Assembly (NCBI GenBank): GCA_027487775.1
Contig: JAIYCY010000023.1
Location: 62,001 to 126,000 of the forward strand
DNA length: 64,000 nucleotides
Direction: 5' to 3'
DNA from: Planctomycetaceae bacterium
Lineage (GTDB): Bacteria > Planctomycetota > Phycisphaerae > Tepidisphaerales > Tepidisphaeraceae
Under the pieces are notes generated by a model. That model saw nothing but the letters and a program-made list of their open reading frames with translations. It was not told the DNA's origin and did not search any database. Position numbers and translations under genes: made by a program. Below are positions 1 to 64,000 of the stretch, one piece after another (position 1 is the stretch's first letter; every line of letters begins with the position of its first letter).

Positions 1-164
1 ATCGACCGGCGTTCGATCACGGGTCGATTTCCGGGGGCATGCTTTTGCCTGGCCGATTGCAAGCGACATCTTTGTCGCAACACGGGTCGTTTTTTGACGG
101 ATCTGCGGGACCGCACCAGCGCGCTGATGGAGTGACAATACTCGGGCCGCTGCGTGCGACAGAT

Positions 165-1364
165 TTATGGCCGTGGTCGGTCGGGATAATCCTGAGCGTC
201 CTGCCATGCGACGTTGTCAATGACCTGATTTCCGCGTTCGCCGGCGATCTGAAAGGAGGTTCTGCCGAACGAGGTCGAGACGACATTGCCTTGCACGGTG
301 TTGTTGGTTGAGAGGATCCGAAGTGCGAAGTGACGATCTGTATGGGTCGGTGCACGTGTGTCGTAGATCGTGTTTCCGACGACACGGTTTCGGTTCGCGA
401 CCGATGGCGTGGGCTCGGCGGTCGCGTCAACGAGGTAGATCGCCTCACTGCCGGCATCGATGATCACGTTGCCCTGGATCACGTTGTCGGAAGACTGTAC
501 GAACACTGACTGGTAGCGTGAGTTTCGGATGATGTTGCCGCGCAGCGTGTTGTGGGTGGATGATGAGAGCACAAACAGTCCGCGTCCGTGGTTCTCGATC
601 AGGTTGTTTTCGACGAGGTTGTTGCGAGCGCCGTTGGGCAGACGAATGCCGGCGTAGCCCGAGTCGATCTGAACGGCTGAGGTGATGTGGTTGAACGCCA
701 CGTAACAGTCGGTGTGTCCGCTGAGATTGATGCTGCCGTTTGAGATCGAGTTAAAGCGGTTGTGTGTGATGGTGATGTTCTTGCATCCGGCGCTTGCGTA
801 GGCGGCCTTTCCGATGTTTTCGTTGAATAGATTGTTTGAGAAGGTGATGTCGGAAGAATCCTCAAGCCGCACGATGCCGCCAACGAATTCGACCTGATGA
901 AATCCGATGTTGCGGCATCGCTGCAGCATCACGGTTCTGCTCCGGTTGTTGAGTGTGAGGTTTGCGATCACGGCTCCCTTGCCGTCGAGCCTTTTGTTCC
1001 AGAGGAGATAGTGTGACTCATCTCGCCGCTCGATGATGGTGTTTCCGATTCCATCGCCGATGAGATTCACGCCCGGGCGCAGTCGCAAGTGCCCGGCGAC
1101 GAGATAGGTGCCTCGCGGAATGTAGAGCGTGTCGTGATCCGGGTCATTGTCGATGGACACGATCGCATCGTTGAGAATGGAGGTCTGATCATCTGTGGTG
1201 TTGGGAGTGAGTCCGAAGTCCGCGGCGCTGAGCGCGCGGGACCGGGCGTATTCCGCACCGCCGACGCGCCATGCATCCGCATCGGGTGCCCCTTGCGTGA
1301 TGTCGGCATGAGACAGCAAAAGCGAAACAGCAGCGACGACTGCGCATAGTTGGCGGAGGTGCAT
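165..1364 (-). CDS. Secreted right-handed parallel beta-helix protein
   Basis: A 399-aa protein with an N-terminal signal peptide (hydrophobic stretch at about residues 8-20, probable cleavage near residue 25). The body is a series of short repeats rich in N-x-I/V-x-x-N turns, for example the NNLIENHGRG and RNSRYQSVFVQSSDN segments. This is the hallmark of pectate-lyase-3/NosD-like right-handed beta-helices. The start of the mature part (GLTPNTTDDQ then a 'LYIPRGTYLV' strand) matches the opening of pectate_lyase_3-like domains. The family includes polysaccharide lyases and binding proteins; no catalytic residues can be assigned here. There is no dockerin and no LEPR-XLL motif, unlike its neighbour. 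No clear Shine-Dalgarno precedes the ATG. Probably exported and acting on, or binding to, polysaccharide; the exact activity is unknown. Confidence 0.8.
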   Translation of the reverse strand: MHLRQLCAVVAAVSLLLSHADITQGAPDADAWRVGGAEYARSRALSAADFGLTPNTTDDQTSILNDAIVSIDNDPDHDTLYIPRGTYLVAGHLRLRPGVNLIGDGIGNTIIERRDESHYLLWNKRLDGKGAVIANLTLNNRSRTVMLQRCRNIGFHQVEFVGGIVRLEDSSDITFSNNLFNENIGKAAYASAGCKNITITHNRFNSISNGSINLSGHTDCYVAFNHITSAVQIDSGYAGIRLPNGARNNLVENNLIENHGRGLFVLSSSTHNTLRGNIIRNSRYQSVFVQSSDNVIQGNVIIDAGSEAIYLVDATAEPTPSVANRNRVVGNTIYDTRAPTHTDRHFALRILSTNNTVQGNVVSTSFGRTSFQIAGERGNQVIDNVAWQDAQDYPDRPRP

Positions 1365-1420
1365 GGTCTAATCGTCCCCGGATCGAAGGCGGTGTGCAAT
1401 CAATTCTTTGCGTGAGCTTT

Positions 1421-1640
1421 GAAGTGAAACCCGCGAGGACTTTTGGGGATTGCGTGCGTCATGGCGGCAAACCCACGAGAACCTGCGGGGCATGCGTGAG
1501 GGGTTTTGCGATGCCCCAACATGGCGCAGGCCATCCCTTTGTCGGGCAGCCGATGGCTAAGAGGCTCAGCGCATGGGCTGAGGCGGAGGTATCGGACGCG
1601 GCTGGGGGTTCGAGGGGTTGGCGGGTGGTGGGATTGGGGT
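1421..1640. repeat. Downstream copy A of a duplicated 3' cassette
   Basis: The DNA following the 1640-6241 gene is a diverged copy of the DNA following the GH2 gene at 17310. Shared words include the 'ttttgcgatgccccaacat' block (1503 and 16999), the 'ggctgaggcggaggtatcgg' block (about 1577 and 17246) and 'gattggggttagatgatggg' just outside both stop codons. The similarity continues into both coding 3' ends, to about 1795 and 17465. Confidence 0.75.
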
Positions 1641-4600
1641 TAGATGATGGGTTCGTTGCGGCTGGGGTTGAGCGGTTCGGCGCGATGTAGTTTGGGTGAG
1701 GAGGCATCGCGGATGAAGGAGACGGTGGCGCGAGTGGCCGAGAAAAACGACGTGGTGGCGGGTGGGCTGCCGAGAGCGCGTGCGAAGTCGGCGGGGAGGG
1801 ATTGGCCGTAGGCCCTTGCGAGGATCACGAGGTCGCTGAATCCGACGAGGCCGTCGGATGAGTAGTCGAAGTTTCCTTGGGAGTAGGTTCGTCCGGATTG
1901 GTTGAAGTTGCGGGAGAGCGCGAGCAGGTCATTGAAATCGACGCGTCGATCGCGATTGGCATCGCCGCGGAGGATGTGGAAGTTTTGGGGGTCCAGTCGG
2001 GTGAAGAGCCGGTAGTTCGCGTCGGGCAGGTTGATCAGGTCGAGGACGGCCTGGGTGCCGGTGGCGTTCCATCTCAGTTCGAAGGGGGCTTCGGGAACGA
2101 ACTTAAACGTCGCGAGATCGGTCAGCGAGTAGTCGAAGCGGGAGAAGTCCGCGGTCGCGTCGCCGTTGAAGTTGAAGACGATTGCCTGGCGGGTTTCGAA
2201 CTCGAAGGTTGCGCTGGTGAGTGCTGCGAAGGTGCGTTGGACTTCGACGGCGCCGATATCGACCGGCTCGCTGCGAAACTGGCCGCGCTGGTCGAAGAAG
2301 TTGAGGCTCACTCCGTTGTTGATCGCGGGGCTGCCGGATAGCGGGAGGATGGTGAGCGTGGGCCCGCCGTTGTCGGCGAGCGGGCCGATGCGTGCGTCGG
2401 CGGCGGAGAGGTTGAGGAGGTTGTTGGATGACATCGCGGTGAGCGGGCCGGCGACGTCGAAGCCGGTGTTGCCTGCGGCAAGGACGTTGCGGAGCGTGGC
2501 GGTGGCGCCGGTGATGGCGATGCCGCCGTTGCGGTTGTAGGCGATGGTGACGAATTGCAGGTCGGCTGTGCCGCCCGAGAGTGCGAGCGCGTTTCGGCCG
2601 TTGTCGGCGAAGGTGCTGTTGACCACGCTCAGGTTGCCGGTGCTGAGCAGCGCGCCGCCTTCGTTGCCGGCGGCAGATCCAACCGTGTTGGCGTTGAAGG
2701 TGGAGGCGTTGATGGAGGCGCTGCCGAAAAGCCGCAATGCGCCGCCGCTCGCGCTCGCCGAGTTGTTGGTGAAGGTCGAGTTCACGATGGAAACCGCGCC
2801 TGCGGCCCGGATGGCCCCGCCATCGCCGGAGGAGTTGCCGGTGAAGGTGGCGTTGCTGATCGAGACCGAACCGTCGGCGTAGATCGCGCCGCCGACGCTC
2901 GTGCTGGTGTTGCTCGTGAAGGTGGCGTTGACGATGTTGGCGGTGGCGCTTGCGACGAGGTAGATCGCGCCACCGGCATCGGCGCGGTGGTTGGAGAATC
3001 GGACATTGGTGAGTTTGAGCGGGCCGCCGGCGAGGATCGCGCCGCCGAGGCCGAAGAGGGTGCCCGCGACGTCGCCGCCGGTGAGGTCGATGTTCTTGAG
3101 ATTGAAAGTGCCGCCCGCGTGGGCGAAGAGGCGGCGTTTGGTGCCCGTGGCGTTGGCGAGCGTGAGCTGACGGTCCTGCCCGTCAATGGTGAGGTTGCCG
3201 GCGACGGTCAACGCGGTGGCGTCGGCCGGGCCGGTGTAACCGTTGGCGAGGGTGATCGTCTGCCCGGCGAGGCTGGGCGCGAAGGTGATCGTGCGTGTGA
3301 ACGGGTCGGCCTGTGCGTAACGAACCGCTTCGCGCAGGCTTGTCCCGGTGCCGGTTGCGGGGTTGATCGTGCCATTGTCTTCGTCGGCGGCGGTGGTGAC
3401 GACGAGGGGGATGAGTTCGAATGCGCCGACGTCGGGCGTGGCATCGCGCGGGGCGCCGCGCTGGTCGGTTGTGATGCCGGGGACGACCGCTGCCGTGTTG
3501 AGCGCCGGCGAGCCGGGGAGCAACTCCATCGTCCGCACCGTCCCACCGTTGTCGCTGATCGGGGCGAGCTTCGGGTCGGCGTTGATGATGCCCGGCCCGG
3601 TCACTCCACTTTGGACGATGTTCACGCCCAGCCCCGTGATGTTCCCGGATGTGCTCCCGACGATGCTGTTCTGCAGCGTCACTGCCCCTTCCGCAAACAA
3701 ATCTGAGCCTATGTCTGTTGCGTTCCCGTAGATCGAGGAGTGAACGATGGTGGCCGTCGAACCACCTCCGACGACAACACCAGTAAAACCACTTGTGGTT
3801 ACCGTTGAGTTACGGAGCGTCAGTGTGTTGGGAGTCGAACCCGAACTTGACAAGCCGAAGACGGTAATGGTTTGTTGATTGTTTAGTTCGAACGTACTGC
3901 CGTCGATTAGCAGCGTCGCGTTGAAGGCGAAGGCCATGATGACGGCACTGCCGATCGGACTGATGATGGCGGGCGATGACGCGCTGTTGGACGTGAACGT
4001 TGAACCGCTGATGACGACATCACTGGCGACGTTGATCACGCCTCCGCCGAACCCGGCGTTGTTTCGGTCGAATGTCGAGCCGACAATCGTCGCGGTGGAA
4101 TTGGCGGCAAGGATGCCACCGCCGCTATAGAGGCTGACGTTGTCCGGGAACGCGGTGCCCGTGACGTTTAGCGTCGAGCCTCCGATGGCTGCAATGCCCG
4201 CGCCGCCGTTGACGGCGCTTCCACCGCCGATGATGCGTTCGGTGCGGTTGGCGCTGAAGGTCGAGTCGGCGACGGTGACGACCGATCCGACGGCCCAGAT
4301 GCCGCCCCCGCCGTTGGCCAGCTGGGCGCCGGTGCCTGCCGATCCGTCGACGCGGTTGGTGCTGAAGGTGCTGCGGGTGGCCGTGACCGGCGCGCTGAGG
4401 GTGAAGATGCCGGCGCCGACCTGGCCGGCGGTGTTGCCTGAGATGACCGAGTCGATGAGCGTCACGGGCCCGCTGCTGGCGATCGCGCCGCCTTTGACGC
4501 CGCGGCTGTTGGTGATCGCCGAGTTGAGCAGCGTGAGCGAGCCGGAGTTGATGATCGCGCCGCCGTCGGCGGTCGTGCTGGCGTTGCCGTTGGTCAGCGT

Positions 4601-6241
4601 GAGGTTCTCGAGTCGGAGGGTAGCGGTCGGACCGGTCTGAATGATTCGAGTGAGGTTTTCGCCCGAGACTGAGAACACCCGATCAGTGCCCGGCATCTCG
4701 GCGCGGATCTTCACGTCGACTCCGGGCACAATCGCCGGCAGTTCGGAGCCGAGGCGGATCGTGTTCGGATCGGGCTGACCTGTTGTGGGTGTGGAGTAGA
4801 GGTTCGCGGGGATCACGATCAGTTCGGCGACGGGCGTGCGGGCGTTCACCGACGCGATCGCCTGTCGAAGGCTGAGCGGGCTGCTCGAAAGATTGTCGGC
4901 AAGTGTGCCGACGAAGATTGGCGGCGATTGCACGATGAAGCTTGGCACGCCCAGCACGTTGACGGTCGCGAAGCGCTGGGTTGTGGCGAGGTTGTCACTG
5001 ACCGAGAAGCTTGACGCGCCGTTCTGCGCGGCACCGAGCGTGACCCAAGGCTGATCGACAATCGGTGCGAGTCCGCCGACGAGCGGTTGGGTCGCGGGCA
5101 AGACCGGCACGAGGCTGCCCGATTGCGCAGCGGCCGTGACGTCTGTGTTTCGGGTCGAGACGAAAGCGCGTGGCACCACCTTGAGCGCGTTGTTGAGTGT
5201 GTCACCGACGTAGACGTTGCCTTCCAGATCGACTGCGACCGCCTGCGCACGATTCAGGCCGTTCGACACGAGCGTGGTGAGCTGATTGTTAACGGAGTTC
5301 CACCTTCGGATGGTGTTGCTGTTGGAGTCGGCGATGTAGACGTTGCCGGACCGATCGAGCGCGACCTTGGTCGGAGCGTTGAGTCCTGTGACAACGGTGG
5401 TGAGTTGGTTGGTCGATGGGTTCCATCGCTTGACGGCGTTGTTGCCGGTGTCTGCGATGTAGACGATGCCGTTGAAATCGACGGCAACGCCACGCGGCGC
5501 GTTGAGCCCGGTGACGGCTGTGGTCAGTCCGCTGCCGCTGTACCTTCGAATGACGTTGGCGCCGGTTTCGGCGATGTAGACATTTTCAAAGGGGTCGATG
5601 GCCACGCCCTCTGGACTTGACAGTCCTGAGCTGATGAGGGTTGTTGTCGTGCCGGTCGCAGGATTGAAACGAACGAGTCTGCCGGAGAATGCGTCGACGA
5701 AGTATCCAAGCGTGCCGGAGGGATCGACCACGACATCGAACGCGCCCGCGCCCGACACCACCGTCGAACGCTGCGCGGTGACTGGGTTGTAGCGGACGAT
5801 CGATCCCTGGCTGGCCCCGTAGACCATGCCCGCGTCATCGACTGAAAGACCCAGGGTCGAGCCGAAGCCAGTGGTGAGCAGCGTCGACACCGTGTTGGCT
5901 GGGGTGTAGGTGAGTCCGGCCTGCGTGATCGTGAGCGTCTGCCCGCCGATGGTCAGTTGGCCTGTCCGTGTCCCTTGCGTCTCGTTGCTGAGGAATGAGA
6001 AAGTCGCGAGGCCGTTTCCGCTGCCTGTGGCGGTTGTGGTCAGCCATGAGACGTTGGAGGTTGCCGTCCAAGGCGTGGTGGACGACACCAGCACCGAGTT
6101 GCTACCGGCGAACCGACCTTCGGCGATCGATGTATCACCCAGTTGGGTGGTGAGCAGTTGACGTCTTTCCAACGCTTCTGCAACGACCCGAACCACACGA
6201 CCCAAGACCTTATCGCGATGCGAACGACGAGCCTGACGCAT
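1640..6241 (-). CDS. Large LEPR-XLL surface protein: NHL repeats, beta-helix/CSLREA domains, dockerin
   Basis: A 1533-aa multi-domain extracellular protein. The ATG at 6241 is chosen because GGGAG lies 4 nt upstream; an upstream in-frame ATG at 6286 lacks this. An LEPR-XLL type motif (ALERRQLL) lies near residue 27. A short BACON-like segment follows, then NHL/SMP-30-like propeller repeats at about residues 130-370 ('GNVYIADSNSNTIRRWN' type). A first SLRQA (CSLREA-like) segment comes near residue 455, then long parallel beta-helix repeats. A second CSLREA segment (GTSLREAV) lies near residue 970, followed by another beta-helix. A dockerin type I pair occupies about residues 1418-1480 (DANRDRRVDFNDLLALSRNF and DYSSDGLVGFSDLVILARAY). 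The tail ends in NEPII. Dockerins suggest binding to cohesin or calcium-dependent cell-surface attachment. The last ~50 codons are nearly identical to those of the GH2 gene at 17310. Confidence 0.85.
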   Translation of the reverse strand: MRQARRSHRDKVLGRVVRVVAEALERRQLLTTQLGDTSIAEGRFAGSNSVLVSSTTPWTATSNVSWLTTTATGSGNGLATFSFLSNETQGTRTGQLTIGGQTLTITQAGLTYTPANTVSTLLTTGFGSTLGLSVDDAGMVYGASQGSIVRYNPVTAQRSTVVSGAGAFDVVVDPSGTLGYFVDAFSGRLVRFNPATGTTTTLISSGLSSPEGVAIDPFENVYIAETGANVIRRYSGSGLTTAVTGLNAPRGVAVDFNGIVYIADTGNNAVKRWNPSTNQLTTVVTGLNAPTKVALDRSGNVYIADSNSNTIRRWNSVNNQLTTLVSNGLNRAQAVAVDLEGNVYVGDTLNNALKVVPRAFVSTRNTDVTAAAQSGSLVPVLPATQPLVGGLAPIVDQPWVTLGAAQNGASSFSVSDNLATTQRFATVNVLGVPSFIVQSPPIFVGTLADNLSSSPLSLRQAIASVNARTPVAELIVIPANLYSTPTTGQPDPNTIRLGSELPAIVPGVDVKIRAEMPGTDRVFSVSGENLTRIIQTGPTATLRLENLTLTNGNASTTADGGAIINSGSLTLLNSAITNSRGVKGGAIASSGPVTLIDSVISGNTAGQVGAGIFTLSAPVTATRSTFSTNRVDGSAGTGAQLANGGGGIWAVGSVVTVADSTFSANRTERIIGGGSAVNGGAGIAAIGGSTLNVTGTAFPDNVSLYSGGGILAANSTATIVGSTFDRNNAGFGGGVINVASDVVISGSTFTSNSASSPAIISPIGSAVIMAFAFNATLLIDGSTFELNNQQTITVFGLSSSGSTPNTLTLRNSTVTTSGFTGVVVGGGSTATIVHSSIYGNATDIGSDLFAEGAVTLQNSIVGSTSGNITGLGVNIVQSGVTGPGIINADPKLAPISDNGGTVRTMELLPGSPALNTAAVVPGITTDQRGAPRDATPDVGAFELIPLVVTTAADEDNGTINPATGTGTSLREAVRYAQADPFTRTITFAPSLAGQTITLANGYTGPADATALTVAGNLTIDGQDRQLTLANATGTKRRLFAHAGGTFNLKNIDLTGGDVAGTLFGLGGAILAGGPLKLTNVRFSNHRADAGGAIYLVASATANIVNATFTSNTSTSVGGAIYADGSVSISNATFTGNSSGDGGAIRAAGAVSIVNSTFTNNSASASGGALRLFGSASINASTFNANTVGSAAGNEGGALLSTGNLSVVNSTFADNGRNALALSGGTADLQFVTIAYNRNGGIAITGATATLRNVLAAGNTGFDVAGPLTAMSSNNLLNLSAADARIGPLADNGGPTLTILPLSGSPAINNGVSLNFFDQRGQFRSEPVDIGAVEVQRTFAALTSATFEFETRQAIVFNFNGDATADFSRFDYSLTDLATFKFVPEAPFELRWNATGTQAVLDLINLPDANYRLFTRLDPQNFHILRGDANRDRRVDFNDLLALSRNFNQSGRTYSQGNFDYSSDGLVGFSDLVILARAYGQSLPADFARALGSPPATTSFFSATRATVSFIRDASSPKLHRAEPLNPSRNEPII

Positions 6242-6480
6242 ACATCTCCCGTAAACCCTGAACCGGGGCCAGCTTCGTAACAACACACCGCCGACCCCAG
6301 AGCGGGATGGTGCAAGTGCCGGAGATGCTTGTCAACACAAATCGGTTGCAGACGAAGTTGGAATCAGCAAAGCGCTGCGGGCGATGAGGTTTGGGTGAAA
6401 TCGGAGGTTTTCCGAACGTGTTTTCACGCCGTGTTCCGAGTCTATTCCCGGTCGCGCGGCCGCTTGAGTGTGGCGGCAGT

Positions 6481-7362
6481 TCATACCAGTTCTGCGAGCC
6501 GATCGGGGTCTGCCGGCCGGATTGTCGTGATGACCTGCGTTGCGAATGTCGAATATCGCGTGACGGTGAGGCTGGATGATTTGGCGGTTGGGATGGGGTT
6601 GGTGGCGCGGTTGAATGCGCGTGCAAAGTCGGCGGGGAGGTTGCCGTTGTAGTTTCGAGCGAGGATGAGGAGGTCGGAGAAGCCGACGAGGCCGCCGGGT
6701 GAGACGGCAACGCCGCGTGGGCTGCCTAAGGTTTGGTTGGAGCTGAATGAGCCGGAGGCGACCGTGACGGTTGAACCCTGCAATGAACCGGCGCTGTTGT
6801 ATCGTCGGAACTTGATTGCGGTGGTTCCGCCTGTGACACTTTCGGCCCAGCCGACGACGATGTGGCCGTCGGATCGGACGGCCACATCGACGCTTCCGAT
6901 GGTGGTGTTGACATCGCCGTCGAGGACGGTGATGGCGCTGCCGATGGTAAGGCCGTCGGCGTCGTAACGACGCAGGACGATCCGATCGTCGTGGCTTGTT
7001 GAGCTGCTGCTGTTTTGGAACTTATACGCGACCGCGAAGTCTCCATTGTCGGCGGCATCGACGGCAAAATCGACGCCGAGAGAGCTGTTGGGGATGTTGC
7101 CCGCGACGGTGAAGAAGGTGCCGTTGGCATTTCCGGCGGGCGTGAAGAGTTGCATGTTGATGGCCGTGCCGGTGCCGGTGTTGTTGGCTTGCCAGATGGT
7201 GCCAAACCCTCCGTCGGCGCGAATGAAGATGTCGGGTTCGGCAAAGGAGCTGAGCATCTGGATGCTGTTGGCATCGATGGCCGTGCGGATGATGCTGTGT
7301 GCCAACAGGTGGCGACTCTCGAGTGGTTCGACGCGTTGACGATGGACGGTCTCAATGGACAT
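6481..7362 (-). CDS. LEPR-XLL protein with a half dockerin (probable chimera or deletion)
   Basis: A 293-aa protein. I take the ATG at 7362; an in-frame TTG at 7380 is possible. The LEPR-XLL motif (VEPLESRHLLAH) is at residues 11-22. The next ~180 residues are beta-strand repeats resembling FG-GAP/propeller blades (DFAVAYKF, HIVVGWAES). The C-terminus carries only the second dockerin calcium loop (SPGGLVGFSDLLILARNYNG); the usual first loop and the beta-sandwich linker found in its neighbours are missing. The DNA of this half dockerin is almost identical to that in the GH2 gene (about 17451-17515). The surrounding protein is far shorter than other members here, so it may be a deletion derivative. 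Its calcium-binding ability is doubtful. Confidence 0.7.
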   Translation of the reverse strand: MSIETVHRQRVEPLESRHLLAHSIIRTAIDANSIQMLSSFAEPDIFIRADGGFGTIWQANNTGTGTAINMQLFTPAGNANGTFFTVAGNIPNSSLGVDFAVDAADNGDFAVAYKFQNSSSSTSHDDRIVLRRYDADGLTIGSAITVLDGDVNTTIGSVDVAVRSDGHIVVGWAESVTGGTTAIKFRRYNSAGSLQGSTVTVASGSFSSNQTLGSPRGVAVSPGGLVGFSDLLILARNYNGNLPADFARAFNRATNPIPTAKSSSLTVTRYSTFATQVITTIRPADPDRLAELV

Positions 7363-7583
7363 AGGATTCTCTGGGATCAAGATGACAGCTACTCATCAAG
7401 TGCCTTTCGACCGAGACTGTGGCCAATGCGGCTTGTGGTGGAAGGCTTTTTGCATGGAGAAACGGAGATTGTGTGTGATTTGATACGTATTGCGGGAAAT
7501 TGGGGTGAGAGAGCCGGCAGTGAAGGCTGAGCTTGGCGGCTCTCGGCATGCGTACGGCCGGCGGGGTTGATCAGGTGCTGGCG

Positions 7584-10571
7584 TTAATGATGTGTTGGTG
7601 TGAGGGCTTGGAGCTTGATCTGCCAGGATGCGGCGGCGGAGTCGTGGCCCTTGTTTGGTTCGAGTTCGTTGCGTCTAGTCAGCAAGTGAACCATGGCTTG
7701 AACGCATTCTCTAAGTCGCCCGGGATGAATGCCGGGTACGGCAGAGAGTACGTCATACGCTGCTTGCAGTTCGACCTCGGCTTCGTCGAGTCTGGAGAGA
7801 TTTAGAAGGATGAGGCCGAGTCGCAGGCGTACGCCGCCCGCGTGTCGGTGATTCGGGCCGCTGAGTCGGATGATCATCTCGAGCGCTTCGCGTGCCATCG
7901 GCTCGGCGGTCTCGGGGTCGCCTGTCTTCATACGCAAGAAAGCGAGTTCTGCTTGCGCGGCAGCGTGCAGGGGATGCCCCTTCGGGCTCAGACGATTCAG
8001 CATCTGCATGGATGCTTCAAAGCGTGACTGAGCCTCGTGAATACTGCCTTCGTCGAGTGCGACCCATGCGAGTGCGTAGATCGCCTCGGCGAGCGCGGGA
8101 TGATCGCCCGAGGCGCGAGTTGCCATGATGTTGACCGCTTGCTCTGCGGACGTCCGCGCGATGGCAAGATCGCCGCTCATGCGCGCGTAGTTGGCGAGGT
8201 TGATTAGAAGTTTTGCTGCGGGTTCCCCGTCCTGCGGGGTGAGGCGCCGCTGCATTGCCAGTGCGTTTTGAGCAGTTTCCCGGGCCTCGGTGAATCTGGC
8301 ATTGAAGAACAGCGCTGTTGACAGGTTGATCATCGTGTTGACCAACAAAGGCGAGTCACCTCGCATGCTGTTTCGAAACGCCGACAACGCGTCAATGAAC
8401 ATTGGCTCGGCCCGCGCGTAGTCGCCCTTGGCGAGCAACACCGTAGCCACCTGAACCAGAGAATCCGCGACGTCGCGGTGGTTGTCATGGCCAAACAGTC
8501 GGCGGCGCATCTCAAGCGATTCACTGCCCAATTCTTCGGCCTGATCGAGGTTGTTGCGCAGCTGCTGAATGCTTGCAAGTCGTGCGAGGCATCCTGCGAG
8601 CACGGGATGCTCGCCGTACAAGCCGCGGTAGATGTCGATCGCAGCGTGCAGGTGTTGCTCGGCCTGATCGAGTTGACGCCGACTCCACATCAGTGCGCCG
8701 AGGTTGGCTTCGAGCAACCCGATGTTCGGATCGTCATGTGGCACCATCCGTTTCCACATGTCCAGCGATTCGCGATAGAGCCGTTCCGCGCCCTCCAGAT
8801 CGTTGGCATCCTTTCGAAGAAGGCCGAGGCTGTTCAGCGACATGGCCGCGATCGGATGGTCGCCTGGCGAGAGACGACGAGCCATCGCCAGGGCCTCTTC
8901 AAAGAACGCCTGTGCGGAGGATGGCTGTTGTTGATCTCGTCGGAGATAGCCCAGATGCAGGATCGTATCGGCAAGCGTGAGATGATCCTGCGGAAACGTC
9001 GCCCGCGCAAGATCAAGCGCAGGTTCGAGCATGCTCGCAGACTCTGGCAGCAATAGCAGCTCTCGATAGACGCTGCCGATCTGAACGCGTAGTCGGATCT
9101 CGCCTTCGGGTGATTGATTGAGCTCGCCGTTTGCGATGCGTCTGGCGGAGGCATCCATCATTTCGCGAAGCATGGTGGCGTCACGACCGCGTGCGATAGC
9201 TGGCGAGACCCCGCTGAGCGTTGTGCTGAGGAAGTTGGCCATGACGATGGCTTTGTCTCGTTCCGACTCGGCCCGGTTGCGTTCAAAGCGGGCTTCACGC
9301 GCCTGCCACGCAAAGCCCGCCGCGCCTGCCGCCAACGCCATGAACACCGCGCCTGTGCCCACCACGCCGCTGCGATTGCGCCGCGCGAACTTTCGAAACT
9401 GATAAACTCTGCTGACGGGAGCTGCCGTCACAGCATCTCCGACCAGATAGCGCTCGACATCCATCGCCAGTGCGCTGGCGCTCTGGTAGCGACGTTGGCG
9501 GTCCTTTTCCAATGCCTTCATCACGATCCAGTCGAGTTCGCCTCGGATGAGCGTGCCGAGCCGGGTCGGCTCGATGTCACGTGTCGCCGCGACGCTGGCG
9601 ATGTGTTGGTTCGCTTTTGCCAGGCGCATGCTTGGCTTGGGCGGATCAACCTCGCGGATGATGCGTTGAATCTCAGCGTGCTCTGAATTGCGCAGCGTCC
9701 GCGATTCAAACGGCGTTGTTCCGGTCAGCAATGCGTACAGCAGTACGCCCAGGCTGTAGACATCGGCGCGTGTGTCGATGTCCGGTGAGCCCTGCGCCTG
9801 CTCCGGGCTCATGTATTCAAGCGTGCCAATCAACTGATGCTGCTCGGTCACCAGCGTTTGATCGATCAATGTCTGTTGGGTCGCTTTGGCGATGCCAAAG
9901 TCAATGATCTTGGCCTGCGGTTGCCCATCGGCTTTGGAGACCAGAATGTTGCTGGGTTTTAGGTCGCGGTGGATCAGCCCCTTTTGATGAGCGTGTTGAA
10001 CTGCGTTGCACACTTGGACGAACAACTCGAGCCGTTGGGCGATGGTGAGTCGGTGTGAATCGCAAAAGTGGGTGATCGATTCGCCGGCGCAAAGCTCCAT
10101 CACGAAGAACGGCCGACCTGCCTGGGTTGTGCCGGCATCAAAGACGCGTGCGATATTGGGATGATCCATCAGCGCCAGCGCTTGCCGCTCTTGTTCGAAG
10201 CGTGCGACGACCTGCCTTGTGTCCATCCCCAGCTTGATGATCTTGATCGCGACCTTTCGTCGGACGGGTCGATCCTGCTCGGCTGCATACACCACACCAA
10301 ATCCGCCCTCGCCGATCTGCTGGATGAGTTTGTAGGGTCCGACGGTTGATCCTGGTTGATCGATCGCATGTCCAAAGGACTGGATCGTGTTCTCGAGCGA
10401 AGGGTCGGCTAGAAACCGATCATCGTGCGCGCCGGCGAGCATTTGTTCGACCTGGGACTGCAGTTCCAGATCACCGCCGCATTCGCGTTCGATCAGCGTT
10501 TGTCTTTGCTCAGGTGGGGCGTCGAAAGCAAGGTTGAAGATGTGTTCAAGCAGTTCGCTTCTTGAATTCAT
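7584..10571 (-). CDS. Membrane-anchored serine/threonine protein kinase with TPR repeats
   Basis: A 995-aa protein. The kinase domain spans about residues 80-380: glycine loop GEGGFG (87-92), catalytic lysine in VAIKIIK (110), HRDLKPSN (201-208), DFG (224-226) and the APE-equivalent SPEQAQG. The aspartate and lysine needed for catalysis are all present. A single transmembrane helix lies at about 402-424. From about residue 480 to the end there are many tetratricopeptide repeats ('ALxMxRRLxPxDHPxxAxSLNNLG' pattern, kinesin-light-chain style). It lies 43 bp downstream of the ECF sigma gene on the same strand. This sigma-kinase pairing is common in planctomycetes and suggests phosphorylation-controlled signalling to the sigma factor. 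Substrates are unknown. Confidence 0.93.
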   Translation of the reverse strand: MNSRSELLEHIFNLAFDAPPEQRQTLIERECGGDLELQSQVEQMLAGAHDDRFLADPSLENTIQSFGHAIDQPGSTVGPYKLIQQIGEGGFGVVYAAEQDRPVRRKVAIKIIKLGMDTRQVVARFEQERQALALMDHPNIARVFDAGTTQAGRPFFVMELCAGESITHFCDSHRLTIAQRLELFVQVCNAVQHAHQKGLIHRDLKPSNILVSKADGQPQAKIIDFGIAKATQQTLIDQTLVTEQHQLIGTLEYMSPEQAQGSPDIDTRADVYSLGVLLYALLTGTTPFESRTLRNSEHAEIQRIIREVDPPKPSMRLAKANQHIASVAATRDIEPTRLGTLIRGELDWIVMKALEKDRQRRYQSASALAMDVERYLVGDAVTAAPVSRVYQFRKFARRNRSGVVGTGAVFMALAAGAAGFAWQAREARFERNRAESERDKAIVMANFLSTTLSGVSPAIARGRDATMLREMMDASARRIANGELNQSPEGEIRLRVQIGSVYRELLLLPESASMLEPALDLARATFPQDHLTLADTILHLGYLRRDQQQPSSAQAFFEEALAMARRLSPGDHPIAAMSLNSLGLLRKDANDLEGAERLYRESLDMWKRMVPHDDPNIGLLEANLGALMWSRRQLDQAEQHLHAAIDIYRGLYGEHPVLAGCLARLASIQQLRNNLDQAEELGSESLEMRRRLFGHDNHRDVADSLVQVATVLLAKGDYARAEPMFIDALSAFRNSMRGDSPLLVNTMINLSTALFFNARFTEARETAQNALAMQRRLTPQDGEPAAKLLINLANYARMSGDLAIARTSAEQAVNIMATRASGDHPALAEAIYALAWVALDEGSIHEAQSRFEASMQMLNRLSPKGHPLHAAAQAELAFLRMKTGDPETAEPMAREALEMIIRLSGPNHRHAGGVRLRLGLILLNLSRLDEAEVELQAAYDVLSAVPGIHPGRLRECVQAMVHLLTRRNELEPNKGHDSAAASWQIKLQALTPTHH

Positions 10572-10614
10572 GACGACTCACACATGAGAAGAAGACTCAC
10601 GCCTCGGAGAGGGG

Positions 10615-11256
10615 CTAAACCCTTTCTGATTCGATGGCGACCTTGAGCCATCCCCGTGCAAAGGCCCATGTCCGTTTGACCGTCGGTTCGGAGAGGCCGA
10701 GGGCCTTTGCGGTTTCTTGGACGCTCAGTCCTGCAAAGTATCGAAGGCGTACGACCCTCGCCGCCCGGGGGTTCTCCTTCTCCAAGTGCGAAATCGCCTG
10801 ATCGAGGATCAAAAATCCCGCCGACTCACGTTCAGAGTTGGCATCGGGTAGTGAGCTGAGTTCGATGGCGGCGCGTCGGGCGTCGGGCCCGCCGCGTTTG
10901 GCGGCAGCCTTGGCGCGGGCGTGTTCGAGCAGGATCAGCCGCATCGCATCGGCGGCCGCGACGAAGTAGTGAGCGCGGTTTTGCCATGGAATCTCGCGCG
11001 GGCCGGCCAGTTTCAGATACGCCTCGTGCACCAGGGCGGTCGCTTGTAGCGTGTGGTCGGGCCGTTCTCCGGAAAGGTGCTTCTGCGCGACGGCGCGTAA
11101 CTGGCTATAGACCAGGGGCAAAAGCGCCGTTGCGGACGGCCCCTCGCCGGACGGGCCTGCCTGCTTGAGCAGCTCTGTAAAGTCGTTGTCCTGCGTCAAC
11201 TTGTGATCCTCGCAGCCCAAATATACCACGAGATTTTCACGCGGGAATCGAATCAT
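10615..11256 (-). CDS. ECF-family RNA polymerase sigma factor (planctomycete type)
   Basis: A 213-aa ECF sigma factor. Region 2 lies at about residues 45-115 (LPLVYSQLRAVAQKHL; ATALVHEAYLKL; AADAMRLILLEHARAKA) and region 4 at about 150-205 (RVVRLRYFAGLSVQETAKALGL; helix-turn-helix, then VKRTWAFARGWL). The pattern fits the planctomycete/acidobacterial ECF group modelled as TIGR02999. It directs polymerase to specific promoters. The adjacent downstream Ser/Thr kinase, in the same orientation and only 43 bp away, is the likely partner; no anti-sigma gene is seen. Divergently oriented to the FG-GAP/CSLREA surface protein, with a 135-bp shared intergenic region. Confidence 0.92.
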   Translation of the reverse strand: MIRFPRENLVVYLGCEDHKLTQDNDFTELLKQAGPSGEGPSATALLPLVYSQLRAVAQKHLSGERPDHTLQATALVHEAYLKLAGPREIPWQNRAHYFVAAADAMRLILLEHARAKAAAKRGGPDARRAAIELSSLPDANSERESAGFLILDQAISHLEKENPRAARVVRLRYFAGLSVQETAKALGLSEPTVKRTWAFARGWLKVAIESERV

Positions 11257-11391
11257 AAATGCGATCCCAATTGTGGATTATTAAAAAAAGCTACCGATCG
11301 TGATCCCTGGGGGCCCGTTTTGGCACTTTGAGGTGTGGACGCGGTCGCGCAAGAACTAGCAGGTGCCGAAATCTTTCAGGAGCCAAGGTCA

Positions 11392-14300
11392 ATGTCTTTC
11401 ATCCAAGCCAATCGTCGCCAATCCGCCTCGAAGACGCTCGCAAGCCGGCGTAAGAGCCGCGCCGACACGGTCCACCGCGCCGCAGTCGAGACGCTGGAGT
11501 CGCGTCGGCTGTTGGCGGCGGAGTTCCAGCCGACGGTGGATATCGATGCGCAGCCGTTCTCGGCCAGCCAGGGAGGGTTTCGAAGCGTCGAGATCGCTGA
11601 CTTCAACAGCGACGGCCGCAATGACGTCGTTGCGCTGCTCTCGCCCAGGCCGGGGTCGAGCACCGCGGGGATGATCGTCTACGTCGGGCGGAACGTCAGC
11701 GACGGAAACTTCGCATGGACGACCTACTCTCTGGGCAACGTCCCGGCGGCGGGGACTGATATAGGCGGGCTGGCCGTTGCGGACCTGACGGGTGACGGCG
11801 TGCTCGACCTTGCGGTCGGCCGCTTCACGAACACGAATGTCTACATTCTGCCCGGCGCTGGCAACGGCACGTTCAACGCACCGATCACGATCGGCTTGAA
11901 CGCCGGCGAGGGACCGCGAAACATCGTCACCGGCGACTTCAACGCCGACGGGCGACAGGACATGGCGGTTTCGTTTCTCGGCTCTCCGAGGGTCGCGCTC
12001 TTCAGCGGCACGGGCGGCGGGGCGTTTACGCGGCAGGACACGGTTATGTCGGCCAACGTCAACTCGCTCGCTGCCGGCGACCTCGATGCGGACGGAGCGA
12101 CGGATCTCGGCATCGGCAAGGCGAACGGCTATATATCGCTGCGCAATCTGGACGGCACACCCCAAGCATTCGACGTCGCCACGACCAACGCAAGCCTGGT
12201 CCGGATTGGCAAGCTGCAGCCCACCGATCCCTCGCCGCGTCTGGTGGCGCAGATCGTCACCCCCAGCAACCCGGGCCAGAGGACGCTCATCGCGCAGTCA
12301 GTGAACGGCCTGGACAACCAATCCATCATTTCACTTTTTGTCCCCATCGACGACTTCAAGATCGCCGACCTCGATCAGGATGGCTTCGGCGACATCGCAA
12401 TAGCTGCCAACAGCCAGGGATACTTGCTGGATGGGTCCCAGATCGGCAACAACCCCGGGCTGCCGATTGTCCTTGCAGTGGGAAGCTCCACGAGCGTCGC
12501 CATCGGCGACCTCAACGCGGACACGCTTCCCGATTATCTGATCGGCACGGCAATCACCTCGATCGCCTACCGCCTGCAGCAGTCGGCGGAGAGCCTCGTC
12601 GTCACCACCGCCGTCGACGAAAACAACGGCAACGCACGCCCCAGCGCCGGCACCGGCACGAGCCTGCGCGAGGCGTTCGAATACGCCAAGCGGCTCGGCG
12701 GCAATCAGACCATCACCTTCGCGTCCTCGCTGGGCAACGCCAACGCCGTCCTCGACATCACCGGCGACACGATGACGCTCAGCGGGCTGCCTAACTCGAC
12801 GAACATCACCGTTCGCAACGACAGCGGGCGCATCACGCTCCGGGGCAATGGCACGAGATCCCTCTTCAACGTCCAGTTCCTGGGCGTCTTGAACCTCGAG
12901 AACCTGAACATCACCAACTTCCGCGCCAGCGACCCTTCGACGAACGGCGGCGCGGTCTATGTCGCGTCGCTGGGGACGCTCAACGTTGTCGGCAGCTCGT
13001 TCTACAACAACACCTCGCCCGGGGCGGGCGGCGCGGTCTTTGCCGCCAGCGGCGCGGTCACGCTGTTCAGCAACTCCACCTTCAATGGCAATGGTGGCCT
13101 GGGCGCGATCGCGCTGGACACCACCAGCAGCGGCTCGACGTTGCTTCAGAACAACACGATCGTCGGCAACGCCGGCGGAGGCGTTCGCGCCGTCGCGGGC
13201 ACGGTGAGGCTGTTCAACAATATCGTCTCGGGCAACGGCACGGCGGACCTGGTCGGCACGGGCAGTTTCATCGGCGATCGCAACATCGTACAAACCGGAT
13301 CGTCCGGCGGGTTGACCAACACGATCAACGCCGACCCGATGCTGAGCGCGCTTGCCAGCAACGGCGGGCGAACGCTGACGATGCTGCCGACACCCCTGAG
13401 CCCCGCGGTCAACGCTGGCGCGACGCTTGCGGGCGTGTCGGTCGATCAGCGCGGCATCACACGACCTCAGATCGGCACGCCCGACCTTGGTTCGGTCGAA
13501 CTCTCGCCCGGCGATCTGCCCGGCGTCACCACGCCCGACGGGGCACGCTGGTTCCTCTTCGGTTCACTCAACGGCAATCAACGCATCTTCCGCGCCGCAC
13601 CCGGACAAAGCGCGGTCGAGGTCGGCGGGCTCGGCGTTTCGCTCGGCCTGCAGGCGGACGGCAACGTCGTCGTGCGCGACGCTGGCGGATTTGTCTACAC
13701 GCGAGTCGGCTCCGCGAACGGCGTCGGGAGCGATTGGCTCTTCCGCACGACTGTCGTCGCGGGCGACGGCGCGACGTGGTTCCTCGGCTCTGCTGGCAGC
13801 GGCGGCAACTTCGACATCTACCGCTGGTCGTCGACCGGCGCGCCGCAGTTCGCCGGCGGCAATGGCGTGCGGCTCGTTGCCGTCAACGGCTACGCCATCA
13901 CGCAGAATGCTGCGGGTGCCGTTTTCCTTCGCACAGGCTCGAACGTCGGCTTCGGCTCGGAGTGGATCGTCCAATCTTCTGCCATCGCCGGCGATAGCGC
14001 CACGTGGTTCGTGGGCGTGACGACCGTCGGCGTCAACGGGCCGATCTACCGATGGGCCACAGACGGCGGTTTCTTGAACAGCGGCGGCGTGGCAGCGACG
14101 CTCTCGCGCGAGTCGGGCGGGACCGTTCTCGCAAGGCAGACGGGCGGCTCGATCTTCAGCAGGCTCGGCTCGGCAAACGGGCTCGGAACGCTCTGGACCG
14201 AACGCGCACGAACGACGACCGCCGACGGCGCTGCGTGGTTCCTCGGCACCGAGAGCGCGACGGCCGATCAACGCATCTACCGCTGGGCGAGCAACAGCCC

Positions 14301-16686
14301 CAACGCCAACGACGTCGGCGGACTGGGTGTAACCATCACGCTGATCAACGACGGCTCGGTCATCACCCGCGACGGCAACGGCAGCGTCTTCATCCGACCC
14401 GGATCGGCGAGTGGTGTTGGCGGCGACTGGGTCGTCCGTCCCTCCGTCATCACCGTTGATGGCGCGACGTGGTTCCTCAGCACCGAAGCCGTGGGCGCGG
14501 ATCGCGCGATCTATCGTTGGCTTGCATCCAGCCTGCCGACCAACACCACCGGCGCCGGCCAGAGCCTGGTCATCAGCCCCACCGGTGATGTCCGCGCAAC
14601 CAACGGGATGGGTCAGGTCTTCCAAGCCATCGGATCGTCCTCGGGCTTCTCATCCGAGTGGCGACTGCTCACCGAGTCGCTGGTGGTGACGACGACCGCC
14701 GACGAGAACGACTTCACCAGCAGCAGCAACCTCGGCGCCGGCACCAGCCTGCGCGAGGCGATCGCCTATGCCGAAGCCAATCCCGGCCCGGACACGATCA
14801 CCTTCGCAGCCGGACTGAACGGCCAGACGCTCGCGTCTGCCTTCGGCTGGAACGGCACCGCCGACGACAGCACGTTCCGCGTCTCGGGCGCGCTGACGCT
14901 GGACGGCGGTAATCAGATCACGCTCACCACCGCAGCCGGCAATGCCCGACGCCTCTTTGCAAGCACGGGCGGTACGTTCACGCTGCGGAACCTGACCATC
15001 AGCGACGTCGACTCGCGCGGAGTTGCCGACGGTGCGGCGCTGTGGACGAGCGCCACCGTCTTCATCGACAATGTTCGCTTCCAGAACAACAAGGCAACCA
15101 ACGGCGGCGCGATCGCGAACTTCGGAAACGTGACCGTAAGTGGCGCGACGTTCCAGAACAACCTTGCCACCGACACCGGCGGCGCGATCGAAAGCTGGGG
15201 GGCGCTATCGATCAGCGATTCGCTCCTCTTCCTGAACTCGGCGTCCAACGGTGGCGCGATCAACTCGGCCGGCGTGCTCACCATCAACCGCACGACTTTC
15301 AGTACGAACAACGCAGGGTTTAACGGCGGCGCGCTTCGTCTGTTCGGCACCGCCGACATCTCTTCCAGCACGCTGAGCAACAATACCGCCATCAACGGCG
15401 GCGGCGGATTGATCAGCCACGGCAACACCACGATCACGAACGCGACCATCGCCTACAACACGTCGCTCGACGGCGGGGGCGCTCAGTTCTTCGAGGGCAC
15501 CGCCGCGATCCGTCACGCGACGATCGCCTACAACTTCGTCACGCGGGCTGGCGGTGGCCTGGCGGTGAACTTCGCGGACGTGACGCTGTCGAACACGCTC
15601 GTCGCGGGCAACGCGGCGGTCGATCAGAACGACTACTGGGGCGCTGCTCCGAACGCCGCGTCGGCGGGCAACCTGATCAACGCGTCGGCCGCGGCTGCAC
15701 GCCTCGGCGCCAGCGCCGACAACGGCGGTGCGACCACGACGATCGAACTGCTGCCCGGTTCGCCCGCCATCAACGCTGGCATCGCGATCGCAGGCATCAC
15801 CACCGATCAGCGCGGCACATCACGCACGCAAGGCAGCGCACCCGACATCGGTGCCTACGAACGCGTCGCCACCTCCGCCTCGCTGACCTCGTCCACCTTC
15901 GAGTTCGACACACGTCAGGCGCTGGTCTTCAACTTCAGCAACGACGCCAGCGTCGTCTTCGATCGCTCGAGTTACATCCTGACCAACCTGACGACAGGTC
16001 AGCCTGTTCCTTCGTCCGCTGGGACGCTCTCGTGGAACAGCACCGGCACGCAGGCCGTGCTGGAGCTCACCGGACTCGCCGATGCGGTTTATCAACTTCA
16101 GGCCGGATCGACGACGCTCAACTTCCACATCCTCGCGGGTGACGCCGATCGTGATCGCGATGTCGATTTCGATGATCTGATCACGCTCGCGCGGAACTAC
16201 AACCAGACCGGTCGAACCTACGCGCAGGGCAACTTCGACTACTCGGCCGATGGTCTTGTCGGCTTCTCCGACCTGAGCATTCTCGCCCGCAACTATCGCG
16301 GCAATCTTCCCGCCGACTTTGCCCGTGCAAACGGCATCAACTCCGCTGGCCCCAACCGAACGCCCAACCGAACGCCCAGCCTAAACCCCAGCCCAACCTC
16401 CAGCCCAACCGGTGCAATCGCATCGCGATCCACCATCACCACAACACGATCAAGCATCGGCGCAGCCAGGGCGAGCATCGGCGCAGCCCAAGCGAGCATC
16501 GGCGCAGCACGATCAAGTGCAGGCATCACGAGCGTGAGATCGGCCACGTCGCTCTTGCCATCGAATCGAAACATCAACGGCGACATCTTCTCACAGTCGG
16601 CGATTCCGATGACAGCCCGCAGTTCGGCGGCGATGTCTCCACGATCCGGCGCGCTGCTTCTCGGCGAGGTTGATGAGCAGCGGTAA
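11392..16686 (+). CDS. Giant LEPR-XLL surface protein: FG-GAP, CSLREA beta-helices, five propeller-like repeats, dockerin
   Basis: A 1764-aa protein. The ATG at 11392 has AGGAG 9 nt upstream; a GTG at 11335 is less likely. The LEPR-XLL motif (ETLESRRLLAAE) is near residue 36. FG-GAP/VCBS repeats run to about residue 390 (DFNSDGRNDVV, DLTGDGVLDLAV, DFNADGRQDMAV, DQDGFGDIAI). A first CSLREA plus beta-helix unit starts near 402. Five ~75-residue repeats of 'ATWFLG...IYRW' type lie at about 716-1093. A second CSLREA (GTSLREAIAYAEANPG) plus beta-helix starts near 1097. A dockerin pair is at about 1583-1640 (DADRDRDVDFDDLITLARNYN; DYSADGLVGFSDLSILARNYR). The tail is proline/threonine-rich, then has a tandem ASIGAA repeat (about 16450-16515). 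Likely secreted and cell-surface attached; ligand unknown. Confidence 0.87.
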   Translation: MSFIQANRRQSASKTLASRRKSRADTVHRAAVETLESRRLLAAEFQPTVDIDAQPFSASQGGFRSVEIADFNSDGRNDVVALLSPRPGSSTAGMIVYVGRNVSDGNFAWTTYSLGNVPAAGTDIGGLAVADLTGDGVLDLAVGRFTNTNVYILPGAGNGTFNAPITIGLNAGEGPRNIVTGDFNADGRQDMAVSFLGSPRVALFSGTGGGAFTRQDTVMSANVNSLAAGDLDADGATDLGIGKANGYISLRNLDGTPQAFDVATTNASLVRIGKLQPTDPSPRLVAQIVTPSNPGQRTLIAQSVNGLDNQSIISLFVPIDDFKIADLDQDGFGDIAIAANSQGYLLDGSQIGNNPGLPIVLAVGSSTSVAIGDLNADTLPDYLIGTAITSIAYRLQQSAESLVVTTAVDENNGNARPSAGTGTSLREAFEYAKRLGGNQTITFASSLGNANAVLDITGDTMTLSGLPNSTNITVRNDSGRITLRGNGTRSLFNVQFLGVLNLENLNITNFRASDPSTNGGAVYVASLGTLNVVGSSFYNNTSPGAGGAVFAASGAVTLFSNSTFNGNGGLGAIALDTTSSGSTLLQNNTIVGNAGGGVRAVAGTVRLFNNIVSGNGTADLVGTGSFIGDRNIVQTGSSGGLTNTINADPMLSALASNGGRTLTMLPTPLSPAVNAGATLAGVSVDQRGITRPQIGTPDLGSVELSPGDLPGVTTPDGARWFLFGSLNGNQRIFRAAPGQSAVEVGGLGVSLGLQADGNVVVRDAGGFVYTRVGSANGVGSDWLFRTTVVAGDGATWFLGSAGSGGNFDIYRWSSTGAPQFAGGNGVRLVAVNGYAITQNAAGAVFLRTGSNVGFGSEWIVQSSAIAGDSATWFVGVTTVGVNGPIYRWATDGGFLNSGGVAATLSRESGGTVLARQTGGSIFSRLGSANGLGTLWTERARTTTADGAAWFLGTESATADQRIYRWASNSPNANDVGGLGVTITLINDGSVITRDGNGSVFIRPGSASGVGGDWVVRPSVITVDGATWFLSTEAVGADRAIYRWLASSLPTNTTGAGQSLVISPTGDVRATNGMGQVFQAIGSSSGFSSEWRLLTESLVVTTTADENDFTSSSNLGAGTSLREAIAYAEANPGPDTITFAAGLNGQTLASAFGWNGTADDSTFRVSGALTLDGGNQITLTTAAGNARRLFASTGGTFTLRNLTISDVDSRGVADGAALWTSATVFIDNVRFQNNKATNGGAIANFGNVTVSGATFQNNLATDTGGAIESWGALSISDSLLFLNSASNGGAINSAGVLTINRTTFSTNNAGFNGGALRLFGTADISSSTLSNNTAINGGGGLISHGNTTITNATIAYNTSLDGGGAQFFEGTAAIRHATIAYNFVTRAGGGLAVNFADVTLSNTLVAGNAAVDQNDYWGAAPNAASAGNLINASAAAARLGASADNGGATTTIELLPGSPAINAGIAIAGITTDQRGTSRTQGSAPDIGAYERVATSASLTSSTFEFDTRQALVFNFSNDASVVFDRSSYILTNLTTGQPVPSSAGTLSWNSTGTQAVLELTGLADAVYQLQAGSTTLNFHILAGDADRDRDVDFDDLITLARNYNQTGRTYAQGNFDYSADGLVGFSDLSILARNYRGNLPADFARANGINSAGPNRTPNRTPSLNPSPTSSPTGAIASRSTITTTRSSIGAARASIGAAQASIGAARSSAGITSVRSATSLLPSNRNINGDIFSQSAIPMTARSSAAMSPRSGALLLGEVDEQR
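16450..16515 (+). repeat. 24-bp tandem repeat in the tail of the 1764-aa gene
   Basis: Three copies of a ~24-bp unit containing 'agcatcggcgcagc' encode ASIGAA(R/Q) repeats downstream of the dockerin. It is a low-complexity tail with probably variable copy number. Confidence 0.7.
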
Positions 16687-17309
16687 GTTGTGGGTGGGCA
16701 TCTGTTGAAAGATCCGACCCTTCGGCGAGAACCTCCGACGCATCAACGCGAACCTAAGAGACATCTGCGCAAACCTTAGAGACATCTGCGAGAACCCTAG
16801 AGACACCTGCGAGAACCGATGCGGTGTCACATCAAGGCCCGCGGGCTTGCGTGTGCGTTGATGTGAAGCGCGTGAGGAATTTTGGGGCTTGCGTGCGTGT
16901 TGTCGGTAAACGCATAAGAACCTGCGGGGCTTGGCGATGCTTTGGACAGACATGCCCATGCGTCGCGCGGGCATCTGCGCGGAGTGGCGAGGCATGCGTG
17001 AGGGGTTTTGCGATGCCCCAACATGGCGCAGGCCATCCCCTGTGTCGGGCAGCCGATGGCTGAGAGGCTCGGCGCATGGGCCGGGCGGGTGAGCGCGTGA
17101 GCTGAGGGGCTCGGCGCGAGTGCGGAGGTGCGGAGCGCGTGGGCCGGGAGGGGCGGCGCGTGGCCGGGCGATCGGGCGCGGCGGCTGAAGGTGCGAGCGC
17201 AGGTGCTGGGCGGTCCGGCGCGTGAGCTGAGCGGCTCAGCGCATGGGCTGAGGCGGAGGTATCGGACGCGGTTGGGTGTTCGAGGGGTTGGCGGGTGGTT
17301 GGATTGGGG
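16687..17309. other. 623-bp intergenic low-complexity region
   Basis: Lies between the stop codons of two convergent surface-protein genes. The left part holds a 21-bp tandem repeat (16736-16819). The rest is a diverged, expanded copy of the DNA at 1421-1640. It includes a G+C-rich stretch at about 17050-17245 built of degenerate 'gctgagnggctcngcgc' words. I see no convincing gene or terminator in it. Confidence 0.6.
16736..16819. repeat. 21-bp tandem repeats
   Basis: Three clear units (16757-16777, 16778-16798, 16799-16819) of the form 'agagacatctgcgagaacc', preceded by one degenerate unit at 16736-16756. It lies just downstream of the dockerin gene and shows no coding potential. Confidence 0.75.
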
Positions 17310-17465
17310 TTAGATGATGGGTTCTTGGCGGCTGGGGTTGAGCGGTTCGGCGCGATGAAGGTTGGGCGAGGAGGCATCGCGGATGAAGGAGACGGTGGCG
17401 CGAGTGGCCGAGAAAAACGACGTGGTGGCGGGTGGGCCGGCGAGAGCGCGTGCGAAGTCGGCGGG
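16859..17465. repeat. Copy B of the duplicated 3' cassette
   Basis: Corresponds to 1421-1795. Relative to copy A it carries about 170 extra bp (about 17062-17230) between two versions of the 'gaggctcngcgcatgggc' word, which suggests expansion by unequal recombination. The copy runs into the 3' end of the GH2 gene, covering the stop codon and the last ~50 codons. Confidence 0.75.
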
Positions 17466-20400
17466 GAGGTTGCCGTTGTAGTTTCGAGCGAGGATGAGGA
17501 GGTCGGAGAAGTTGACGCGTCCGTCGGGTGAGTAATCGAAGTTGCCCTGGGAGTAGGTTCGTCCGGATTGGTTGTAGTTGCGTGCGAGCGCGAGCAGGTC
17601 ATTGAAATCGACGCGTCGATCGCGGTTGGCATCGCCGGCGAGTGCGTGGAAGGTGAGATCGATGTTGGATGAAGCGAGGAGTCCGATGTCGTCGCGGATG
17701 TGATCGGAGGGGATGAAGATGCGGTAGTCGCCGTTGGGGAGTCCCGCGGGGTCGGGGTTGTTAAAGGTGATGAGGGCGGAGCGTGTTTCGGGGTTGTAGT
17801 TCAGGTTGAATTGTGATGGATCGAGGTTGGTGTTGGATGGAGTGTGTGTGATGACGAGAGAGGAGGCGAGGAAGGTGGGATCGATGGGTTCGGAGAAGGA
17901 GAGGGTGACGGATTGACGGGTTTGGAACTCGACGTTGGAGCCGACGAGTGCGGGTGGTGTGTTGTCGACGGCGTGGAGGTCGAGGTAGGCGAGTCGCGGG
18001 AGCCAGCCGCCGGGGCCGGTGGTGAGGGTGAGCTTTCCGTCGGTGATGCGGACGCGTGCGGTGAATGCGTCGCGTCCGTTGTCGGTGGTGGAGGCGTCGG
18101 AGTCGAAGACTTGATAGCCTTCGATGGAGAGGTTGTTGACGAGGGTTTTTCCGGGTGTGGTGTTGCCGACGGCGAGTGAATCGCCGGCGACGAGGTGGAC
18201 GTCGTAGAGTCCGTTGGGGAGGGTGAGTTCCCATGCGGCGCTTGGGGGCATCATGATGCCGGAGCGCATGCGTGCTTCGTGGAAGGGGGCAGAGCTGGTG
18301 GAGCGGATGAAGGTGTTGGCGGAGTTGTTGAGGGGGAGGCCTGTGTTGCGGTTGATCCAGCCGCTGTTGCCGTCGAATGGGAGGCCTGTGTCTGCGAGGT
18401 AGTCGGATTGGACCTGATCGATGTTGGTGGTGAAGTCGACGCGTGCGTGGATCGGTCCGTCGGGCGTGGCGCGATGATTCCAGACGGCGGAGTCGGTGAG
18501 TGTGTTGACGCCGTTGGATGCGCTGATGTGGATGGTGTTGGCACCGATGGAGAGATTGATGTTGGAGGGTAGCGTGTAGGTGTTGATGATGGTGCGGGCG
18601 CCGACGGTCTTGGGGATCATGGGAAGGGCGGGGCCTTCGTTGAGTCGGAAGGTGGGCGTGCCGACGTTGGAGTAGACGGTGACTTCGGCGGAGGGGTTGT
18701 TGCGATGCGTCCAGCCTTTGTCTGCGAGGTGGAGGATGGGTCGGTTGGCGTAGCTGCGAGTGGGATCGTTCCAGGCGGCGGCGTAGAAGTAGAAGGCGTC
18801 TTTCTTTTGTCGGTCGCGTGTGATGAGGCCTTTGTCGTTGATGAAGTCAGCATCGCCTTCGAGTCGTCCGGTGAGCATGTCGAACATTTGCCAGATGTAG
18901 ACGCTGTGGATGTAGTTTTCGGCGGAGACGTCAGTCCAGATGATTTCGTGGAGTTTTGCGAGCGTGTTTTGAGGGTGGAAGCGTTGGTTGTTGGGATCGG
19001 GCGCGGAGAAGATGACGGGATCTGCGAACTGGTAGAGGCTAGCTCCTCCGCCGAACTCGGTGAGTCCCATGGGGAGCGTGGGTAGTTTATCGCGGATGAT
19101 GCGGAGTCGTGAGACGAGTGCTTCGGGGCTTCCGCCGTACCAGCCGTTGTAAAGGTGATGTCCGATGATGTCGGTGGCCTGTTCGAGCGGGCCCATGTTT
19201 TCGCCGAAGGTGTCGCCGGAGGTGGGTCGAGTGGGATCGAGAGCGTTGGCGTATGCATCGAGCTGTTGGATGCCGGGGAAACTGGATGCTGGGATTTCGT
19301 TGTAGAGGCTCCAGGTCCAGACGCCGGGTGAGTTGTAGTTTTGCCAGATCATTTCGGCGAGTTGGTTTTTCGCGCCGTTGATGAAAGCTGGGTCGTTGCT
19401 GCCGTAGCTGTTGATGGAGAGTTCGGTGTAGACGAGGAGTCCGACTTGGTCGGCGTAGTCGTAAGTGGCTTCGTTGTGTTGGTAGTGGGCGGTGCGGAAG
19501 GACGTGGCGCCGAGTTCGAGAACGAGATCGAGGTCTGAGCGGAGTTGGGCATCAGAAGCGGCCCAGCCGACGCTGGGGGTATGGTCTTGGTGGACATTCG
19601 CGCCGACGACGCGGTAGGGCTGATCGTTGAGGATGAATGCCGCGCGTTGGGTTGGATCGGGATGTGCGGGGTTGGGTTGGGCGTTGATTTTGAAGCTGCG
19701 GATGCCGACGCGATCGCGGGCAAGATCGAGCAGGGCATTGGTGGAGGCGTCGCGCACTTCGACGCTGAGGTCGTAGAGATAGGGATCGATCAGGCCGTTC
19801 CAGAGGCGTGGATTGGCGACGGACCCGGTTTGGGTGAGTTCGAGGGAGGCGAGGGGATTGAGCGTGAGAGGATTGGCGGCTTCGAATCGAGTGATCCCGG
19901 CAGAATCAATGAGGCGTGAGGTGACGAGGAGGTTTCGAGGGGAATTGGAGTCGTTGTCGAGATGCGTGCGGATGCGGACGTCGGCGTTCGAGGAACTGAT
20001 GTTGGAGGCGTCGAAGAAGGCGAAGTCTGCGGCGATGGGGACGTTGGTGTCGGGGGCGGGTCGGAGTCGCGCGACGTGGATGGGATCGAGGGCGATGAGT
20101 TTGACGTCGCGATAGATGCCGCCCTGCTTGATGTAGTCTCCGCCGAAGTGAGGCGGGGTGTTGGCAGGGGGATAGGGCGTGACCCCGACCGCGAGCAGGT
20201 GTGTGCCGGGGGTGAGTTGTGCGGTGACGTCGTAGGCGAAACGTGCGTAGGCTCCGAAGTGCGGATCGACGGCGGGTGTTGAGGGGTTGTGATCGATGGC
20301 TGTGCCATTGATGTAGATTTGCGTGACGGAGGTGACGCCTTCGAACTCGAGGTAGAATCGCTTGCCCGCGAGGCTGGGATCGATCTGGATGGAGCGTCGA

Positions 20401-20777
20401 TACCAGCCGTCTCGTGGGAGGAATGCTCCTGTGTTTCCCCATGTATGAGGGACATTGACCTGCGACCAGTTGGTGTCGTTGGTGGAGGGCAGGTGGGGGT
20501 TTTGCCAGAGTTGCTGGTCGTATCTGAATCGCCAGCCGGCGTTGAGATCGATTTCGACGCGAGGCGACGCGGGGAAGGTGTAGGGATCCCCGACCGCAAG
20601 AAGCGTGCGGGGCTCGAGTTGATCGAGCATCGGGGCGTTTGTGGGCAAAGGGGCGCGAGGGGAGTAGAGGTGCCTCGAGACGGCGCGGGCGTCGGATGCT
20701 GTGCGGGTACGACTCGGATGAGCATTTGTATTGTTGACCACGGGCGCATTTCCTTTTTCGGTAATGTCGGGATTCAT
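17310..20777 (-). CDS. Glycoside hydrolase family 2 (beta-galactosidase-like) with dockerin
   Basis: A 1155-aa enzyme. The LEPR-XLL motif (LDQLEPRTLLA) is near residues 51-61. A GH2 sugar-binding jelly roll lies at about 72-235 (GWRFRYDQQLW ... VNVPHTWG; GGIYRDVKLIA). An immunoglobulin-like domain covers about 240-365, and the TIM barrel about 375-690. The acid/base glutamate is in WSLYNEIP (E494) and the nucleophile in GLTEFGGG (E574). C-terminal beta domains precede a complete dockerin pair (DANRDRRVDFNDLLALARNYN; DYSPDGRVNFSDLLILARNYN) and the tail ending in EPII. Both catalytic residues are present, so an active exo-beta-glycosidase (galactosidase, glucuronidase or mannosidase) is expected; substrate cannot be read from sequence. 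The tail and downstream DNA duplicate those of the gene at 1640. Confidence 0.9.
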   Translation of the reverse strand: MNPDITEKGNAPVVNNTNAHPSRTRTASDARAVSRHLYSPRAPLPTNAPMLDQLEPRTLLAVGDPYTFPASPRVEIDLNAGWRFRYDQQLWQNPHLPSTNDTNWSQVNVPHTWGNTGAFLPRDGWYRRSIQIDPSLAGKRFYLEFEGVTSVTQIYINGTAIDHNPSTPAVDPHFGAYARFAYDVTAQLTPGTHLLAVGVTPYPPANTPPHFGGDYIKQGGIYRDVKLIALDPIHVARLRPAPDTNVPIAADFAFFDASNISSSNADVRIRTHLDNDSNSPRNLLVTSRLIDSAGITRFEAANPLTLNPLASLELTQTGSVANPRLWNGLIDPYLYDLSVEVRDASTNALLDLARDRVGIRSFKINAQPNPAHPDPTQRAAFILNDQPYRVVGANVHQDHTPSVGWAASDAQLRSDLDLVLELGATSFRTAHYQHNEATYDYADQVGLLVYTELSINSYGSNDPAFINGAKNQLAEMIWQNYNSPGVWTWSLYNEIPASSFPGIQQLDAYANALDPTRPTSGDTFGENMGPLEQATDIIGHHLYNGWYGGSPEALVSRLRIIRDKLPTLPMGLTEFGGGASLYQFADPVIFSAPDPNNQRFHPQNTLAKLHEIIWTDVSAENYIHSVYIWQMFDMLTGRLEGDADFINDKGLITRDRQKKDAFYFYAAAWNDPTRSYANRPILHLADKGWTHRNNPSAEVTVYSNVGTPTFRLNEGPALPMIPKTVGARTIINTYTLPSNINLSIGANTIHISASNGVNTLTDSAVWNHRATPDGPIHARVDFTTNIDQVQSDYLADTGLPFDGNSGWINRNTGLPLNNSANTFIRSTSSAPFHEARMRSGIMMPPSAAWELTLPNGLYDVHLVAGDSLAVGNTTPGKTLVNNLSIEGYQVFDSDASTTDNGRDAFTARVRITDGKLTLTTGPGGWLPRLAYLDLHAVDNTPPALVGSNVEFQTRQSVTLSFSEPIDPTFLASSLVITHTPSNTNLDPSQFNLNYNPETRSALITFNNPDPAGLPNGDYRIFIPSDHIRDDIGLLASSNIDLTFHALAGDANRDRRVDFNDLLALARNYNQSGRTYSQGNFDYSPDGRVNFSDLLILARNYNGNLPADFARALAGPPATTSFFSATRATVSFIRDASSPNLHRAEPLNPSRQEPII

Positions 20778-20973
20778 GTGAAGTGTGGATTAAGTCTATT
20801 TTCTGGGGTTTTTCGAATGAAGATGGATTGGAAAGCTTGCAGGCGAAACGGGTCGAGTGCCGATCACTTCTTTGGGGGCTGACACGACCGCGAGCAGGAT
20901 CGGAGCGCTGGCAGGATCAGACCGAGATCGGGCACTGAGATCAGGCGATGCCTGCGAAGCGTTGGTGTTGGGT

Positions 20974-21867
20974 CTAGATTTGCAGATCTTCGACTGAGCT
21001 AAAGTCCAGGACTTCGCCGGCGAGTCGTTCGTAGGTGAGGATGGTGTCAGTGCCGGTGTTGCCGAAGATGCGATCGAGGTCACCGCCGCCGTCGATGGTG
21101 TCATTGCCGCTGTCGCCGCGGACGGTGTCGCGACCGCGTCCGCCGAAGATCTGGTCTCCGTTGGAGCCACCGCGGATGGAGTCGTTTCCACCGGAGCCGA
21201 AGAGTGTATCGCGTCCGACTCCGCCGAAGATGGTGTCGGGTCCTGCGGAGCCGTCGATCCAATCGTTGCCTTCGCCTGCGTCGATGAAGTCTGCGGAGTC
21301 GGGGTTTTGTCCGTCGAGCGGCCCGATGATGTCGTTGCCTGTTCCGCCGAGGATGGTGTCATTGCCGGTCATGCCGCGGACTTCGTCGTTGCCGTCGCCG
21401 GCGTCGATTGAATCAGCGCCGAGTGGGTCTTCTTCGCCTGAGACGAAGAAGTTGTCGTCGCCGGCGTTGCCGAAGAGCGTATTGTCGCCGGACGCTACAG
21501 AACCGAAGATTCCGCCGGGGTCGGAGGTCGTGAAAGTATCGTTGCCGTCGTTGCCGATGCCGCGAATGCCGAATGCCGCCTGAGCCACGATGATGTCGTC
21601 GCCGGATCCGCCGTCGATCGTGACGGGGATGTCGGCCTGGGTGCGGACGAGGAGGGTATCGTTGCCGGCGACGCCGTTGACGACGATGCGGTGGACTTGG
21701 GAAGTGAGAAAGGAAAAGTCCCCGGATTGGGTTGAGACGAGGATCTGCGCGTCAGATTCTTGTACGACGAGGCGATTATCCCCGCGGCTGCCGCTGACGG
21801 TCAGGGTTCCGCCGCTCAGCGTCGCGCTGAGGAGTCGGCGTTCTTCGAGGCGTTCAGTAAAGGGCAT
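20974..21867 (-). CDS. RTX-type calcium-binding repeat protein with LEPR-XLL motif
   Basis: A 297-aa protein starting MPFTERLEERRLLSATL (LEPR-XLL type). GGAG lies about 11 nt upstream of the ATG. From about residue 85 to 280 there are at least ten hemolysin-type nonapeptide repeats (GGxGxDxhx), such as GGTGNDIIG, GGVGRDTLF, GGSNGDQIF and GGGDLDRIF. These form a calcium-loaded beta-roll in known RTX proteins. No catalytic domain is attached, so it is probably a structural or adhesive exoprotein. A related protein is at 36230. Confidence 0.85.
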   Translation of the reverse strand: MPFTERLEERRLLSATLSGGTLTVSGSRGDNRLVVQESDAQILVSTQSGDFSFLTSQVHRIVVNGVAGNDTLLVRTQADIPVTIDGGSGDDIIVAQAAFGIRGIGNDGNDTFTTSDPGGIFGSVASGDNTLFGNAGDDNFFVSGEEDPLGADSIDAGDGNDEVRGMTGNDTILGGTGNDIIGPLDGQNPDSADFIDAGEGNDWIDGSAGPDTIFGGVGRDTLFGSGGNDSIRGGSNGDQIFGGRGRDTVRGDSGNDTIDGGGDLDRIFGNTGTDTILTYERLAGEVLDFSSVEDLQI

Positions 21868-22093
21868 TTCTCTGCATCTCCGTGTGCGTCTGTTCGTTCC
21901 GTCTTCCTAAATCATAGACGACACGGGCGAGAGTTTCATCTCAGATGATTTTCGGCGAACGATGATGAATCTTTGCGGGTTGAGAACGGGCGAGCCGAGG
22001 GTCTTTGGTTGAAGCTAACCGAGAGTGGTGCCAGCATGACGATCGGTCGATTGATCATCGCGCGGTGGAGAAATTTCAATTGGAAGCGATCGA

Positions 22094-23182
22094 TCAGGGA
22101 ACTGAAGCTGGTGCGTGTCGTGCGGTTCCGGCATCGAAGTACGTTCCGACGAGCCACACGGGTTGCGGTCGATGGGGGGCGGCGTCACTGAGGAGCAGGC
22201 GTACAGCGTCTGCGACTTGTTCTGGCGTGACGATGTATCCGCTGACGGGTTTGGTGCCGGGAACTGGTACACCGAGGCCTGCGAGAGAGACGTCTTCGGG
22301 GATGGATAGGCCTGAAGCTTCGAGTGCGCGTCGGGTGTCTTCGGCGCAGTTGAACCCGCATGCGATGATCGCGCTCACGCCTGCACGCGCGGCGGCGGGT
22401 GCGTCGGCGGGAAGCGTGTGATCGACACGAATGCTGGAATCGAGACGGTGTGCGACCTGTCGGACCGATGCGACGATTTCGTGATCGGACAGATCGCAGG
22501 CGACGGCGAGATGGGTATGCCCGTCACGAATGAATTGCTGGACGAGCCTTCCCGCGCAGACGACGCGATCGATCAGGACGGAGTGTGCAGAGTAGAGCCT
22601 TGGCGGCGTGTCGATGAGAACGACCTTTGGGCTGCGGAGCAGGAGGTCGCGCAGTGCGGATTCGGTGAGGACGCCATGTGCATCGATGACGGCATCGAAT
22701 CCGGTGAGGAAGCTGGGTCGTAGGTTTTTGGAATCGGAAGAGATTTCGAGTTCGATACCGTCAGCCTGGAGCGATTTGAGGACGGGATCATTGGCTTTTG
22801 CGGGGTCGGTGAGGATGAGCCAGCGGACTGTTTTGGCGGGTTCGTCTTCGCTGCCCCATCCACGGACGAAGGTTCCGCGTCCGATGGTGCGTTCGAGGAT
22901 GCCTTCTGCGGCGAGGTCGGTGAGGGCCTTGCTGAGGGTTTTGGCATTGACGCGGAATTGGCGAGCGAGCACGCGCTCGCCGGGCAGCTTGCCGCTGAGC
23001 ACGCCGGTTTCGATGGCTTCGCGAAGACGTTCACGAAGTCGCTGAAACTTGTAGCTGAGTCGCGGGGCTCGCGCGGTGGAGTCCCCTAACCGTTCCCTAG
23101 GCATTTCGTCCAAGGTATCCTCCAGATGTCGAAGTTTGCCGTTGAATGAATTCAACGCCTTCTCGTTGCCATGCTCGTGCAT
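22094..23182 (-). CDS. GntR-type transcription regulator with LacI-like ligand-binding domain
   Basis: About 362 aa from the ATG at 23182. A GntR winged helix lies at about residues 35-105 (YKFQRLRERLREAIETGVLSG, GERVLARQFRVNAKTLSKALTDLAAEGILERTIGRGTFVRG). The rest is a periplasmic-binding-protein-like fold of the LacI/GalR type (DGHTHLAVACDLSD, ACGFNCAEDTRRALEASGLSIPEDVSLAGLG). This architecture is that of AraR-like sugar regulators. The start is uncertain: a TTG at 23113 has GGAGG 5 nt upstream and would shorten the protein by 23 residues. An inverted repeat (AGCGGnAA/TTnCCGCT, about 23281-23299) between the putative promoter and the gene could be its own operator. The ligand may be a sugar, given nearby glycosidase genes, but that is inference. 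Confidence 0.85.
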   Translation of the reverse strand: MHEHGNEKALNSFNGKLRHLEDTLDEMPRERLGDSTARAPRLSYKFQRLRERLREAIETGVLSGKLPGERVLARQFRVNAKTLSKALTDLAAEGILERTIGRGTFVRGWGSEDEPAKTVRWLILTDPAKANDPVLKSLQADGIELEISSDSKNLRPSFLTGFDAVIDAHGVLTESALRDLLLRSPKVVLIDTPPRLYSAHSVLIDRVVCAGRLVQQFIRDGHTHLAVACDLSDHEIVASVRQVAHRLDSSIRVDHTLPADAPAAARAGVSAIIACGFNCAEDTRRALEASGLSIPEDVSLAGLGVPVPGTKPVSGYIVTPEQVADAVRLLLSDAAPHRPQPVWLVGTYFDAGTARHAPASVP

Positions 23183-23325
23183 GTGATTCCACTCACGTCG
23201 GCGGGCCCCCGAGGATATACAACGGCCAATCGAGGGTGCCGCCCCATCACGTGTTTTACAATCGGGAACTGACAAAAGAAAGCGGGAAAGTGTTCCGCTC
23301 CAAAATTCATCTTGCCCATCTGTAA

Positions 23326-23352
23326 TGTATATAAGCATCCTACCGACTGCAA
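23326..23352 (-). promoter_or_regulatory. Possible sigma-70 promoter for the GntR gene
   Basis: On the minus strand TTGCAG (23347-23352) is followed after 15 nt by TATACA (23326-23331) in an AT-richer patch. The spacing is shorter than ideal. It would give a leader of roughly 140-200 nt before the regulator start. Confidence 0.3.
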
Positions 23353-23555
23353 TGGTCTTTTGGTCGAAACTGAACCGACGGATTGTCACTCGAGACGATG
23401 TTCACGAACGAATCATCCAGATCGCTCGCAAGGATATCGTGTACGCTGCTCAATCGGTTCAAACAGATTGATGATCCGCTCAGCCCCAGAGAAAAGGAAA
23501 AATCTCAAACCGAGTCGTTACAGTGTTTAACAATCATACATGGAATAGATTCGCA

Positions 23556-24569
23556 ATGTCCACCGACCGACCGATATTCCATTTTGATGCAGGGGACTTG
23601 CAGTTGACCGCGTCTGGTCTGTGGCTCGATGGACACCGATCACGTGCGTTGTCGTTTGTCAGTCATGCCCACACGGATCATCTGGCGCGACATGAGCGGT
23701 CGATCGCCACGCCGATGACTGCGCGTTTGGCGGTGTTGCGGAAGTACGCGGACAGATTTACGCGTCTCAACTTTGATCAAGACCACCCGATCGAGGGGTC
23801 GACTCGGATTCGCCTGCTTCCAGCGGGGCACATCCTTGGATCGGCGATGCTCCACGCGACGACACCCGATGGTACTCTCCTCTATACCGGCGACTTCAAG
23901 CTCAGGCCCGGGCTGTCCGCCGAGCGGGCACGACCATGCCGGGCGGACGTGCTCATCACCGAGACCACGTTCGGTCTGCCTGCCTACAGGTTTCCTCCGC
24001 GTGATAGCGTCATCGGCGAGCTCCTCGAGCTTGTTCGCCTTGCCCTTGCATCAAATCGCCAGCCTGTTGTCCTTGGATACAGCCTGGGCAAGGCACAGGA
24101 GCTCATTGCCATCCTGCATCAAGCCGGCATCCGCGTGACCGAGCATCCGCACGTCAAAGTCTTTAGCGACGCCTATGTCGAAGCAGGCGTCGCGCTGGGT
24201 GAGCGGCGTCTTTACGATCCATCCGATTTTGTCGGCCCGTTGAAGAAGCCCTTTGACGAACGCGGCGTGCTCGTTGCACCGCCACAGTTCGCGAGGTCCA
24301 AACATCTCGCCGAGTTCGATTCTCCGGTCACGATTCTGGCCAGCGGTTGGGCGATGATGCCGGGATCACGATTCCGCTACGGCGTGGATCACGTGTTGCC
24401 GCTCTCCGATCACGCCGACTTTGACGAGATTGTCGAACTGTGCGAAGTCGTCAAGCCGAAAGTCGTCTTCTGCACGCACGGTCCGCGCGAGGCGGTCGAT
24501 CACCTCCGAAAAATCGGTATCCCCGCAAAACCTGCTGAGCCGGATCGGCAGATGTCTCTTTTTGACTGA
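23556..24569 (+). CDS. MBL-fold beta-CASP exonuclease (ligase-associated DNA exonuclease-like)
   Basis: A 337-aa metallo-beta-lactamase-fold nuclease. The metal-binding motif SHAHTDHL is near residues 33-40. LLPAGHILGSAM and LLYTGDF supply the third histidine and the aspartate, and LPLSDHADFDEI and CTHG near the C-terminus are the beta-CASP-type motifs. The length and the C-terminal 'RQMSLFD' fit the family of mRNA-3'-end-processing-factor-like exonucleases often found beside ATP-dependent DNA ligase (TIGR04122 type). No ligase gene is adjacent here. The ATG at 23556 is preferred to a GTG at 23523 because homology-like sequence begins at 'RPIFHFDAGDLQL'. The 373-bp gap upstream holds only promoter-like sequence. 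Confidence 0.85.
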   Translation: MSTDRPIFHFDAGDLQLTASGLWLDGHRSRALSFVSHAHTDHLARHERSIATPMTARLAVLRKYADRFTRLNFDQDHPIEGSTRIRLLPAGHILGSAMLHATTPDGTLLYTGDFKLRPGLSAERARPCRADVLITETTFGLPAYRFPPRDSVIGELLELVRLALASNRQPVVLGYSLGKAQELIAILHQAGIRVTEHPHVKVFSDAYVEAGVALGERRLYDPSDFVGPLKKPFDERGVLVAPPQFARSKHLAEFDSPVTILASGWAMMPGSRFRYGVDHVLPLSDHADFDEIVELCEVVKPKVVFCTHGPREAVDHLRKIGIPAKPAEPDRQMSLFD

Positions 24570-24680
24570 CGGCTTATCGGTGCGACGAGCCGGTCGGATT
24601 TCGCTTTTGTGCAATCGAATTGGACACTTTGCTTCGACGTGCCGTTGAAGTCGAGGTGCATTTCAGTCGATCCCTACCCC

Positions 24681-25754
24681 ATGAGCGCTGGGGCTCCATC
24701 CAGTTCGACTACGTCCGAGAAATCGGAAGTCGCTCCCGAGAAATCGGGAGTCGCTCCCGAGAAATCGGGAGTCGCGGAGGTGCGCAGCTGGCCGATGAGC
24801 TTGAGACCGCCCGGCATTTGGCTTCGGTCGCGTATACTGTTTGCGTTGATTGCGTTGTTCGCGTTCATGTCAAGCCTTGTGGGGGCGACATGGCTCATCC
24901 GGGCAGCGAATCAGGATGTGGTGGTCGCGTCGAGTTTGCTGCTGTTGGTGGCTGTCATCGGGATTTTGTTCGGGGCGGGATTTGCCGCGCGTGAGTTTTG
25001 GTATTGGCGTGTGCAGGTGAATCGGTTGGCGCGTTCGGTGGGCAATATCCGTGCGGGTTTGATTCCGATGAACGAGTTGGATGCGATCGGCGGAGGTGCG
25101 CGGGTGCTCGTCGAGCCGATTCGGGCGGTTCTGTTTGATCTGCGAGAGCAGAAGCGGATTCATGCCGAGCTTGAAGAGGAGATGCGACATCGGGTGTACA
25201 GCCGAACCGATGCGTTGGAGCGTCGGCTTGCGGTGATGCAGCAGCAGGCCTCGCGGGATTCGCTTTCGGGCCTCGGGAATCGACGGAGCTTTGACGCGCT
25301 ATTGCCCATGATGTTTGAGCAGGCGGTCGGATCGGGCACTGATTTGTGTGTGCTGATGATCGACGTGGACAATTTCAAGCCGCTGAATGATACGCTCGGC
25401 CATGGAGCTGGGGACGACATGTTGCGGAACATCGGACAGGTGATTAAGAGCAGCATGCGGGATACGGATGCGGCGTTTCGTGTGGGCGGGGATGAGTTCA
25501 TGGTGCTTTTGTCGGGTGCCGACGAGGAGGCAGGCCGCCGGCTTGCCGATAGGATCAGCAAGCTGGTGGACGGCTTGGCTGCGCCGTTGAAGTTAAAGCA
25601 TCGGGTGGGATTGTCGATCGGAGTGGCGTCGTTGAGAGAAGGGCTGAAGGGCGGCGAGCGTCCGACGCACAGCTTGCTTGTTGCGGCCGCGGATGCACGC
25701 CTTTATGAGGTCAAGAAGTCGCGGCCGGGCCGGAGCCATCGCGGGGCTGCATGA
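24681..25754 (+). CDS. Membrane-bound diguanylate cyclase (GGDEF)
   Basis: A 357-aa protein with two transmembrane helices (about residues 52-74 and 80-103), a HAMP-like/coiled linker (about 105-190) and a GGDEF domain (about 190-350). The active site is intact (GGDEF at 269-273). An RxxD inhibitory site (RDTD at 260-263) lies exactly five residues before it, so product inhibition is expected. It makes c-di-GMP from two GTP; the HD-GYP protein at 47497 could degrade it. The start is uncertain. The ATG at 24681 has no Shine-Dalgarno, and the first 38 residues include a tandem EKSGVAP repeat encoded by three GAAA-loop hairpins. A start at the ATG at 24795 would place the hairpins in a 5' leader. 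Confidence 0.88.
   Translation: MSAGAPSSSTTSEKSEVAPEKSGVAPEKSGVAEVRSWPMSLRPPGIWLRSRILFALIALFAFMSSLVGATWLIRAANQDVVVASSLLLLVAVIGILFGAGFAAREFWYWRVQVNRLARSVGNIRAGLIPMNELDAIGGGARVLVEPIRAVLFDLREQKRIHAELEEEMRHRVYSRTDALERRLAVMQQQASRDSLSGLGNRRSFDALLPMMFEQAVGSGTDLCVLMIDVDNFKPLNDTLGHGAGDDMLRNIGQVIKSSMRDTDAAFRVGGDEFMVLLSGADEEAGRRLADRISKLVDGLAAPLKLKHRVGLSIGVASLREGLKGGERPTHSLLVAAADARLYEVKKSRPGRSHRGAA
24714..24771 (+). repeat. Three tandem 21-bp hairpin units with GAAA loops
   Basis: Two perfect hairpins (CTCCCGA-GAAA-TCGGGAG at 24733-24750 and 24754-24771) and one weaker copy (TCCGA-GAAA-TCGGA at 24714-24727) recur with a 21-bp period. They lie in, or just before, the start of the diguanylate cyclase gene. 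Confidence 0.8.
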
Positions 25755-25839
25755 CGTGTGTGAGGGTGGGTGCGAGGATTGGTGAGGCGAAAGGTTGATG
25801 GATGGGCGATCGGATCGGCTTTCGCTAGACTCTTGCCGC

Positions 25840-26511
25840 ATGTCTTTACACGCTCAGCTTGGAGTTCTTGGTGTGGTTGCCTACCTGCTGGGGGCGATTC
25901 CGTTTGGATTGCTGGTTGGTCGGATGCGCGGGATCGATATTCGTGAGCACGGATCGAAGAACATCGGTGCGACGAATGCGGGTCGTGTGTTGGGGAAGAA
26001 GTTTTTCTGGATCGTGTTTTTGCTGGATGTGCTGAAGGGGGCGATTCCGGTGGCGATCGCGTCGTGGTTGATCGCGCGGGCGGGCGGATCGGAAGCTGAA
26101 TTGACGATGTCGACCTATGGGCTTTGGATCGGCGTGGGATTGGCGGCCTTCATCGGGCACGTGTTTCCGGTCTATCTCGGGTTTCGAGGTGGCAAGGGCG
26201 TTGCGACGGGACTGGGTGTTGTGCTGGGATTGTGGCCTTACTTTACGGTTTGCGGCCTGCTGGCTGCGGGGGTGTTTGTGGTCGTGTTCCTGTTCACGCG
26301 TTTCGTGTCGCTCGGCTCGGTGATCGCCGCGGGTGCGTTTCCGATCGCGTTTGTCGGCATGGGACAGTACCGCGGTTGGGATGTGTTTGGGACGATGTTG
26401 CCGCTGACGATCGTATCGAGTGCGATCGCGATGCTGATCGTTCTTCGTCATCGCGCGAACATCAAGCGACTCTTAAGCGGAACCGAATTGCGGATTGAAT
26501 CGAAAAGGTGA
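25840..26511 (+). CDS. plsY: Acyl-phosphate glycerol-3-phosphate acyltransferase PlsY
   Basis: A 223-aa polytopic membrane enzyme that transfers the acyl group from acyl-phosphate to glycerol 3-phosphate, the first acylation step of phospholipid synthesis. Family motifs are clear: an N-terminal helix with GAIPFGLLVG, the SKNIGATNAGR motif (about residues 44-54) and HVFPVYLGFRGGKGVATG (about 107-124). About five to six hydrophobic helices alternate with these. The ATG at 25840 fits the usual PlsY N-terminus; in-frame ATGs from 25795 would add a hydrophilic leader not seen in the family. Confidence 0.93.
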   Translation: MSLHAQLGVLGVVAYLLGAIPFGLLVGRMRGIDIREHGSKNIGATNAGRVLGKKFFWIVFLLDVLKGAIPVAIASWLIARAGGSEAELTMSTYGLWIGVGLAAFIGHVFPVYLGFRGGKGVATGLGVVLGLWPYFTVCGLLAAGVFVVVFLFTRFVSLGSVIAAGAFPIAFVGMGQYRGWDVFGTMLPLTIVSSAIAMLIVLRHRANIKRLLSGTELRIESKR

Positions 26512-26628
26512 CCGGGCAATTACTCGCCGGGCGATCGTGTGGCAGTTGAATGGATGTTTGCGACGCGCATGTATGCCGGGCTCGTGTTGCGAGCTTTATT
26601 CTTGATGGCGTGATTGCTGTTCCGGACT

Positions 26629-27915
26629 TCATCCGATGAATCTTCGGACGATGACGGTGTCGTTTTGTCCGCCGAAGCCGAAGCTGTTGTTCATGGCGAC
26701 ATCGACTTTGTGTTTTCGGCTTTGGTTTGCGACGTAGTCGAGATCGCAATCCGGGTCTGGCGTGTCGCGATTCATGGTGGGAGGAACGATGCCATCGCGG
26801 ATCGCCTGGACGCAGGCGATGACGCTGACTGCTCCTGCGGCGGCGATGAGGTGGCCCATCATGCTTTTGATGGAGCTGATGGGGATGGTGGGTGCGGCGT
26901 TGCCGAAGACTTGTTTGATGGCGCTGGTTTCGTTGCCGTCATTTTCGCGTGTGCCAGTGCCGTGCGCGGAGATGTAGTGGACATCGACGGGTTTGAGTCT
27001 TGCATCAGCGAGTGCTTGTTGCATGGCGACGACAGCGCCGGTTCCGTCGGGGTGCTGGTCGGTGATTCGGAAGGCATCAGCGGTCGAACCGTAGCCGACG
27101 ACTTCAGCGAGTGGGTGTGCGCCGCGAGCTTGAGCGTGTTTGAGTGTTTCGAGAACGACAACGCCGGAGCCTTCACCAAGGACGAATCCGCCGCGGTGCA
27201 GATCGAAGGGTCGGCTGGCCTTGTGTGGGTCTTGGTTGGCGGTGGAGAGAGCGGTGAGTCGGTTGAAACCTGTGACACCGAAGGGATGGATCATGGAATG
27301 CGCGCCGCCGCTGAGCATGACATCCGCGTCGCCTCGTCGGAGGATTTCGGTGGCTTCGCCGATGGCTTGGGCGCTGGCGGCGCATGCGGTGAGGCAGTTG
27401 AAGCTCGGGCCTCGTGCGCCTGTGAGTCTGGCGAGATGTGGTAGAGCGGCGTTGGGTTCCTGCTCGTACTCGCGAACGACATCCATGAGCGCGGAAGCGA
27501 CGGTTGCCCATTTGCTGGCGTCGATGGCGTTTGCGTCGGCTTTCCATGAGGCGAGTGCTGCACCGGTGTAGGCGTTGAAATCGAGTGAGCCTTCGCCGGA
27601 GGCGAAATAGATGCCGACGCGATCGAGATCGAGACGAGCGTCGGTGAGGCCCGCGTGCTTCCATGCTTGCTGGGCGGCCGCGAGGGCGAACTGTGTGCTG
27701 CGACCTGCACCGCTGTGTCGATCAAAGAGTTCGACGTGATCTGAGAGGACGAAATCGCGTACTTGTGCGCTGATGTGGGTGGGGAAGGTGCCTGCGTCAA
27801 AGAGCGTTGTCCGACCGATGCCGCTTTCGCCTGCGAGCAGGCGTTTCCAGACGCCTTCGATTTCGTGCCCCATCGGGGTGATCCATCCCATGCCTGTGAT
27901 GACGACTCGATTCAT
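26629..27915 (-). CDS. Beta-ketoacyl-ACP synthase (FabF type), catalytic subunit of a KS pair
   Basis: A 428-aa thiolase-fold ketosynthase. The Cys-His-His triad is complete: C178 in TACAAS, H318 in SAHGTGT and H355 in KSMMGHL. The glycine-rich C-terminal NSFGFGGQN is also present. It catalyses decarboxylative condensation of malonyl-ACP with an acyl chain. It is the last gene of a three-gene minus-strand set, after a glycosyltransferase-like gene and a second ketosynthase homologue that lacks the nucleophilic cysteine. The pairing suggests a KS-alpha/chain-length-factor heterodimer for a specialised lipid or polyketide rather than primary FabF. I therefore leave the gene symbol blank. Confidence 0.88.
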   Translation of the reverse strand: MNRVVITGMGWITPMGHEIEGVWKRLLAGESGIGRTTLFDAGTFPTHISAQVRDFVLSDHVELFDRHSGAGRSTQFALAAAQQAWKHAGLTDARLDLDRVGIYFASGEGSLDFNAYTGAALASWKADANAIDASKWATVASALMDVVREYEQEPNAALPHLARLTGARGPSFNCLTACAASAQAIGEATEILRRGDADVMLSGGAHSMIHPFGVTGFNRLTALSTANQDPHKASRPFDLHRGGFVLGEGSGVVVLETLKHAQARGAHPLAEVVGYGSTADAFRITDQHPDGTGAVVAMQQALADARLKPVDVHYISAHGTGTRENDGNETSAIKQVFGNAAPTIPISSIKSMMGHLIAAAGAVSVIACVQAIRDGIVPPTMNRDTPDPDCDLDYVANQSRKHKVDVAMNNSFGFGGQNDTVIVRRFIG

Positions 27916-28000
27916 GATGTTGGTTGCTCCGAAGGATTCGGTCTTGATGTTGGTTCGTTGGGATTCTTGTGATCGTTAAAAATGGACCGCGCGTCCGGGT

Positions 28001-29308
28001 TCAGAATCGCTTGAAGATGAGTGATGCGTTTTGTCCGCCTTGGGAGTAGCAGGTGCTGATGGCGTAGTCGATTTTTTCGGGTCGGGCCTCGGCGGAAACG
28101 TTGACCCGGCGGCTGCTGCCGAGGACGCGTGTGTTGACGGCGGGGGGGATATGTTGATGCGAGACGGCAAGGACGGTGCTTGCGACATCGACGCCCGCGC
28201 CTGCGTTGCAGGATCCCATTTGTGCCTTGATGGGCGCGAGTGCTGGGTTGTCGAGCGCGTCACCGAAGACGCCTGCGATGCCGTTGAGTTCAGCCTGATC
28301 GAAGTGGGGAATGCCGAGTCCGTGTGGGATGAGAAGGTCGACGTCGCTGGGTTGGATGTTGGCATCGAGCATCGACTTGGCAAGTGCTCGGCCGTAGCAA
28401 TAGCCGGTGGGATCGGGCTCAGTATTGCTGTAGGTGTCTTGGCTTGCGCTGAATCCGACGAGTTCGGCGTGGATTTTTGCGCCGCGTGCTTTGGCGTGGT
28501 CGAGTTCTTCGAGGACGAGCAGGCCACCGCCCTCGCCGAGTACGGTGCCAGCGGCCTCGATGTCGAAGGGGCGCAGGGCTTCGGTGGGTCGATCGTTGAA
28601 GGTGGTATTGAGTTTGTTGAGCAACTGGGCGCGGATGAGGCCCATCGGATTGAGTCGGCTTTCGGCCCCGCCGCAGATGGCCATATCGGCCTTACCGCGT
28701 TGGATGGTTCGGAAGGCTTCGCCTATGGCGAGGTGGCTGGAGGCGTCCTGGCATGTGATGGTGTTGGAGGGTCCCATCAGTCCGTGGATGATGGTGACGT
28801 GGCATGCGAGCATGTTGGGGAGATATTTGAGGAGCCAGAGGGGCGTGAGCTGAGTCATGCCGTCGGTGCCCCATCGTGCAAGATCTAGGCGGAGTGGCTC
28901 ATCCTCGCGCCGAGAAACGGACATGGCGGCGGTGAGTTCGTCGAGATCGGCGCTGATGAGGCCTGCGCCGATGTTGCAGCCGAATCGGATGGGATCGAAG
29001 GCTGGTTTTTCGATGTGGGCGCGGGTTTGGATGCCGGCGTCGTTGATGGCATCGTGTGCTGCGATGACAGCGAGTTCGATGTCGCGGGCCATGAGCTTGG
29101 TGGCCTTGCGATAGCTCTTGGGTACGAAGTCGCCGATTCGATAATCTGGCACTTCACCGGAGAGATGGCACCCGAACGCTCCGGCTGCGACGCGTTTCAT
29201 GGGCGCGATGGCGACCCTGCCTGAGAGCAGCGTCTCCCAATGCGTCTTTTGTCCGACGCCCAAAGGCGAAACGATCCCGACACCTGTCACGACAACTCGT
29301 TTGCTCAT
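28001..29308 (-). CDS. Ketosynthase homologue lacking the active-site cysteine (chain-length-factor-like)
   Basis: A 435-aa protein with the ketosynthase fold from MSKRVVVTGVGIVSPLG to CYSQGGQNASLIF. Aligned by eye on the GEA motif with the neighbouring ketosynthase, the nucleophilic cysteine position is aspartate (D188). The second catalytic histidine is serine (S366 in KAQMGSC). The first histidine is kept (H329, PHGLG instead of AHGTG). This resembles the KS-beta/chain-length-factor partners of type II systems, which have lost the cysteine. It lies 85 bp upstream of the active ketosynthase and 55 bp downstream of the glycosyltransferase, all on the minus strand. C186, two residues away, could in principle matter, so complete inactivity is not proven. 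Confidence 0.82.
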   Translation of the reverse strand: MSKRVVVTGVGIVSPLGVGQKTHWETLLSGRVAIAPMKRVAAGAFGCHLSGEVPDYRIGDFVPKSYRKATKLMARDIELAVIAAHDAINDAGIQTRAHIEKPAFDPIRFGCNIGAGLISADLDELTAAMSVSRREDEPLRLDLARWGTDGMTQLTPLWLLKYLPNMLACHVTIIHGLMGPSNTITCQDASSHLAIGEAFRTIQRGKADMAICGGAESRLNPMGLIRAQLLNKLNTTFNDRPTEALRPFDIEAAGTVLGEGGGLLVLEELDHAKARGAKIHAELVGFSASQDTYSNTEPDPTGYCYGRALAKSMLDANIQPSDVDLLIPHGLGIPHFDQAELNGIAGVFGDALDNPALAPIKAQMGSCNAGAGVDVASTVLAVSHQHIPPAVNTRVLGSSRRVNVSAEARPEKIDYAISTCYSQGGQNASLIFKRF

Positions 29309-29363
29309 ACCCCTGTGATGGTAGAGAGAAGCTCGCGTCTGTCTATGCGCGGTGATCAGAAGG

Positions 29364-30500
29364 TTAAACACGTAACAGTAAGTCTCTCAGGACCGTGCGT
29401 GCGTCGAAGTGTTCTTCGGCGATTTTTCGTGCGGCGCGGGCGTGGTGGTTGGGGTCCTTGAGGATGAGCCTGAGCGCTTCGGCGGCCTCGATGGGGTTGG
29501 AGAAAGCGAAGAGACCCTCACCGGTGGGGAGCCAGTGTTCGAAGCCCGATCGCTGGGTGACGACGGGTCGACCGCTGGCAAGGAACGCGGCGCTGCGATC
29601 GGAGAACCATCCGCTGGGCTCGGCGGCGTAGAGCGTCTTTACAACGGTGAATTCGCCGAGCGAGTTTTGGATGTAGGTGCGATACGCTTCGACGCTCGCG
29701 CTGGGCGTGGTGGGATCACCGATGGACCAGCCGTGATGTTGATAGCGTGCGGCGTCGTCGTTGGGCATGGAGGCCATGCAGAGTTCGAGCGGTGCGCCGG
29801 TGTTTGAAGGGAGATCGATGAGTGTTTCGTATTCACGACTCTTGCTGCTGGGGATTTGGCGACCCATGAATTCGATGATTCTGTCGGCGGAGTGATCCCA
29901 TTTGCCGAGTGTGGTGAATCGACCTTGAGGGGAGAGTGGTGTGACGGGCCAGTGTTCGAGGGCGATGGGCTGTTGTGAGGGGATCCAGTCGAGATCGGCG
30001 GTGGGAAGTCGGCTGCGTGGGGTTCCGATGAGTCGGCCGAACGTTGCGCGATGCGTGAAGGATCGGTAGTAGTCGAGAAAGGCTGTGTCTTGCGTGAGGC
30101 GAACTTGAGTGTAGACCGGATCGGTGTCGATGACGAGGGTTCGGCGTGGCAGGTCGTACCACGCGGTTGGCGTGATCCCGCTGACGGCGATGAACAGGTC
30201 GGCGTGGCGAAGCGTGGCCTGCATGTCGTCGATGGAAAGACCGAAGGAAAGATTTCCGAAGCGGTAATGCCAGGGGATGTTGAGATCGAGCGCTTGGAAG
30301 GATCGCAGAAGGTGGTGGATGCCATAGGTGGGGTCGCCTGCGTTGCCGGTGCTGGGATCGAAGGGCGGAAGGAACGCGCCGTCCTCGAGGAAGGTTACCT
30401 GATGTCCGAGCGAGCGGAGACCGAGCAGGTAATTGAGATGATGCCAGCTCATGCCGGCGAGCGGGTAACCGACGATGTATCCGCCGACGACGATGTTCAT
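29364..30500 (-). CDS. Glycosyltransferase-like protein
   Basis: A 378-aa protein from the ATG at 30500 (MNIVVGGYIVGYPLAGMSWHHLNYLLGLRSLG). This start fits the glycine-rich N-terminal Rossmann strand of GT-B enzymes. The C-terminal half has the typical sugar-nucleotide-binding pattern: SDRSAAFLASGRPVVTQ, then SGFEHWLPTGEGLFAFSNPIEAAEAL. This matches CgeB/GT4-like enzymes. A longer frame upstream to 30704 looks non-homologous. It heads the same-strand cluster with the two ketosynthase-like genes and may glycosylate their product, which is inference. No donor or acceptor can be read from sequence. Divergent from guaA across 257 bp. Confidence 0.72.
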   Translation of the reverse strand: MNIVVGGYIVGYPLAGMSWHHLNYLLGLRSLGHQVTFLEDGAFLPPFDPSTGNAGDPTYGIHHLLRSFQALDLNIPWHYRFGNLSFGLSIDDMQATLRHADLFIAVSGITPTAWYDLPRRTLVIDTDPVYTQVRLTQDTAFLDYYRSFTHRATFGRLIGTPRSRLPTADLDWIPSQQPIALEHWPVTPLSPQGRFTTLGKWDHSADRIIEFMGRQIPSSKSREYETLIDLPSNTGAPLELCMASMPNDDAARYQHHGWSIGDPTTPSASVEAYRTYIQNSLGEFTVVKTLYAAEPSGWFSDRSAAFLASGRPVVTQRSGFEHWLPTGEGLFAFSNPIEAAEALRLILKDPNHHARAARKIAEEHFDARTVLRDLLLRV

Positions 30501-30757
30501 GGGGATGGGGGTGAGAGCGTGTTCGAGCGTGAGAGGAGACGTGTCTCGCCCGAGCGCGATGATTCGGGGAACGATCGCGTTCGTAAGGGTGGGCGGCTGA
30601 TCGGGTGTGGTGACGGGCTCACGCCGCGTGATGATAACGCGTGAGTCGATGTGATGTGAGGGAGGCTTGACATTGAGATGGAATCGACATGTTGGGAAAG
30701 TCATCGGCGTATCTTGGATGAATTGGCAATCGGGAGTCGGCGCGGTATCTATTTTCG

Positions 30758-32338
30758 ATGGCCCACGCCGAAGTGATTCCGATTTTGGATTTTGGAAGTC
30801 AGTACGCGCAGCTCATTTGTCGCCGAGTGCGTGAGCAGGGGGTTTATTCGGAGCTGATGCGACCGGACACGCCGGCCTCGAAGCTGCGGGCGATGAACGT
30901 GCGGGGTGTGATATTGAGCGGTGGGCCTGCGAGCGTGTATGACGCGGGCGCGCCGATGTGTGATCCGGCGATTTTTGAGTTGGACGTGCCGGTGCTGGGG
31001 ATCTGTTACGGGATGCAGCTAGCATCGAAGGTGATGGGAGGGGAAGTGAGGCCCGCGGCGCATCGGGAGTACGGGCGTGCGCAGCTTCACATTCATGCCG
31101 ATGACCCGCTCGTGCATGGTTTGCCGCAGGATACGACGGTGTGGATGAGTCACGGCGATCAGGTGGTGGCGCTGCCGGATGACTTCGTTCCGCTGGCGAC
31201 GACGCCGACGTGTCCGTACGCCGCCGTCCGGCATCGCACGCGTTCTTTTTTCGGCGTGCAGTTTCATCCGGAGGTGACTCACACGCCGCGTGGGAGCCAG
31301 TTGTTTAAGAACTTCGTCTACGACATTTGCAAGTGTCGGGGCGAATGGACGATGAAGGGTTTTGTGGATGAGCAGGTGGAGAAGATTCAAAAGCAGGTGG
31401 GCAGCGGACGTGTGATTTGCGGGCTTTCCGGCGGGGTCGATTCGGCGGTGGCGGCGGCGCTGATTCAGAAGGCGATCGGCAAGCAGCTTACCTGTGTTTT
31501 TGTGGACAACGGATTGCTCAGAAAGCATGAACGCGATCTTGTCGAGTCGACGTTTCGCGATCATTTTCATATTGATCTTCGTGTCGTCGATGCAAGCGCT
31601 GCGTTCCTCGGTGATCTGGTCGGCGTGACTGATCCGCAGGAAAAGCGAAAGCGTATCGGGCATCGGTTCATCGATGTGTTTAAGCAGACGGTGCGGGAGC
31701 AACTGGAAACCGGCGGGTCATCGGGCGATGCGTCGAGTGATCGGGTGCGATTTTTGGCGCAGGGGACGCTCTACCCGGATGTGATCGAGAGCGGACATGG
31801 TCATGCTGGGACGGCGGCGAACATCAAGTTGCACCACAACGTGGGTGGATTGCCTGCCGAGCTTGGATTTGAATTGGTCGAGCCATTGCGGGAGTTGTTT
31901 AAGGATGAGGTGAGGAAGGTGGGCGAGGTGTTGGGATTGCCGGAGGAGATTGTGTGGCGACATCCGTTCCCTGGGCCGGGGCTTGCGGTGCGAGTGATGG
32001 GTGAGGTGACGCCCGAGCGGTTGCGTGTGTTGCGTGATGCGGATGAGATCGTGCTGGAGGAATTGATTGCGAATGATTTGTATCGGAAGACGAGTCAGGT
32101 GTTTGCGGTTCTTTTGCCGGTGGGGACGGTGGGCGTGATGGGGGATGGGCGGAGTTATGACAGCGTGATCGCAGTGCGTGCGGTGGAGAGTCAGGATTTC
32201 ATGACGGCGGACTGGAGTCGGTTGCCCTACGAGGTTTTGGCGCGGATGAGCAGTCGGATCGTGAACGAAGTGCGCGGTGTGAGCCGAGTGGTCTACGACA
32301 TCAGCAGCAAACCGCCCGCGACGATCGAATGGGAGTGA
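30758..32338 (+). CDS. guaA: GMP synthase (glutamine-hydrolysing)
   Basis: A 526-aa enzyme converting XMP to GMP with ATP and glutamine. The class I glutamine amidotransferase domain (about residues 5-195) has nucleophile C83 in LGICYGMQ, and H170 and E172 in VQFHPEVTH. The ATP-pyrophosphatase domain has the P-loop SGGVDS (224-229). The C-terminal dimerisation domain carries [12 protein letters not shown] and ends in the usual KPPATIEWE. Length and all motifs are canonical. Single gene; the downstream FHA gene is on the opposite strand. Confidence 0.97.
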
Positions 32339-32523
32339 TGCCGGCTCGAGCGAGATGGCGGCTTTGCGTTGGTCTGTAACTTGTCGTCGAATGAAGACGT
32401 GGCGATTTGGGGTCGGCGCGCGACCGTTGATGGAGCCCGACTGACTGCACCAAGTTTAAGTCGGTTTGGTTCAGTGTGATTCAAAGTGAAGTGCACAGTG
32501 TGATTCACCGCGTGAAGAATGAT

Positions 32524-32847
32524 TCAGCCCATGAGCGTGGCGGGGTCGGGGTCGCCGTCGATTTGTAGGACGAATTTGACCGGGCCGATCTGGATGGTGT
32601 CGCCTGCTTCGAGGTCGAGGCTGCTGACGACGCGTTGGCCGTTGACGAAGGTTCCGTTGCTGGAGCCGAGGTCTTCGATCTGAATCATGGGTGCATCGAC
32701 AACGATTTTGCAATGTTTTCGGCTGACATCGGACAGCGGTATGCGCAGGTCGCAATCATCGCGTCGACCGATGACGGTTGAATCTCGAGAGAGGGGAAAG
32801 AGCCTCGGCTCGGACCCGTTGCGAATCATGATGAGTGCGATCTCCAT
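32524..32847 (-). CDS. Stand-alone FHA domain protein
   Basis: A 107-aa protein that is essentially one forkhead-associated domain, which binds phosphothreonine peptides. Conserved features are IGRRDDCDLRIP, SRKHCKI and SSNGTFVNGQRV. It contains the arginine, serine and asparagine used in phosphopeptide binding. It may read out Ser/Thr kinases such as the one at 7584. No enzyme domain is attached. Confidence 0.9.
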   Translation of the reverse strand: MEIALIMIRNGSEPRLFPLSRDSTVIGRRDDCDLRIPLSDVSRKHCKIVVDAPMIQIEDLGSSNGTFVNGQRVVSSLDLEAGDTIQIGPVKFVLQIDGDPDPATLMG

Positions 32848-33037
32848 GGCAACAACTCGGACAAATCGGTCCGTCCTCCGAGGCTCCGACTCTACGATCG
32901 GGCGTGGAAGTGCACAAACCGATTTTCGTTCGGTTGAGCTTGGGAAAGATTATCAGGACGCAACCAGCCGAGTCGGTGACGCTGGGTCATGCGTGGATGA
33001 GGGCGCGTGGGGGCGCTTTGGTGGATCTGAGGGTGGG

Positions 33038-33415
33038 TTACTGAGCGGAGGCTTGGATGCGGAGGATGAGTCCGGTCGGTTCGAGCGCGAGATTTCCGCC
33101 GCCCATGGAGTGGAAATCTGGATTGAGTGCGTAGATGACCTGCTTGCCGTTGCGTCGGCACCGGACGACATCATGCATCCGGAGAAGGCCCAGGTGATGG
33201 CTGACCGTGGGCTGGGGAAGTTTGAGGGTATCGCAGAGGCTGGTGACGTTGCGTTCGCCCGCGGAAAGAAGCATGAGGATGCTGAGGCGAGTTTGGTCTG
33301 AGAGGAGGCGCATCAGTGCAGTGATTTGCCCGAGATTGCCGGGTGGCGAAGTGGGGGTGGCGCTGGTGACCACATCGGATGGGGCGGCGGGGGTTTCGGT
33401 TCGGTTTCGATCCAT
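33038..33415 (-). CDS. ArsR-family winged-helix repressor
   Basis: A 125-aa regulator. The winged helix lies at about residues 28-105 (LMRLLSDQTRLSILMLL, VTSLCDTLKLPQPTVSHHLGLLR, GKQVIYALN). The ATG at 33415 follows GAGG at a spacing of 6. The first recognition helix has a cysteine (SLCDTLKLPQ) but the classic ELCVCDL metal site is absent. The effector is therefore uncertain. It lies between the FHA gene and ribE, with no metal-transport gene beside it. Confidence 0.88.
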   Translation of the reverse strand: MDRNRTETPAAPSDVVTSATPTSPPGNLGQITALMRLLSDQTRLSILMLLSAGERNVTSLCDTLKLPQPTVSHHLGLLRMHDVVRCRRNGKQVIYALNPDFHSMGGGNLALEPTGLILRIQASAQ

Positions 33416-33613
33416 GGTCAACCTCAGTTGGGGTTTTGGCCCGGAACACTGACGGCCTGAGCGAGCGTAGCGCCTTGATTGGTCAAGGTCAAAGCGAGGT
33501 GGGTTATAAAACCGAGCGAATCATCATAACTCGAATCGATTGGACGATCGGTTGACGGGCGAACGATCAAACGGGGTTCGGCCTTTTGAGCGAGATGGGT
33601 CTATACTGCTGAT

Positions 33614-34342
33614 GTGTTTAGTGGAATCGTCGAATCTTCGGTGGATGTGTTGGAGGCCCGGGCGAGTCAGGCGGGGCTGCGTCTGGTGCTGCGATTGGGT
33701 TGGCCGGACCTGAAACTCGGGGAGTCGGTGGCGGTCAACGGTGCTTGTCTGACGGTGGCGGAGTTTTTGGACGGCAACGGTGAGACAGCAGGATTGAGTT
33801 CTGTGTCGCGTGGTCGTCGGGTGGGCTTTGACATTATTCCCGAGACGCTGGGCAAGACGAATCTGGGTCGGATTCGCGTGGGGGATCGGGTGCACGTGGA
33901 GCGTGCGATGGTGGCGGGCGCGAGGCTGGACGGGCACGTCGTGCAGGGGCATGTCGATGCGACGGCGGAGTTGGTCAGGCAGGTGCGTGATCCGAGAGAT
34001 TGGCGGTTGGTGGGTCGCGTGCCGATGTTTCTGGCGAAGTATTTGTTGCCCAAGGGATCGATTTGTCTGGACGGAGTGAGTTTGACGCTAGCGCGAGTGA
34101 GCGGGCCTTGGTTTGAGGTTGCGTTGATTCCGACGACGCTCGCGATCACGCGGCTGGGCCATCGCGAAGAGGGTTGGCCGTTGAATGTCGAATGCGACGT
34201 GATGGTGAAGGCGGTGGTGGAGACGGTTGAGCGAGCGCTTGCGCATCGAGAGGCGCAGCCGAAGTCTGGATCGAGCGAAGAAGAGTCGGGTGTGACGGAA
34301 CAGGATGAGCCTCCTGCGTGGGCGCGGGAAGGGGCATTGTGA
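33614..34342 (+). CDS. ribE: Riboflavin synthase alpha chain
   Basis: A 242-aa enzyme that dismutates two 6,7-dimethyl-8-ribityllumazines into riboflavin. It starts at GTG with the family N-terminus MFSGIVE. Two lumazine-binding repeats are visible: first repeat to about residue 100 (ESVAVNGACLTV), second from GHVVQGHVDATA (GSICLDGVSLTLA). The usual length is about 200-220; the extra ~40 C-terminal residues are acidic and unconserved. Its stop codon overlaps the pdxA start by one base (TGATG), so the two are translationally coupled. Confidence 0.94.
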   Translation: MFSGIVESSVDVLEARASQAGLRLVLRLGWPDLKLGESVAVNGACLTVAEFLDGNGETAGLSSVSRGRRVGFDIIPETLGKTNLGRIRVGDRVHVERAMVAGARLDGHVVQGHVDATAELVRQVRDPRDWRLVGRVPMFLAKYLLPKGSICLDGVSLTLARVSGPWFEVALIPTTLAITRLGHREEGWPLNVECDVMVKAVVETVERALAHREAQPKSGSSEEESGVTEQDEPPAWAREGAL

Positions 34343-35484
34343 TGGAGCATCGACCGACGATCGCGATCACGATGGGCGATCCGGCGGGGATCGGCCCGGA
34401 GGTGATTGTCAAGGCACTGGGTGATCCGCAGCTTCGCCGTCGGGCGCGGTATGTGATTTACGGGATGAACGAGTTGTTGGCTTACGCCGCGGACGTCGCG
34501 GAGTTTGATCCATTTTGGTGGCGTGATTCGCCGCGTGGGCCTCGGTCGTATCCGCACGACGTTGTGGTGATTGATTACGACGATTACAGCATTCTTGGCA
34601 GTTCGATTCGCGAACCATCAAAGGTGGGCGGTGAGGCGAGCATGCGGTTTTGCGTTGATGCGATTGAAGCGGCGAGGCGGGGCGTGGTGGATGCGGTGGT
34701 GACAGCGCCGATTGCCAAAGAGAGTTGGCATCTTGCGGGCTACAACTACCCTGGGCATACGGAATTGTTTGCCGAGCGTACGCAGGCGCGTGAGTGGTGC
34801 ATGATGTTTGCGGGCGGGCCGATTCGGGTGGCCCTGGCGACGGTGCATGTGGGATTGAATGCGATATGGAATCAGCTGAACATCGGTGCGATCTACAGGC
34901 CGATCATGCTTTTGAACTCGGCGTTGCGGGATTGGTTTGACATTGCGAATCCGCGGATCGCGGTATGCGGACTCAATCCCCACGCCGGGGAGAACGGCGC
35001 GTTCGGCGACGAGGAAGAGCGGCTGATCAAGCCCGCGATGCTGATGGCGCGGGATCAGGGCGTGGATTGCCGCGGGCCTTATCCAGCGGACACGGTTTTT
35101 TTGAAAGCGCGTGACGGTGCGTTCGATGCGGTGGTGGCGATGTATCACGATCAGGGGCTGATCCCGGTGAAGCTGCTGGGATTTGATTCGAGTGTGAATC
35201 TGACGCTGGGCCTGCCGATCATTCGCACGAGTCCGGATCATGGGACCGCGTTTGATATCGTTGGACGCAACCGGGCGAATCCCGGCTCGATGCGGGCGGC
35301 AATCTCGATGGCGATCGATCTGGCGAATCGCAGGCGTGGTCGTGAAGCAGATGCCGGTGCTGCTGACGACACGATACGCGGCGGGCCGGCATCCGATGTA
35401 ATCGCGCCGAAATCGAATGGCGAGGATTCTTTGGATGTTGGGGAGCCGGGCGGGCCTAGCCCCGCGCCCGACGCGCCGCGATGA
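34342..35484 (+). CDS. pdxA: 4-hydroxythreonine-4-phosphate dehydrogenase
   Basis: A 380-aa enzyme of pyridoxal phosphate synthesis (DXP-dependent route). Family motifs are the N-terminal TMGDPAGIGPEV, VTAPIAKESW, PGHTELFAE, NPHAGENGAFGDEE and the metal-binding MYHDQGLIPVKLLGF. TSPDHGTAFDI is near residue 295. It is about 50 residues longer than typical because of a low-complexity C-terminus. The ATG at 34342 overlaps the ribE stop. The 3' end overlaps the convergent membrane-protein gene by 29 bp. Confidence 0.95.
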   Translation: MEHRPTIAITMGDPAGIGPEVIVKALGDPQLRRRARYVIYGMNELLAYAADVAEFDPFWWRDSPRGPRSYPHDVVVIDYDDYSILGSSIREPSKVGGEASMRFCVDAIEAARRGVVDAVVTAPIAKESWHLAGYNYPGHTELFAERTQAREWCMMFAGGPIRVALATVHVGLNAIWNQLNIGAIYRPIMLLNSALRDWFDIANPRIAVCGLNPHAGENGAFGDEEERLIKPAMLMARDQGVDCRGPYPADTVFLKARDGAFDAVVAMYHDQGLIPVKLLGFDSSVNLTLGLPIIRTSPDHGTAFDIVGRNRANPGSMRAAISMAIDLANRRRGREADAGAADDTIRGGPASDVIAPKSNGEDSLDVGEPGGPSPAPDAPR

Positions 35485-35863
35485 AGGATTTGATGCAGAG
35501 CGCGAGGAAGACGCTCATCACGCCAGAGAGTGCGACCTGTCCCCACCAGGCGAGTGGCCTTACTTTGTCGGCGGGGATCGAGGCGGGGTCTGCGGCGTAT
35601 TGGATGATCTTGGGCAGTCCCATGCCGAGTCCGCTGAGCACGAGCAATAGCGCAAGGGCGGCGAGCAGGTGCATGACGTGTTTGCGGGCCTTGGTCGCCG
35701 CGCCTGCGATAGCGCCCATGACGATCCAGAGGATTCCGACAAACGCCGGGATCATGGCCGTGACCGGGTTCTTGCCGTTGAGGTGTGCGCCATAGGCGAG
35801 ACCGAGTCCGAGCAGAACACAGACCGCACCGACAGCGAGGGTGACTTTGGGCATGGATGTCAT
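35456..35863 (-). CDS. Small integral membrane protein
   Basis: A 135-aa protein with four predicted transmembrane helices (about residues 5-22, 34-56, 62-82 and 106-128). I do not recognise a named family; planctomycete genomes hold many such proteins. The ATG at 35863 is chosen because the first helix follows at once. Overlaps the pdxA 3' end by 29 bp in convergent orientation. Confidence 0.7.
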   Translation of the reverse strand: MTSMPKVTLAVGAVCVLLGLGLAYGAHLNGKNPVTAMIPAFVGILWIVMGAIAGAATKARKHVMHLLAALALLLVLSGLGMGLPKIIQYAADPASIPADKVRPLAWWGQVALSGVMSVFLALCIKSFIAARRARG

Positions 35864-36229
35864 AGTGCCGAGAGTGTAGGCGCGGGAAGCATGAGGCGTG
35901 AAGCGGTCGAGCAAGGTTACGAGATTGAAGTTGTTGGTCTGACGGGCAAAGGCGCTCGGGATAAGCCGGGCCGGTGAGAGTGTGGCGGCGCGAAAGTCGC
36001 GTGGTCTTGGCGGCGGTGAAGGTATCGCACGTCCGCAAACGATCAGGCGAAATATGGGGCGGAGTGGAGAGAGTTACGGGGGTGTGGATCAGTCGGGACA
36101 GTCGTCATGATCCCGCCGATGGACGGGTAGAAATTTCGATGAGTGGCTGATTTTGGTGTTGATCGGTCTGTGCGCGGGAGTGATGATGACGGGGCTACGT
36201 TCACCATTTAACCGGAGGGTCTGAACATC
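35864..36229. other. 366-bp intergenic region
   Basis: Lies between a minus-strand membrane protein and the plus-strand RTX gene. It contains the CGGAGG ribosome site (about 36213-36218) for the RTX gene. I see no other gene, repeat or clear terminator. Confidence 0.5.
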
Positions 36230-37078
36230 ATGTGGATCGAAACCTGCGAAGCTCGTCGTCTTTTGTCTGTGACTGTTCGCAATGACACGCTGCGAATCTA
36301 TCTCGATAACAATCCAAACACGGTCGAGTTCAGGGAGCTGAACCGCTCGACGCTGCGTGTGACAGTAGACGGAACGTCGTACGATTTTCCGTACAGCTCG
36401 ATTCAGCGTGCAGACATTCAGACATCCAGCGGCGGGGACACGATCATCCTCGGGCCGCGTGTGAAGTTCCCGACCTTTATTGATGGCGGTCGCGGAGACG
36501 ACAGCATCACGGGCGGCGACGGGAATGATTCGATTCTCGGAGGCGGTGGCTCGGATTATGTTGCTGGTCGCGCGGGCAATGACACGATCATCGGCGGGGC
36601 GCAGGGCGATGACATGCTGGGCGGCGACGGTGATGATCTGCTGATTCCGCTTTCACTTCCCGGATCGGATGACGAGGTTTCCGGCGGGCGCGGGACCGAT
36701 ACCGTCAGCTACGCGAATGAAACCAAGGGCCTGACGATTCTTGTTGGCAACTCCAACCCCGCAGATAATAAAACCGACATTGTTCAAGGCGATGTCGAAG
36801 TTGTCATCGGCGGGACGAATGCGGATTTCCTCAAAAACGAATCCGGGCGCCCGATGACGCTGATCGGCGGGGCGGGTAACGACACGTTGACTGCCGGCAA
36901 CGCAGGCGATCGGCTTGAAGCCGGCGCGGGCATCGATGTGCTCGTGGGCGGTTCGGGCAATGATGTGTTTGCGCTCAATGGACGCGACAGCCTCATTGAC
37001 AACATCACCGGCGACGGTGGATCGGATATTCTGGTCGATCCGGAGAACGAGGAAAACTTCGATGTCGTCAACATTTGA
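36230..37078 (+). CDS. RTX-type calcium-binding repeat protein (second copy)
   Basis: A 282-aa protein beginning MWIETCEARRLLSVTV, a divergent LEPR-XLL motif. A beta-strand N-terminal section (residues 10-85) leads into hemolysin-type GGxGxDxhx repeats at about 85-135 (GGRGDDSIT, GGDGNDSIL, GGAQGDDML) and again at about 210-270 (GGAGNDTLT, GGSGNDVFA). It is the same architecture as the protein at 20974 but not a recent duplicate. Upstream CGGAGG supports the start. A strong hairpin follows at 37149. Confidence 0.85.
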   Translation: MWIETCEARRLLSVTVRNDTLRIYLDNNPNTVEFRELNRSTLRVTVDGTSYDFPYSSIQRADIQTSSGGDTIILGPRVKFPTFIDGGRGDDSITGGDGNDSILGGGGSDYVAGRAGNDTIIGGAQGDDMLGGDGDDLLIPLSLPGSDDEVSGGRGTDTVSYANETKGLTILVGNSNPADNKTDIVQGDVEVVIGGTNADFLKNESGRPMTLIGGAGNDTLTAGNAGDRLEAGAGIDVLVGGSGNDVFALNGRDSLIDNITGDGGSDILVDPENEENFDVVNI

Positions 37079-37148
37079 GGATTGATGTTGAGTCTCATCG
37101 CTTGATCGGATGTTGGGCATCTGGTTTGAAGCGAACGTGAAAAGTGAA

Positions 37149-37184
37149 ACGGGCGGAGAATCCGAGCAGGGATTTTCCGCCCGT
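37149..37184. terminator. Strong hairpin, probable terminator after the RTX gene
   Basis: A 15-bp stem (37149-37163 with 37170-37184; one G-T pair) with the 6-nt loop GAGCAG. It lies 70 bp beyond the RTX stop codon. No T-tract follows, so it may act as a transcript-end stabiliser rather than a textbook intrinsic terminator. Confidence 0.65.
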
Positions 37185-37343
37185 GTTCATTGGTGCGACT
37201 CGAAGGGGGAATGGCCTGCGTGGGCGTGCAGGGCTGATTTTCAGTTGCGGATGAAAATCATCTTGACGGCGACGAGTTCTGGGACGTAGGCTCGCGTGTT
37301 GGTTAGAGCTGCAGTTGAATGAAATACATCTCTCGGAGCCCAC

Positions 37344-40300
37344 ATGTCGAATGCTCGTCGCTCGCTACAGCGGGCCGTTGCGTCGTTCAGGATTGATCAA
37401 TTAGAGCCCAGGCGATTGCTGTGCGGTTTGTCGCACGACGCCCTTGCCAAGGCGCCCGCCTTTGACTGGGCGATCGAGGCGGCCGAGTCGGCACGTTTGC
37501 GCGAGCTGAGTCGATCGAGCGAATCGAATCGATCGGGTGATGCAGGCAGATTGAATGAGTCGGGCGGCGCGGAGGCGGTGAGCATCGTCTGGAGCAATCG
37601 CGGGCAGGCCTCGGACGGATTTGCTGCGGCGTTTGGGACGCTGGCTGAACGAGCGCGTGGAGTGGTCGATGCGGTCTTTCTGCAGTGGTCGCGGATCATC
37701 ACGAGTTTTAATCGTAGCGACGGGACGAGCACGCTGCAGGTGAGTGTGAACATGACGCCCGCGGCCGGGTTTTCGGCGGCTGCGGGTCCGTCGACGACTG
37801 CGCCGTCGGATGGCAAACCGCGCACCGGCTCGATCACGCTCAATCGTGGCAACAACACGCCAAACGCCGACGACGACAACGGCTGGTTCCTCGACGCCAC
37901 GCCGATGGACAACGCCGAGTTCCTCGGAAACATGGCACATGCGTTCAATGCCCGCGCGACCAACACGGCGCAAGGCTCGGATTTCTTCAGCGTGGTGAAT
38001 CTTGAACTGGCCCACGTGTTGGGCTTTATCTCCGATCGCTCCAACACCGGCGGAAGCTATCAGGGTTACCTGCTGGAGAACTTTGTGACCAACACCGGCA
38101 TCGCGGATAACGTGGGAGGCGGGGGTAACGGTCGTCTCTACACGTTTAACGGCCCGAACATTCAGCACTTGATGACAAGTTTCAACAGCGGTGACAACAA
38201 TCTTGTGAGCTGGGGCAACGTCATTCACACCGCCGAAGCCGGGTCTGCCGTCATCTCGGGCAACACATGGAACGCCGTGGACGACGAAGGTGATGCGTGG
38301 TTCAACGGCGCGGAGCGCGTGCTGCCGAGCTTTGTGACCGCACAGATTCTCGCGGATGCGTATGGATATTCGATCGTCCATCCCGCGACGTTTGCGACGA
38401 CGCACGTGGTGCTGAATCAGTCGACAGGCCTTCTCACCGTGCGTGGTGGACAAAGCGCTACCAGCAGCGACGTGATTGTGATCGATGCCGATGTGAACGA
38501 CTTTATCATCACCGTCGATGTCGGGGATGACGTGGCCGGCTCGGGGGCGTTGCGAGGTGCGGGCAATCTGCCTGCGTATGTAACGCGTGTTCCGATCGCG
38601 TCGGTGGGAAGCATCACGGTGCAGGGTCGCGGAGGCACCGACTTCATCCGCATCGAGCGCAATGCCGGTCGATTCGTGAACGTCGACGCCGGCGATGGCA
38701 ACGACTTCATTGATTTCGGCTTCGGGATTCGCAATCTCTCGACGATCACTGTGAACGTGTCGGTCGCGGGCGGTGCGGGCAACGACGCGGTGTTTGTCTA
38801 CGACAACAACAATCCGAGCGCCTCGACGTATTCGATCACGTCGGCGCGATTCGATCGGCCCGGCTGGGGCGGATTCAGCTACGCGGGCGATATCGAGGGC
38901 CTCACGCTCTTCGCCGGCGCGGGGACGGACACGGTCAACGTCACGAGCACGTTTAACAATCAGCCGATCTTCATCAACAACGCGGGCGGTGCCGACACGG
39001 TCAACATTGGCAACACGGGCAACGGATTGCAGTCGATCATCGCAGGCGTTCAGGTGCAGAACGATCCGAGCTTCACGACGCTCAATATCACCAACACCGC
39101 CGACGCGAGCAATCGCGTTTGGGACATCGACATCAACGGCGGATTCGGATTCCTTCGCGGGATGTCGCCTGGTGTGATCTCGTGGGATAACGCTGACATC
39201 AACGACATCAACCTTTTGACCGGTTCGGGCATCGACACGGGCGTGGTTGCGAGGCTGACCGAGACGCTCAGGATTGACAATCGTTCCGGCAGCAATCGTG
39301 ATTCAATCACATTCGGGGCGAGTTACGCGCAGGGGATGTCCGGACTCTTTGCCGGGCGTGCGGGCGGAATCACGGTGGACAACACCACGAGCTACACCGA
39401 CTTCTTCTTCAACGACACCGGTAGTGCGGTCGGACGAGCGATCAACCTGACGGAAGCCGGTAACCGGAACACGCTCACTGGTATGTCGCCCGTTGCGATC
39501 GATTTTGATGGCTTCGACACGCGATCGATCAACCTCATCACAGGTGGCGGCGCGGATGTGGTCAACGTCTCACGTTTGCGGACCGGCGGCATCGTTGATG
39601 CTTCGGTCTCGGTCAGTTCGAGCGGCGATCGTGACACGGTCAACCTCGGAAATCCGACCGACGGCCTGCAGGGGATCGCTACGCCCAACACCGTCACGGT
39701 CACCAATCCTCCGAGCTTTACGACGCTCAATCTCAACAACAGCAATGATGCGGTGAGTCGTAACATGGTCATCGGTTACGACGCGGTGACGAATCTGCAA
39801 TCTCTGACAGGTGCAAGTGGCTCGGGCGCGCGATTCCTCTGGCGGCCGAATGATATTGATTTTCTTGGTGGCGTGAGTTTCTTTGACGGATCAGCGGCGT
39901 CGAATATCACGATTCTGGACAACCGGAGGCGATTCAATCTTCAGGCGCGGGGACCGGATTCCATCCGATTTGGTGATGCGACCACGAGGCCGCAGTTGCA
40001 GGAAGATGTCTTTCTCACCAATCCGCCGAGCTTCAGCTCAATCATGGTCGACGCGTCTGCGGATGTCGCCGCCCATACGTTCCGGTTCGGCAACACACTG
40101 ATCGGGACCGACCCTTATGGAACGATCGGCGGTGTCGATGCCGGGGGCTTCGGGACGATTTATTACAAGCTGGCCGACACATCGAGCGTGACCGTGAGCG
40201 GGAGTTCGGGTGCCGACCGATTCGATGTCATTTCGTCGCAGGCTCGCCCGATCATGCTGAGGGGCTTGGCGGGCAGCGATGTCTTCCAGTTGGGCAGTTC

Positions 40301-41351
40301 GGCGGTCGGTCAGCGGAACACCAACGGCATCACCGGGCCGCTGACGATCGATGCGGGTGCGGGCGATTTCGACACGATCATCGCAGCCGATCAGGACAAC
40401 GCCGCCGGCACGGTCACGACCGTAAACCCCGGCAACATCCGCCTGACCAACAATCTGCAAGTCAACATCACCGAGTTCGAGTTGGTCGGCGTCCATCCAT
40501 CGGATCTTGGTGGAACGATCGATGTGATCAACACGAGTCCGATGTTCAGCGTCGACGCATATAGCGGCCCGGGGACCGACAACATCAACGTCTATGAGAC
40601 GGCTCCGGGTGCTGCGGTTAACGTCCATGCCACGACTGACGGATCAAGCGGGTATGACCTTCTCGATGTTGATGTGAACAACACGGCACTGAGCGCGTGG
40701 GCGAGGGTTATCGACGGGTTCTACGGATCGATTTCCGCCCGCAATCAGGGGCTTGTGAGTCTGAATAACAGCTTCGCGATTCGAACGCAGGGCATCAGCT
40801 TCGCGGGCAGTGGTCGGCTGGATGTCGGCAACGCAGCGATCATTTACGAGTACGGAGGAGTCTCGCCGATTTCTGAAGTGGCAACGCTCATCGCAGGCGG
40901 ATACATCGTCAATCCCGCTGCGCCAGAGAATCGGGCGATCGGGTATGTTGAGGCGACCGACATCCTCACGCTTCCGGACACCTGGCGCGGCGGAGATGTC
41001 GTCGGACCGGCGGTGCTGATTGCTTCGACGCTCAAGGGCGACAGTGATCTGAATGGCAACGTCAACTTCCTCGACCTGCTGAGCCTTGCGAGGAACTATG
41101 GCTCGACGACGGGGATGACCTGGTTCACCGCCGACTTCGATGCTGATGGCGACGTTGATTTCAATGATCTGCTGGTGCTGGTGCGAAACTACGGTCAGTC
41201 GATGGCATGGGCATCGATCTCGCCACCGACGACCCTGTTCTCGCCGGCGACGATCGTGCGAACTCCGGCGGCGAGCGTTGCGCTGACGACGTTGAAGGCG
41301 GGAGATGAAGAATCGCCCGTCCGATCGTCGCGTAAGACCACAATCATTTGA
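37344..41351 (+). CDS. LEPR-XLL/dockerin surface protein with a metzincin-like but altered motif
   Basis: A 1335-aa protein with an LEPR-XLL motif (IDQLEPRRLLCG, residues 17-28). Residues ~75-350 resemble a matrixin-like metallopeptidase unit, with conserved surroundings (WFLDATPMDNAEF ... GSDFF). The zinc motif reads L220-E-L-A-H224-V-L-G227, so the first histidine of HExxHxxG is leucine and activity is doubtful. The large middle (about 360-1200) is made of repeated beta-strand blocks ('SFTTLNLNNSNDA', 'NSGDRDTVNLG') like autotransporter or beta-helix repeats. It ends with a dockerin pair (DSDLNGNVNFLDLLSLARNYG; DADGDVDFNDLLVLVRNYG) and a tail ending TTII. GGAG lies before the start. Confidence 0.82.
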   Translation: MSNARRSLQRAVASFRIDQLEPRRLLCGLSHDALAKAPAFDWAIEAAESARLRELSRSSESNRSGDAGRLNESGGAEAVSIVWSNRGQASDGFAAAFGTLAERARGVVDAVFLQWSRIITSFNRSDGTSTLQVSVNMTPAAGFSAAAGPSTTAPSDGKPRTGSITLNRGNNTPNADDDNGWFLDATPMDNAEFLGNMAHAFNARATNTAQGSDFFSVVNLELAHVLGFISDRSNTGGSYQGYLLENFVTNTGIADNVGGGGNGRLYTFNGPNIQHLMTSFNSGDNNLVSWGNVIHTAEAGSAVISGNTWNAVDDEGDAWFNGAERVLPSFVTAQILADAYGYSIVHPATFATTHVVLNQSTGLLTVRGGQSATSSDVIVIDADVNDFIITVDVGDDVAGSGALRGAGNLPAYVTRVPIASVGSITVQGRGGTDFIRIERNAGRFVNVDAGDGNDFIDFGFGIRNLSTITVNVSVAGGAGNDAVFVYDNNNPSASTYSITSARFDRPGWGGFSYAGDIEGLTLFAGAGTDTVNVTSTFNNQPIFINNAGGADTVNIGNTGNGLQSIIAGVQVQNDPSFTTLNITNTADASNRVWDIDINGGFGFLRGMSPGVISWDNADINDINLLTGSGIDTGVVARLTETLRIDNRSGSNRDSITFGASYAQGMSGLFAGRAGGITVDNTTSYTDFFFNDTGSAVGRAINLTEAGNRNTLTGMSPVAIDFDGFDTRSINLITGGGADVVNVSRLRTGGIVDASVSVSSSGDRDTVNLGNPTDGLQGIATPNTVTVTNPPSFTTLNLNNSNDAVSRNMVIGYDAVTNLQSLTGASGSGARFLWRPNDIDFLGGVSFFDGSAASNITILDNRRRFNLQARGPDSIRFGDATTRPQLQEDVFLTNPPSFSSIMVDASADVAAHTFRFGNTLIGTDPYGTIGGVDAGGFGTIYYKLADTSSVTVSGSSGADRFDVISSQARPIMLRGLAGSDVFQLGSSAVGQRNTNGITGPLTIDAGAGDFDTIIAADQDNAAGTVTTVNPGNIRLTNNLQVNITEFELVGVHPSDLGGTIDVINTSPMFSVDAYSGPGTDNINVYETAPGAAVNVHATTDGSSGYDLLDVDVNNTALSAWARVIDGFYGSISARNQGLVSLNNSFAIRTQGISFAGSGRLDVGNAAIIYEYGGVSPISEVATLIAGGYIVNPAAPENRAIGYVEATDILTLPDTWRGGDVVGPAVLIASTLKGDSDLNGNVNFLDLLSLARNYGSTTGMTWFTADFDADGDVDFNDLLVLVRNYGQSMAWASISPPTTLFSPATIVRTPAASVALTTLKAGDEESPVRSSRKTTII

Positions 41352-41429
41352 AGCGTTTTGGCACGGTGAGGACAGGCGTGGGGATGGACTGCTGCGCTTG
41401 TCGGTTCGTCGGGCTTGCAGGTTCGATGT

Positions 41430-42524
41430 ATGCTCGGATGCATGCAGAGGGAACCGACAACGCGCGATGATGGTCGACCGCTGCCGAGGCTGCGCGAGGT
41501 TTATGCGGATGACTTTTTGATCGGTTGCACGCTTGGTGGCAATCCGCTGACGGATTACTCGTCGGACGAACAGGCGCTGGCTTCGACGCACTTCAGCGCA
41601 CTGACGCATGAGAATCCGATGAAGCCTGGTCGGATCCAGCCGAGGCAGGGAGAGTTTGCGTTTGATAAGCCGGATGCGGCGGTGGATTTCGCGCAGATGC
41701 ACGGGATGGCGATGATCGGACACACGCTCGTCTGGCATCAACAGGCTGCGGAATGGATGTTCGACTCGCGCGATCGAGCGAGGGCGCTTGGGCATCTGCG
41801 TACGCACATCGAGACGGTTGTCGATCGTTATCGATCGCGCATATTGGGTTGGGATGTTGTGAATGAGGCCATCAGTGACAAGCCTGACGAGTTTCTTCGC
41901 GACAGTCGTTGGCTTGAGATTGTCGGCGAAGATTTTGTGACGCAGGCGTTTCGGATGGCGCATGAGGTCGATGAGAAGACAGAGCTTTACTACAACGATT
42001 ACAACAACGAATTGCCGTTGAAGCGTGAGAAGACGCTTCGTTTGATCGATGCGATCCGACAGAGCGGCACGCGAGTGGACGCGGTCGGGATTCAGGGACA
42101 TTGGGAACTGCGAGGCGTTCCATTCGAACACATCGAGCAATCGATCGAGATTTATGCGGCCAACGGGCTTAAGGTGATGATCACGGAGCTGGACTTGGAC
42201 GTGATTCCGCGTGATTTTTCGGGCGCTGATCTCGACGGTCCGGCGAATGCGGGGGGCACTGCGGAGCATGCTGCAACGAAGCACCCTGCCGACAGGCGCG
42301 ACTGTCCGCCGGAGATTTTGCTGCAACAGGCGGAGGCTTACAGGCGATTGTTTGAGATGTTTAGATCCCATCGCAAGAACATCAGTCGGGTGACGTTCTG
42401 GGGTCTGCACGACGGACGGAGTTGGCTCAACAGTTGGCCGACGCGGAGGACGAATCATCCGCTGCTCTTTGATCGTGAGTTGAATCCGAAGCCTGCGTTC
42501 GATGCGATCGCATATCGAGTGTGA
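41430..42524 (+). CDS. Endo-1,4-beta-xylanase, glycoside hydrolase family 10
   Basis: About 364 aa. GH10 signatures are complete: the substrate-site HENPMKP and HTLVWHQQ, the acid/base E146 in GWDVVNEAI and the nucleophile E253 in MITELDLDV. WGLHDGRSWLN comes near the C-terminus. The (beta/alpha)8 barrel spans residues ~20-360, so this is a single-domain enzyme. It has no signal peptide, LEPR-XLL motif or dockerin, which suggests an intracellular xylanase acting on imported xylo-oligosaccharides. The start could also be the ATG at 41442. Its stop codon lies 4 bp from the inverted-repeat element. Confidence 0.93.
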   Translation: MLGCMQREPTTRDDGRPLPRLREVYADDFLIGCTLGGNPLTDYSSDEQALASTHFSALTHENPMKPGRIQPRQGEFAFDKPDAAVDFAQMHGMAMIGHTLVWHQQAAEWMFDSRDRARALGHLRTHIETVVDRYRSRILGWDVVNEAISDKPDEFLRDSRWLEIVGEDFVTQAFRMAHEVDEKTELYYNDYNNELPLKREKTLRLIDAIRQSGTRVDAVGIQGHWELRGVPFEHIEQSIEIYAANGLKVMITELDLDVIPRDFSGADLDGPANAGGTAEHAATKHPADRRDCPPEILLQQAEAYRRLFEMFRSHRKNISRVTFWGLHDGRSWLNSWPTRRTNHPLLFDRELNPKPAFDAIAYRV

Positions 42525-42528
42525 CGAC

Positions 42529-42820
42529 TAAGACGCTATCCCAAAACGTAATGACCCCACGGCGACTCTGATTGAGGTTCGATGGTAGGAGCGATCACGA
42601 GAGCCGGGTCAGTGGACCCTTCGAGTGATCGCGACACCCCAGCGGACCTCAATCAGAGTCGGCAGTGGAGGCGAAGCCTCCACGTCGCTGGGCCGGAAAG
42701 AGGCCGTCTGCGTTGTTGTCGCTCCTCGCTGTCCGTCCCGGGACGGCTTCGTCGCGACGCCTAGCATACGACCTCTTTCCGGCCCACCGTGGGGTCATTA
42801 CGTTTTGGGATAGCGTCTAA
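42529..42820. mobile_element. MITE-like nested inverted-repeat element with TAA target duplication
   Basis: Perfect 31-bp terminal inverted repeats (42532-42562 and 42787-42817) are flanked by a direct TAA at 42529-42531 and 42818-42820. Three further arms lie inside: 42563-42661 (16-bp stem 42563-42578/42646-42661), 42665-42683 (8-bp stem, GAA loop) and 42690-42785 (14-bp stem 42690-42703/42772-42785). The last encloses a perfect palindrome at 42733-42746. The transcript would fold as a cloverleaf. No protein is encoded. The TNA duplication fits transposases of IS5-type families. It sits between convergent stop codons. Confidence 0.82.
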
Positions 42821-43464
42821 AGACCGCTCGGTGTGTCGGAGATGACGACGACCTTTTCGATCAGCACGTGGTTGCGTCCGCGATACTCGGTCAGCATTCC
42901 GCTGACGCGGAATCGCAAGTCCCGTCCTGCGGACTCGAGTTGATCTTCCATGAGCATGAGTTTGATGTTGGGCAGAACCCGAAGCGGGGGATCTTGAAGA
43001 GATTGCCCGTCAGCGTCGAGTGCAAATTCCCAGCCTCTGCCGTCGGCGCTCTTGATGAGCCGCCCGAGTCGATCGATGACGAAGCTGCCCTCGCGTTTGA
43101 GTTGAAGGACGGGTGCATCAGGCGCGACAGACCCGCTGGCGTCGACGCCTGGTCCGCTCTGCGGGCGAAGTGGGGAGGGCGAGTCACCTGAACCGAGCAG
43201 GCGATCAAATTCGGGCGAGGCAGGTGGCGACGATGCCGGGGGTTCATTCGCATTTTGCTGCGCGGGGCTTGAAGGGCTTGGGTTCGACGGATTTGCCCCA
43301 GACGGATTTGCCCCAGACGGATTTGCCCCAGACTGATTTGCCGACGTCCATCCGACGATCCCGAGTGCCATCACCGCGCACGCGGCTGCCGAGATTCTGA
43401 ATCGCGAGCGGGTCGCGTGGGGTGAGAAGCGATGGGACGTGGTACGTGAGGACGTCAGGTTCAT
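42817..43464 (-). CDS. Secreted or membrane-anchored protein of unknown function with GANPS repeats
   Basis: A 215-aa protein. The ATG at 43464 has GGAG 6 nt upstream. A hydrophobic segment at about residues 21-40 is a signal peptide or anchor. It is followed by tandem GANPS repeats and a proline/serine-rich linker to about residue 95. The C-terminal ~110 residues form a globular domain (FVIDRLGRLIKSADGRGWEFALD ... HVLIEKVVVIS) typical of planctomycete proteins I cannot name. The stop codon TAG now uses the first base of the adjacent inverted-repeat element, but the inferred pre-insertion sequence would also read TAG. Divergent from the S9 peptidase (73 bp). Confidence 0.72.
   Translation of the reverse strand: MNLTSSRTTSHRFSPHATRSRFRISAAACAVMALGIVGWTSANQSGANPSGANPSGANPSNPSPSSPAQQNANEPPASSPPASPEFDRLLGSGDSPSPLRPQSGPGVDASGSVAPDAPVLQLKREGSFVIDRLGRLIKSADGRGWEFALDADGQSLQDPPLRVLPNIKLMLMEDQLESAGRDLRFRVSGMLTEYRGRNHVLIEKVVVISDTPSGL
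43280..43345 (-). repeat. 15-bp tandem repeat encoding GANPS
   Basis: About four copies of the unit 'tttgccccagacgga' occur in the signal-proximal linker of the 215-aa protein. A multiple of three, so length changes keep the frame. Confidence 0.75.
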
Positions 43465-43537
43465 GTTCGACTCCATTCGGTTCGTAGTCTGCCCATAAAA
43501 TACCATGTGGCGCGGCGATGCGTATAGTCCTCTCATC

Positions 43538-45529
43538 ATGAGAGCAAGAAACATTCTCGTCGCGACGCTGGTCGGATCCGGGCTTTCGTCGGGGCTGTTG
43601 CGATGCGGCACGGCCCTGGCCCTGGACAACGCTGCGGCTGACTCGAGCGTGGTGATCGACGCGATCGCGGTCCCGGATCAGCTCAAGCTTGACGGTGTAC
43701 CTGCGATTCCGCAGTCGATTGCGGACGAGGTTGCGCGGTACACCGAGTTTCGCGGAGCGTCGGTATTGAGTTGGCATCCGACGGAACGATCGATGCTCAT
43801 GCGTACCCGGTTTGGTAACACGTCGCAGGCTCACGTGCTCGCGGGTCCGGGCATGGCGCGTCAGCAGATCACATTTTTGCCGGACGGGATCAACTGGGCG
43901 GGTTATCCGAGGCGACGGAGCGACTTTATGTTGGTCGGTGCGGACGTTGGCGGGAGCGAGTTTGGTCAGATATATCGGTTGGATTTCCAGACGCGCGATC
44001 TGACGTTATTGACGGACGGCAAGAGCCGCAACGGCGGGGCAGTGTGGTCTTGGGGTGGGGATGTGTTCATGTACACGTCCACGCGTCGCAACGGTCGTGA
44101 CAATGATTTTTATGTGATGAATCCTCTTGATCCAGCGAGTGACCGCTTGCTGCTCGAGCGTGACGGAGGCGGATGGGGGATTCTCGGATTTAGTCGGGAC
44201 GATAAGCAGGTGCTGTTTGGTCGCTACATTTCGGTCGAGTCAGGCGAGCTTTGGCTGATGAATGCGGACGGGACGAACGTTCGCAAGATCGCGCCCGCCG
44301 AAGGTCGCAAGGTGAGCTATGACGGCGGGGTTGTGCTGGGCGACGGCGCGACGGTGTTGACGAGTTCGGACGGCGGGGGCGAGTTCACGCGGCTCGTGCT
44401 TCTGGACGTTGCGACGGGCGTGGAGACGCCGCTCACGCCGGAGATACCGTGGGATGTTGAAGGATATTCGGTTTCGACGGATCAGAAGCTGGTCGCGTAT
44501 GCGATCAATGAGGCGGGGAGAAGTGTTTTGCGTCTGATGGACCTTGAGAGACGGTTGGAGATTCCGCTGCCCGGCCTTCCGTCGGGGCAGATCGGTGGAT
44601 TCAGTTTCAGGCCGAACGGGCGGGAGTTGTCGTTCGTATTGAACTCAGCGAGATCGCCGGGGGAGATCTGGAGCGTGCATGTTGAGACGGGCGAGGTGAC
44701 GCGTTGGACGACGGCGGAGGGCGCGATGTCAACGCGTGACTTCGTCGAGCCGAAGCTGATCGAGTGGAAGAGCTTTGACGGCCTGTCGATAAGCGGCTGG
44801 CTCTACGCGCCCGATCCCGGGCGGCATCCGGGGAAGCGCCCGGTCTATATCAGTATTCACGGCGGCCCGGAAGGTCAGGCGCGGCCGGGGTTCATGGGTC
44901 GGATGAACTATCTGATCAACGAGTTGGGGATCGCGGTCATCTTTCCGAACGTGCGCGGCTCGACTGGATTCGGTCGAACTTTTGTGTCACTGGACAATGG
45001 CATGAAGCGTGAGGACAGCGTGCGTGACATCGGTGCGCTGCTCGATTGGATCAAGACGCAGGACAACCTCGACGCCGACCGCATCTGCGTGACCGGTGGA
45101 AGCTATGGCGGCTACATGACGCTGGCGAGCGCGGTGCATTATTCGGATCGGATTCGATGTGCGATTTCGTCGGTTGGGATCAGCCATTTCGTGACGTTTT
45201 TGGAGAGTACGCAAGCTTATCGCCGGGACCTGAGGCGCGTGGAGTACGGCGACGAGCGGGATCCGGAGATGCGGAAGTTTCTGCATGAGATCAGCCCGTT
45301 GACGCGGGTCGACTCGATGAATGTCCCGATGATGATCGTGCAGGGCGCGAACGATCCACGTGTTCCCGTCGGCGAGAGTGAGCAGATTGTTCAGTCGCTC
45401 AAAGGTCGTGGGATCGAGGTGTGGTATCTGCTCGGATTGGACGAAGGGCACGGATTTGCCAAGAAGGACAAAAGTGATTTTCAGTTTTTCGCGACGATCG
45501 AATTTCTGAGGCGACATTTGTTGAATTGA
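43538..45529 (+). CDS. S9-family serine peptidase (dipeptidyl/acylaminoacyl peptidase type)
   Basis: A 663-aa exported peptidase. The N-terminal hydrophobic segment (about residues 6-29, ALA-LD) is a signal peptide. A beta-propeller of WD40/PD40-like repeats covers about 70-390. The alpha/beta-hydrolase domain has S522 in GGSYGGY, D606 in GANDPRVP and H638 in DEGHGF, all intact. HGGPEGQARP supplies the oxyanion hole. It cleaves short peptides in known relatives. The ATG at 43538 is preferred to a GTG at 43505 because it starts the signal peptide. Followed after 22 bp by the zinc-ribbon membrane protein. Confidence 0.93.
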   Translation: MRARNILVATLVGSGLSSGLLRCGTALALDNAAADSSVVIDAIAVPDQLKLDGVPAIPQSIADEVARYTEFRGASVLSWHPTERSMLMRTRFGNTSQAHVLAGPGMARQQITFLPDGINWAGYPRRRSDFMLVGADVGGSEFGQIYRLDFQTRDLTLLTDGKSRNGGAVWSWGGDVFMYTSTRRNGRDNDFYVMNPLDPASDRLLLERDGGGWGILGFSRDDKQVLFGRYISVESGELWLMNADGTNVRKIAPAEGRKVSYDGGVVLGDGATVLTSSDGGGEFTRLVLLDVATGVETPLTPEIPWDVEGYSVSTDQKLVAYAINEAGRSVLRLMDLERRLEIPLPGLPSGQIGGFSFRPNGRELSFVLNSARSPGEIWSVHVETGEVTRWTTAEGAMSTRDFVEPKLIEWKSFDGLSISGWLYAPDPGRHPGKRPVYISIHGGPEGQARPGFMGRMNYLINELGIAVIFPNVRGSTGFGRTFVSLDNGMKREDSVRDIGALLDWIKTQDNLDADRICVTGGSYGGYMTLASAVHYSDRIRCAISSVGISHFVTFLESTQAYRRDLRRVEYGDERDPEMRKFLHEISPLTRVDSMNVPMMIVQGANDPRVPVGESEQIVQSLKGRGIEVWYLLGLDEGHGFAKKDKSDFQFFATIEFLRRHLLN

Positions 45530-45551
45530 TCCGTTCGACTCGGGAGATGTT

Positions 45552-46415
45552 TTGACGCAGACGATGCAATCAAGATCGGCGGGGCTGCAGTGTGTGCGGT
45601 GTGGTTATGACCTGCGCGGACATGCGTCGGCTGTCGGGCAGACAGATGCCGCCGAGCGGAGGTGTCCGGAGTGCGGCGAGCGGGTGGCGATCAGTGAGAC
45701 TTATGCAGATCCGCGTCGCTGGCCGGGCGCGTGGATGATGAAGCAGCGGATGGGTACGACGCTGTTGCTGGTGAGTTATGCGGTGTCTGGTTTGACGATG
45801 ATGGGTGAGATGCGTCTGGGTGTGAACGTATTGGGATATGGATTGCCGGCGGTGCGTGGGCTGCAGATGCTGACGTTGCTGATGCTGGGTTTGGGGTCGT
45901 GGTTGGTGACGAGTCGTCCGTCGCTTGATCCTCGTGGCCGTTCGGTGGTTTGGGTGCGTTGGCTTTGCGTGGTCTTTGTGTTTGTGGGTTTATTGAATGT
46001 GCTGGGCGTGCCGAGCGAGCGATTGGGGGCGGTGTGGTCGCGTGATGCGACGAGCCGCGAGGGGTTCTCACTTTTGGGGCCGGGTTTGTGGGCGATCGTG
46101 CAGTCGATGTTTCTTGTGTCGATGGTTCTGGGTTGGATGGGGCTGTTGTGCGTGCAGGCAGGTGTCGCGCGTCGCCTAGGCGATCGCGTGGCATATCGCG
46201 CTTCGTGGGCCGCGCTGGGCCTGTGGGGCATGGCGCTGGCGACGGCGTCGTCGTATTATTTGTGGTACGCGCTGACGGGCGGAGTATTGTTTGTTCGATC
46301 GAGCCCGATGTTTCTTGCGGTGGTGGGGGCGGGTTCGGTGGCACTGTTGGTGAGTATTCTGGCGCAGATGAGGGCAGTCTGGTGCGTTCGGTCTGGAGAT
46401 GAAGGACTTGCGTGA
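45552..46415 (+). CDS. Zinc-ribbon polytopic membrane protein
   Basis: A 287-aa protein. An N-terminal zinc ribbon (CVRCGYDLRG, then CPECGE; four cysteines at about residues 14-42) is followed by six or so transmembrane helices from residue ~68. The 'CxxCGYDLRG' form is very common in planctomycete membrane proteins, with no known function. Translation probably begins at TTG 45552, which has GGGAG 5 nt upstream. The in-frame ATG at 45564 is too far from that site. Confidence 0.78.
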   Translation: MTQTMQSRSAGLQCVRCGYDLRGHASAVGQTDAAERRCPECGERVAISETYADPRRWPGAWMMKQRMGTTLLLVSYAVSGLTMMGEMRLGVNVLGYGLPAVRGLQMLTLLMLGLGSWLVTSRPSLDPRGRSVVWVRWLCVVFVFVGLLNVLGVPSERLGAVWSRDATSREGFSLLGPGLWAIVQSMFLVSMVLGWMGLLCVQAGVARRLGDRVAYRASWAALGLWGMALATASSYYLWYALTGGVLFVRSSPMFLAVVGAGSVALLVSILAQMRAVWCVRSGDEGLA

Positions 46416-46463
46416 TCGATGTCCGTGGATGGGTGTGCTGGATTGAAGTCAATGCCTCGGGCG

Positions 46464-46871
46464 TCAGGCGATCGGGCGGGATTTGGAGGCGGCTTTGATC
46501 AACCGTTCGACGATCTTTGCGTCGAGGTCTGACCATTGTTTGAATCGGACGCAGCTCTTGCCGATCGATGCTTTGGGAAGTTTGTCGCGATATTGCTCGG
46601 CGAGGTAGCCGTCGTCGTTGCATGCGAGGATGTAGAGCGAGATGTATTGCTTGTTGCTTGCGAGTGCGATGCGTGGGCAATGGACAACTCGACCGCTCGC
46701 GTAGGTGAGGGTTTCCATGCCGTAGCCGAGCATTCCGGAGTAGATGCAAGGCGAAAGCTTGGGCACGGTTCGACGAATCAATGTATCGATCGCGGTCAGA
46801 TCACTTTTGCGCGGCTCATTGAGTGCATCGAGATAGGCTTCGGGCGTTTCGACCTTCAGTTGACCTTTCAT
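46464..46871 (-). CDS. DUF1801-family protein
   Basis: A 135-aa protein of the YdhG-like/DUF1801 fold. It begins with the 'ETPEAYLDALNEPRKSDLTAIDTLIRRTVP' pattern; GYGMETLTYASGR and the KASIGKSCVRFK segment also fit. Members are small cytoplasmic proteins of unknown biochemical role. Same strand as the DinB-like gene, which lies 59 bp upstream. Confidence 0.8.
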   Translation of the reverse strand: MKGQLKVETPEAYLDALNEPRKSDLTAIDTLIRRTVPKLSPCIYSGMLGYGMETLTYASGRVVHCPRIALASNKQYISLYILACNDDGYLAEQYRDKLPKASIGKSCVRFKQWSDLDAKIVERLIKAASKSRPIA

Positions 46872-46930
46872 GGAAGGGCTCCCGTGGCTGACGCTTTCGG
46901 GGCGTCGTGGTGGCGGGATTGAGATAGTTT

Positions 46931-47410
46931 CTAAGATTTGAGTCCGACGACGCGTCTCCAGATTTCGATTTGAGCGAGGTGATAATACTCGTGGGTGGCG
47001 AGGAGAAACGTTGCGATGTGGCCGATCGTTGGGGCGAATCCGCGGAGCATTTCGGGCGAGGCCTGGTCGAAGAATGCGGAAGGCTTGCTGCGGATGGACC
47101 GATCGATGGTTTGGTGTTGTTCGTCGAGCATCTGGATGAGCGATGGGAGTGGCGGATAGACGCTGCGATCAGAGACGGGCATGGAGCCTGGTCCGGCGAT
47201 GCGATCGAATTCTGCGCTGCCGACGATGGATTCGCCGAGTAGTTGAAGGAGGAGATTGTTAGCACTGACGAGGTGTGTGAGCGTCCATGCAGGATGGTTG
47301 ACGACGCCGGACTTTTGCTCTGCTGCGCGTGGGTCGGGCACAGCGGCGACCGAGTTCTTGATGTAACCGAGACTGGCGTGGAATTGTTGAATGAGGAGGT
47401 CGAGGTTCAT
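46931..47410 (-). CDS. DinB/YfiT-like putative metalloenzyme
   Basis: A 159-aa four-helix protein. Histidines suited to a metal site occur at HPAWTLTHL and HEYYHLAQI, with another in the GHIATFLL helix. This pattern marks the DinB/DUF664 superfamily, which includes thiol transferases and stress-induced proteins. I choose the ATG at 47410 (MNLDLLIQQFH), where the first helix starts. Function within the family is not predictable. Confidence 0.78.
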   Translation of the reverse strand: MNLDLLIQQFHASLGYIKNSVAAVPDPRAAEQKSGVVNHPAWTLTHLVSANNLLLQLLGESIVGSAEFDRIAGPGSMPVSDRSVYPPLPSLIQMLDEQHQTIDRSIRSKPSAFFDQASPEMLRGFAPTIGHIATFLLATHEYYHLAQIEIWRRVVGLKS

Positions 47411-47496
47411 CTTGAGCAGTTTATTGAAGAGTGGACGTTGAACAAACAACAGACTTTTCCTTGGGTTTGTTCGGTTGGTGAGTCTATAGTCGGGTG

Positions 47497-48513
47497 ATGG
47501 CGGAGCGAGGATCGATGTCGCGGGGCAAGAAGAGCAGCGATCGGCGGTTTGCCGAAAGTCTGCATGCAGCTGCGTTGGTGGTCGATGCCGGTGGGGAGAT
47601 TGTTGCGGCCAACGACAGGCTTCGTGAGTTGATCGGGGGATTTCCAGAGCCTGTCGGTCGTCGATTGATTGATCTGGTGGCGATCGACGTCGATCTTTCG
47701 GACGCTTCAGCGCACGAGTCTGAGACGAGTCTGAACACGCCGACGGGCGGGGTTCCTGTGATTGCGTCGGTGGGTCGATCGATGAACGGCAGGCGTGCGA
47801 TCACGTTGACCGACCTCACGCGAATCAAGCAGGATCAGGAGGTGCGTGAGGCGCAGCATCGCGAGGCTGTTGAGGAGGCGTCTCAGCTTCGTGACATCAA
47901 CCGAATGCTGGAGGATCGCGTCGCATCACGGACCGCCGACCTGCAGCGTGCGATTCGCGACGCGTTGTACATGTTGGCGGTTGCGTCTGAGGCGAAGGAT
48001 TACGACACAGGTGAACACGTTCGTCGAATCGAGCGGATCACGCGTAAGTTGTGTCTTGAGCTTGGATCAACCGAAGGCGAGGCCGACGACATCGCGCGGG
48101 CGGCGATGTTGCATGATGTGGGCAAGCTGCATGTTCCGGACGCGATTCTCGGCAAGCCCGGCCCGCTTGATCGGGACGAGCGTCGACGCATGCAGGATCA
48201 CACGCTGGCGGGCGAGCGGATTTTGGCTGAGGGTCGTTACTTCGTTTTGGCGAGGCGGATCGCGCGGTGGCATCACGAGAACTTTGACGGCAGCGGATAC
48301 CCGGATGGTCTGCTCGCCGAGGCGATTCCGATCGAAGCGCGGATCGTGCATGTAGCGGACGTGTACGACGCACTGGTTCATCCGCGGATCTACAAGGACG
48401 CGTGGACCTCGGCAGCGGCGGTTGAGCATATTCTTGAGGGCAAGGGGACGCGGTTCGATCCCCAGATCGCCGATGCGCTGCTTGCCTTGCACGAGCGAAA
48501 CGAATTGGACTAA
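47497..48513 (+). CDS. HD-GYP domain cyclic-di-GMP phosphodiesterase
   Basis: A 338-aa protein with a PAS-like domain (about residues 18-110), a coiled-coil linker (about 112-155) and an HD-GYP domain (about 155-338). The catalytic HD is H206-D207 in MLHDVGKLHVPD, and GYP is at 267-269 in HHENFDGSGYPDG. Additional metal ligands (DHT, HH, D in HVADVYDAL) are present, so it should hydrolyse c-di-GMP. It has no transmembrane segment. It may counteract the diguanylate cyclase at 24681. Confidence 0.92.
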   Translation: MAERGSMSRGKKSSDRRFAESLHAAALVVDAGGEIVAANDRLRELIGGFPEPVGRRLIDLVAIDVDLSDASAHESETSLNTPTGGVPVIASVGRSMNGRRAITLTDLTRIKQDQEVREAQHREAVEEASQLRDINRMLEDRVASRTADLQRAIRDALYMLAVASEAKDYDTGEHVRRIERITRKLCLELGSTEGEADDIARAAMLHDVGKLHVPDAILGKPGPLDRDERRRMQDHTLAGERILAEGRYFVLARRIARWHHENFDGSGYPDGLLAEAIPIEARIVHVADVYDALVHPRIYKDAWTSAAAVEHILEGKGTRFDPQIADALLALHERNELD

Positions 48514-48697
48514 AGATGGTGGCGACGGGATCCGATCGGTTCGCAAGACGGGAGTGGTGGTCGACGGGGTCGACGGGGTTGATGGATGTTGATGGTTGAC
48601 GCGCACGGTCGTCGTTGACCGCGCGGATCAGGGATCGCCGCGATGTTCTAACCTCGGCGAGTCTGGCGCGCATCGGAGACGACGGGTGAGGATTAGA

Positions 48698-49576
48698 TCA
48701 TGATCCGGACGCCGTGCGGATGGGTGAAGAGCGAGATGGGGCGTCTGTGGTTCTTCGAGTGGGTGCGATGGTTGCCTGTGTTGCGCGTGCGATGCGCTGG
48801 CTGGCTTGTTCACGGACGGCGGCGATGTTGAGGTATCTGCCCGGGCATGCGGTGGGTTTGGTATCGCGATGTCCAATGACGTTGCCCGGTGGGATGCCGT
48901 ATTGGAACTGTAGGAATGCGATGAGTTCTGCGAGCGCCTGCATTTGCTTGGGGGTGGGCGGCCCGTTGTCAAAGTTTCCTACGAGGCAGATGCCGATGCC
49001 GAAATTGTTGTAGCGATCGTCGGCGGTCTTTGCGTGAGCGCCGTGCTTTTGTTTGCTCCAGCGTGGGCCGATCTCGACGCGGCCATCGGGTCCGCCTTTG
49101 CCGTTGTCGATGACGAAGTGATAGCCGAGTTCGTCCCAGCCTTGAGCGCGATGATCGCGATCGAACTTCTGCGCCGACCCGAAGTCGGTGGCGCTGTGAT
49201 GAACGACGATCCATTTCCAAGCGCGTGGGCGTACGGCCGGAACCCATCCCGGTTGACTTGGCAGAAGTCCGACTGCAGGCGCGGTTGTGATCGGTGCGGC
49301 GGCGGGAGGTGTGACGGACGGTAGGCTGGGTTTGATTTCAGACGGATGCCGACCCATCGACGTTCCGGAAGGGCTCTGCGACCACGCCCCGTTATTCCCG
49401 CCATGATCCCGGGGAGCACTCAGCATCGCACCGGAACTTCCACCCACGCGTGACTTGGGACCGGTGTCGTCCACGTGCACGCAACCGACACCGAGCATCG
49501 CCGCCATGAGCATCAAGATGCCCAGATGGCTCGTCCGCGTGACGAGAACGCTTTGTATGATTCTTCGTACGGTCAT
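48698..49576 (-). CDS. Lipoprotein N-acetylmuramoyl-L-alanine amidase (amidase_2/PGRP fold)
   Basis: A 292-aa protein. The ATG at 49576 has GGAGG 8 nt upstream. The N-terminus is a lipoprotein signal with lipobox LGVGC (C32). After a proline/serine linker, the amidase_2 domain covers about residues 115-260. Zinc ligands are a histidine in IVVHHSATD and those in VIGHRDTKPTACPGRY. YNNFGIGICLVGNFDN is a family hallmark. It cleaves the amide between MurNAc and the peptide stem, and is probably anchored in the outer membrane or envelope. Of interest since planctomycete peptidoglycan was long disputed. Confidence 0.9.
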   Translation of the reverse strand: MTVRRIIQSVLVTRTSHLGILMLMAAMLGVGCVHVDDTGPKSRVGGSSGAMLSAPRDHGGNNGAWSQSPSGTSMGRHPSEIKPSLPSVTPPAAAPITTAPAVGLLPSQPGWVPAVRPRAWKWIVVHHSATDFGSAQKFDRDHRAQGWDELGYHFVIDNGKGGPDGRVEIGPRWSKQKHGAHAKTADDRYNNFGIGICLVGNFDNGPPTPKQMQALAELIAFLQFQYGIPPGNVIGHRDTKPTACPGRYLNIAAVREQASQRIARATQATIAPTRRTTDAPSRSSPIRTASGS

Positions 49577-49848
49577 TCCCTTGACCTCCAGCATGATTGC
49601 AGTATCCAGTCTGATTCGACTCTTGGTTTTGTCGATTCTTCAGCACGAGCCGTCACCAAAGACTAGCCGACCGCCACGACTCCGACAAACATTTGGTGCG
49701 CCCATCTTCGTCAGCGATGGAACACCCAATCGCTGGGTCAGCGTTCCGACTATCGGCCCGGTCGGGCGGAAATCTGGATGAATCGAATTCGTCCCATATC
49801 ACATTCCCGGCTGTTGCGTGTTTCCTGTGGGATGTCGTTTGGATGGTT

Positions 49849-51840
49849 TCATCCGTTTTCGCCTTGCACGAACCATCGGGCATTGTCGCAGACTCGAAAG
49901 ACGAGCAGGCGTCGATGGTCTTCGAGTTCGATGTCGAAATAGTCGCGTGTCTTGTCGTGGCCTCGCCACCATTCGCCGGCGATGCGATGAGGTCCACGAC
50001 AGGCGACGACCCGCTGCACCTGACCGCCGATCCCCACCTGCACGGGCCTGCCGTCGCGATCATGACTCGGGCTGACGATCACGCGAATCTCGCGTGGATC
50101 GAACATCGTCATAAACCATTCAGCAAGTCCCGCCGACTCGATGCGATCATGCTTCGCGCGAAGGTTTTGGGCTTGTTGATGAATCGCCTTCGTGGATGAT
50201 CGTGTGATGTTCGGCATCTTTGCATTCGTTTCGATGATCGCATCGGCATCGACGACATCGACCTCACGCCAGCTCCGCTCGGGCAGATGACTCTCATGCG
50301 GCACGATCGCGCGAATCGCTTCGCTCCCCAGCCGAGCGCGTAATCCCTCGGCCAGTCGATGCACGGCCAGCGGGTCGTGTCGATATCCCTCGTTCGCACC
50401 GGGCAGATCGGGTTGATCCTGGCGGTGTGGCGTGGTCTCGGGCACGAGGAGATCGATCCCAACAAAGCCTTCGATGCCGACGCTCGCCCGGCGCTTGATG
50501 GGCAGCATCTCGCGATCGATGGCCAATCGCAGCAGTCGCAGGATTGCGTGCGGATCGCGTGTGGGAATCGAGAAGGGGAGATCGAGCGTGATCTCTGCCT
50601 GTCGGTATCGACGCAGCGTGACGACGACCCGCCTCGCGGCATGTCCGCGACGGGTGAGCAGGGCACACGCGCGATCGACGAGTTGTTCAAAGAGCGGGTG
50701 CAGTGGTTCGATACCATCGACGGCCGAGTCCCATCGCTCGCGAAGTGAAATCGGTTTGAGCACTTCGATCGTCGGAAGCGGTTCATGGATGCGACCTTCG
50801 ATCTGATCGAGTCGCAGAAGGATGATCGATCCGAATCGATCGGGCAGTGCGGCTCGCGGGACGCGCTGCAGCTCGGCGAGCGATCGCAGGCCCAGATGCC
50901 GCAGCGTCGCGACGACTTCGTCAGGAAGGCCGAGTCCGTGCAGCGGAATGCGATGCGGATCGACGTCCATAAGCACTGGTGCGATGGCGTTTGGAGTCGA
51001 TGTCGATGAACGCGAGGATCGATGTGGCAGGGCGGGCGCGTGCGACATCGCCCAGGCGGCTGCGGGCGTGTGTGCGACGGCGAGTTGGGCGCTGATGCCC
51101 CATCGGTCCAGCGCGGCGGCGATGTGGTGAGCTGTCGATTCGATCGGCCCGAAGAGTCGTTCCGTGCCGGCGAGGTCGAGATAAATCGCATCGTGCATGT
51201 CGGACGCATGCATCGCATGCGAAGCGCGGAGTGGCTTGGATGAATCGCCCGAACGCGCGGCATTCGATCGACTGGAAGCCCTCGATCGACCTGTATGAGA
51301 CTGGCCGACCGCGCGGACGCGAATTTGTTGGCGTGGGTGTGCGCGAACACCTTCGAAGCGGAGTTGCTCTCCTTGTGCATACGTGCGATGGCGGACGTCG
51401 GGTTGATCGCGAGGCGAATCGTGCGTTGAGCGGGCGGGCGTATGAGCGTTGATCGAAGTTGGCGTCGGCCCGAGCGAGACGATGGGCGTGTAGCGGAGAA
51501 GCCAGCGTGCGACGGCGAGGAGCGATCGCCGATCATCTTCGGGATGATGTTCGAGTGCTCGAAGCGTCGGGCAGATCGCGCGGGCCTGCGGAAGAAACGT
51601 GCCGACGCGAATGCCGGCCGCGCGGGCGCGGGCGTCGATCGCGACAATGCGCTGACGATGGGCAGTCGAATGTAAGAGCACCAAGGGCGAATCATTGGGG
51701 TCAGCCTGTCCGCGTAAGCCGACGTTGCGGGGATGGATCGCCCGCGAATCGAGCGACCGGCCTGTCGATTTCCTTGCGATGCGATCGATCGGCCAGTTGA
51801 TCAGTCGAATGCAGAGGATGTGCCTGAAAGATGGCGGCAT
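49849..51840 (-). CDS. imuB: ImuB-like Y-family DNA polymerase homologue
   Basis: A 663-aa protein of the mutagenesis cassette. The N-terminus HILCIRLINWPIDRI is diagnostic of ImuB. The polymerase-like region shows VAIDARARAAGIRVG and DAIYLDLAGTERLFG. A helix-hairpin-helix-like LGLRSLAELQRVPRAALPDRFG segment and a little-finger-like domain follow. The C-terminal ~120 residues (DPREIRVIVSPSHDRDGRP ... YFDIELEDHRRLLVFR) match the ImuB tail. ImuB lacks polymerase activity in studied systems and bridges ImuA, the beta clamp and DnaE2. No dnaE2 follows; the next gene is an amidase. Its start overlaps the imuA 3' end by 140 nt in another frame. Confidence 0.87.
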   Translation of the reverse strand: MPPSFRHILCIRLINWPIDRIARKSTGRSLDSRAIHPRNVGLRGQADPNDSPLVLLHSTAHRQRIVAIDARARAAGIRVGTFLPQARAICPTLRALEHHPEDDRRSLLAVARWLLRYTPIVSLGPTPTSINAHTPARSTHDSPRDQPDVRHRTYAQGEQLRFEGVRAHPRQQIRVRAVGQSHTGRSRASSRSNAARSGDSSKPLRASHAMHASDMHDAIYLDLAGTERLFGPIESTAHHIAAALDRWGISAQLAVAHTPAAAWAMSHAPALPHRSSRSSTSTPNAIAPVLMDVDPHRIPLHGLGLPDEVVATLRHLGLRSLAELQRVPRAALPDRFGSIILLRLDQIEGRIHEPLPTIEVLKPISLRERWDSAVDGIEPLHPLFEQLVDRACALLTRRGHAARRVVVTLRRYRQAEITLDLPFSIPTRDPHAILRLLRLAIDREMLPIKRRASVGIEGFVGIDLLVPETTPHRQDQPDLPGANEGYRHDPLAVHRLAEGLRARLGSEAIRAIVPHESHLPERSWREVDVVDADAIIETNAKMPNITRSSTKAIHQQAQNLRAKHDRIESAGLAEWFMTMFDPREIRVIVSPSHDRDGRPVQVGIGGQVQRVVACRGPHRIAGEWWRGHDKTRDYFDIELEDHRRLLVFRVCDNARWFVQGENG

Positions 51841-52909
51841 GGGTGTTTGCTATAGTTGTTATTTGGTATTTTGTATCTATGTATAAACTATGTATTTTGT
51901 TTGGTTTTTTCTCGTGATTAAGTCGGTTGTTCATATCAATTCGGTGATGTTCGAAGATGAAGTGAGGCTGGCGGGCGTGTGGGTGTCCGTGGAGGAGCTG
52001 CAGATGCCAGCGGCGGATCGTGTCGGTGCCGGCGGCGGGTCGTGCGAACCAGCGTGAGGCGGCCGCGTGCGGGGAGCGGCCGGGCTGGTGCGTGCGAAGC
52101 GTGATCGCACACGCCGAGCCCGCCTCGGCGGCGAGTTGCAGCTTCCGGGCCGCCGTCGCATCGAGCTTCGGCACCGGCCCGACCACCGCCGCCACCGCGC
52201 CGCTCCGCAGGCACTCGATCATCGCCCACAACAAATCACGATCCGAGCGCGGCCTGAGCACCCACACGCGATCCATCCCCAAACCCATCCGCTCGAGCGC
52301 CCGCGGATTGATCTCCCGACCCGGGTCGATCCACACCACCCGCCTCCCACACGCACCACCGCCGCCATCACCACCACCACCATCACCACCACCACCATCA
52401 CCGCCGCCATCGCCATCACGTTCGCCTGCCCCCAGCTCCACGTGCTCCATCCTCATCTCCGCTCGGTCGATCTCGATTCGATTTTCACCCACTCGCGCAC
52501 GCGTTTCGCCCGCCCGCGCACGCATTTGACTCGCCCGCGCACACGTATCGTTCGTCTCCGTGGTGCTCAAAACATCTGAAAAATCGGGCAAATCCCCGGC
52601 GTTAGCCGAATCTTCACCCTCCGACACATCCACATCGCGTCTGGCATCGCGCTCGGCGTGTTGTTCGTCATCCCGGACCGCGCCCAGCGCCAGACAGGCC
52701 GCCAGTTCCCACGGTCGACTCCCGGTCCGGTCGGCGGGGTGGAGCACCTCATGCACTCCCGCCCGGGCCAGGCCTCCGCTGGATGGCCCAGTACCTGCCA
52801 GTTCCCGGTCGATCGCCTCCACACCAAGCGAAAATCGCCCGGCAAGCCCGCCCCCGCGGACGTGTCCGTCCACCTCCAATCCCGTCTCAACCAGCCGGAC
52901 CCACTTCAT
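51701..52909 (-). CDS. imuA: ImuA-like RecA-fold protein
   Basis: About 402 aa from the ATG at 52909. The conserved core is FSLGVEAIDRELAGTGPSSGGLARAGVHEVLHPADR (split by the HEV motif), then VVWIDPGREINPRALERMGLGMDRVWVLRPRSDRDLLWAMIECLRSGAVAAVVG. This is the ImuA/SulA-like pattern. The middle (about residues 95-190) is a charged and glycine-rich insertion with GGGGD repeats. The real C-terminus is unclear: after HFIFEHHRIDMNN the frame runs through an AT-rich stretch (about 51840-51935) and into imuB. The last ~70 residues look non-homologous, so a lost stop codon is possible. Likely operonic with imuB. Confidence 0.8.
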   Translation of the reverse strand: MKWVRLVETGLEVDGHVRGGGLAGRFSLGVEAIDRELAGTGPSSGGLARAGVHEVLHPADRTGSRPWELAACLALGAVRDDEQHAERDARRDVDVSEGEDSANAGDLPDFSDVLSTTETNDTCARASQMRARAGETRARVGENRIEIDRAEMRMEHVELGAGERDGDGGGDGGGGDGGGGDGGGGACGRRVVWIDPGREINPRALERMGLGMDRVWVLRPRSDRDLLWAMIECLRSGAVAAVVGPVPKLDATAARKLQLAAEAGSACAITLRTHQPGRSPHAAASRWFARPAAGTDTIRRWHLQLLHGHPHARQPHFIFEHHRIDMNNRLNHEKKPNKIHSLYIDTKYQITTIANTHAAIFQAHPLHSTDQLADRSHRKEIDRPVARFAGDPSPQRRLTRTG

Positions 52910-52917
52910 TTTGTTAG

Positions 52918-52944
52918 GGTATAGTTTGGATTCGAGAACGTCAA
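52918..52944 (-). promoter_or_regulatory. Putative promoter of imuA-imuB
   Basis: On the minus strand TTGACG (52939-52944) precedes TATACC (52918-52923) with a 15-nt spacer, and the ATG follows 8 nt later. The spacer holds TTCTCGAA, a short palindrome that could be a damage-response operator. The planctomycete LexA site is not known to me, so this is tentative. Confidence 0.4.
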
Positions 52945-53021
52945 GATTTTTTTTGTGGATTTGGTTCAATGTCGGCTCGGGGCTTGATCTTGTGGGTGGT
53001 GGTGGTATGTTTCTGGGCCAC

Positions 53022-53093
53022 GCGGGTGTAGCTCAGTGGTAGAGCGTCACGTTGCCAACGTGAATGTCGAGGGTTCGACCCCCTTCGCCCGCT
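53022..53093 (+). tRNA. tRNA-Gly (anticodon GCC)
   Basis: A 72-nt cloverleaf. The acceptor stem GCGGGTG (53022-53028) pairs with CGCCCGC (53086-53092), discriminator T. The D arm is GCTCAGTGGTAGAGC, the anticodon loop TTGCCAA with GCC, and the T arm GAGGGTTCGACCCCC (one base offset). CCA is not encoded. It marks the left edge of the accessory region. Confidence 0.97.
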
Positions 53094-53096
53094 TAC

Positions 53097-53125
53097 GATA
53101 AACCCCGGCTATGCCGGGGTTTATC
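53097..53125 (+). terminator. Hairpin terminator after tRNA-Gly
   Basis: A perfect 13-bp stem (53097-53109 with 53113-53125) and TAT loop, 4 nt after the tRNA. The distal side of the stem ends in GTTTATC. Confidence 0.85.
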
Positions 53126-53135
53126 TCATTTCCGG

Positions 53136-53206
53136 GATGTAGTGCGGCGGACGATTTATCGTCCTAAGTAGTGCAGAATCGTCCCGTTAAGTAGTGCAGA
53201 TTTTTG
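53136..53206. mobile_element. IS21-like terminal repeats (solo end)
   Basis: The 13-bp word TAAGTAGTGCAGA occurs at 53165-53177 and 53188-53200, each followed by a 'tcgtccc' or 'ttgaccc' word. A diverged 'gtagtgcgg...cgtcc' lies at about 53139-53165. Multiple direct repeats of this style are typical of IS21-family ends. No istA/istB is present, so this would be a remnant. Confidence 0.45.
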
Positions 53207-53211
53207 ACCCG

Positions 53212-53685
53212 TTACCCTCGCCGTCTCGGCCTATCACCCAGCGGTCGATTCACTCGCCGAAATCCGCACAGCGATTCCAGCATCGCCCGCAGTTCTGACG
53301 GGTCGTACGATTTCCTAATACCAATCCGAACCAAGCGGATTCCGACCGCCTCCAGCAACTCGTTCACAAACTCGTCCCGTCGCCGTCGACTCTCTTTCTC
53401 GTGACTCCTGTCATCCAGTTCGATGACCGCGACGATCGCCGATGAGTGCTGCTTCACCAAAACAAAATCGACGTGCTTTTGCGAAATCCGCCGCAGCGAA
53501 ATCCGGTTCTCGAATCGGCAGCTCACGATGTCGGCCAGCCGAACTTTGCACATCAGCGTCAATCCTTCCGGCATAACCTCCACAAGCGATGTCGCGAGCC
53601 TTAGCTCGGCAATCGAGAGCAGATAGCGCCGACGCGAATACACCGCCTGGTAGTCAATCGGCCAGTTCGAACCGTCTCGCGTCAT
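53212..53685 (-). CDS. DUF2726-like protein (restriction-nuclease-fold candidate)
   Basis: A 157-aa protein. The middle segment ISLRRISQKHVDFVLVKQ ... VAVIELDDRSHEK, with the following helix and the 'VGIRLVRI' strand, matches the DUF2726 pattern. That family is grouped with the PD-(D/E)XK fold (D in HVDF, E-x-D in VIELDD). The biological role is unknown. Its ATG directly follows the TGA of the 53686-53934 frame on the same strand, suggesting co-translation. Confidence 0.75.
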   Translation of the reverse strand: MTRDGSNWPIDYQAVYSRRRYLLSIAELRLATSLVEVMPEGLTLMCKVRLADIVSCRFENRISLRRISQKHVDFVLVKQHSSAIVAVIELDDRSHEKESRRRRDEFVNELLEAVGIRLVRIGIRKSYDPSELRAMLESLCGFRRVNRPLGDRPRRRG

Positions 53686-53934
53686 TCACCGACGCTGCCA
53701 CAGTTCCGGTGACTTGAAAAGTGCGGGTCGCCCATACACCGCCCGTGCGAACGACCTTGAATCGGCATTGCCAGAGAACAGAAAAAGCTTCGCCTTAGGT
53801 GAAAGCGTCCAGGCCTTCGGCGTCTGCTCGGATTCAAGCAGATGAATTTTGACGTAGAGCAAACCGACGACCAGACAAAGCTCCACCAGTTCCGACCGAG
53901 CCGCAGCCGAGCGTGCCATCGAAGGCGGGGCCAC
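53686..53934 (-). CDS. Small hypothetical protein upstream of the DUF2726 gene
   Basis: An 82-aa frame whose TGA stop abuts the ATG of the DUF2726 gene. It has a hydrophobic stretch (LVELCLVVGLLYVKIHLL) and a basic C-terminus. The start may be an ATG near 53919 instead. The exact stop/start junction is the main support; no family is recognised. Confidence 0.45.
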   Translation of the reverse strand: MAPPSMARSAAARSELVELCLVVGLLYVKIHLLESEQTPKAWTLSPKAKLFLFSGNADSRSFARAVYGRPALFKSPELWQRR

Positions 53935-53967
53935 TCAAGTTAGCGGGTTACGGGTGCTCGATAGGCG

Positions 53968-53994
53968 ATGTCGAATTTTGACATTTTTCGACAT
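53968..53994. promoter_or_regulatory. Inverted-repeat operator of the toxin-antitoxin pair
   Basis: A perfect 8-bp inverted repeat, ATGTCGAA (53968-53975) and TTCGACAT (53987-53994), spaced by 11 nt, straddles the -35 box. Autoregulation by the ParD-like antitoxin is the expected use. Confidence 0.65.
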
Positions 53995-54007
53995 GGTGAG
54001 ATAAACT
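53978..54007 (+). promoter_or_regulatory. Promoter of the toxin-antitoxin operon
   Basis: TTGACA (53978-53983) and TAAACT (54002-54007) have an 18-nt spacer. The ATG at 54014 is only 6 nt beyond the -10 box, so the mRNA is probably leaderless or nearly so. Confidence 0.6.
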
Positions 54008-54013
54008 ATTCAC

Positions 54014-54283
54014 ATGGCTTCATTAAACATTTCCATGCCGGACGAACTGCGTGAATTCGTGGAGAAGCGGACCAAAGAGAGCCACTTCGCCACGCCGACG
54101 GAGTACATCCGTGCCTTGGTGCGTGAGGACCAGAAGCGTGCCGAGCAGGACAAGCTCGAACGACTTCTCCTGGACGGCCTGGACAGCGGCAAGCCCATCT
54201 CGGTGAAGGACCTCGACGGCTATTTCAAACAGAAAAAGGACGCCCTGCTGGCCCGCACGAAGTCAAAGGCGACCCGGAAATGA
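54014..54283 (+). CDS. ParD/CopG-type antitoxin
   Basis: An 89-aa protein with the ribbon-helix-helix N-terminus LNISMPDELREFVEKR ... TPTEYIRALVRED of ParD-like antitoxins. The C-terminal charged helix (about residues 50-85) would bind the toxin. Its stop overlaps the toxin start (ATGA, 54280-54283), the usual translational coupling. Expected to bind the inverted repeat upstream. Confidence 0.92.
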   Translation: MASLNISMPDELREFVEKRTKESHFATPTEYIRALVREDQKRAEQDKLERLLLDGLDSGKPISVKDLDGYFKQKKDALLARTKSKATRK

Positions 54284-54606
54284 CCTTCGGCCTGCGAATC
54301 CTTCCCGTCGCCGATGCCGACGTTGATGACCTGGCGGCCTACATCGCTGAAGACAGCATCGAACAGGCATTGCGGTTTTTCGATGCCGTGCAAGCCACCC
54401 TTGGATTGATTCTGGAGGCACCCAAGCGATGGCCGCTCTATGGGTTCACAAACACAAGACTGCGTGACCTGCGAAAACGGTCTGTGCTGGACTTCCCCAA
54501 TCACTTGGTGTTTTACCGAGTCGATGTCGACATGGTGGAGGTCGTCCGCGTCTTGCACGGCGCGCGTGACCTGCCTGCGGTTTTTGCCGACATGCCAGGA
54601 GACTGA
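54280..54606 (+). CDS. ParE/RelE-superfamily toxin
   Basis: A 108-aa toxin. ADADVDDLAAYIAEDSIEQALRFFDAV (helical hairpin) and the strand set LRKRSVLDFPNHLVFYRVD, VEVVRVLHGARDLPAVF match ParE. ParE toxins poison gyrase, while RelE relatives cleave mRNA; the ParD-type antitoxin favours ParE. The C-terminal motif VLHGARD is typical. Confidence 0.92.
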   Translation: MTFGLRILPVADADVDDLAAYIAEDSIEQALRFFDAVQATLGLILEAPKRWPLYGFTNTRLRDLRKRSVLDFPNHLVFYRVDVDMVEVVRVLHGARDLPAVFADMPGD

Positions 54607-55359
54607 CCGGGCGGCCGATACTTTGAGCTAAAGCACGGCATGGCGGGCGATAAAATAAGCATCGAAACTGCCGGCCAAAACGGCCCGGGTCGGTGACTTG
54701 CCCAACAGAGTCGGCCCCCACCAGCAGGGAACGACCACAAGTTGCCCCCCTTCTTGCCGCACTGAAGAAAAGTCTGCGTTCGTGCGGCGGCGAGGTGTCC
54801 AGCCGACGCTGGGGCAAGAAGATGAGAAGGGGTTTGATTCAGCCCACGGGGCGGCCTTTACGCTTTGCAGTGAGCCAAAAAAAATGCCGACCGGATGAAG
54901 TGGAGGGGGGGGCCACTTCGGGGATTCCGGTCGACATCAAAGAGGATATCGCAATCGTCGCCGATGTCACACAAATTTCCGATGACCGCGACAGCCTGGC
55001 CGGATTTGAGTAGCCCTGGCACCAGTGGCATTCTGGCTGGGTCGGGCCGTAAGGCCTGTTGTTGTCACATCCAGCACAATCTGGGTCGGCGTCAACGAGA
55101 CTTGAACACCTGCACGTGGAGTACCGTGCCTACCAAGCATGGGAAAGCCGATGGACGCGAGGGGTTTCCCTTCGCATACCGCCATCACGCAGGTGTCACA
55201 CGTAGAGCTGGATGCCAGTCATCCTGGCCCGTCCAGTTCGAGAGAGGCTCGTCGGCCTAAACCTTGGTCACCAACCAAGCCAATTCCGACGTTCTATCTC
55301 ATTGGTTTAGTTTCCCCACATCGCGGGCCAATCCGCCGCGTTGAAACGGGGCGACCGAG
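54607..55359. other. 750-bp region without a convincing gene
   Basis: Short open frames occur on both strands but none has a ribosome site, a recognised family or good codon pattern. A run of eight G residues lies near 54905. The sequence from about 55300 already shows short hairpins and may be the start of the structured RNA. Decayed mobile DNA is a possibility. Confidence 0.45.
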
Positions 55360-56604
55360 AAAGACTCGCCATCGTTGGCGAGCCGTAAACATCGAAGCGG
55401 GTGGGGTTGCAGTGATGCAGCCGAATCCCGCCCACGGGGCGAGGTCCGCTATTGCGGATCGCGATGACGTGGGGTGACCGGGGAGCCGGCGTGCAGTGAT
55501 GCACGTCGCCGGGTCGAAAGTGAGGGCTTGGCCTTCACGAGAATCGACCCGGTGTTCCGCCGACAAAAGCGGACAGTGAAAAGCTCAACCGGTAACCGCC
55601 CGAGAGAAGCCGCGTGCTTCAAGGGCGTTCACCACAGTATGGCAAGGGACGGAGCCGAATCGGGATTGGAGTGACATGAGCGACGTGTGTCTCCGCGTGT
55701 GTTAACAGCGGACGACCCACAAGGGGTAAGGCTAGCTTCTCTTTTCGTAGCCTGAAACCGATAGTGCCACCGGGCATTTTCGTGAACTCCGAAAACGGCG
55801 AGAGCCGCGAGTACGAACGCTCGTCTCCGGCCCCCTCGGGGGCATGTACCGACGTCTGTTGCCAAGTGTCAAAACGACACACTCAGCGATGTTTACTAAT
55901 CGGGTAAAGCGTAGAGCTTCCGGACTGGTAATCCGGTGCGTGACATTTCGGTCACGTGTTTCAAACGCTCGACGCTGACAAGAGTGTCGCAAGAGCCAAA
56001 GGCTCAGGGGTCACAGACCCCGGTAGAACGGTCGAGAGACCGCCGAACAATGGCAAGGCAGTCATTGACGGTCTGCGAAGTAACGGGTGGTGCCGACTTC
56101 GATGCAGGAACGAAAGCGACGACGTGTTTCTTCAAGTCTCGTGATTGATGCGCTGCAAGGCGAGAGCGGGGTATACGACCCCGTCTCTTGGCTGGCAGCA
56201 TTCCGAGGGGAAGACCTTCAGCGGTCAAAGCGGAAGAGTCCGAGAGGACGATTGCGCTTTGATGGCGGAAATTGACGACACACCCGCGAGGTGTGTCCAG
56301 GGTTTTCCTCGTGGGTAGCAGCGGTTGTGCGCGCTACCTGTATGAAGTCAACGCTGCGGTGCAGTCGGAAAAGGGCAATGCGCAGGCCAATCTGGGCTTG
56401 CCATTGCTCGCTGCACCGCAGCGTGGGCGTGAAGCGGGCGCTTCACGCGTGCGGGTCTGCAAGCTCAGGCGCGAGCCTGAACGGAGGTTTCCATTCGAAG
56501 GTTCTGACGAACGGCTTTTCGGGAGATTTGTGCCGCCAACGCGAAAACAAACTCCCACCCTTCGACGAGTCGTCGAGGCGGAGTGGCATGAAGTCGTGGG
56601 AGTG
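55360..56604 (+). ncRNA. Putative giant structured RNA preceding a 251-aa protein
   Basis: About 1.2 kb with a dense run of perfect stems. Examples: 55365-55382, 55405-55422 (GTGA loop), 55444-55459, 55490-55505 (GTGA loop), 55509-55552 enclosing 55520-55538, 55729-55753, 55777-55795, 55830-55843, 55866-55880, 55993-56005, 56007-56021, 56029-56042 (GAGA loop), 56161-56187, 56225-56262 enclosing a GAGA-loop stem at 56238-56249, and 56277-56297 (8 bp). Further ones are 56351-56364 with 56411-56424 (14 bp), 56427-56448 (9 bp), 56465-56480 (GCGA loop) and 56521-56556. Five GNRA loops cap perfect stems. The strand is inferred from the GNRA loops and the downstream gene. No reverse transcriptase or HNH gene accompanies it. 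Family unknown to me. Confidence 0.55.
55884..55977 (+). other. tRNA-Thr(GGT)-like fold inside the structured RNA
   Basis: CAGCG (55884-55888) and CGCTG (55973-55977) form an acceptor-like stem. TTTAC/GTAAA (55892-55896/55904-55908) with a GG-containing loop mimics the D arm. CCGGA-CTGGTAA-TCCGG (55920-55936) is a textbook anticodon arm reading GGT. CGTGAC/GTCACG (55939-55944/55951-55956) looks like a long variable arm, and TTTCAAA a T loop. An extra hairpin (55907-55919) and the weak T stem argue against a working tRNA. Confidence 0.4.
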
Positions 56605-56610
56605 ATGGTG

Positions 56611-57366
56611 ATGGGCGTTGATGTCGGAGTGGGTGTCGAGAGAATGGTGGGAACAGCGAGCGACTTCAACCGGTTTACGGGCGAACAAGCGGGCCGGCAT
56701 CGAAGCCCGGCGGTCGCGAGCGTCGAGGCGTTCGTGCAATACCTCGCGAGCAACCTGATTCGTCACGGCTACTGGTATCACTTCGTCGGCCACGTCCCGC
56801 CGCACAAAGACCCAGCCGCGGTCGACAGAAAGCTCGCCGAGCGATACCAAGCCAACCTCGACAAGTTCACGCGATCTCGACGGAAGAAAAAAGGCTTAGC
56901 CAACGTCGCCTATGTCCGACACGAGCGGACGTTTGTGCTGCTAACGACCGAAGGCGACCACGCCATCTTCGACGAGCACCCGATGCTCGACCTGCGTCGG
57001 CGACCCATTCGACTCTTTGGCTACAGCATCGGAGCGGGACGTGGCCACGACGGCAAATTTCACGCCAGCGTCCGCATCGGCGACGAGGCTTTCGCCAAGT
57101 TGGAAAGCTACTTCCTTGACATCGCCACCCATCGCTCGGCCCAGACCCTGGCCGATGAACTCAGAAAAATCCGCTTCGTCCCCTACGCCCGTGTCCGGCG
57201 GCAATTCCTGAAACTCCTCCGCCTGGTCAACGAACGGCGAGAGATGGCAGGATACGAACCCGTCCCGCTTTCGGCGTTGACGCTTCGCCGCAGCATCGTA
57301 ACGGTCTTCGAGCAGTGCCGAAAGCGGACAGACTTGGGTTCCGAAGCACAGCGAGGTCTGGGCTGA
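56611..57366 (+). CDS. Protein partner of the structured RNA (unknown family)
   Basis: A 251-aa protein. I choose the ATG at 56611, which has GGGAG 8 nt upstream; the same frame is open back to 56272 but those codons coincide with perfect RNA stems. Notable segments: SVEAFVQYLASNLIRHGYWYHFVGHVPPHKDP split around residue 60, a basic FTRSRRKKKGLANVAYVRH, VLLTTEGDHAIFDEHP, RRRPIRLFGYSIGAGRG, and a C-terminal helical VRRQFLKLLRLVNERREMAGYEPVPLSALTLRRSIVTVFEQ. There are several histidines, a basic patch and no transmembrane segment. I have the impression that similar proteins recur in planctomycete genomes but cannot name the family. An RNA-binding or nuclease role is conjecture. Confidence 0.75.
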   Translation: MGVDVGVGVERMVGTASDFNRFTGEQAGRHRSPAVASVEAFVQYLASNLIRHGYWYHFVGHVPPHKDPAAVDRKLAERYQANLDKFTRSRRKKKGLANVAYVRHERTFVLLTTEGDHAIFDEHPMLDLRRRPIRLFGYSIGAGRGHDGKFHASVRIGDEAFAKLESYFLDIATHRSAQTLADELRKIRFVPYARVRRQFLKLLRLVNERREMAGYEPVPLSALTLRRSIVTVFEQCRKRTDLGSEAQRGLG

Positions 57367-57562
57367 ACGGGATTGCTCCGCATCAAATGGTGGCATCGGG
57401 CAGCAGTTATCGCCCTTGTTAAGGACTGGTCTGGCGGCCGGTTTTCCATCGGGCCGTTGTCAGATGGCCGTCGATGGCTTAGCATGGCACTCAAGTCGAC
57501 ATGAAACTTTGTCGATGTCTCCGGGTGTATTAGATGATGCCTGCAAAGTAATCCGTCCACTT

Positions 57563-57988
57563 ATGATGCCGCGAGCCACATCCATCCTTCTGACCACCGT
57601 GCTGATACTCAGCCAGCTTTTTGCTGTAGTCGGGGTGGCTTATGGTTCGGCATGGTGCCATCACCCAGACGGTGAAGTAGTTGTAGAAACGGCCACAGAG
57701 AGAGCGGAATGCCATGCCGCTCAAACGGAGCCATCGGGCACAGACTCTTCAAAATCCTGCGTCGATGTCCCTGTAGATGACGGGGTGTCATCCCAGCCGT
57801 CCCGCTCCGATTTATCCCGCGAATTATCAGCGCTTCAGGCCTCTTTGTTAGTCTCGACGCTGCCCACCTTTGGTATTGATTACCACCTCATTGCATCAAA
57901 GTCGGTCATTCGACCGCTTTCTGATGAAGATAATCCGTCGCGCGAGGTCGTTCTCGACTCGCTCTCGACGGTGATCATCCTGACCTGA
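57563..57988 (+). CDS. Secreted Cys/His-containing protein heading the metal-efflux operon
   Basis: A 141-aa protein with a signal peptide (about residues 6-27, YGSA). The mature part has WCHHPDGEVV, AECHAA and KSCVDV: three cysteines and three histidines in the first ~60 residues, which could bind a metal ion. Located 107 bp before czcC in the same orientation. The start may be either of two adjacent ATGs (57563, 57566). Family not recognised; a periplasmic metal sensor or chaperone is inference from context. Confidence 0.6.
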   Translation: MMPRATSILLTTVLILSQLFAVVGVAYGSAWCHHPDGEVVVETATERAECHAAQTEPSGTDSSKSCVDVPVDDGVSSQPSRSDLSRELSALQASLLVSTLPTFGIDYHLIASKSVIRPLSDEDNPSREVVLDSLSTVIILT

Positions 57989-58095
57989 ACAACTTGGCTC
58001 CTCAGGCGTCGATGGACGTTCTGATCTGTGCGGTCTTGGCACGTTTGCGTGCTTTGGCCCAGGGCTTTCGTTGTTTGGTTCATGGAGATATTTCG

Positions 58096-59469
58096 ATGAA
58101 AACTTGGATTGCAGGGGCGACAACGATTGCCCTGGCGGCACTGACGGGCTGTTCAACCATGCCGGTCATTGATTCGCCCAAAGAGGCCGCGGAGATCACC
58201 GCCGTTGGCGACCCGTTCGTCTTTAAGGTGGAAGGTGAGCCGCTGGACGTCGAGGCAAAGCCTGATGGCGTCCTGACCGCGAGCGAAGCCGTCAAGCGGT
58301 GCCTTGCTCACAGTGCCTCGATTCAGCAGGCACTAGCCCGCGTCAGGATTGCCCAGGCGGAAGCCGGTCAGACCCGGCTATTGCCGAACCCCGTTCTTTC
58401 GCTATCGCTGCGATTCCCCGAGGCGGGCAAGACGATCATCGATGCGGGGCTGACGGCTGAACTGCTTTCGCTCTTCCAGCGTCCTGGGCGGATCGACGCG
58501 GCAGACAATCGACTGCGGGCAGCCGCATCCGAACTGCTGGTCGTTGTGCTCGATGAGCTTTCGACCGTCGAAGAGCAGTATGCAACCGTTCAGTCGTTGG
58601 ACGCGGAGCAGGTGGTGCTCAATTCGCGTCGGGCATTGGTGGAACAACTCGCCGAGCTTGCACGCTCACGCCTGAGGGCGGGTGAAGGCTCGCAGCTCGA
58701 CGTGCTAACAGCCGAGAGCGAACTGGCGTCGCTTGATGCAGAGCTACGCGAGAAAAGTGCGGCCGGACGCGTTGCCCGAATCGGACTCGCAAGGCTCATC
58801 GGCACCCCCAGTTCGCATTTCACTTGGGTCTTGTCGCCCTGGGAGTCGCCGATCGTCGCCACCCGTACGGAATCGGAATGGGTAAGCACCGCATTGCAAC
58901 GTCGTCCGGAGATTCAGGCCGTGACGTGGGAACTGACCGCCCTGGGCGATGAAGTGCGGCTCACCAAGCTGTCTGCACTGGATGGCAGCGATGTCGGAGT
59001 CGCGGCAGAACGTGATGGTGGCTGGTCGGTCGGCCCCGCTGTCAACATCGGCCTCCCAGTCTTCGATTTTGGCCAAGGCAAGAAAGAGATCGCGGATGCC
59101 CGCCGAATCGAGATGCGTCACAAATTGACGGAGGTTCGTCGTCGCGTCGTCGAACAGACCCGCACGGCCTTGGAAGAATTGCGTTCCACGCAGGACACAC
59201 TTGCCGAAGTCCGAAAGACGCTTCTGCCCTTACAGGAAAAGCGGCTCTCTCAAGCTCGGTCGACCTATCGAGCCGGCATCGCAGACATCACCGCAGTGCG
59301 GCTTGCCGAGCAGGACTTGCAGGGTACCCGAGCGAAATTGATTGAGCTTGAACTTCGAGTGTCCCTCGCTCGGGTCAAACTAGAACGTGCAGTCGGGGGA
59401 CGGGGTGTCGCCACAGCCCCACAAGCCGCAAGCAGCACCCAACCCACAACCCAAGGAAACAAACAATGA
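58096..59469 (+). CDS. czcC: Outer-membrane efflux lipoprotein (CzcC/TolC family)
   Basis: A 457-aa outer-membrane channel subunit of a tripartite RND metal pump. GGAGA lies 7 nt before the ATG. The lipobox is ALTGCS (C about 18). Two OEP repeats follow: about residues 55-240 (EAVKRCLAHSASIQQALARVRIAQAEAGQTRLLPNP ... RSRLRAGEGSQLDVLTAESEL) and about 260-440 (RRPEIQAVTWELTALGDEVRL ... YRAGIADITAVRLAEQDL). Overlaps czcB by 4 nt (ATGA). Confidence 0.9.
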   Translation: MKTWIAGATTIALAALTGCSTMPVIDSPKEAAEITAVGDPFVFKVEGEPLDVEAKPDGVLTASEAVKRCLAHSASIQQALARVRIAQAEAGQTRLLPNPVLSLSLRFPEAGKTIIDAGLTAELLSLFQRPGRIDAADNRLRAAASELLVVVLDELSTVEEQYATVQSLDAEQVVLNSRRALVEQLAELARSRLRAGEGSQLDVLTAESELASLDAELREKSAAGRVARIGLARLIGTPSSHFTWVLSPWESPIVATRTESEWVSTALQRRPEIQAVTWELTALGDEVRLTKLSALDGSDVGVAAERDGGWSVGPAVNIGLPVFDFGQGKKEIADARRIEMRHKLTEVRRRVVEQTRTALEELRSTQDTLAEVRKTLLPLQEKRLSQARSTYRAGIADITAVRLAEQDLQGTRAKLIELELRVSLARVKLERAVGGRGVATAPQAASSTQPTTQGNKQ

Positions 59470-60773
59470 ATACACGAAAACTCTTACTTGTCGCGGTAAT
59501 CGCTTCGCTGTTCCTTCGAGTCGCCTACGCGGAGGACGGTCACGACCATGCCGAGAAGCCGGCTGCGGGGGCACAGGCGGTTGATGACCACGCCGCCGAT
59601 GCTCACGACGAGCATGATGATCACGGTCATGGTGCAACTGGCGGCGAGCACGTCGATGAAGTGAAGCTCACACCAGCCGCCATCCGCGACAACGGCATTC
59701 GCGTTGCCACGGCGACGACACAGCCCCTGGTCACCAGTCTCGTCGCACCCGCCCGCGTTTCCTTCAACCTAGACGCGATGGCTCACGTCGGGTCGGTTGT
59801 AAAGGGACGCGTGGTCGAACTGAAGGCTCGTGTTGGTGATTCGGTGAAGCGAGGCGACGAGCTTCTCGTCGTCGAGAGTCCTGAACTGGGTCAAGCTCAG
59901 AGCGAATACCTGCGACGTCGGCAAGCGGTCGTCGTCGCCGAACTCAACGTCGAGCCGACCAAGCAAGCCTACGAGCGAGCGAAGGGACTTTTCGAAGAAT
60001 CTCAGGGCATCTCTCTGGGTGAAGTGCAGAAGCGGGAAGCGGAGTACCGAGCGGCAACCGCCAACGTGCTGACTGCCAAAGCCGAGATGTCGGCGGCGGA
60101 GAACACGCTGCACCTGTTGGGCATCACTCAAGCCGATGTCGCGAAGCTCGCAGAAACGAGCGAGATCAACCCGCGTTTCTCGATTCGTGCCCCGATTTCT
60201 GGCCAGGTGGTCGAACGCGAAGTGACGCTTGGCGAACTTGTTTCGCCCGAGAAGGAGAAGCTTCTCGTGCTTGCCGACGTGTCCAATTACTGGGTGTTGG
60301 CAGACGTTCCCGAAGCACGGCTGAGTGAAGTGGGGGTAGGGTCTCGGGCCAGGATTGAAGTGACGGCACTTCGCAACGACTCGTTCGAGGGCACGGTCTC
60401 GCTCGTCTCGTCAACGGTCGACGCACAAACCCGTTCGGCACGTCTGCGAATCGAAGTATCCAATGGGCATACCTCGCTCAAGCCGGGGATGTTCGCCCGG
60501 GCAACCGTGTGGACGAATGCCGTGGACGGTGCCGAACCTGTACTAGCCATTCCCGATGAGTCCGTACAGACCGTGGAGGGAGCATCGAGCGTATTCGTGC
60601 CGGTGCCGGGCGAAGAGAACACGTTCAAACGCGTGGTGGTGAAGGTGGGCAAATCGGTCGGCGGCATGTTGCCCGTCTATGAGGGCCTTAAGCCGGGTGA
60701 TGAGTTGGTCGTCTCTGGCTCGTTCATCCTGAAAGCAGAACTTGGAAAGAGCGAGGCAAGCCATGAACACTAA
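59466..60773 (+). CDS. czcB: Periplasmic adaptor subunit of heavy-metal RND efflux (CzcB/CusB family)
   Basis: A 435-aa membrane-fusion protein. A signal peptide (about residues 1-20) is followed by a histidine/aspartate-rich stretch (GHDHAEKP ... HDEHDDHGHG, about 23-60) able to bind metal ions. The barrel-sandwich hybrid (VGSVVKGRVVELKARVGDSVKRGDELLVVESPEL) follows, then a coiled coil (about 140-210), beta-barrel (SIRAPISGQVVEREVTLGELV) and C-terminal domain. The gene start overlaps czcC and the stop overlaps the lipoprotein gene by 11 nt. Confidence 0.92.
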   Translation: MNTRKLLLVAVIASLFLRVAYAEDGHDHAEKPAAGAQAVDDHAADAHDEHDDHGHGATGGEHVDEVKLTPAAIRDNGIRVATATTQPLVTSLVAPARVSFNLDAMAHVGSVVKGRVVELKARVGDSVKRGDELLVVESPELGQAQSEYLRRRQAVVVAELNVEPTKQAYERAKGLFEESQGISLGEVQKREAEYRAATANVLTAKAEMSAAENTLHLLGITQADVAKLAETSEINPRFSIRAPISGQVVEREVTLGELVSPEKEKLLVLADVSNYWVLADVPEARLSEVGVGSRARIEVTALRNDSFEGTVSLVSSTVDAQTRSARLRIEVSNGHTSLKPGMFARATVWTNAVDGAEPVLAIPDESVQTVEGASSVFVPVPGEENTFKRVVVKVGKSVGGMLPVYEGLKPGDELVVSGSFILKAELGKSEASHEH

Positions 60774-61179
60774 GACACTAAACGGATTCTTTCTGATAAG
60801 CGTGCTGTTTCTCGCGTCATCCGGCTGCATCGCGGGACGGAAAGACCTCGCTCGAAGCGGCGAGGTCAAAGTAGTGACCGACAATTCCAGTCACACGGAA
60901 GTACTCACACCGTCGGTCTACGAAGAGGAAGGGATGCTGATTGTGAGCGGACAGGTAAGACGCTCGCCGATGACCACTGGCGAGATAAGGGGTCACGTTC
61001 ATATCGAGGAGTTGTCCGCCGATGGAAGCGTCGTTCGTGACTCGACGAAGTCGCTGGGGATGACGTCGCGAAGGGGGAAAACGCGAGTCGCGTCGTACAC
61101 GGCACGTCTTCCTTGGACGCTCTCACCCGGCTCGACCATTCGCGTGTCCCTTTCCGGCGATAAGCATTCAGCGGAGTAA
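60763..61179 (+). CDS. Small lipoprotein inside the czc operon
   Basis: A 138-aa protein whose start overlaps the czcB 3' end by 11 nt, with GAGG just upstream. The signal ends in a lipobox LASSGC (C21). The mature part is predicted beta-sandwich (VLTPSVYEEEGMLIVSGQVRR ... VHIEEL ... TIRVSLSG). I do not recognise the family. Its place between the adaptor and pump genes suggests an accessory role in efflux. Confidence 0.75.
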   Translation: MNTKTLNGFFLISVLFLASSGCIAGRKDLARSGEVKVVTDNSSHTEVLTPSVYEEEGMLIVSGQVRRSPMTTGEIRGHVHIEELSADGSVVRDSTKSLGMTSRRGKTRVASYTARLPWTLSPGSTIRVSLSGDKHSAE

Positions 61180-61184
61180 ACAAC

Positions 61185-64000
61185 ATGCTAGAAAAAATCC
61201 TTCAGTTCTCTATCACCAACCGCTGGTTGATCGTGCTACTCGCTCTGGGTGCCGCCCTCATCGGCGGATTCTCGCTGCAGCGGCTTCCGATCGACGCGGT
61301 TCCAGACATCACGAACAACCAAGTTCAAATCAACACTGAGTTTGCGGCACTCTCGCCCTTTGAAATCGAGAAGCAGGTCACGTACCCGGTCGAAACTGCA
61401 CTCGCGGGCATTCCCGGTTTGCAGTACACGCGGTCGATTTCTCGAAACGGATTCTCGCAGGTGACGGCTGTCTTCAATGACGATGTTGACATCTATTTCG
61501 CCCGCCAACAGGTCGCAGAGCGACTGGGCTCGGCCAAGGAGAATCTACCTCCCGGTGCAGAGCCGATCATGGGAGCGATCTCAACCGGCCTTGGCGAAGT
61601 GTTCATGTACACGGTCGAGTACAAGCATCCTCACGGCAGGGGTGCGACAGCCGTTGACGGAAAACCGGGCTGGCAAACAGATGGCTCCTATCTGACGCCC
61701 GAAGGCGATCAGCTCAAGACCGACGTGGAGTTGTCGAGCTACCTGCGAACGGTGCAAGACTGGATCATCGCCCCGCAGCTCAAGGGTGTGAAGGATGTTG
61801 CCGGTGTCGATTCCATCGGCGGGTACGTCAAGCAATATCACGTCCAGCCCGATCCGATGAAACTGGTGAGCTACGGCCTCAGCTTTAGTCACGTCATTGA
61901 AGCCCTCGAACGCAACAACGTCAGCACAGGCGCAGGGTATGTCGAGCACAAAGGCGAGTCGTACACCGTTCGTGCTGCGGGTCGGATCGAGAATGAAAGT
62001 CAGATCGCGAACATCGTTCTCGGAACGCGAAATGGCACGCCGATTTACATCCGCGATGTCGCCACGGTCGGCGTGGGTCGGGAACTTCGCACCGGCTCGG
62101 CGAGCGAGAACGGGGAAGAGGTCGTTGTTGGCACGTCGCTGATGCTTATCGGAGCAAACAGCCGGACGGTCGCCGCGGACGTCGAAGCCAAGATCACTGA
62201 AATCGCACGAAGCCTTCCTGAAGGTATCATTGCCAAGCCCGTGCTGAACCGCACGAAGTTGGTGGACGCAACGATTCACACGGTCAGTAAGAATCTCGCC
62301 GAAGGTGCCATCCTGGTCGTGGTGGTGCTCTTCCTGCTCTTGGGCAACATTCGGGCTGCGATCATCTGTGCTCTGGCGATTCCCATGTCCATGCTCATGA
62401 CGAGCTTCGTCATGGTGCAAGGCAAGATTAGCGGCAATCTGATGAGCCTGGGTGCTATCGACTTTGGCATCATTATCGATGGAGCAGTCATCATCGTCGA
62501 GAACTGCCTTCGCGTGCTCGGCCATCGACAACACGAACTCAATCGCCGCTTGACCCTCGTTGAGCGACTCGCCGCGGTCGCCGAAGCCACGAAGCAAATG
62601 GTGAGGCCTTCGGTATACGGCCAGGCGATCATCGTCACGGTCTACCTGCCGATTCTGTTCCTGACAGGAACAGAGGGAAAGATGTTCCAGCCGATGGCGT
62701 TGACGGTCATCATCGCACTGGTGGCCGCGTTCATCCTGTCTCTGACGCTGGTGCCCGCTCTGGTTGCGTTGCTCGTTACGGGCAAGGTGAACGAGAAAGA
62801 CAACTTCGCAATTCGCGGGGTGAAGAGAGCGTACTCGCCGATTCTGAACTGGTCGATTGTTGGCCGCTGGATCGTGGTTCCCGTGGCGGTTGTCGGATTT
62901 CTCGGTTCGGTATGGTTATTCACGCGACTCGGCAGCGAGTTCGTTCCGACGCTGGATGAAAAAGACATCGCCATGCACGCGATGCGGATTCCGAGTACCG
63001 GCATCACGCAGTCACAGAAGATGCAGACCGATGTGGAACGTGCGGTCGCGACCATTCCGGAAGTCGCATTCGTCTATTCGAAGACGGGCACAGCCGAGAT
63101 GGCGTCTGACCCGATGCCGCCGAACGTGTCCGACACGTTCATCATCTTCAAGCCCAAGGAAGAGTGGCGTAGCGAATCCGAAATCGAACGCTTGATTGAG
63201 GAGAAAGAGAAAGAAGCCGGTGCCGCCGCCCACGAATCCCACGGCGACGAAGGTGGCGGACACGAAGAACATGCCGAAGCGGACATCTCTACGCACAAAG
63301 GCAAATTGCAAAAGCTGATTCAGCTCACGGTTGCCGGTGTACCGGGCAACAACTACGAGTTCACGCAGCCGATTCAAATGCGTTTTAACGAACTCATCTC
63401 GGGTGTTCGGAGTGATGTGGCCGTCAAGGTGTACGGCGAACGATTCGAAGACATGGTGCCGACGGCGAATGCGATTGCCAAGGTGTTGACTGAAACGACT
63501 GGCTCGGCCGATGTGAAAGTCGAGCAGACCGAAGGTTTGCCGATCATGGACATCAGCATCGATCGCGATGCGATCGCACGTTATGGGCTGAACATGGCGG
63601 ATGTACAGGAAGTCATCGCCATCGCAATTGGTGGTCGCGAAGCGGGCGAAGTGTTTCAGGGCGACAGGCGTTTCGACCTCGTCGTGCGATTGCCAGACGA
63701 AGTGCGTCGAGACATTGATGGCCTTGAAAATCTCCCGATTCCACTTCCGACGATCGAGGAATCAGGTATGGCTGTCGCGTCGATGGGTGATGTGGCAGGT
63801 GCACCAAGCGAGACGGGGTTCGTTCCGCTGGGTTCGATTGCGACCATCAACATCGCTGAAGGTCCGAATCAGATCAGCCGCGAGAATGGAAAGCGACGTG
63901 TTGTCGTCCAAGCCAATGTGCGTGGTCGTGACATCGGTTCGTTCGTTGCGGAAGCACAGAAGCGAATCAACGAACAGGTCAAACTTCCTGCTGGCAACTG
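61185..64000 (+). CDS. czcA: Heavy-metal RND efflux pump CzcA/CusA (3' end outside the window)
   Basis: The frame is open from the ATG at 61185 to the right edge, about 938 codons of the usual ~1040. It is the proton-driven inner-membrane pump. It opens with MLEKILQFSITNRWLIVLLAL (TM1) and FRLP-like QRLPIDAVPDITNNQVQI. The proton-relay helix reads GAIDFGIIIDGAVIIVEN, with both aspartates and the glutamate kept. TM helices are also visible at GAILVVVVLFLLLGNI and VYLPILFLTG. An unusual histidine-rich insertion (AAAHESHGDEGGGHEEHAEAD, coding about 63222-63285) sits in the second periplasmic loop. Zinc, cobalt, cadmium or copper are the possible substrates. Confidence 0.93.
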   Translation, partial: MLEKILQFSITNRWLIVLLALGAALIGGFSLQRLPIDAVPDITNNQVQINTEFAALSPFEIEKQVTYPVETALAGIPGLQYTRSISRNGFSQVTAVFNDDVDIYFARQQVAERLGSAKENLPPGAEPIMGAISTGLGEVFMYTVEYKHPHGRGATAVDGKPGWQTDGSYLTPEGDQLKTDVELSSYLRTVQDWIIAPQLKGVKDVAGVDSIGGYVKQYHVQPDPMKLVSYGLSFSHVIEALERNNVSTGAGYVEHKGESYTVRAAGRIENESQIANIVLGTRNGTPIYIRDVATVGVGRELRTGSASENGEEVVVGTSLMLIGANSRTVAADVEAKITEIARSLPEGIIAKPVLNRTKLVDATIHTVSKNLAEGAILVVVVLFLLLGNIRAAIICALAIPMSMLMTSFVMVQGKISGNLMSLGAIDFGIIIDGAVIIVENCLRVLGHRQHELNRRLTLVERLAAVAEATKQMVRPSVYGQAIIVTVYLPILFLTGTEGKMFQPMALTVIIALVAAFILSLTLVPALVALLVTGKVNEKDNFAIRGVKRAYSPILNWSIVGRWIVVPVAVVGFLGSVWLFTRLGSEFVPTLDEKDIAMHAMRIPSTGITQSQKMQTDVERAVATIPEVAFVYSKTGTAEMASDPMPPNVSDTFIIFKPKEEWRSESEIERLIEEKEKEAGAAAHESHGDEGGGHEEHAEADISTHKGKLQKLIQLTVAGVPGNNYEFTQPIQMRFNELISGVRSDVAVKVYGERFEDMVPTANAIAKVLTETTGSADVKVEQTEGLPIMDISIDRDAIARYGLNMADVQEVIAIAIGGREAGEVFQGDRRFDLVVRLPDEVRRDIDGLENLPIPLPTIEESGMAVASMGDVAGAPSETGFVPLGSIATINIAEGPNQISRENGKRRVVVQANVRGRDIGSFVAEAQKRINEQVKLPAGN

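Follow-up and report, generated by a model that had tools for sequence, protein, structure and literature searches.

Circularly permuted (CP) group II introns are a rare class of ribozymes described in 2021, in which the domains (D) follow one another in the order D5-D6-D1-D2-D3-D4 and the splice motifs are NU and GGGCG (Roth et al. 2021, PMC8637638). These RNAs, also termed T-large RNAs, back-splice in vitro, with circles or linkers of 15–86 nt; the role of the class is unknown and an intron-encoded protein has never been found for it (Roth et al. 2021, PMC8637638). The same study linked them to AcpG, a protein of unknown function without known relatives, whose orientation varies, both in Thermus and in further phyla (Roth et al. 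2021, PMC8637638). CP group II ribozymes have no class of their own in Rfam.

In canonical group II introns, D4a is the maturase-binding element. Splicing proteins with a reverse transcriptase (RT) fold but without RT catalysis include the RT-like domain of Prp8 and the plastid protein MatK.

The locus analysed here lies in a window of 64,000 nt, the whole stretch of DNA under study, from a Planctomycetaceae bacterium. A first-pass annotation of this window had proposed an undescribed structured RNA with a partner protein, perhaps mobile. The large structured RNA, its conserved partner protein, its relation to introns and its patchy distribution have all held up. At a probability of roughly 75%, we regard the locus as a CP group II ribozyme that carries, at its 3' end, a degenerate intron-encoded protein of its own.

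A circularly permuted group II ribozyme

The layout of the locus is given in Table 1. Its RNA is a CP group II intron ribozyme, as demonstrated by its class, domain order, splice motifs and covariation. With the CP group II RNAs of Roth et al. it shares the domain order, D5, D6 with its branch-point A, the GGGCG and NU motifs, a short exon between D6 and D1, an exon stem-loop and an adjoining AcpG-type gene. It differs from them in the longer RNA (a core of ~0.93 kb plus a linker of ~0.4 kb) and in the position of the protein, which in almost every locus lies 3' of the RNA and on its strand, whereas AcpG was reported by these authors in any orientation.

Table 1. Features of the locus, in positions of the 64,000-nt window (Planctomycetaceae bacterium, GCA_027487775.1, contig JAIYCY010000023.1); all parts are on the + strand
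Feature	Position	Strand	Evidence or remark
5' stems (P1/P2-like region)	55129..55203	+	conserved, covarying helices in the 46-copy alignment
D4-like closing helix, upstream strand	55198-55203	+	pairs with 56122-56127
Group II domain 5	55205..55239	+	model R1 match, RF00029 matches in homologues, compensatory changes
Group II domain 6	55242..55302	+	D6 end motif; covarying stems
Predicted branch-point A	55296	+	bulged in D6; 3' splice site 7 nt away, after 55302
46-nt "exon", predicted to be excised as circular RNA	55303..55348	+	between D6 end and GGGCG
5' splice site GGGCG and domain 1	55349..55903	+	GGGCG in all aligned copies; many covarying helices
Domain 2	55908..55976	+	10-bp covarying helix 55908-55917/55967-55976; named by position
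Domain 3	55988..56127	+	conserved GGGUGGUGCCG...ACGAAAGC..ACGUG, covarying helices; named by position; includes downstream D4-like strand 56122-56127
Long stem between core and ORF	56220..56267	+	19-bp, covarying
Pre-ORF hairpin TTGTGCC...ACAA, candidate protein-binding site	56523..56557 (approx.)	+	conserved across copies
AcpG-family protein (wide sense, by profile), 251 aa	56611..57366	+	GGGAG 8 nt before ATG; conserved core from residue ~30

Rfam searches of the window RNA, at the gathering threshold and at E-values up to 10, gave only chance matches, a tRNA aside, and the models for OLE, GOLLD, ROOL, HEARO and group I introns matched neither the window nor any homologous or plasmid locus that was scanned. 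However, six of the eight homologous copies scanned matched RF00029, the D5-D6 model, with 44–51 bits against a threshold of 40; these matches have the same orientation as the conserved unit and lie at its 5' end. The window copy itself is divergent: it lacks an Rfam match and its D5-like hairpin (55205–55239) has a loop of 5 nt in place of a GNRA loop, with the catalytic AGC triad at 55206–55208 and the 2-nt bulge present. The D5-D6 core, which the first-pass annotation had not found and which Rfam missed in the window, is present, and the group II match of the homologues removes the claim that the RNA is undescribed. The lack of an Rfam match in the window itself would speak for an RNA class unrelated to group II introns, which is scarcely credible in view of the RF00029 scores and of the fit of D5, D6, branch-point A, splice motifs and domain order to CP group II.

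The end of D6 (TTCTATCYSAT) lies within 160 nt ahead of GGGCG (GGGCGAC) in 46 of 56 copies, and GGGCG occupies the splice position in every aligned copy; exon or linker lengths among the copies are about 16–107 nt. In the window, the motifs are AU (55301–55302) and GGGCG (55349–55353), separated by the linker of 46 nt. A covariance model of D5-D6-exon-5' splice site (R1) matches the window at 55201–55363 with 103.5 bits, the window sequence being a member of its training set, and recovers the CP RNA of Thermus thermophilus plasmid pTT8 (E = 2.9e-4), which is divergent from TTHC007 as published.

Covariation was strong throughout and far above shuffles. An unguided consensus fold, computed from 46 copies, contains 275 pairs, 93.1% of them standard (73.2% when shuffled), and 2357 compensatory cells against 667 in shuffled alignments (maximum 723). 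The covariation score of D5-D6 is 0.533 versus 0.139 shuffled (0/500 shuffles). Domain 1 is closed by 55355–55358/55900–55903. For the EBS1-IBS1 pairing (candidate loop GCUUCU...UUC with exon GAA), covariation was not above shuffles, the loop being too conserved; the small hairpin at the 3' end of the exon (CGT-TGAA-ACG) is moderately above shuffles only.

Local stability was assessed by comparing 200-nt segments with dinucleotide shuffles. The dense stems first noticed were reproduced over most of 55201–56400, with z of -4.6 (segment starting at 55201), -7.2 (55401), -2.9 (55801), -4.6 (56001) and -3.7 (56201); the segment at 55601, inside the RNA, is an exception (z +0.5). The GNRA loops reported (GTGA, GAGA, GCGA) are visible in the sequence. 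Nearby protein-coding segments are mostly at z -1 to +0.5; exceptions are that at 53001 (z -3.9), which contains a tRNA, and 58001–58200, the start of an efflux gene with a very stable local fold (z -4.8).

The boundaries of the RNA also needed revision. The start had been set at 55360, about 150 nt too late, as D5-D6 and the exon occupy 55201–55348 and conserved stems begin at ~55129. At the other end, the RNA had been drawn up to the ribosome site of the 251-aa gene; the ORF does follow, but the catalytic core ends at ~56127 and is succeeded by a stem and a hairpin. The stem has 19 consensus pairs, all (19/19) with compensatory changes, 16 of which are kept in the window. The hairpin (TTGTGCC and a complementary ACAA arm), ~40–90 nt upstream of the protein start, was found in 61 of 135 copies (31/56 and 30/79) as against 4 of 2120 background windows. 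Because its position resembles that of D4a in canonical introns, it is the first candidate for a site of protein binding. The frame from 56272 shows no conservation as protein, with conservation of the protein family starting at ~56695.

The helix 55198–55203/56122–56127 (99% standard pairs and compensatory changes in five of six pairs in the 46-copy alignment) joins the bases just 5' of D5 to those just 3' of D3, the usual place of D4. For this reason the permuted RNA looks like an ordinary intron opened inside D4. Since the ORF comes after the downstream strand of D4, the element keeps the cyclic order D1-D2-D3-D4-ORF-D5-D6 that ordinary introns with an ORF have. We infer the ancestry of the element from this geometry.

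The adjoining protein

The 251-aa protein is under purifying selection (dN/dS 0.10–0.37). Searches of Pfam, NCBIfam, PADLOC and PDB sequences with it returned nothing convincing, including no Pfam RT match, and a plain HMM search with its family did not recover AcpG or TTHC007. By profile-profile comparison, the family aligns collinearly with eight Thermus AcpG proteins (hhalign E 1e-7, probability 94, 156 columns), with a score of 56.7 against at most 24.4 in 40 shuffled decoys; comparison of single sequences with TTHC007 was suggestive only, and family profiles were needed. On this profile evidence the protein is shown to be a distant relative of AcpG and therefore belongs to that family in a wide sense. 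Like AcpG/TTHC007 of the Thermus plasmid pTT8, it adjoins a CP group II RNA; in contrast, Thermus acpG is transcribed divergently from the RNA, usually downstream of a CopG-like gene. In six Thermus loci, a CopG/ribbon-helix-helix gene usually precedes acpG, and a conserved gene of ~117 codons is often found 3' of it.

The protein has the predicted palm and thumb fold of a group II RT/maturase. In a single AlphaFold model (mean pLDDT 85.9, core above 90), group II intron RTs take the first nine places among the structural matches (Z 8.2–9.9), followed by DRT, Prp8 (Z 7.7) and retron RTs. The leading matches are 8h2h_D (Z 9.9, 198 residues, 5.7 Å) and 6me0_C (Z 9.2, 178 residues, 3.7 Å), with 8t2r_D at Z 9.1 (178 residues, 3.6 Å); overlays have an rmsd of 3.6–5.7 Å. 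Foldseek by itself was weaker (retron RT, E 3e-3; group II RT, E 0.02). A profile of 27 group II RTs of the class aligned with the family at E 0.03 (hhalign), not significant alone, with a score of 23.8 against 14.7 ± 2.2 in 60 column-shuffled decoys (maximum 20.5). This weak alignment places YVRHERTFVLL on the RT motif YADD (AYVRHERTFVLL on HIVNYADDFVIC, motif RT5) and puts PIRLFGYSIG on FDFLGYTFG (RT7). The AcpG alignment itself showed no link to RTs.

The position of the first catalytic aspartate is occupied by R in 83 of 112 sequences and by D in four; the second is mostly F or T. As the YxDD aspartates are gone, the protein is not an active RT, and the claim is limited to descent and a maturase-like working. 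The early statement that no RT is present accordingly stands for an active enzyme and gives way as regards the predicted fold. The maturase reading is favoured because fold, motif register and gene position agree, each of them being weak alone. Together they support an RT/maturase ancestry, and the protein, as modelled, looks like a shrunken maturase without RT activity. It resembles group II intron RT/maturases (8h2h, 6me0, 6ar1) in the predicted palm-to-thumb fold and the RT5 and RT7 registers, and its ORF comes after the D4-like strand, in the place expected of an intron-encoded protein. It differs from them in size (~220 aa versus 400–600) and in the absence of an endonuclease domain; RT0-2 and most of RT4 and RT6 are not evident, and YADD is replaced by (H/Y/F)xRx. 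Like Prp8 and MatK, it would be an RT-fold splicing protein that has lost catalysis; Prp8 is a giant spliceosomal protein, whereas the present one is small, bacterial and encoded in cis with its ribozyme.

An AcpG that is no maturase, but an independent RNA-binding or regulatory protein beside a CP group II ribozyme, its fold merely resembling RT palm and thumb, would agree with the weak RT similarity at the sequence level and with the missing homology and variable orientation of AcpG in Roth et al. (PMC8637638). We consider this rather unlikely, given that the top structural matches are all group II RTs, that the profile alignment falls on RT5 and RT7 and that the ORF is in the place expected for the intron-encoded protein of a D4-opened intron.

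Distribution, linkage and mobility

The protein is present in six of 61 close genomes, and a profile search found it in 51 of the 397 genomes of the class. All-against-all comparison of the ~56 copies retrieved revealed ~1.2–2 kb of conserved sequence ahead of the protein, sharply bounded on its 5' side, and conservation stops with the protein; RNA and protein therefore form one conserved unit of ~2.2 kb. An independent collection contributed 80 loci with the protein gene, most of them from Planctomycetota. Single or few contigs each are labelled Acidobacteria, Verrucomicrobia, Nitrospira, Nitrospinaceae, Thermoleophilia, Calditrichota, Omnitrophota, Hydrogenedentes and Deltaproteobacteria, labels that need care because most are MAGs. 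The protein is also encoded on plasmids of Leptolyngbya, Calothrix, Planococcus and one planctomycete, and genomes carry up to four copies. The planctomycete, cyanobacterial and other lineages found here are absent from the main text of Roth et al. 2021 (PMC8637638).

Using R1 on the independent collection, we detected the D5-D6-splice-site module in 57 of the 64 loci with enough upstream DNA, always on the strand of the protein and 1.1–3.0 kb upstream of it; the remaining seven comprise four with a 5'-truncated RNA and three with the protein alone. A class-wide R1 scan yielded 69 strong matches, with the protein in ~56 of ~62 assessable ones (hand count); about six (at least five) with enough downstream sequence are without it. 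R1 matches below 50 bits, many of them at contig ends, were treated as ordinary group II introns. The dependence between RNA and protein is not absolute, since these RNA-only loci and the three protein-only loci exist.

Several individual loci show departures from the common layout. Five (L012, L120, L130, L159 and L162) combine the protein with the D1-D3 part and are 5'-truncated, without D5-D6. A locus on a Calothrix plasmid has two CP group II modules (1626–1761 and 3777–3903) and one protein gene. One contig contains two inverted, 100% identical stretches of ~5.6 kb, each carrying the element, which are either a recent duplication or an assembly artefact. In four loci from different genomes, a cupin-like gene (named by eye) occupies the same place 5' of the element; this constant place is syntenic inheritance.

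We found no second DNA copy of the element in its own genome (94.7% complete) and no group II maturase domain (PF08388) there, despite the CP intron. A search for recombinase machinery among the genes common to the neighbourhoods, such as the cupin-like gene and unnamed ORFs, revealed no transposase. IMG/VR and phage collections gave no relatives, and a viral origin hence lacks support. The loss of the RT motif, the single copy, the lack of a canonical group II RT in the maturase-domain search of this genome and the syntenic copies at several loci make autonomous mobility unlikely. Nevertheless, the patchy spread and the plasmids point to horizontal movement by some route.

A selfish element, the RNA-protein pair being copied with an RT acting in trans, would account for the patchy distribution, the multiple copies in some genomes, the plasmid copies in several phyla and the 5'-truncated copies, and would be compatible with the reading preferred here. 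It is nonetheless unlikely: the element is single in its own genome, where the maturase-domain search found no canonical group II RT, its RT motif is dead, synteny is conserved in some groups and back-splicing does not release the complete element (Roth et al. 2021, PMC8637638).

Proposed working and origin

Taking the locus as a CP group II ribozyme with a degenerate maturase, we propose that the transcript would adopt a group II core whose ends, just before D5 and just after D3, would pair as a D4-like stem. By analogy with the relatives spliced in vitro by Roth et al., the window copy would then splice: the branch-point A of D6 would attack the downstream 5' splice site, before 55349, and the freed exon end would attack the 3' splice site, after 55302. 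The expected products are an RNA circle of 46 nt and a 2'-5' branched RNA still bearing the protein reading frame. The protein may bind the RNA of its own transcript, at the hairpin or the D4 stem near its start, and may stabilize the ribozyme as a cis-encoded folding cofactor, in the manner of maturases and Prp8.

As to origin, with somewhat less assurance than for the nature of the locus, we think it probable that AcpG-type proteins are the intron-encoded protein of CP group II introns: D4 would have opened just behind the maturase gene, and the maturase would then have shrunk to a palm-thumb splicing cofactor in cis, devoid of catalysis, and would be a small counterpart of Prp8 in bacteria. 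Neither the RNA class nor AcpG as such is new. New are the constant same-strand linkage within this lineage and the broader distribution, together with the proposed view of AcpG-type proteins as dead mini-maturases and the predicted D4-opening geometry with the ORF in the position of an intron-encoded protein. A literature search covering few subscription journals or preprints found no paper reporting AcpG as a dead maturase.

Should AcpG be a dead maturase, the permuted intron would count as a true ribonucleoprotein, and a protein of previously unknown function would be explained. The permutation would have a simple origin, domain 4 having broken behind the ORF, and bacteria would offer a small natural model of how a retroelement RT turns into a pure splicing factor of the Prp8 type. 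The loci found here add Planctomycetota, Cyanobacteria and, on the strength of MAG contigs, several more phyla to the class, and supply natural ribozymes for the production of RNA circles.

In the window, a ParDE-type toxin-antitoxin pair (54014–54606) immediately precedes the RNA in the same orientation; its ParE has a Pfam match (E 9e-14), and its ParD-type antitoxin is named by position and a ParD-like look, with no Pfam match. On the 3' side, the element is followed by genes for an outer-membrane efflux protein and a CusB/HlyD-like membrane-fusion protein (57994–60773). At 53212–53685, on the opposite (-) strand, there is a gene for a DUF2726 protein with weak similarity to a REase-like family.
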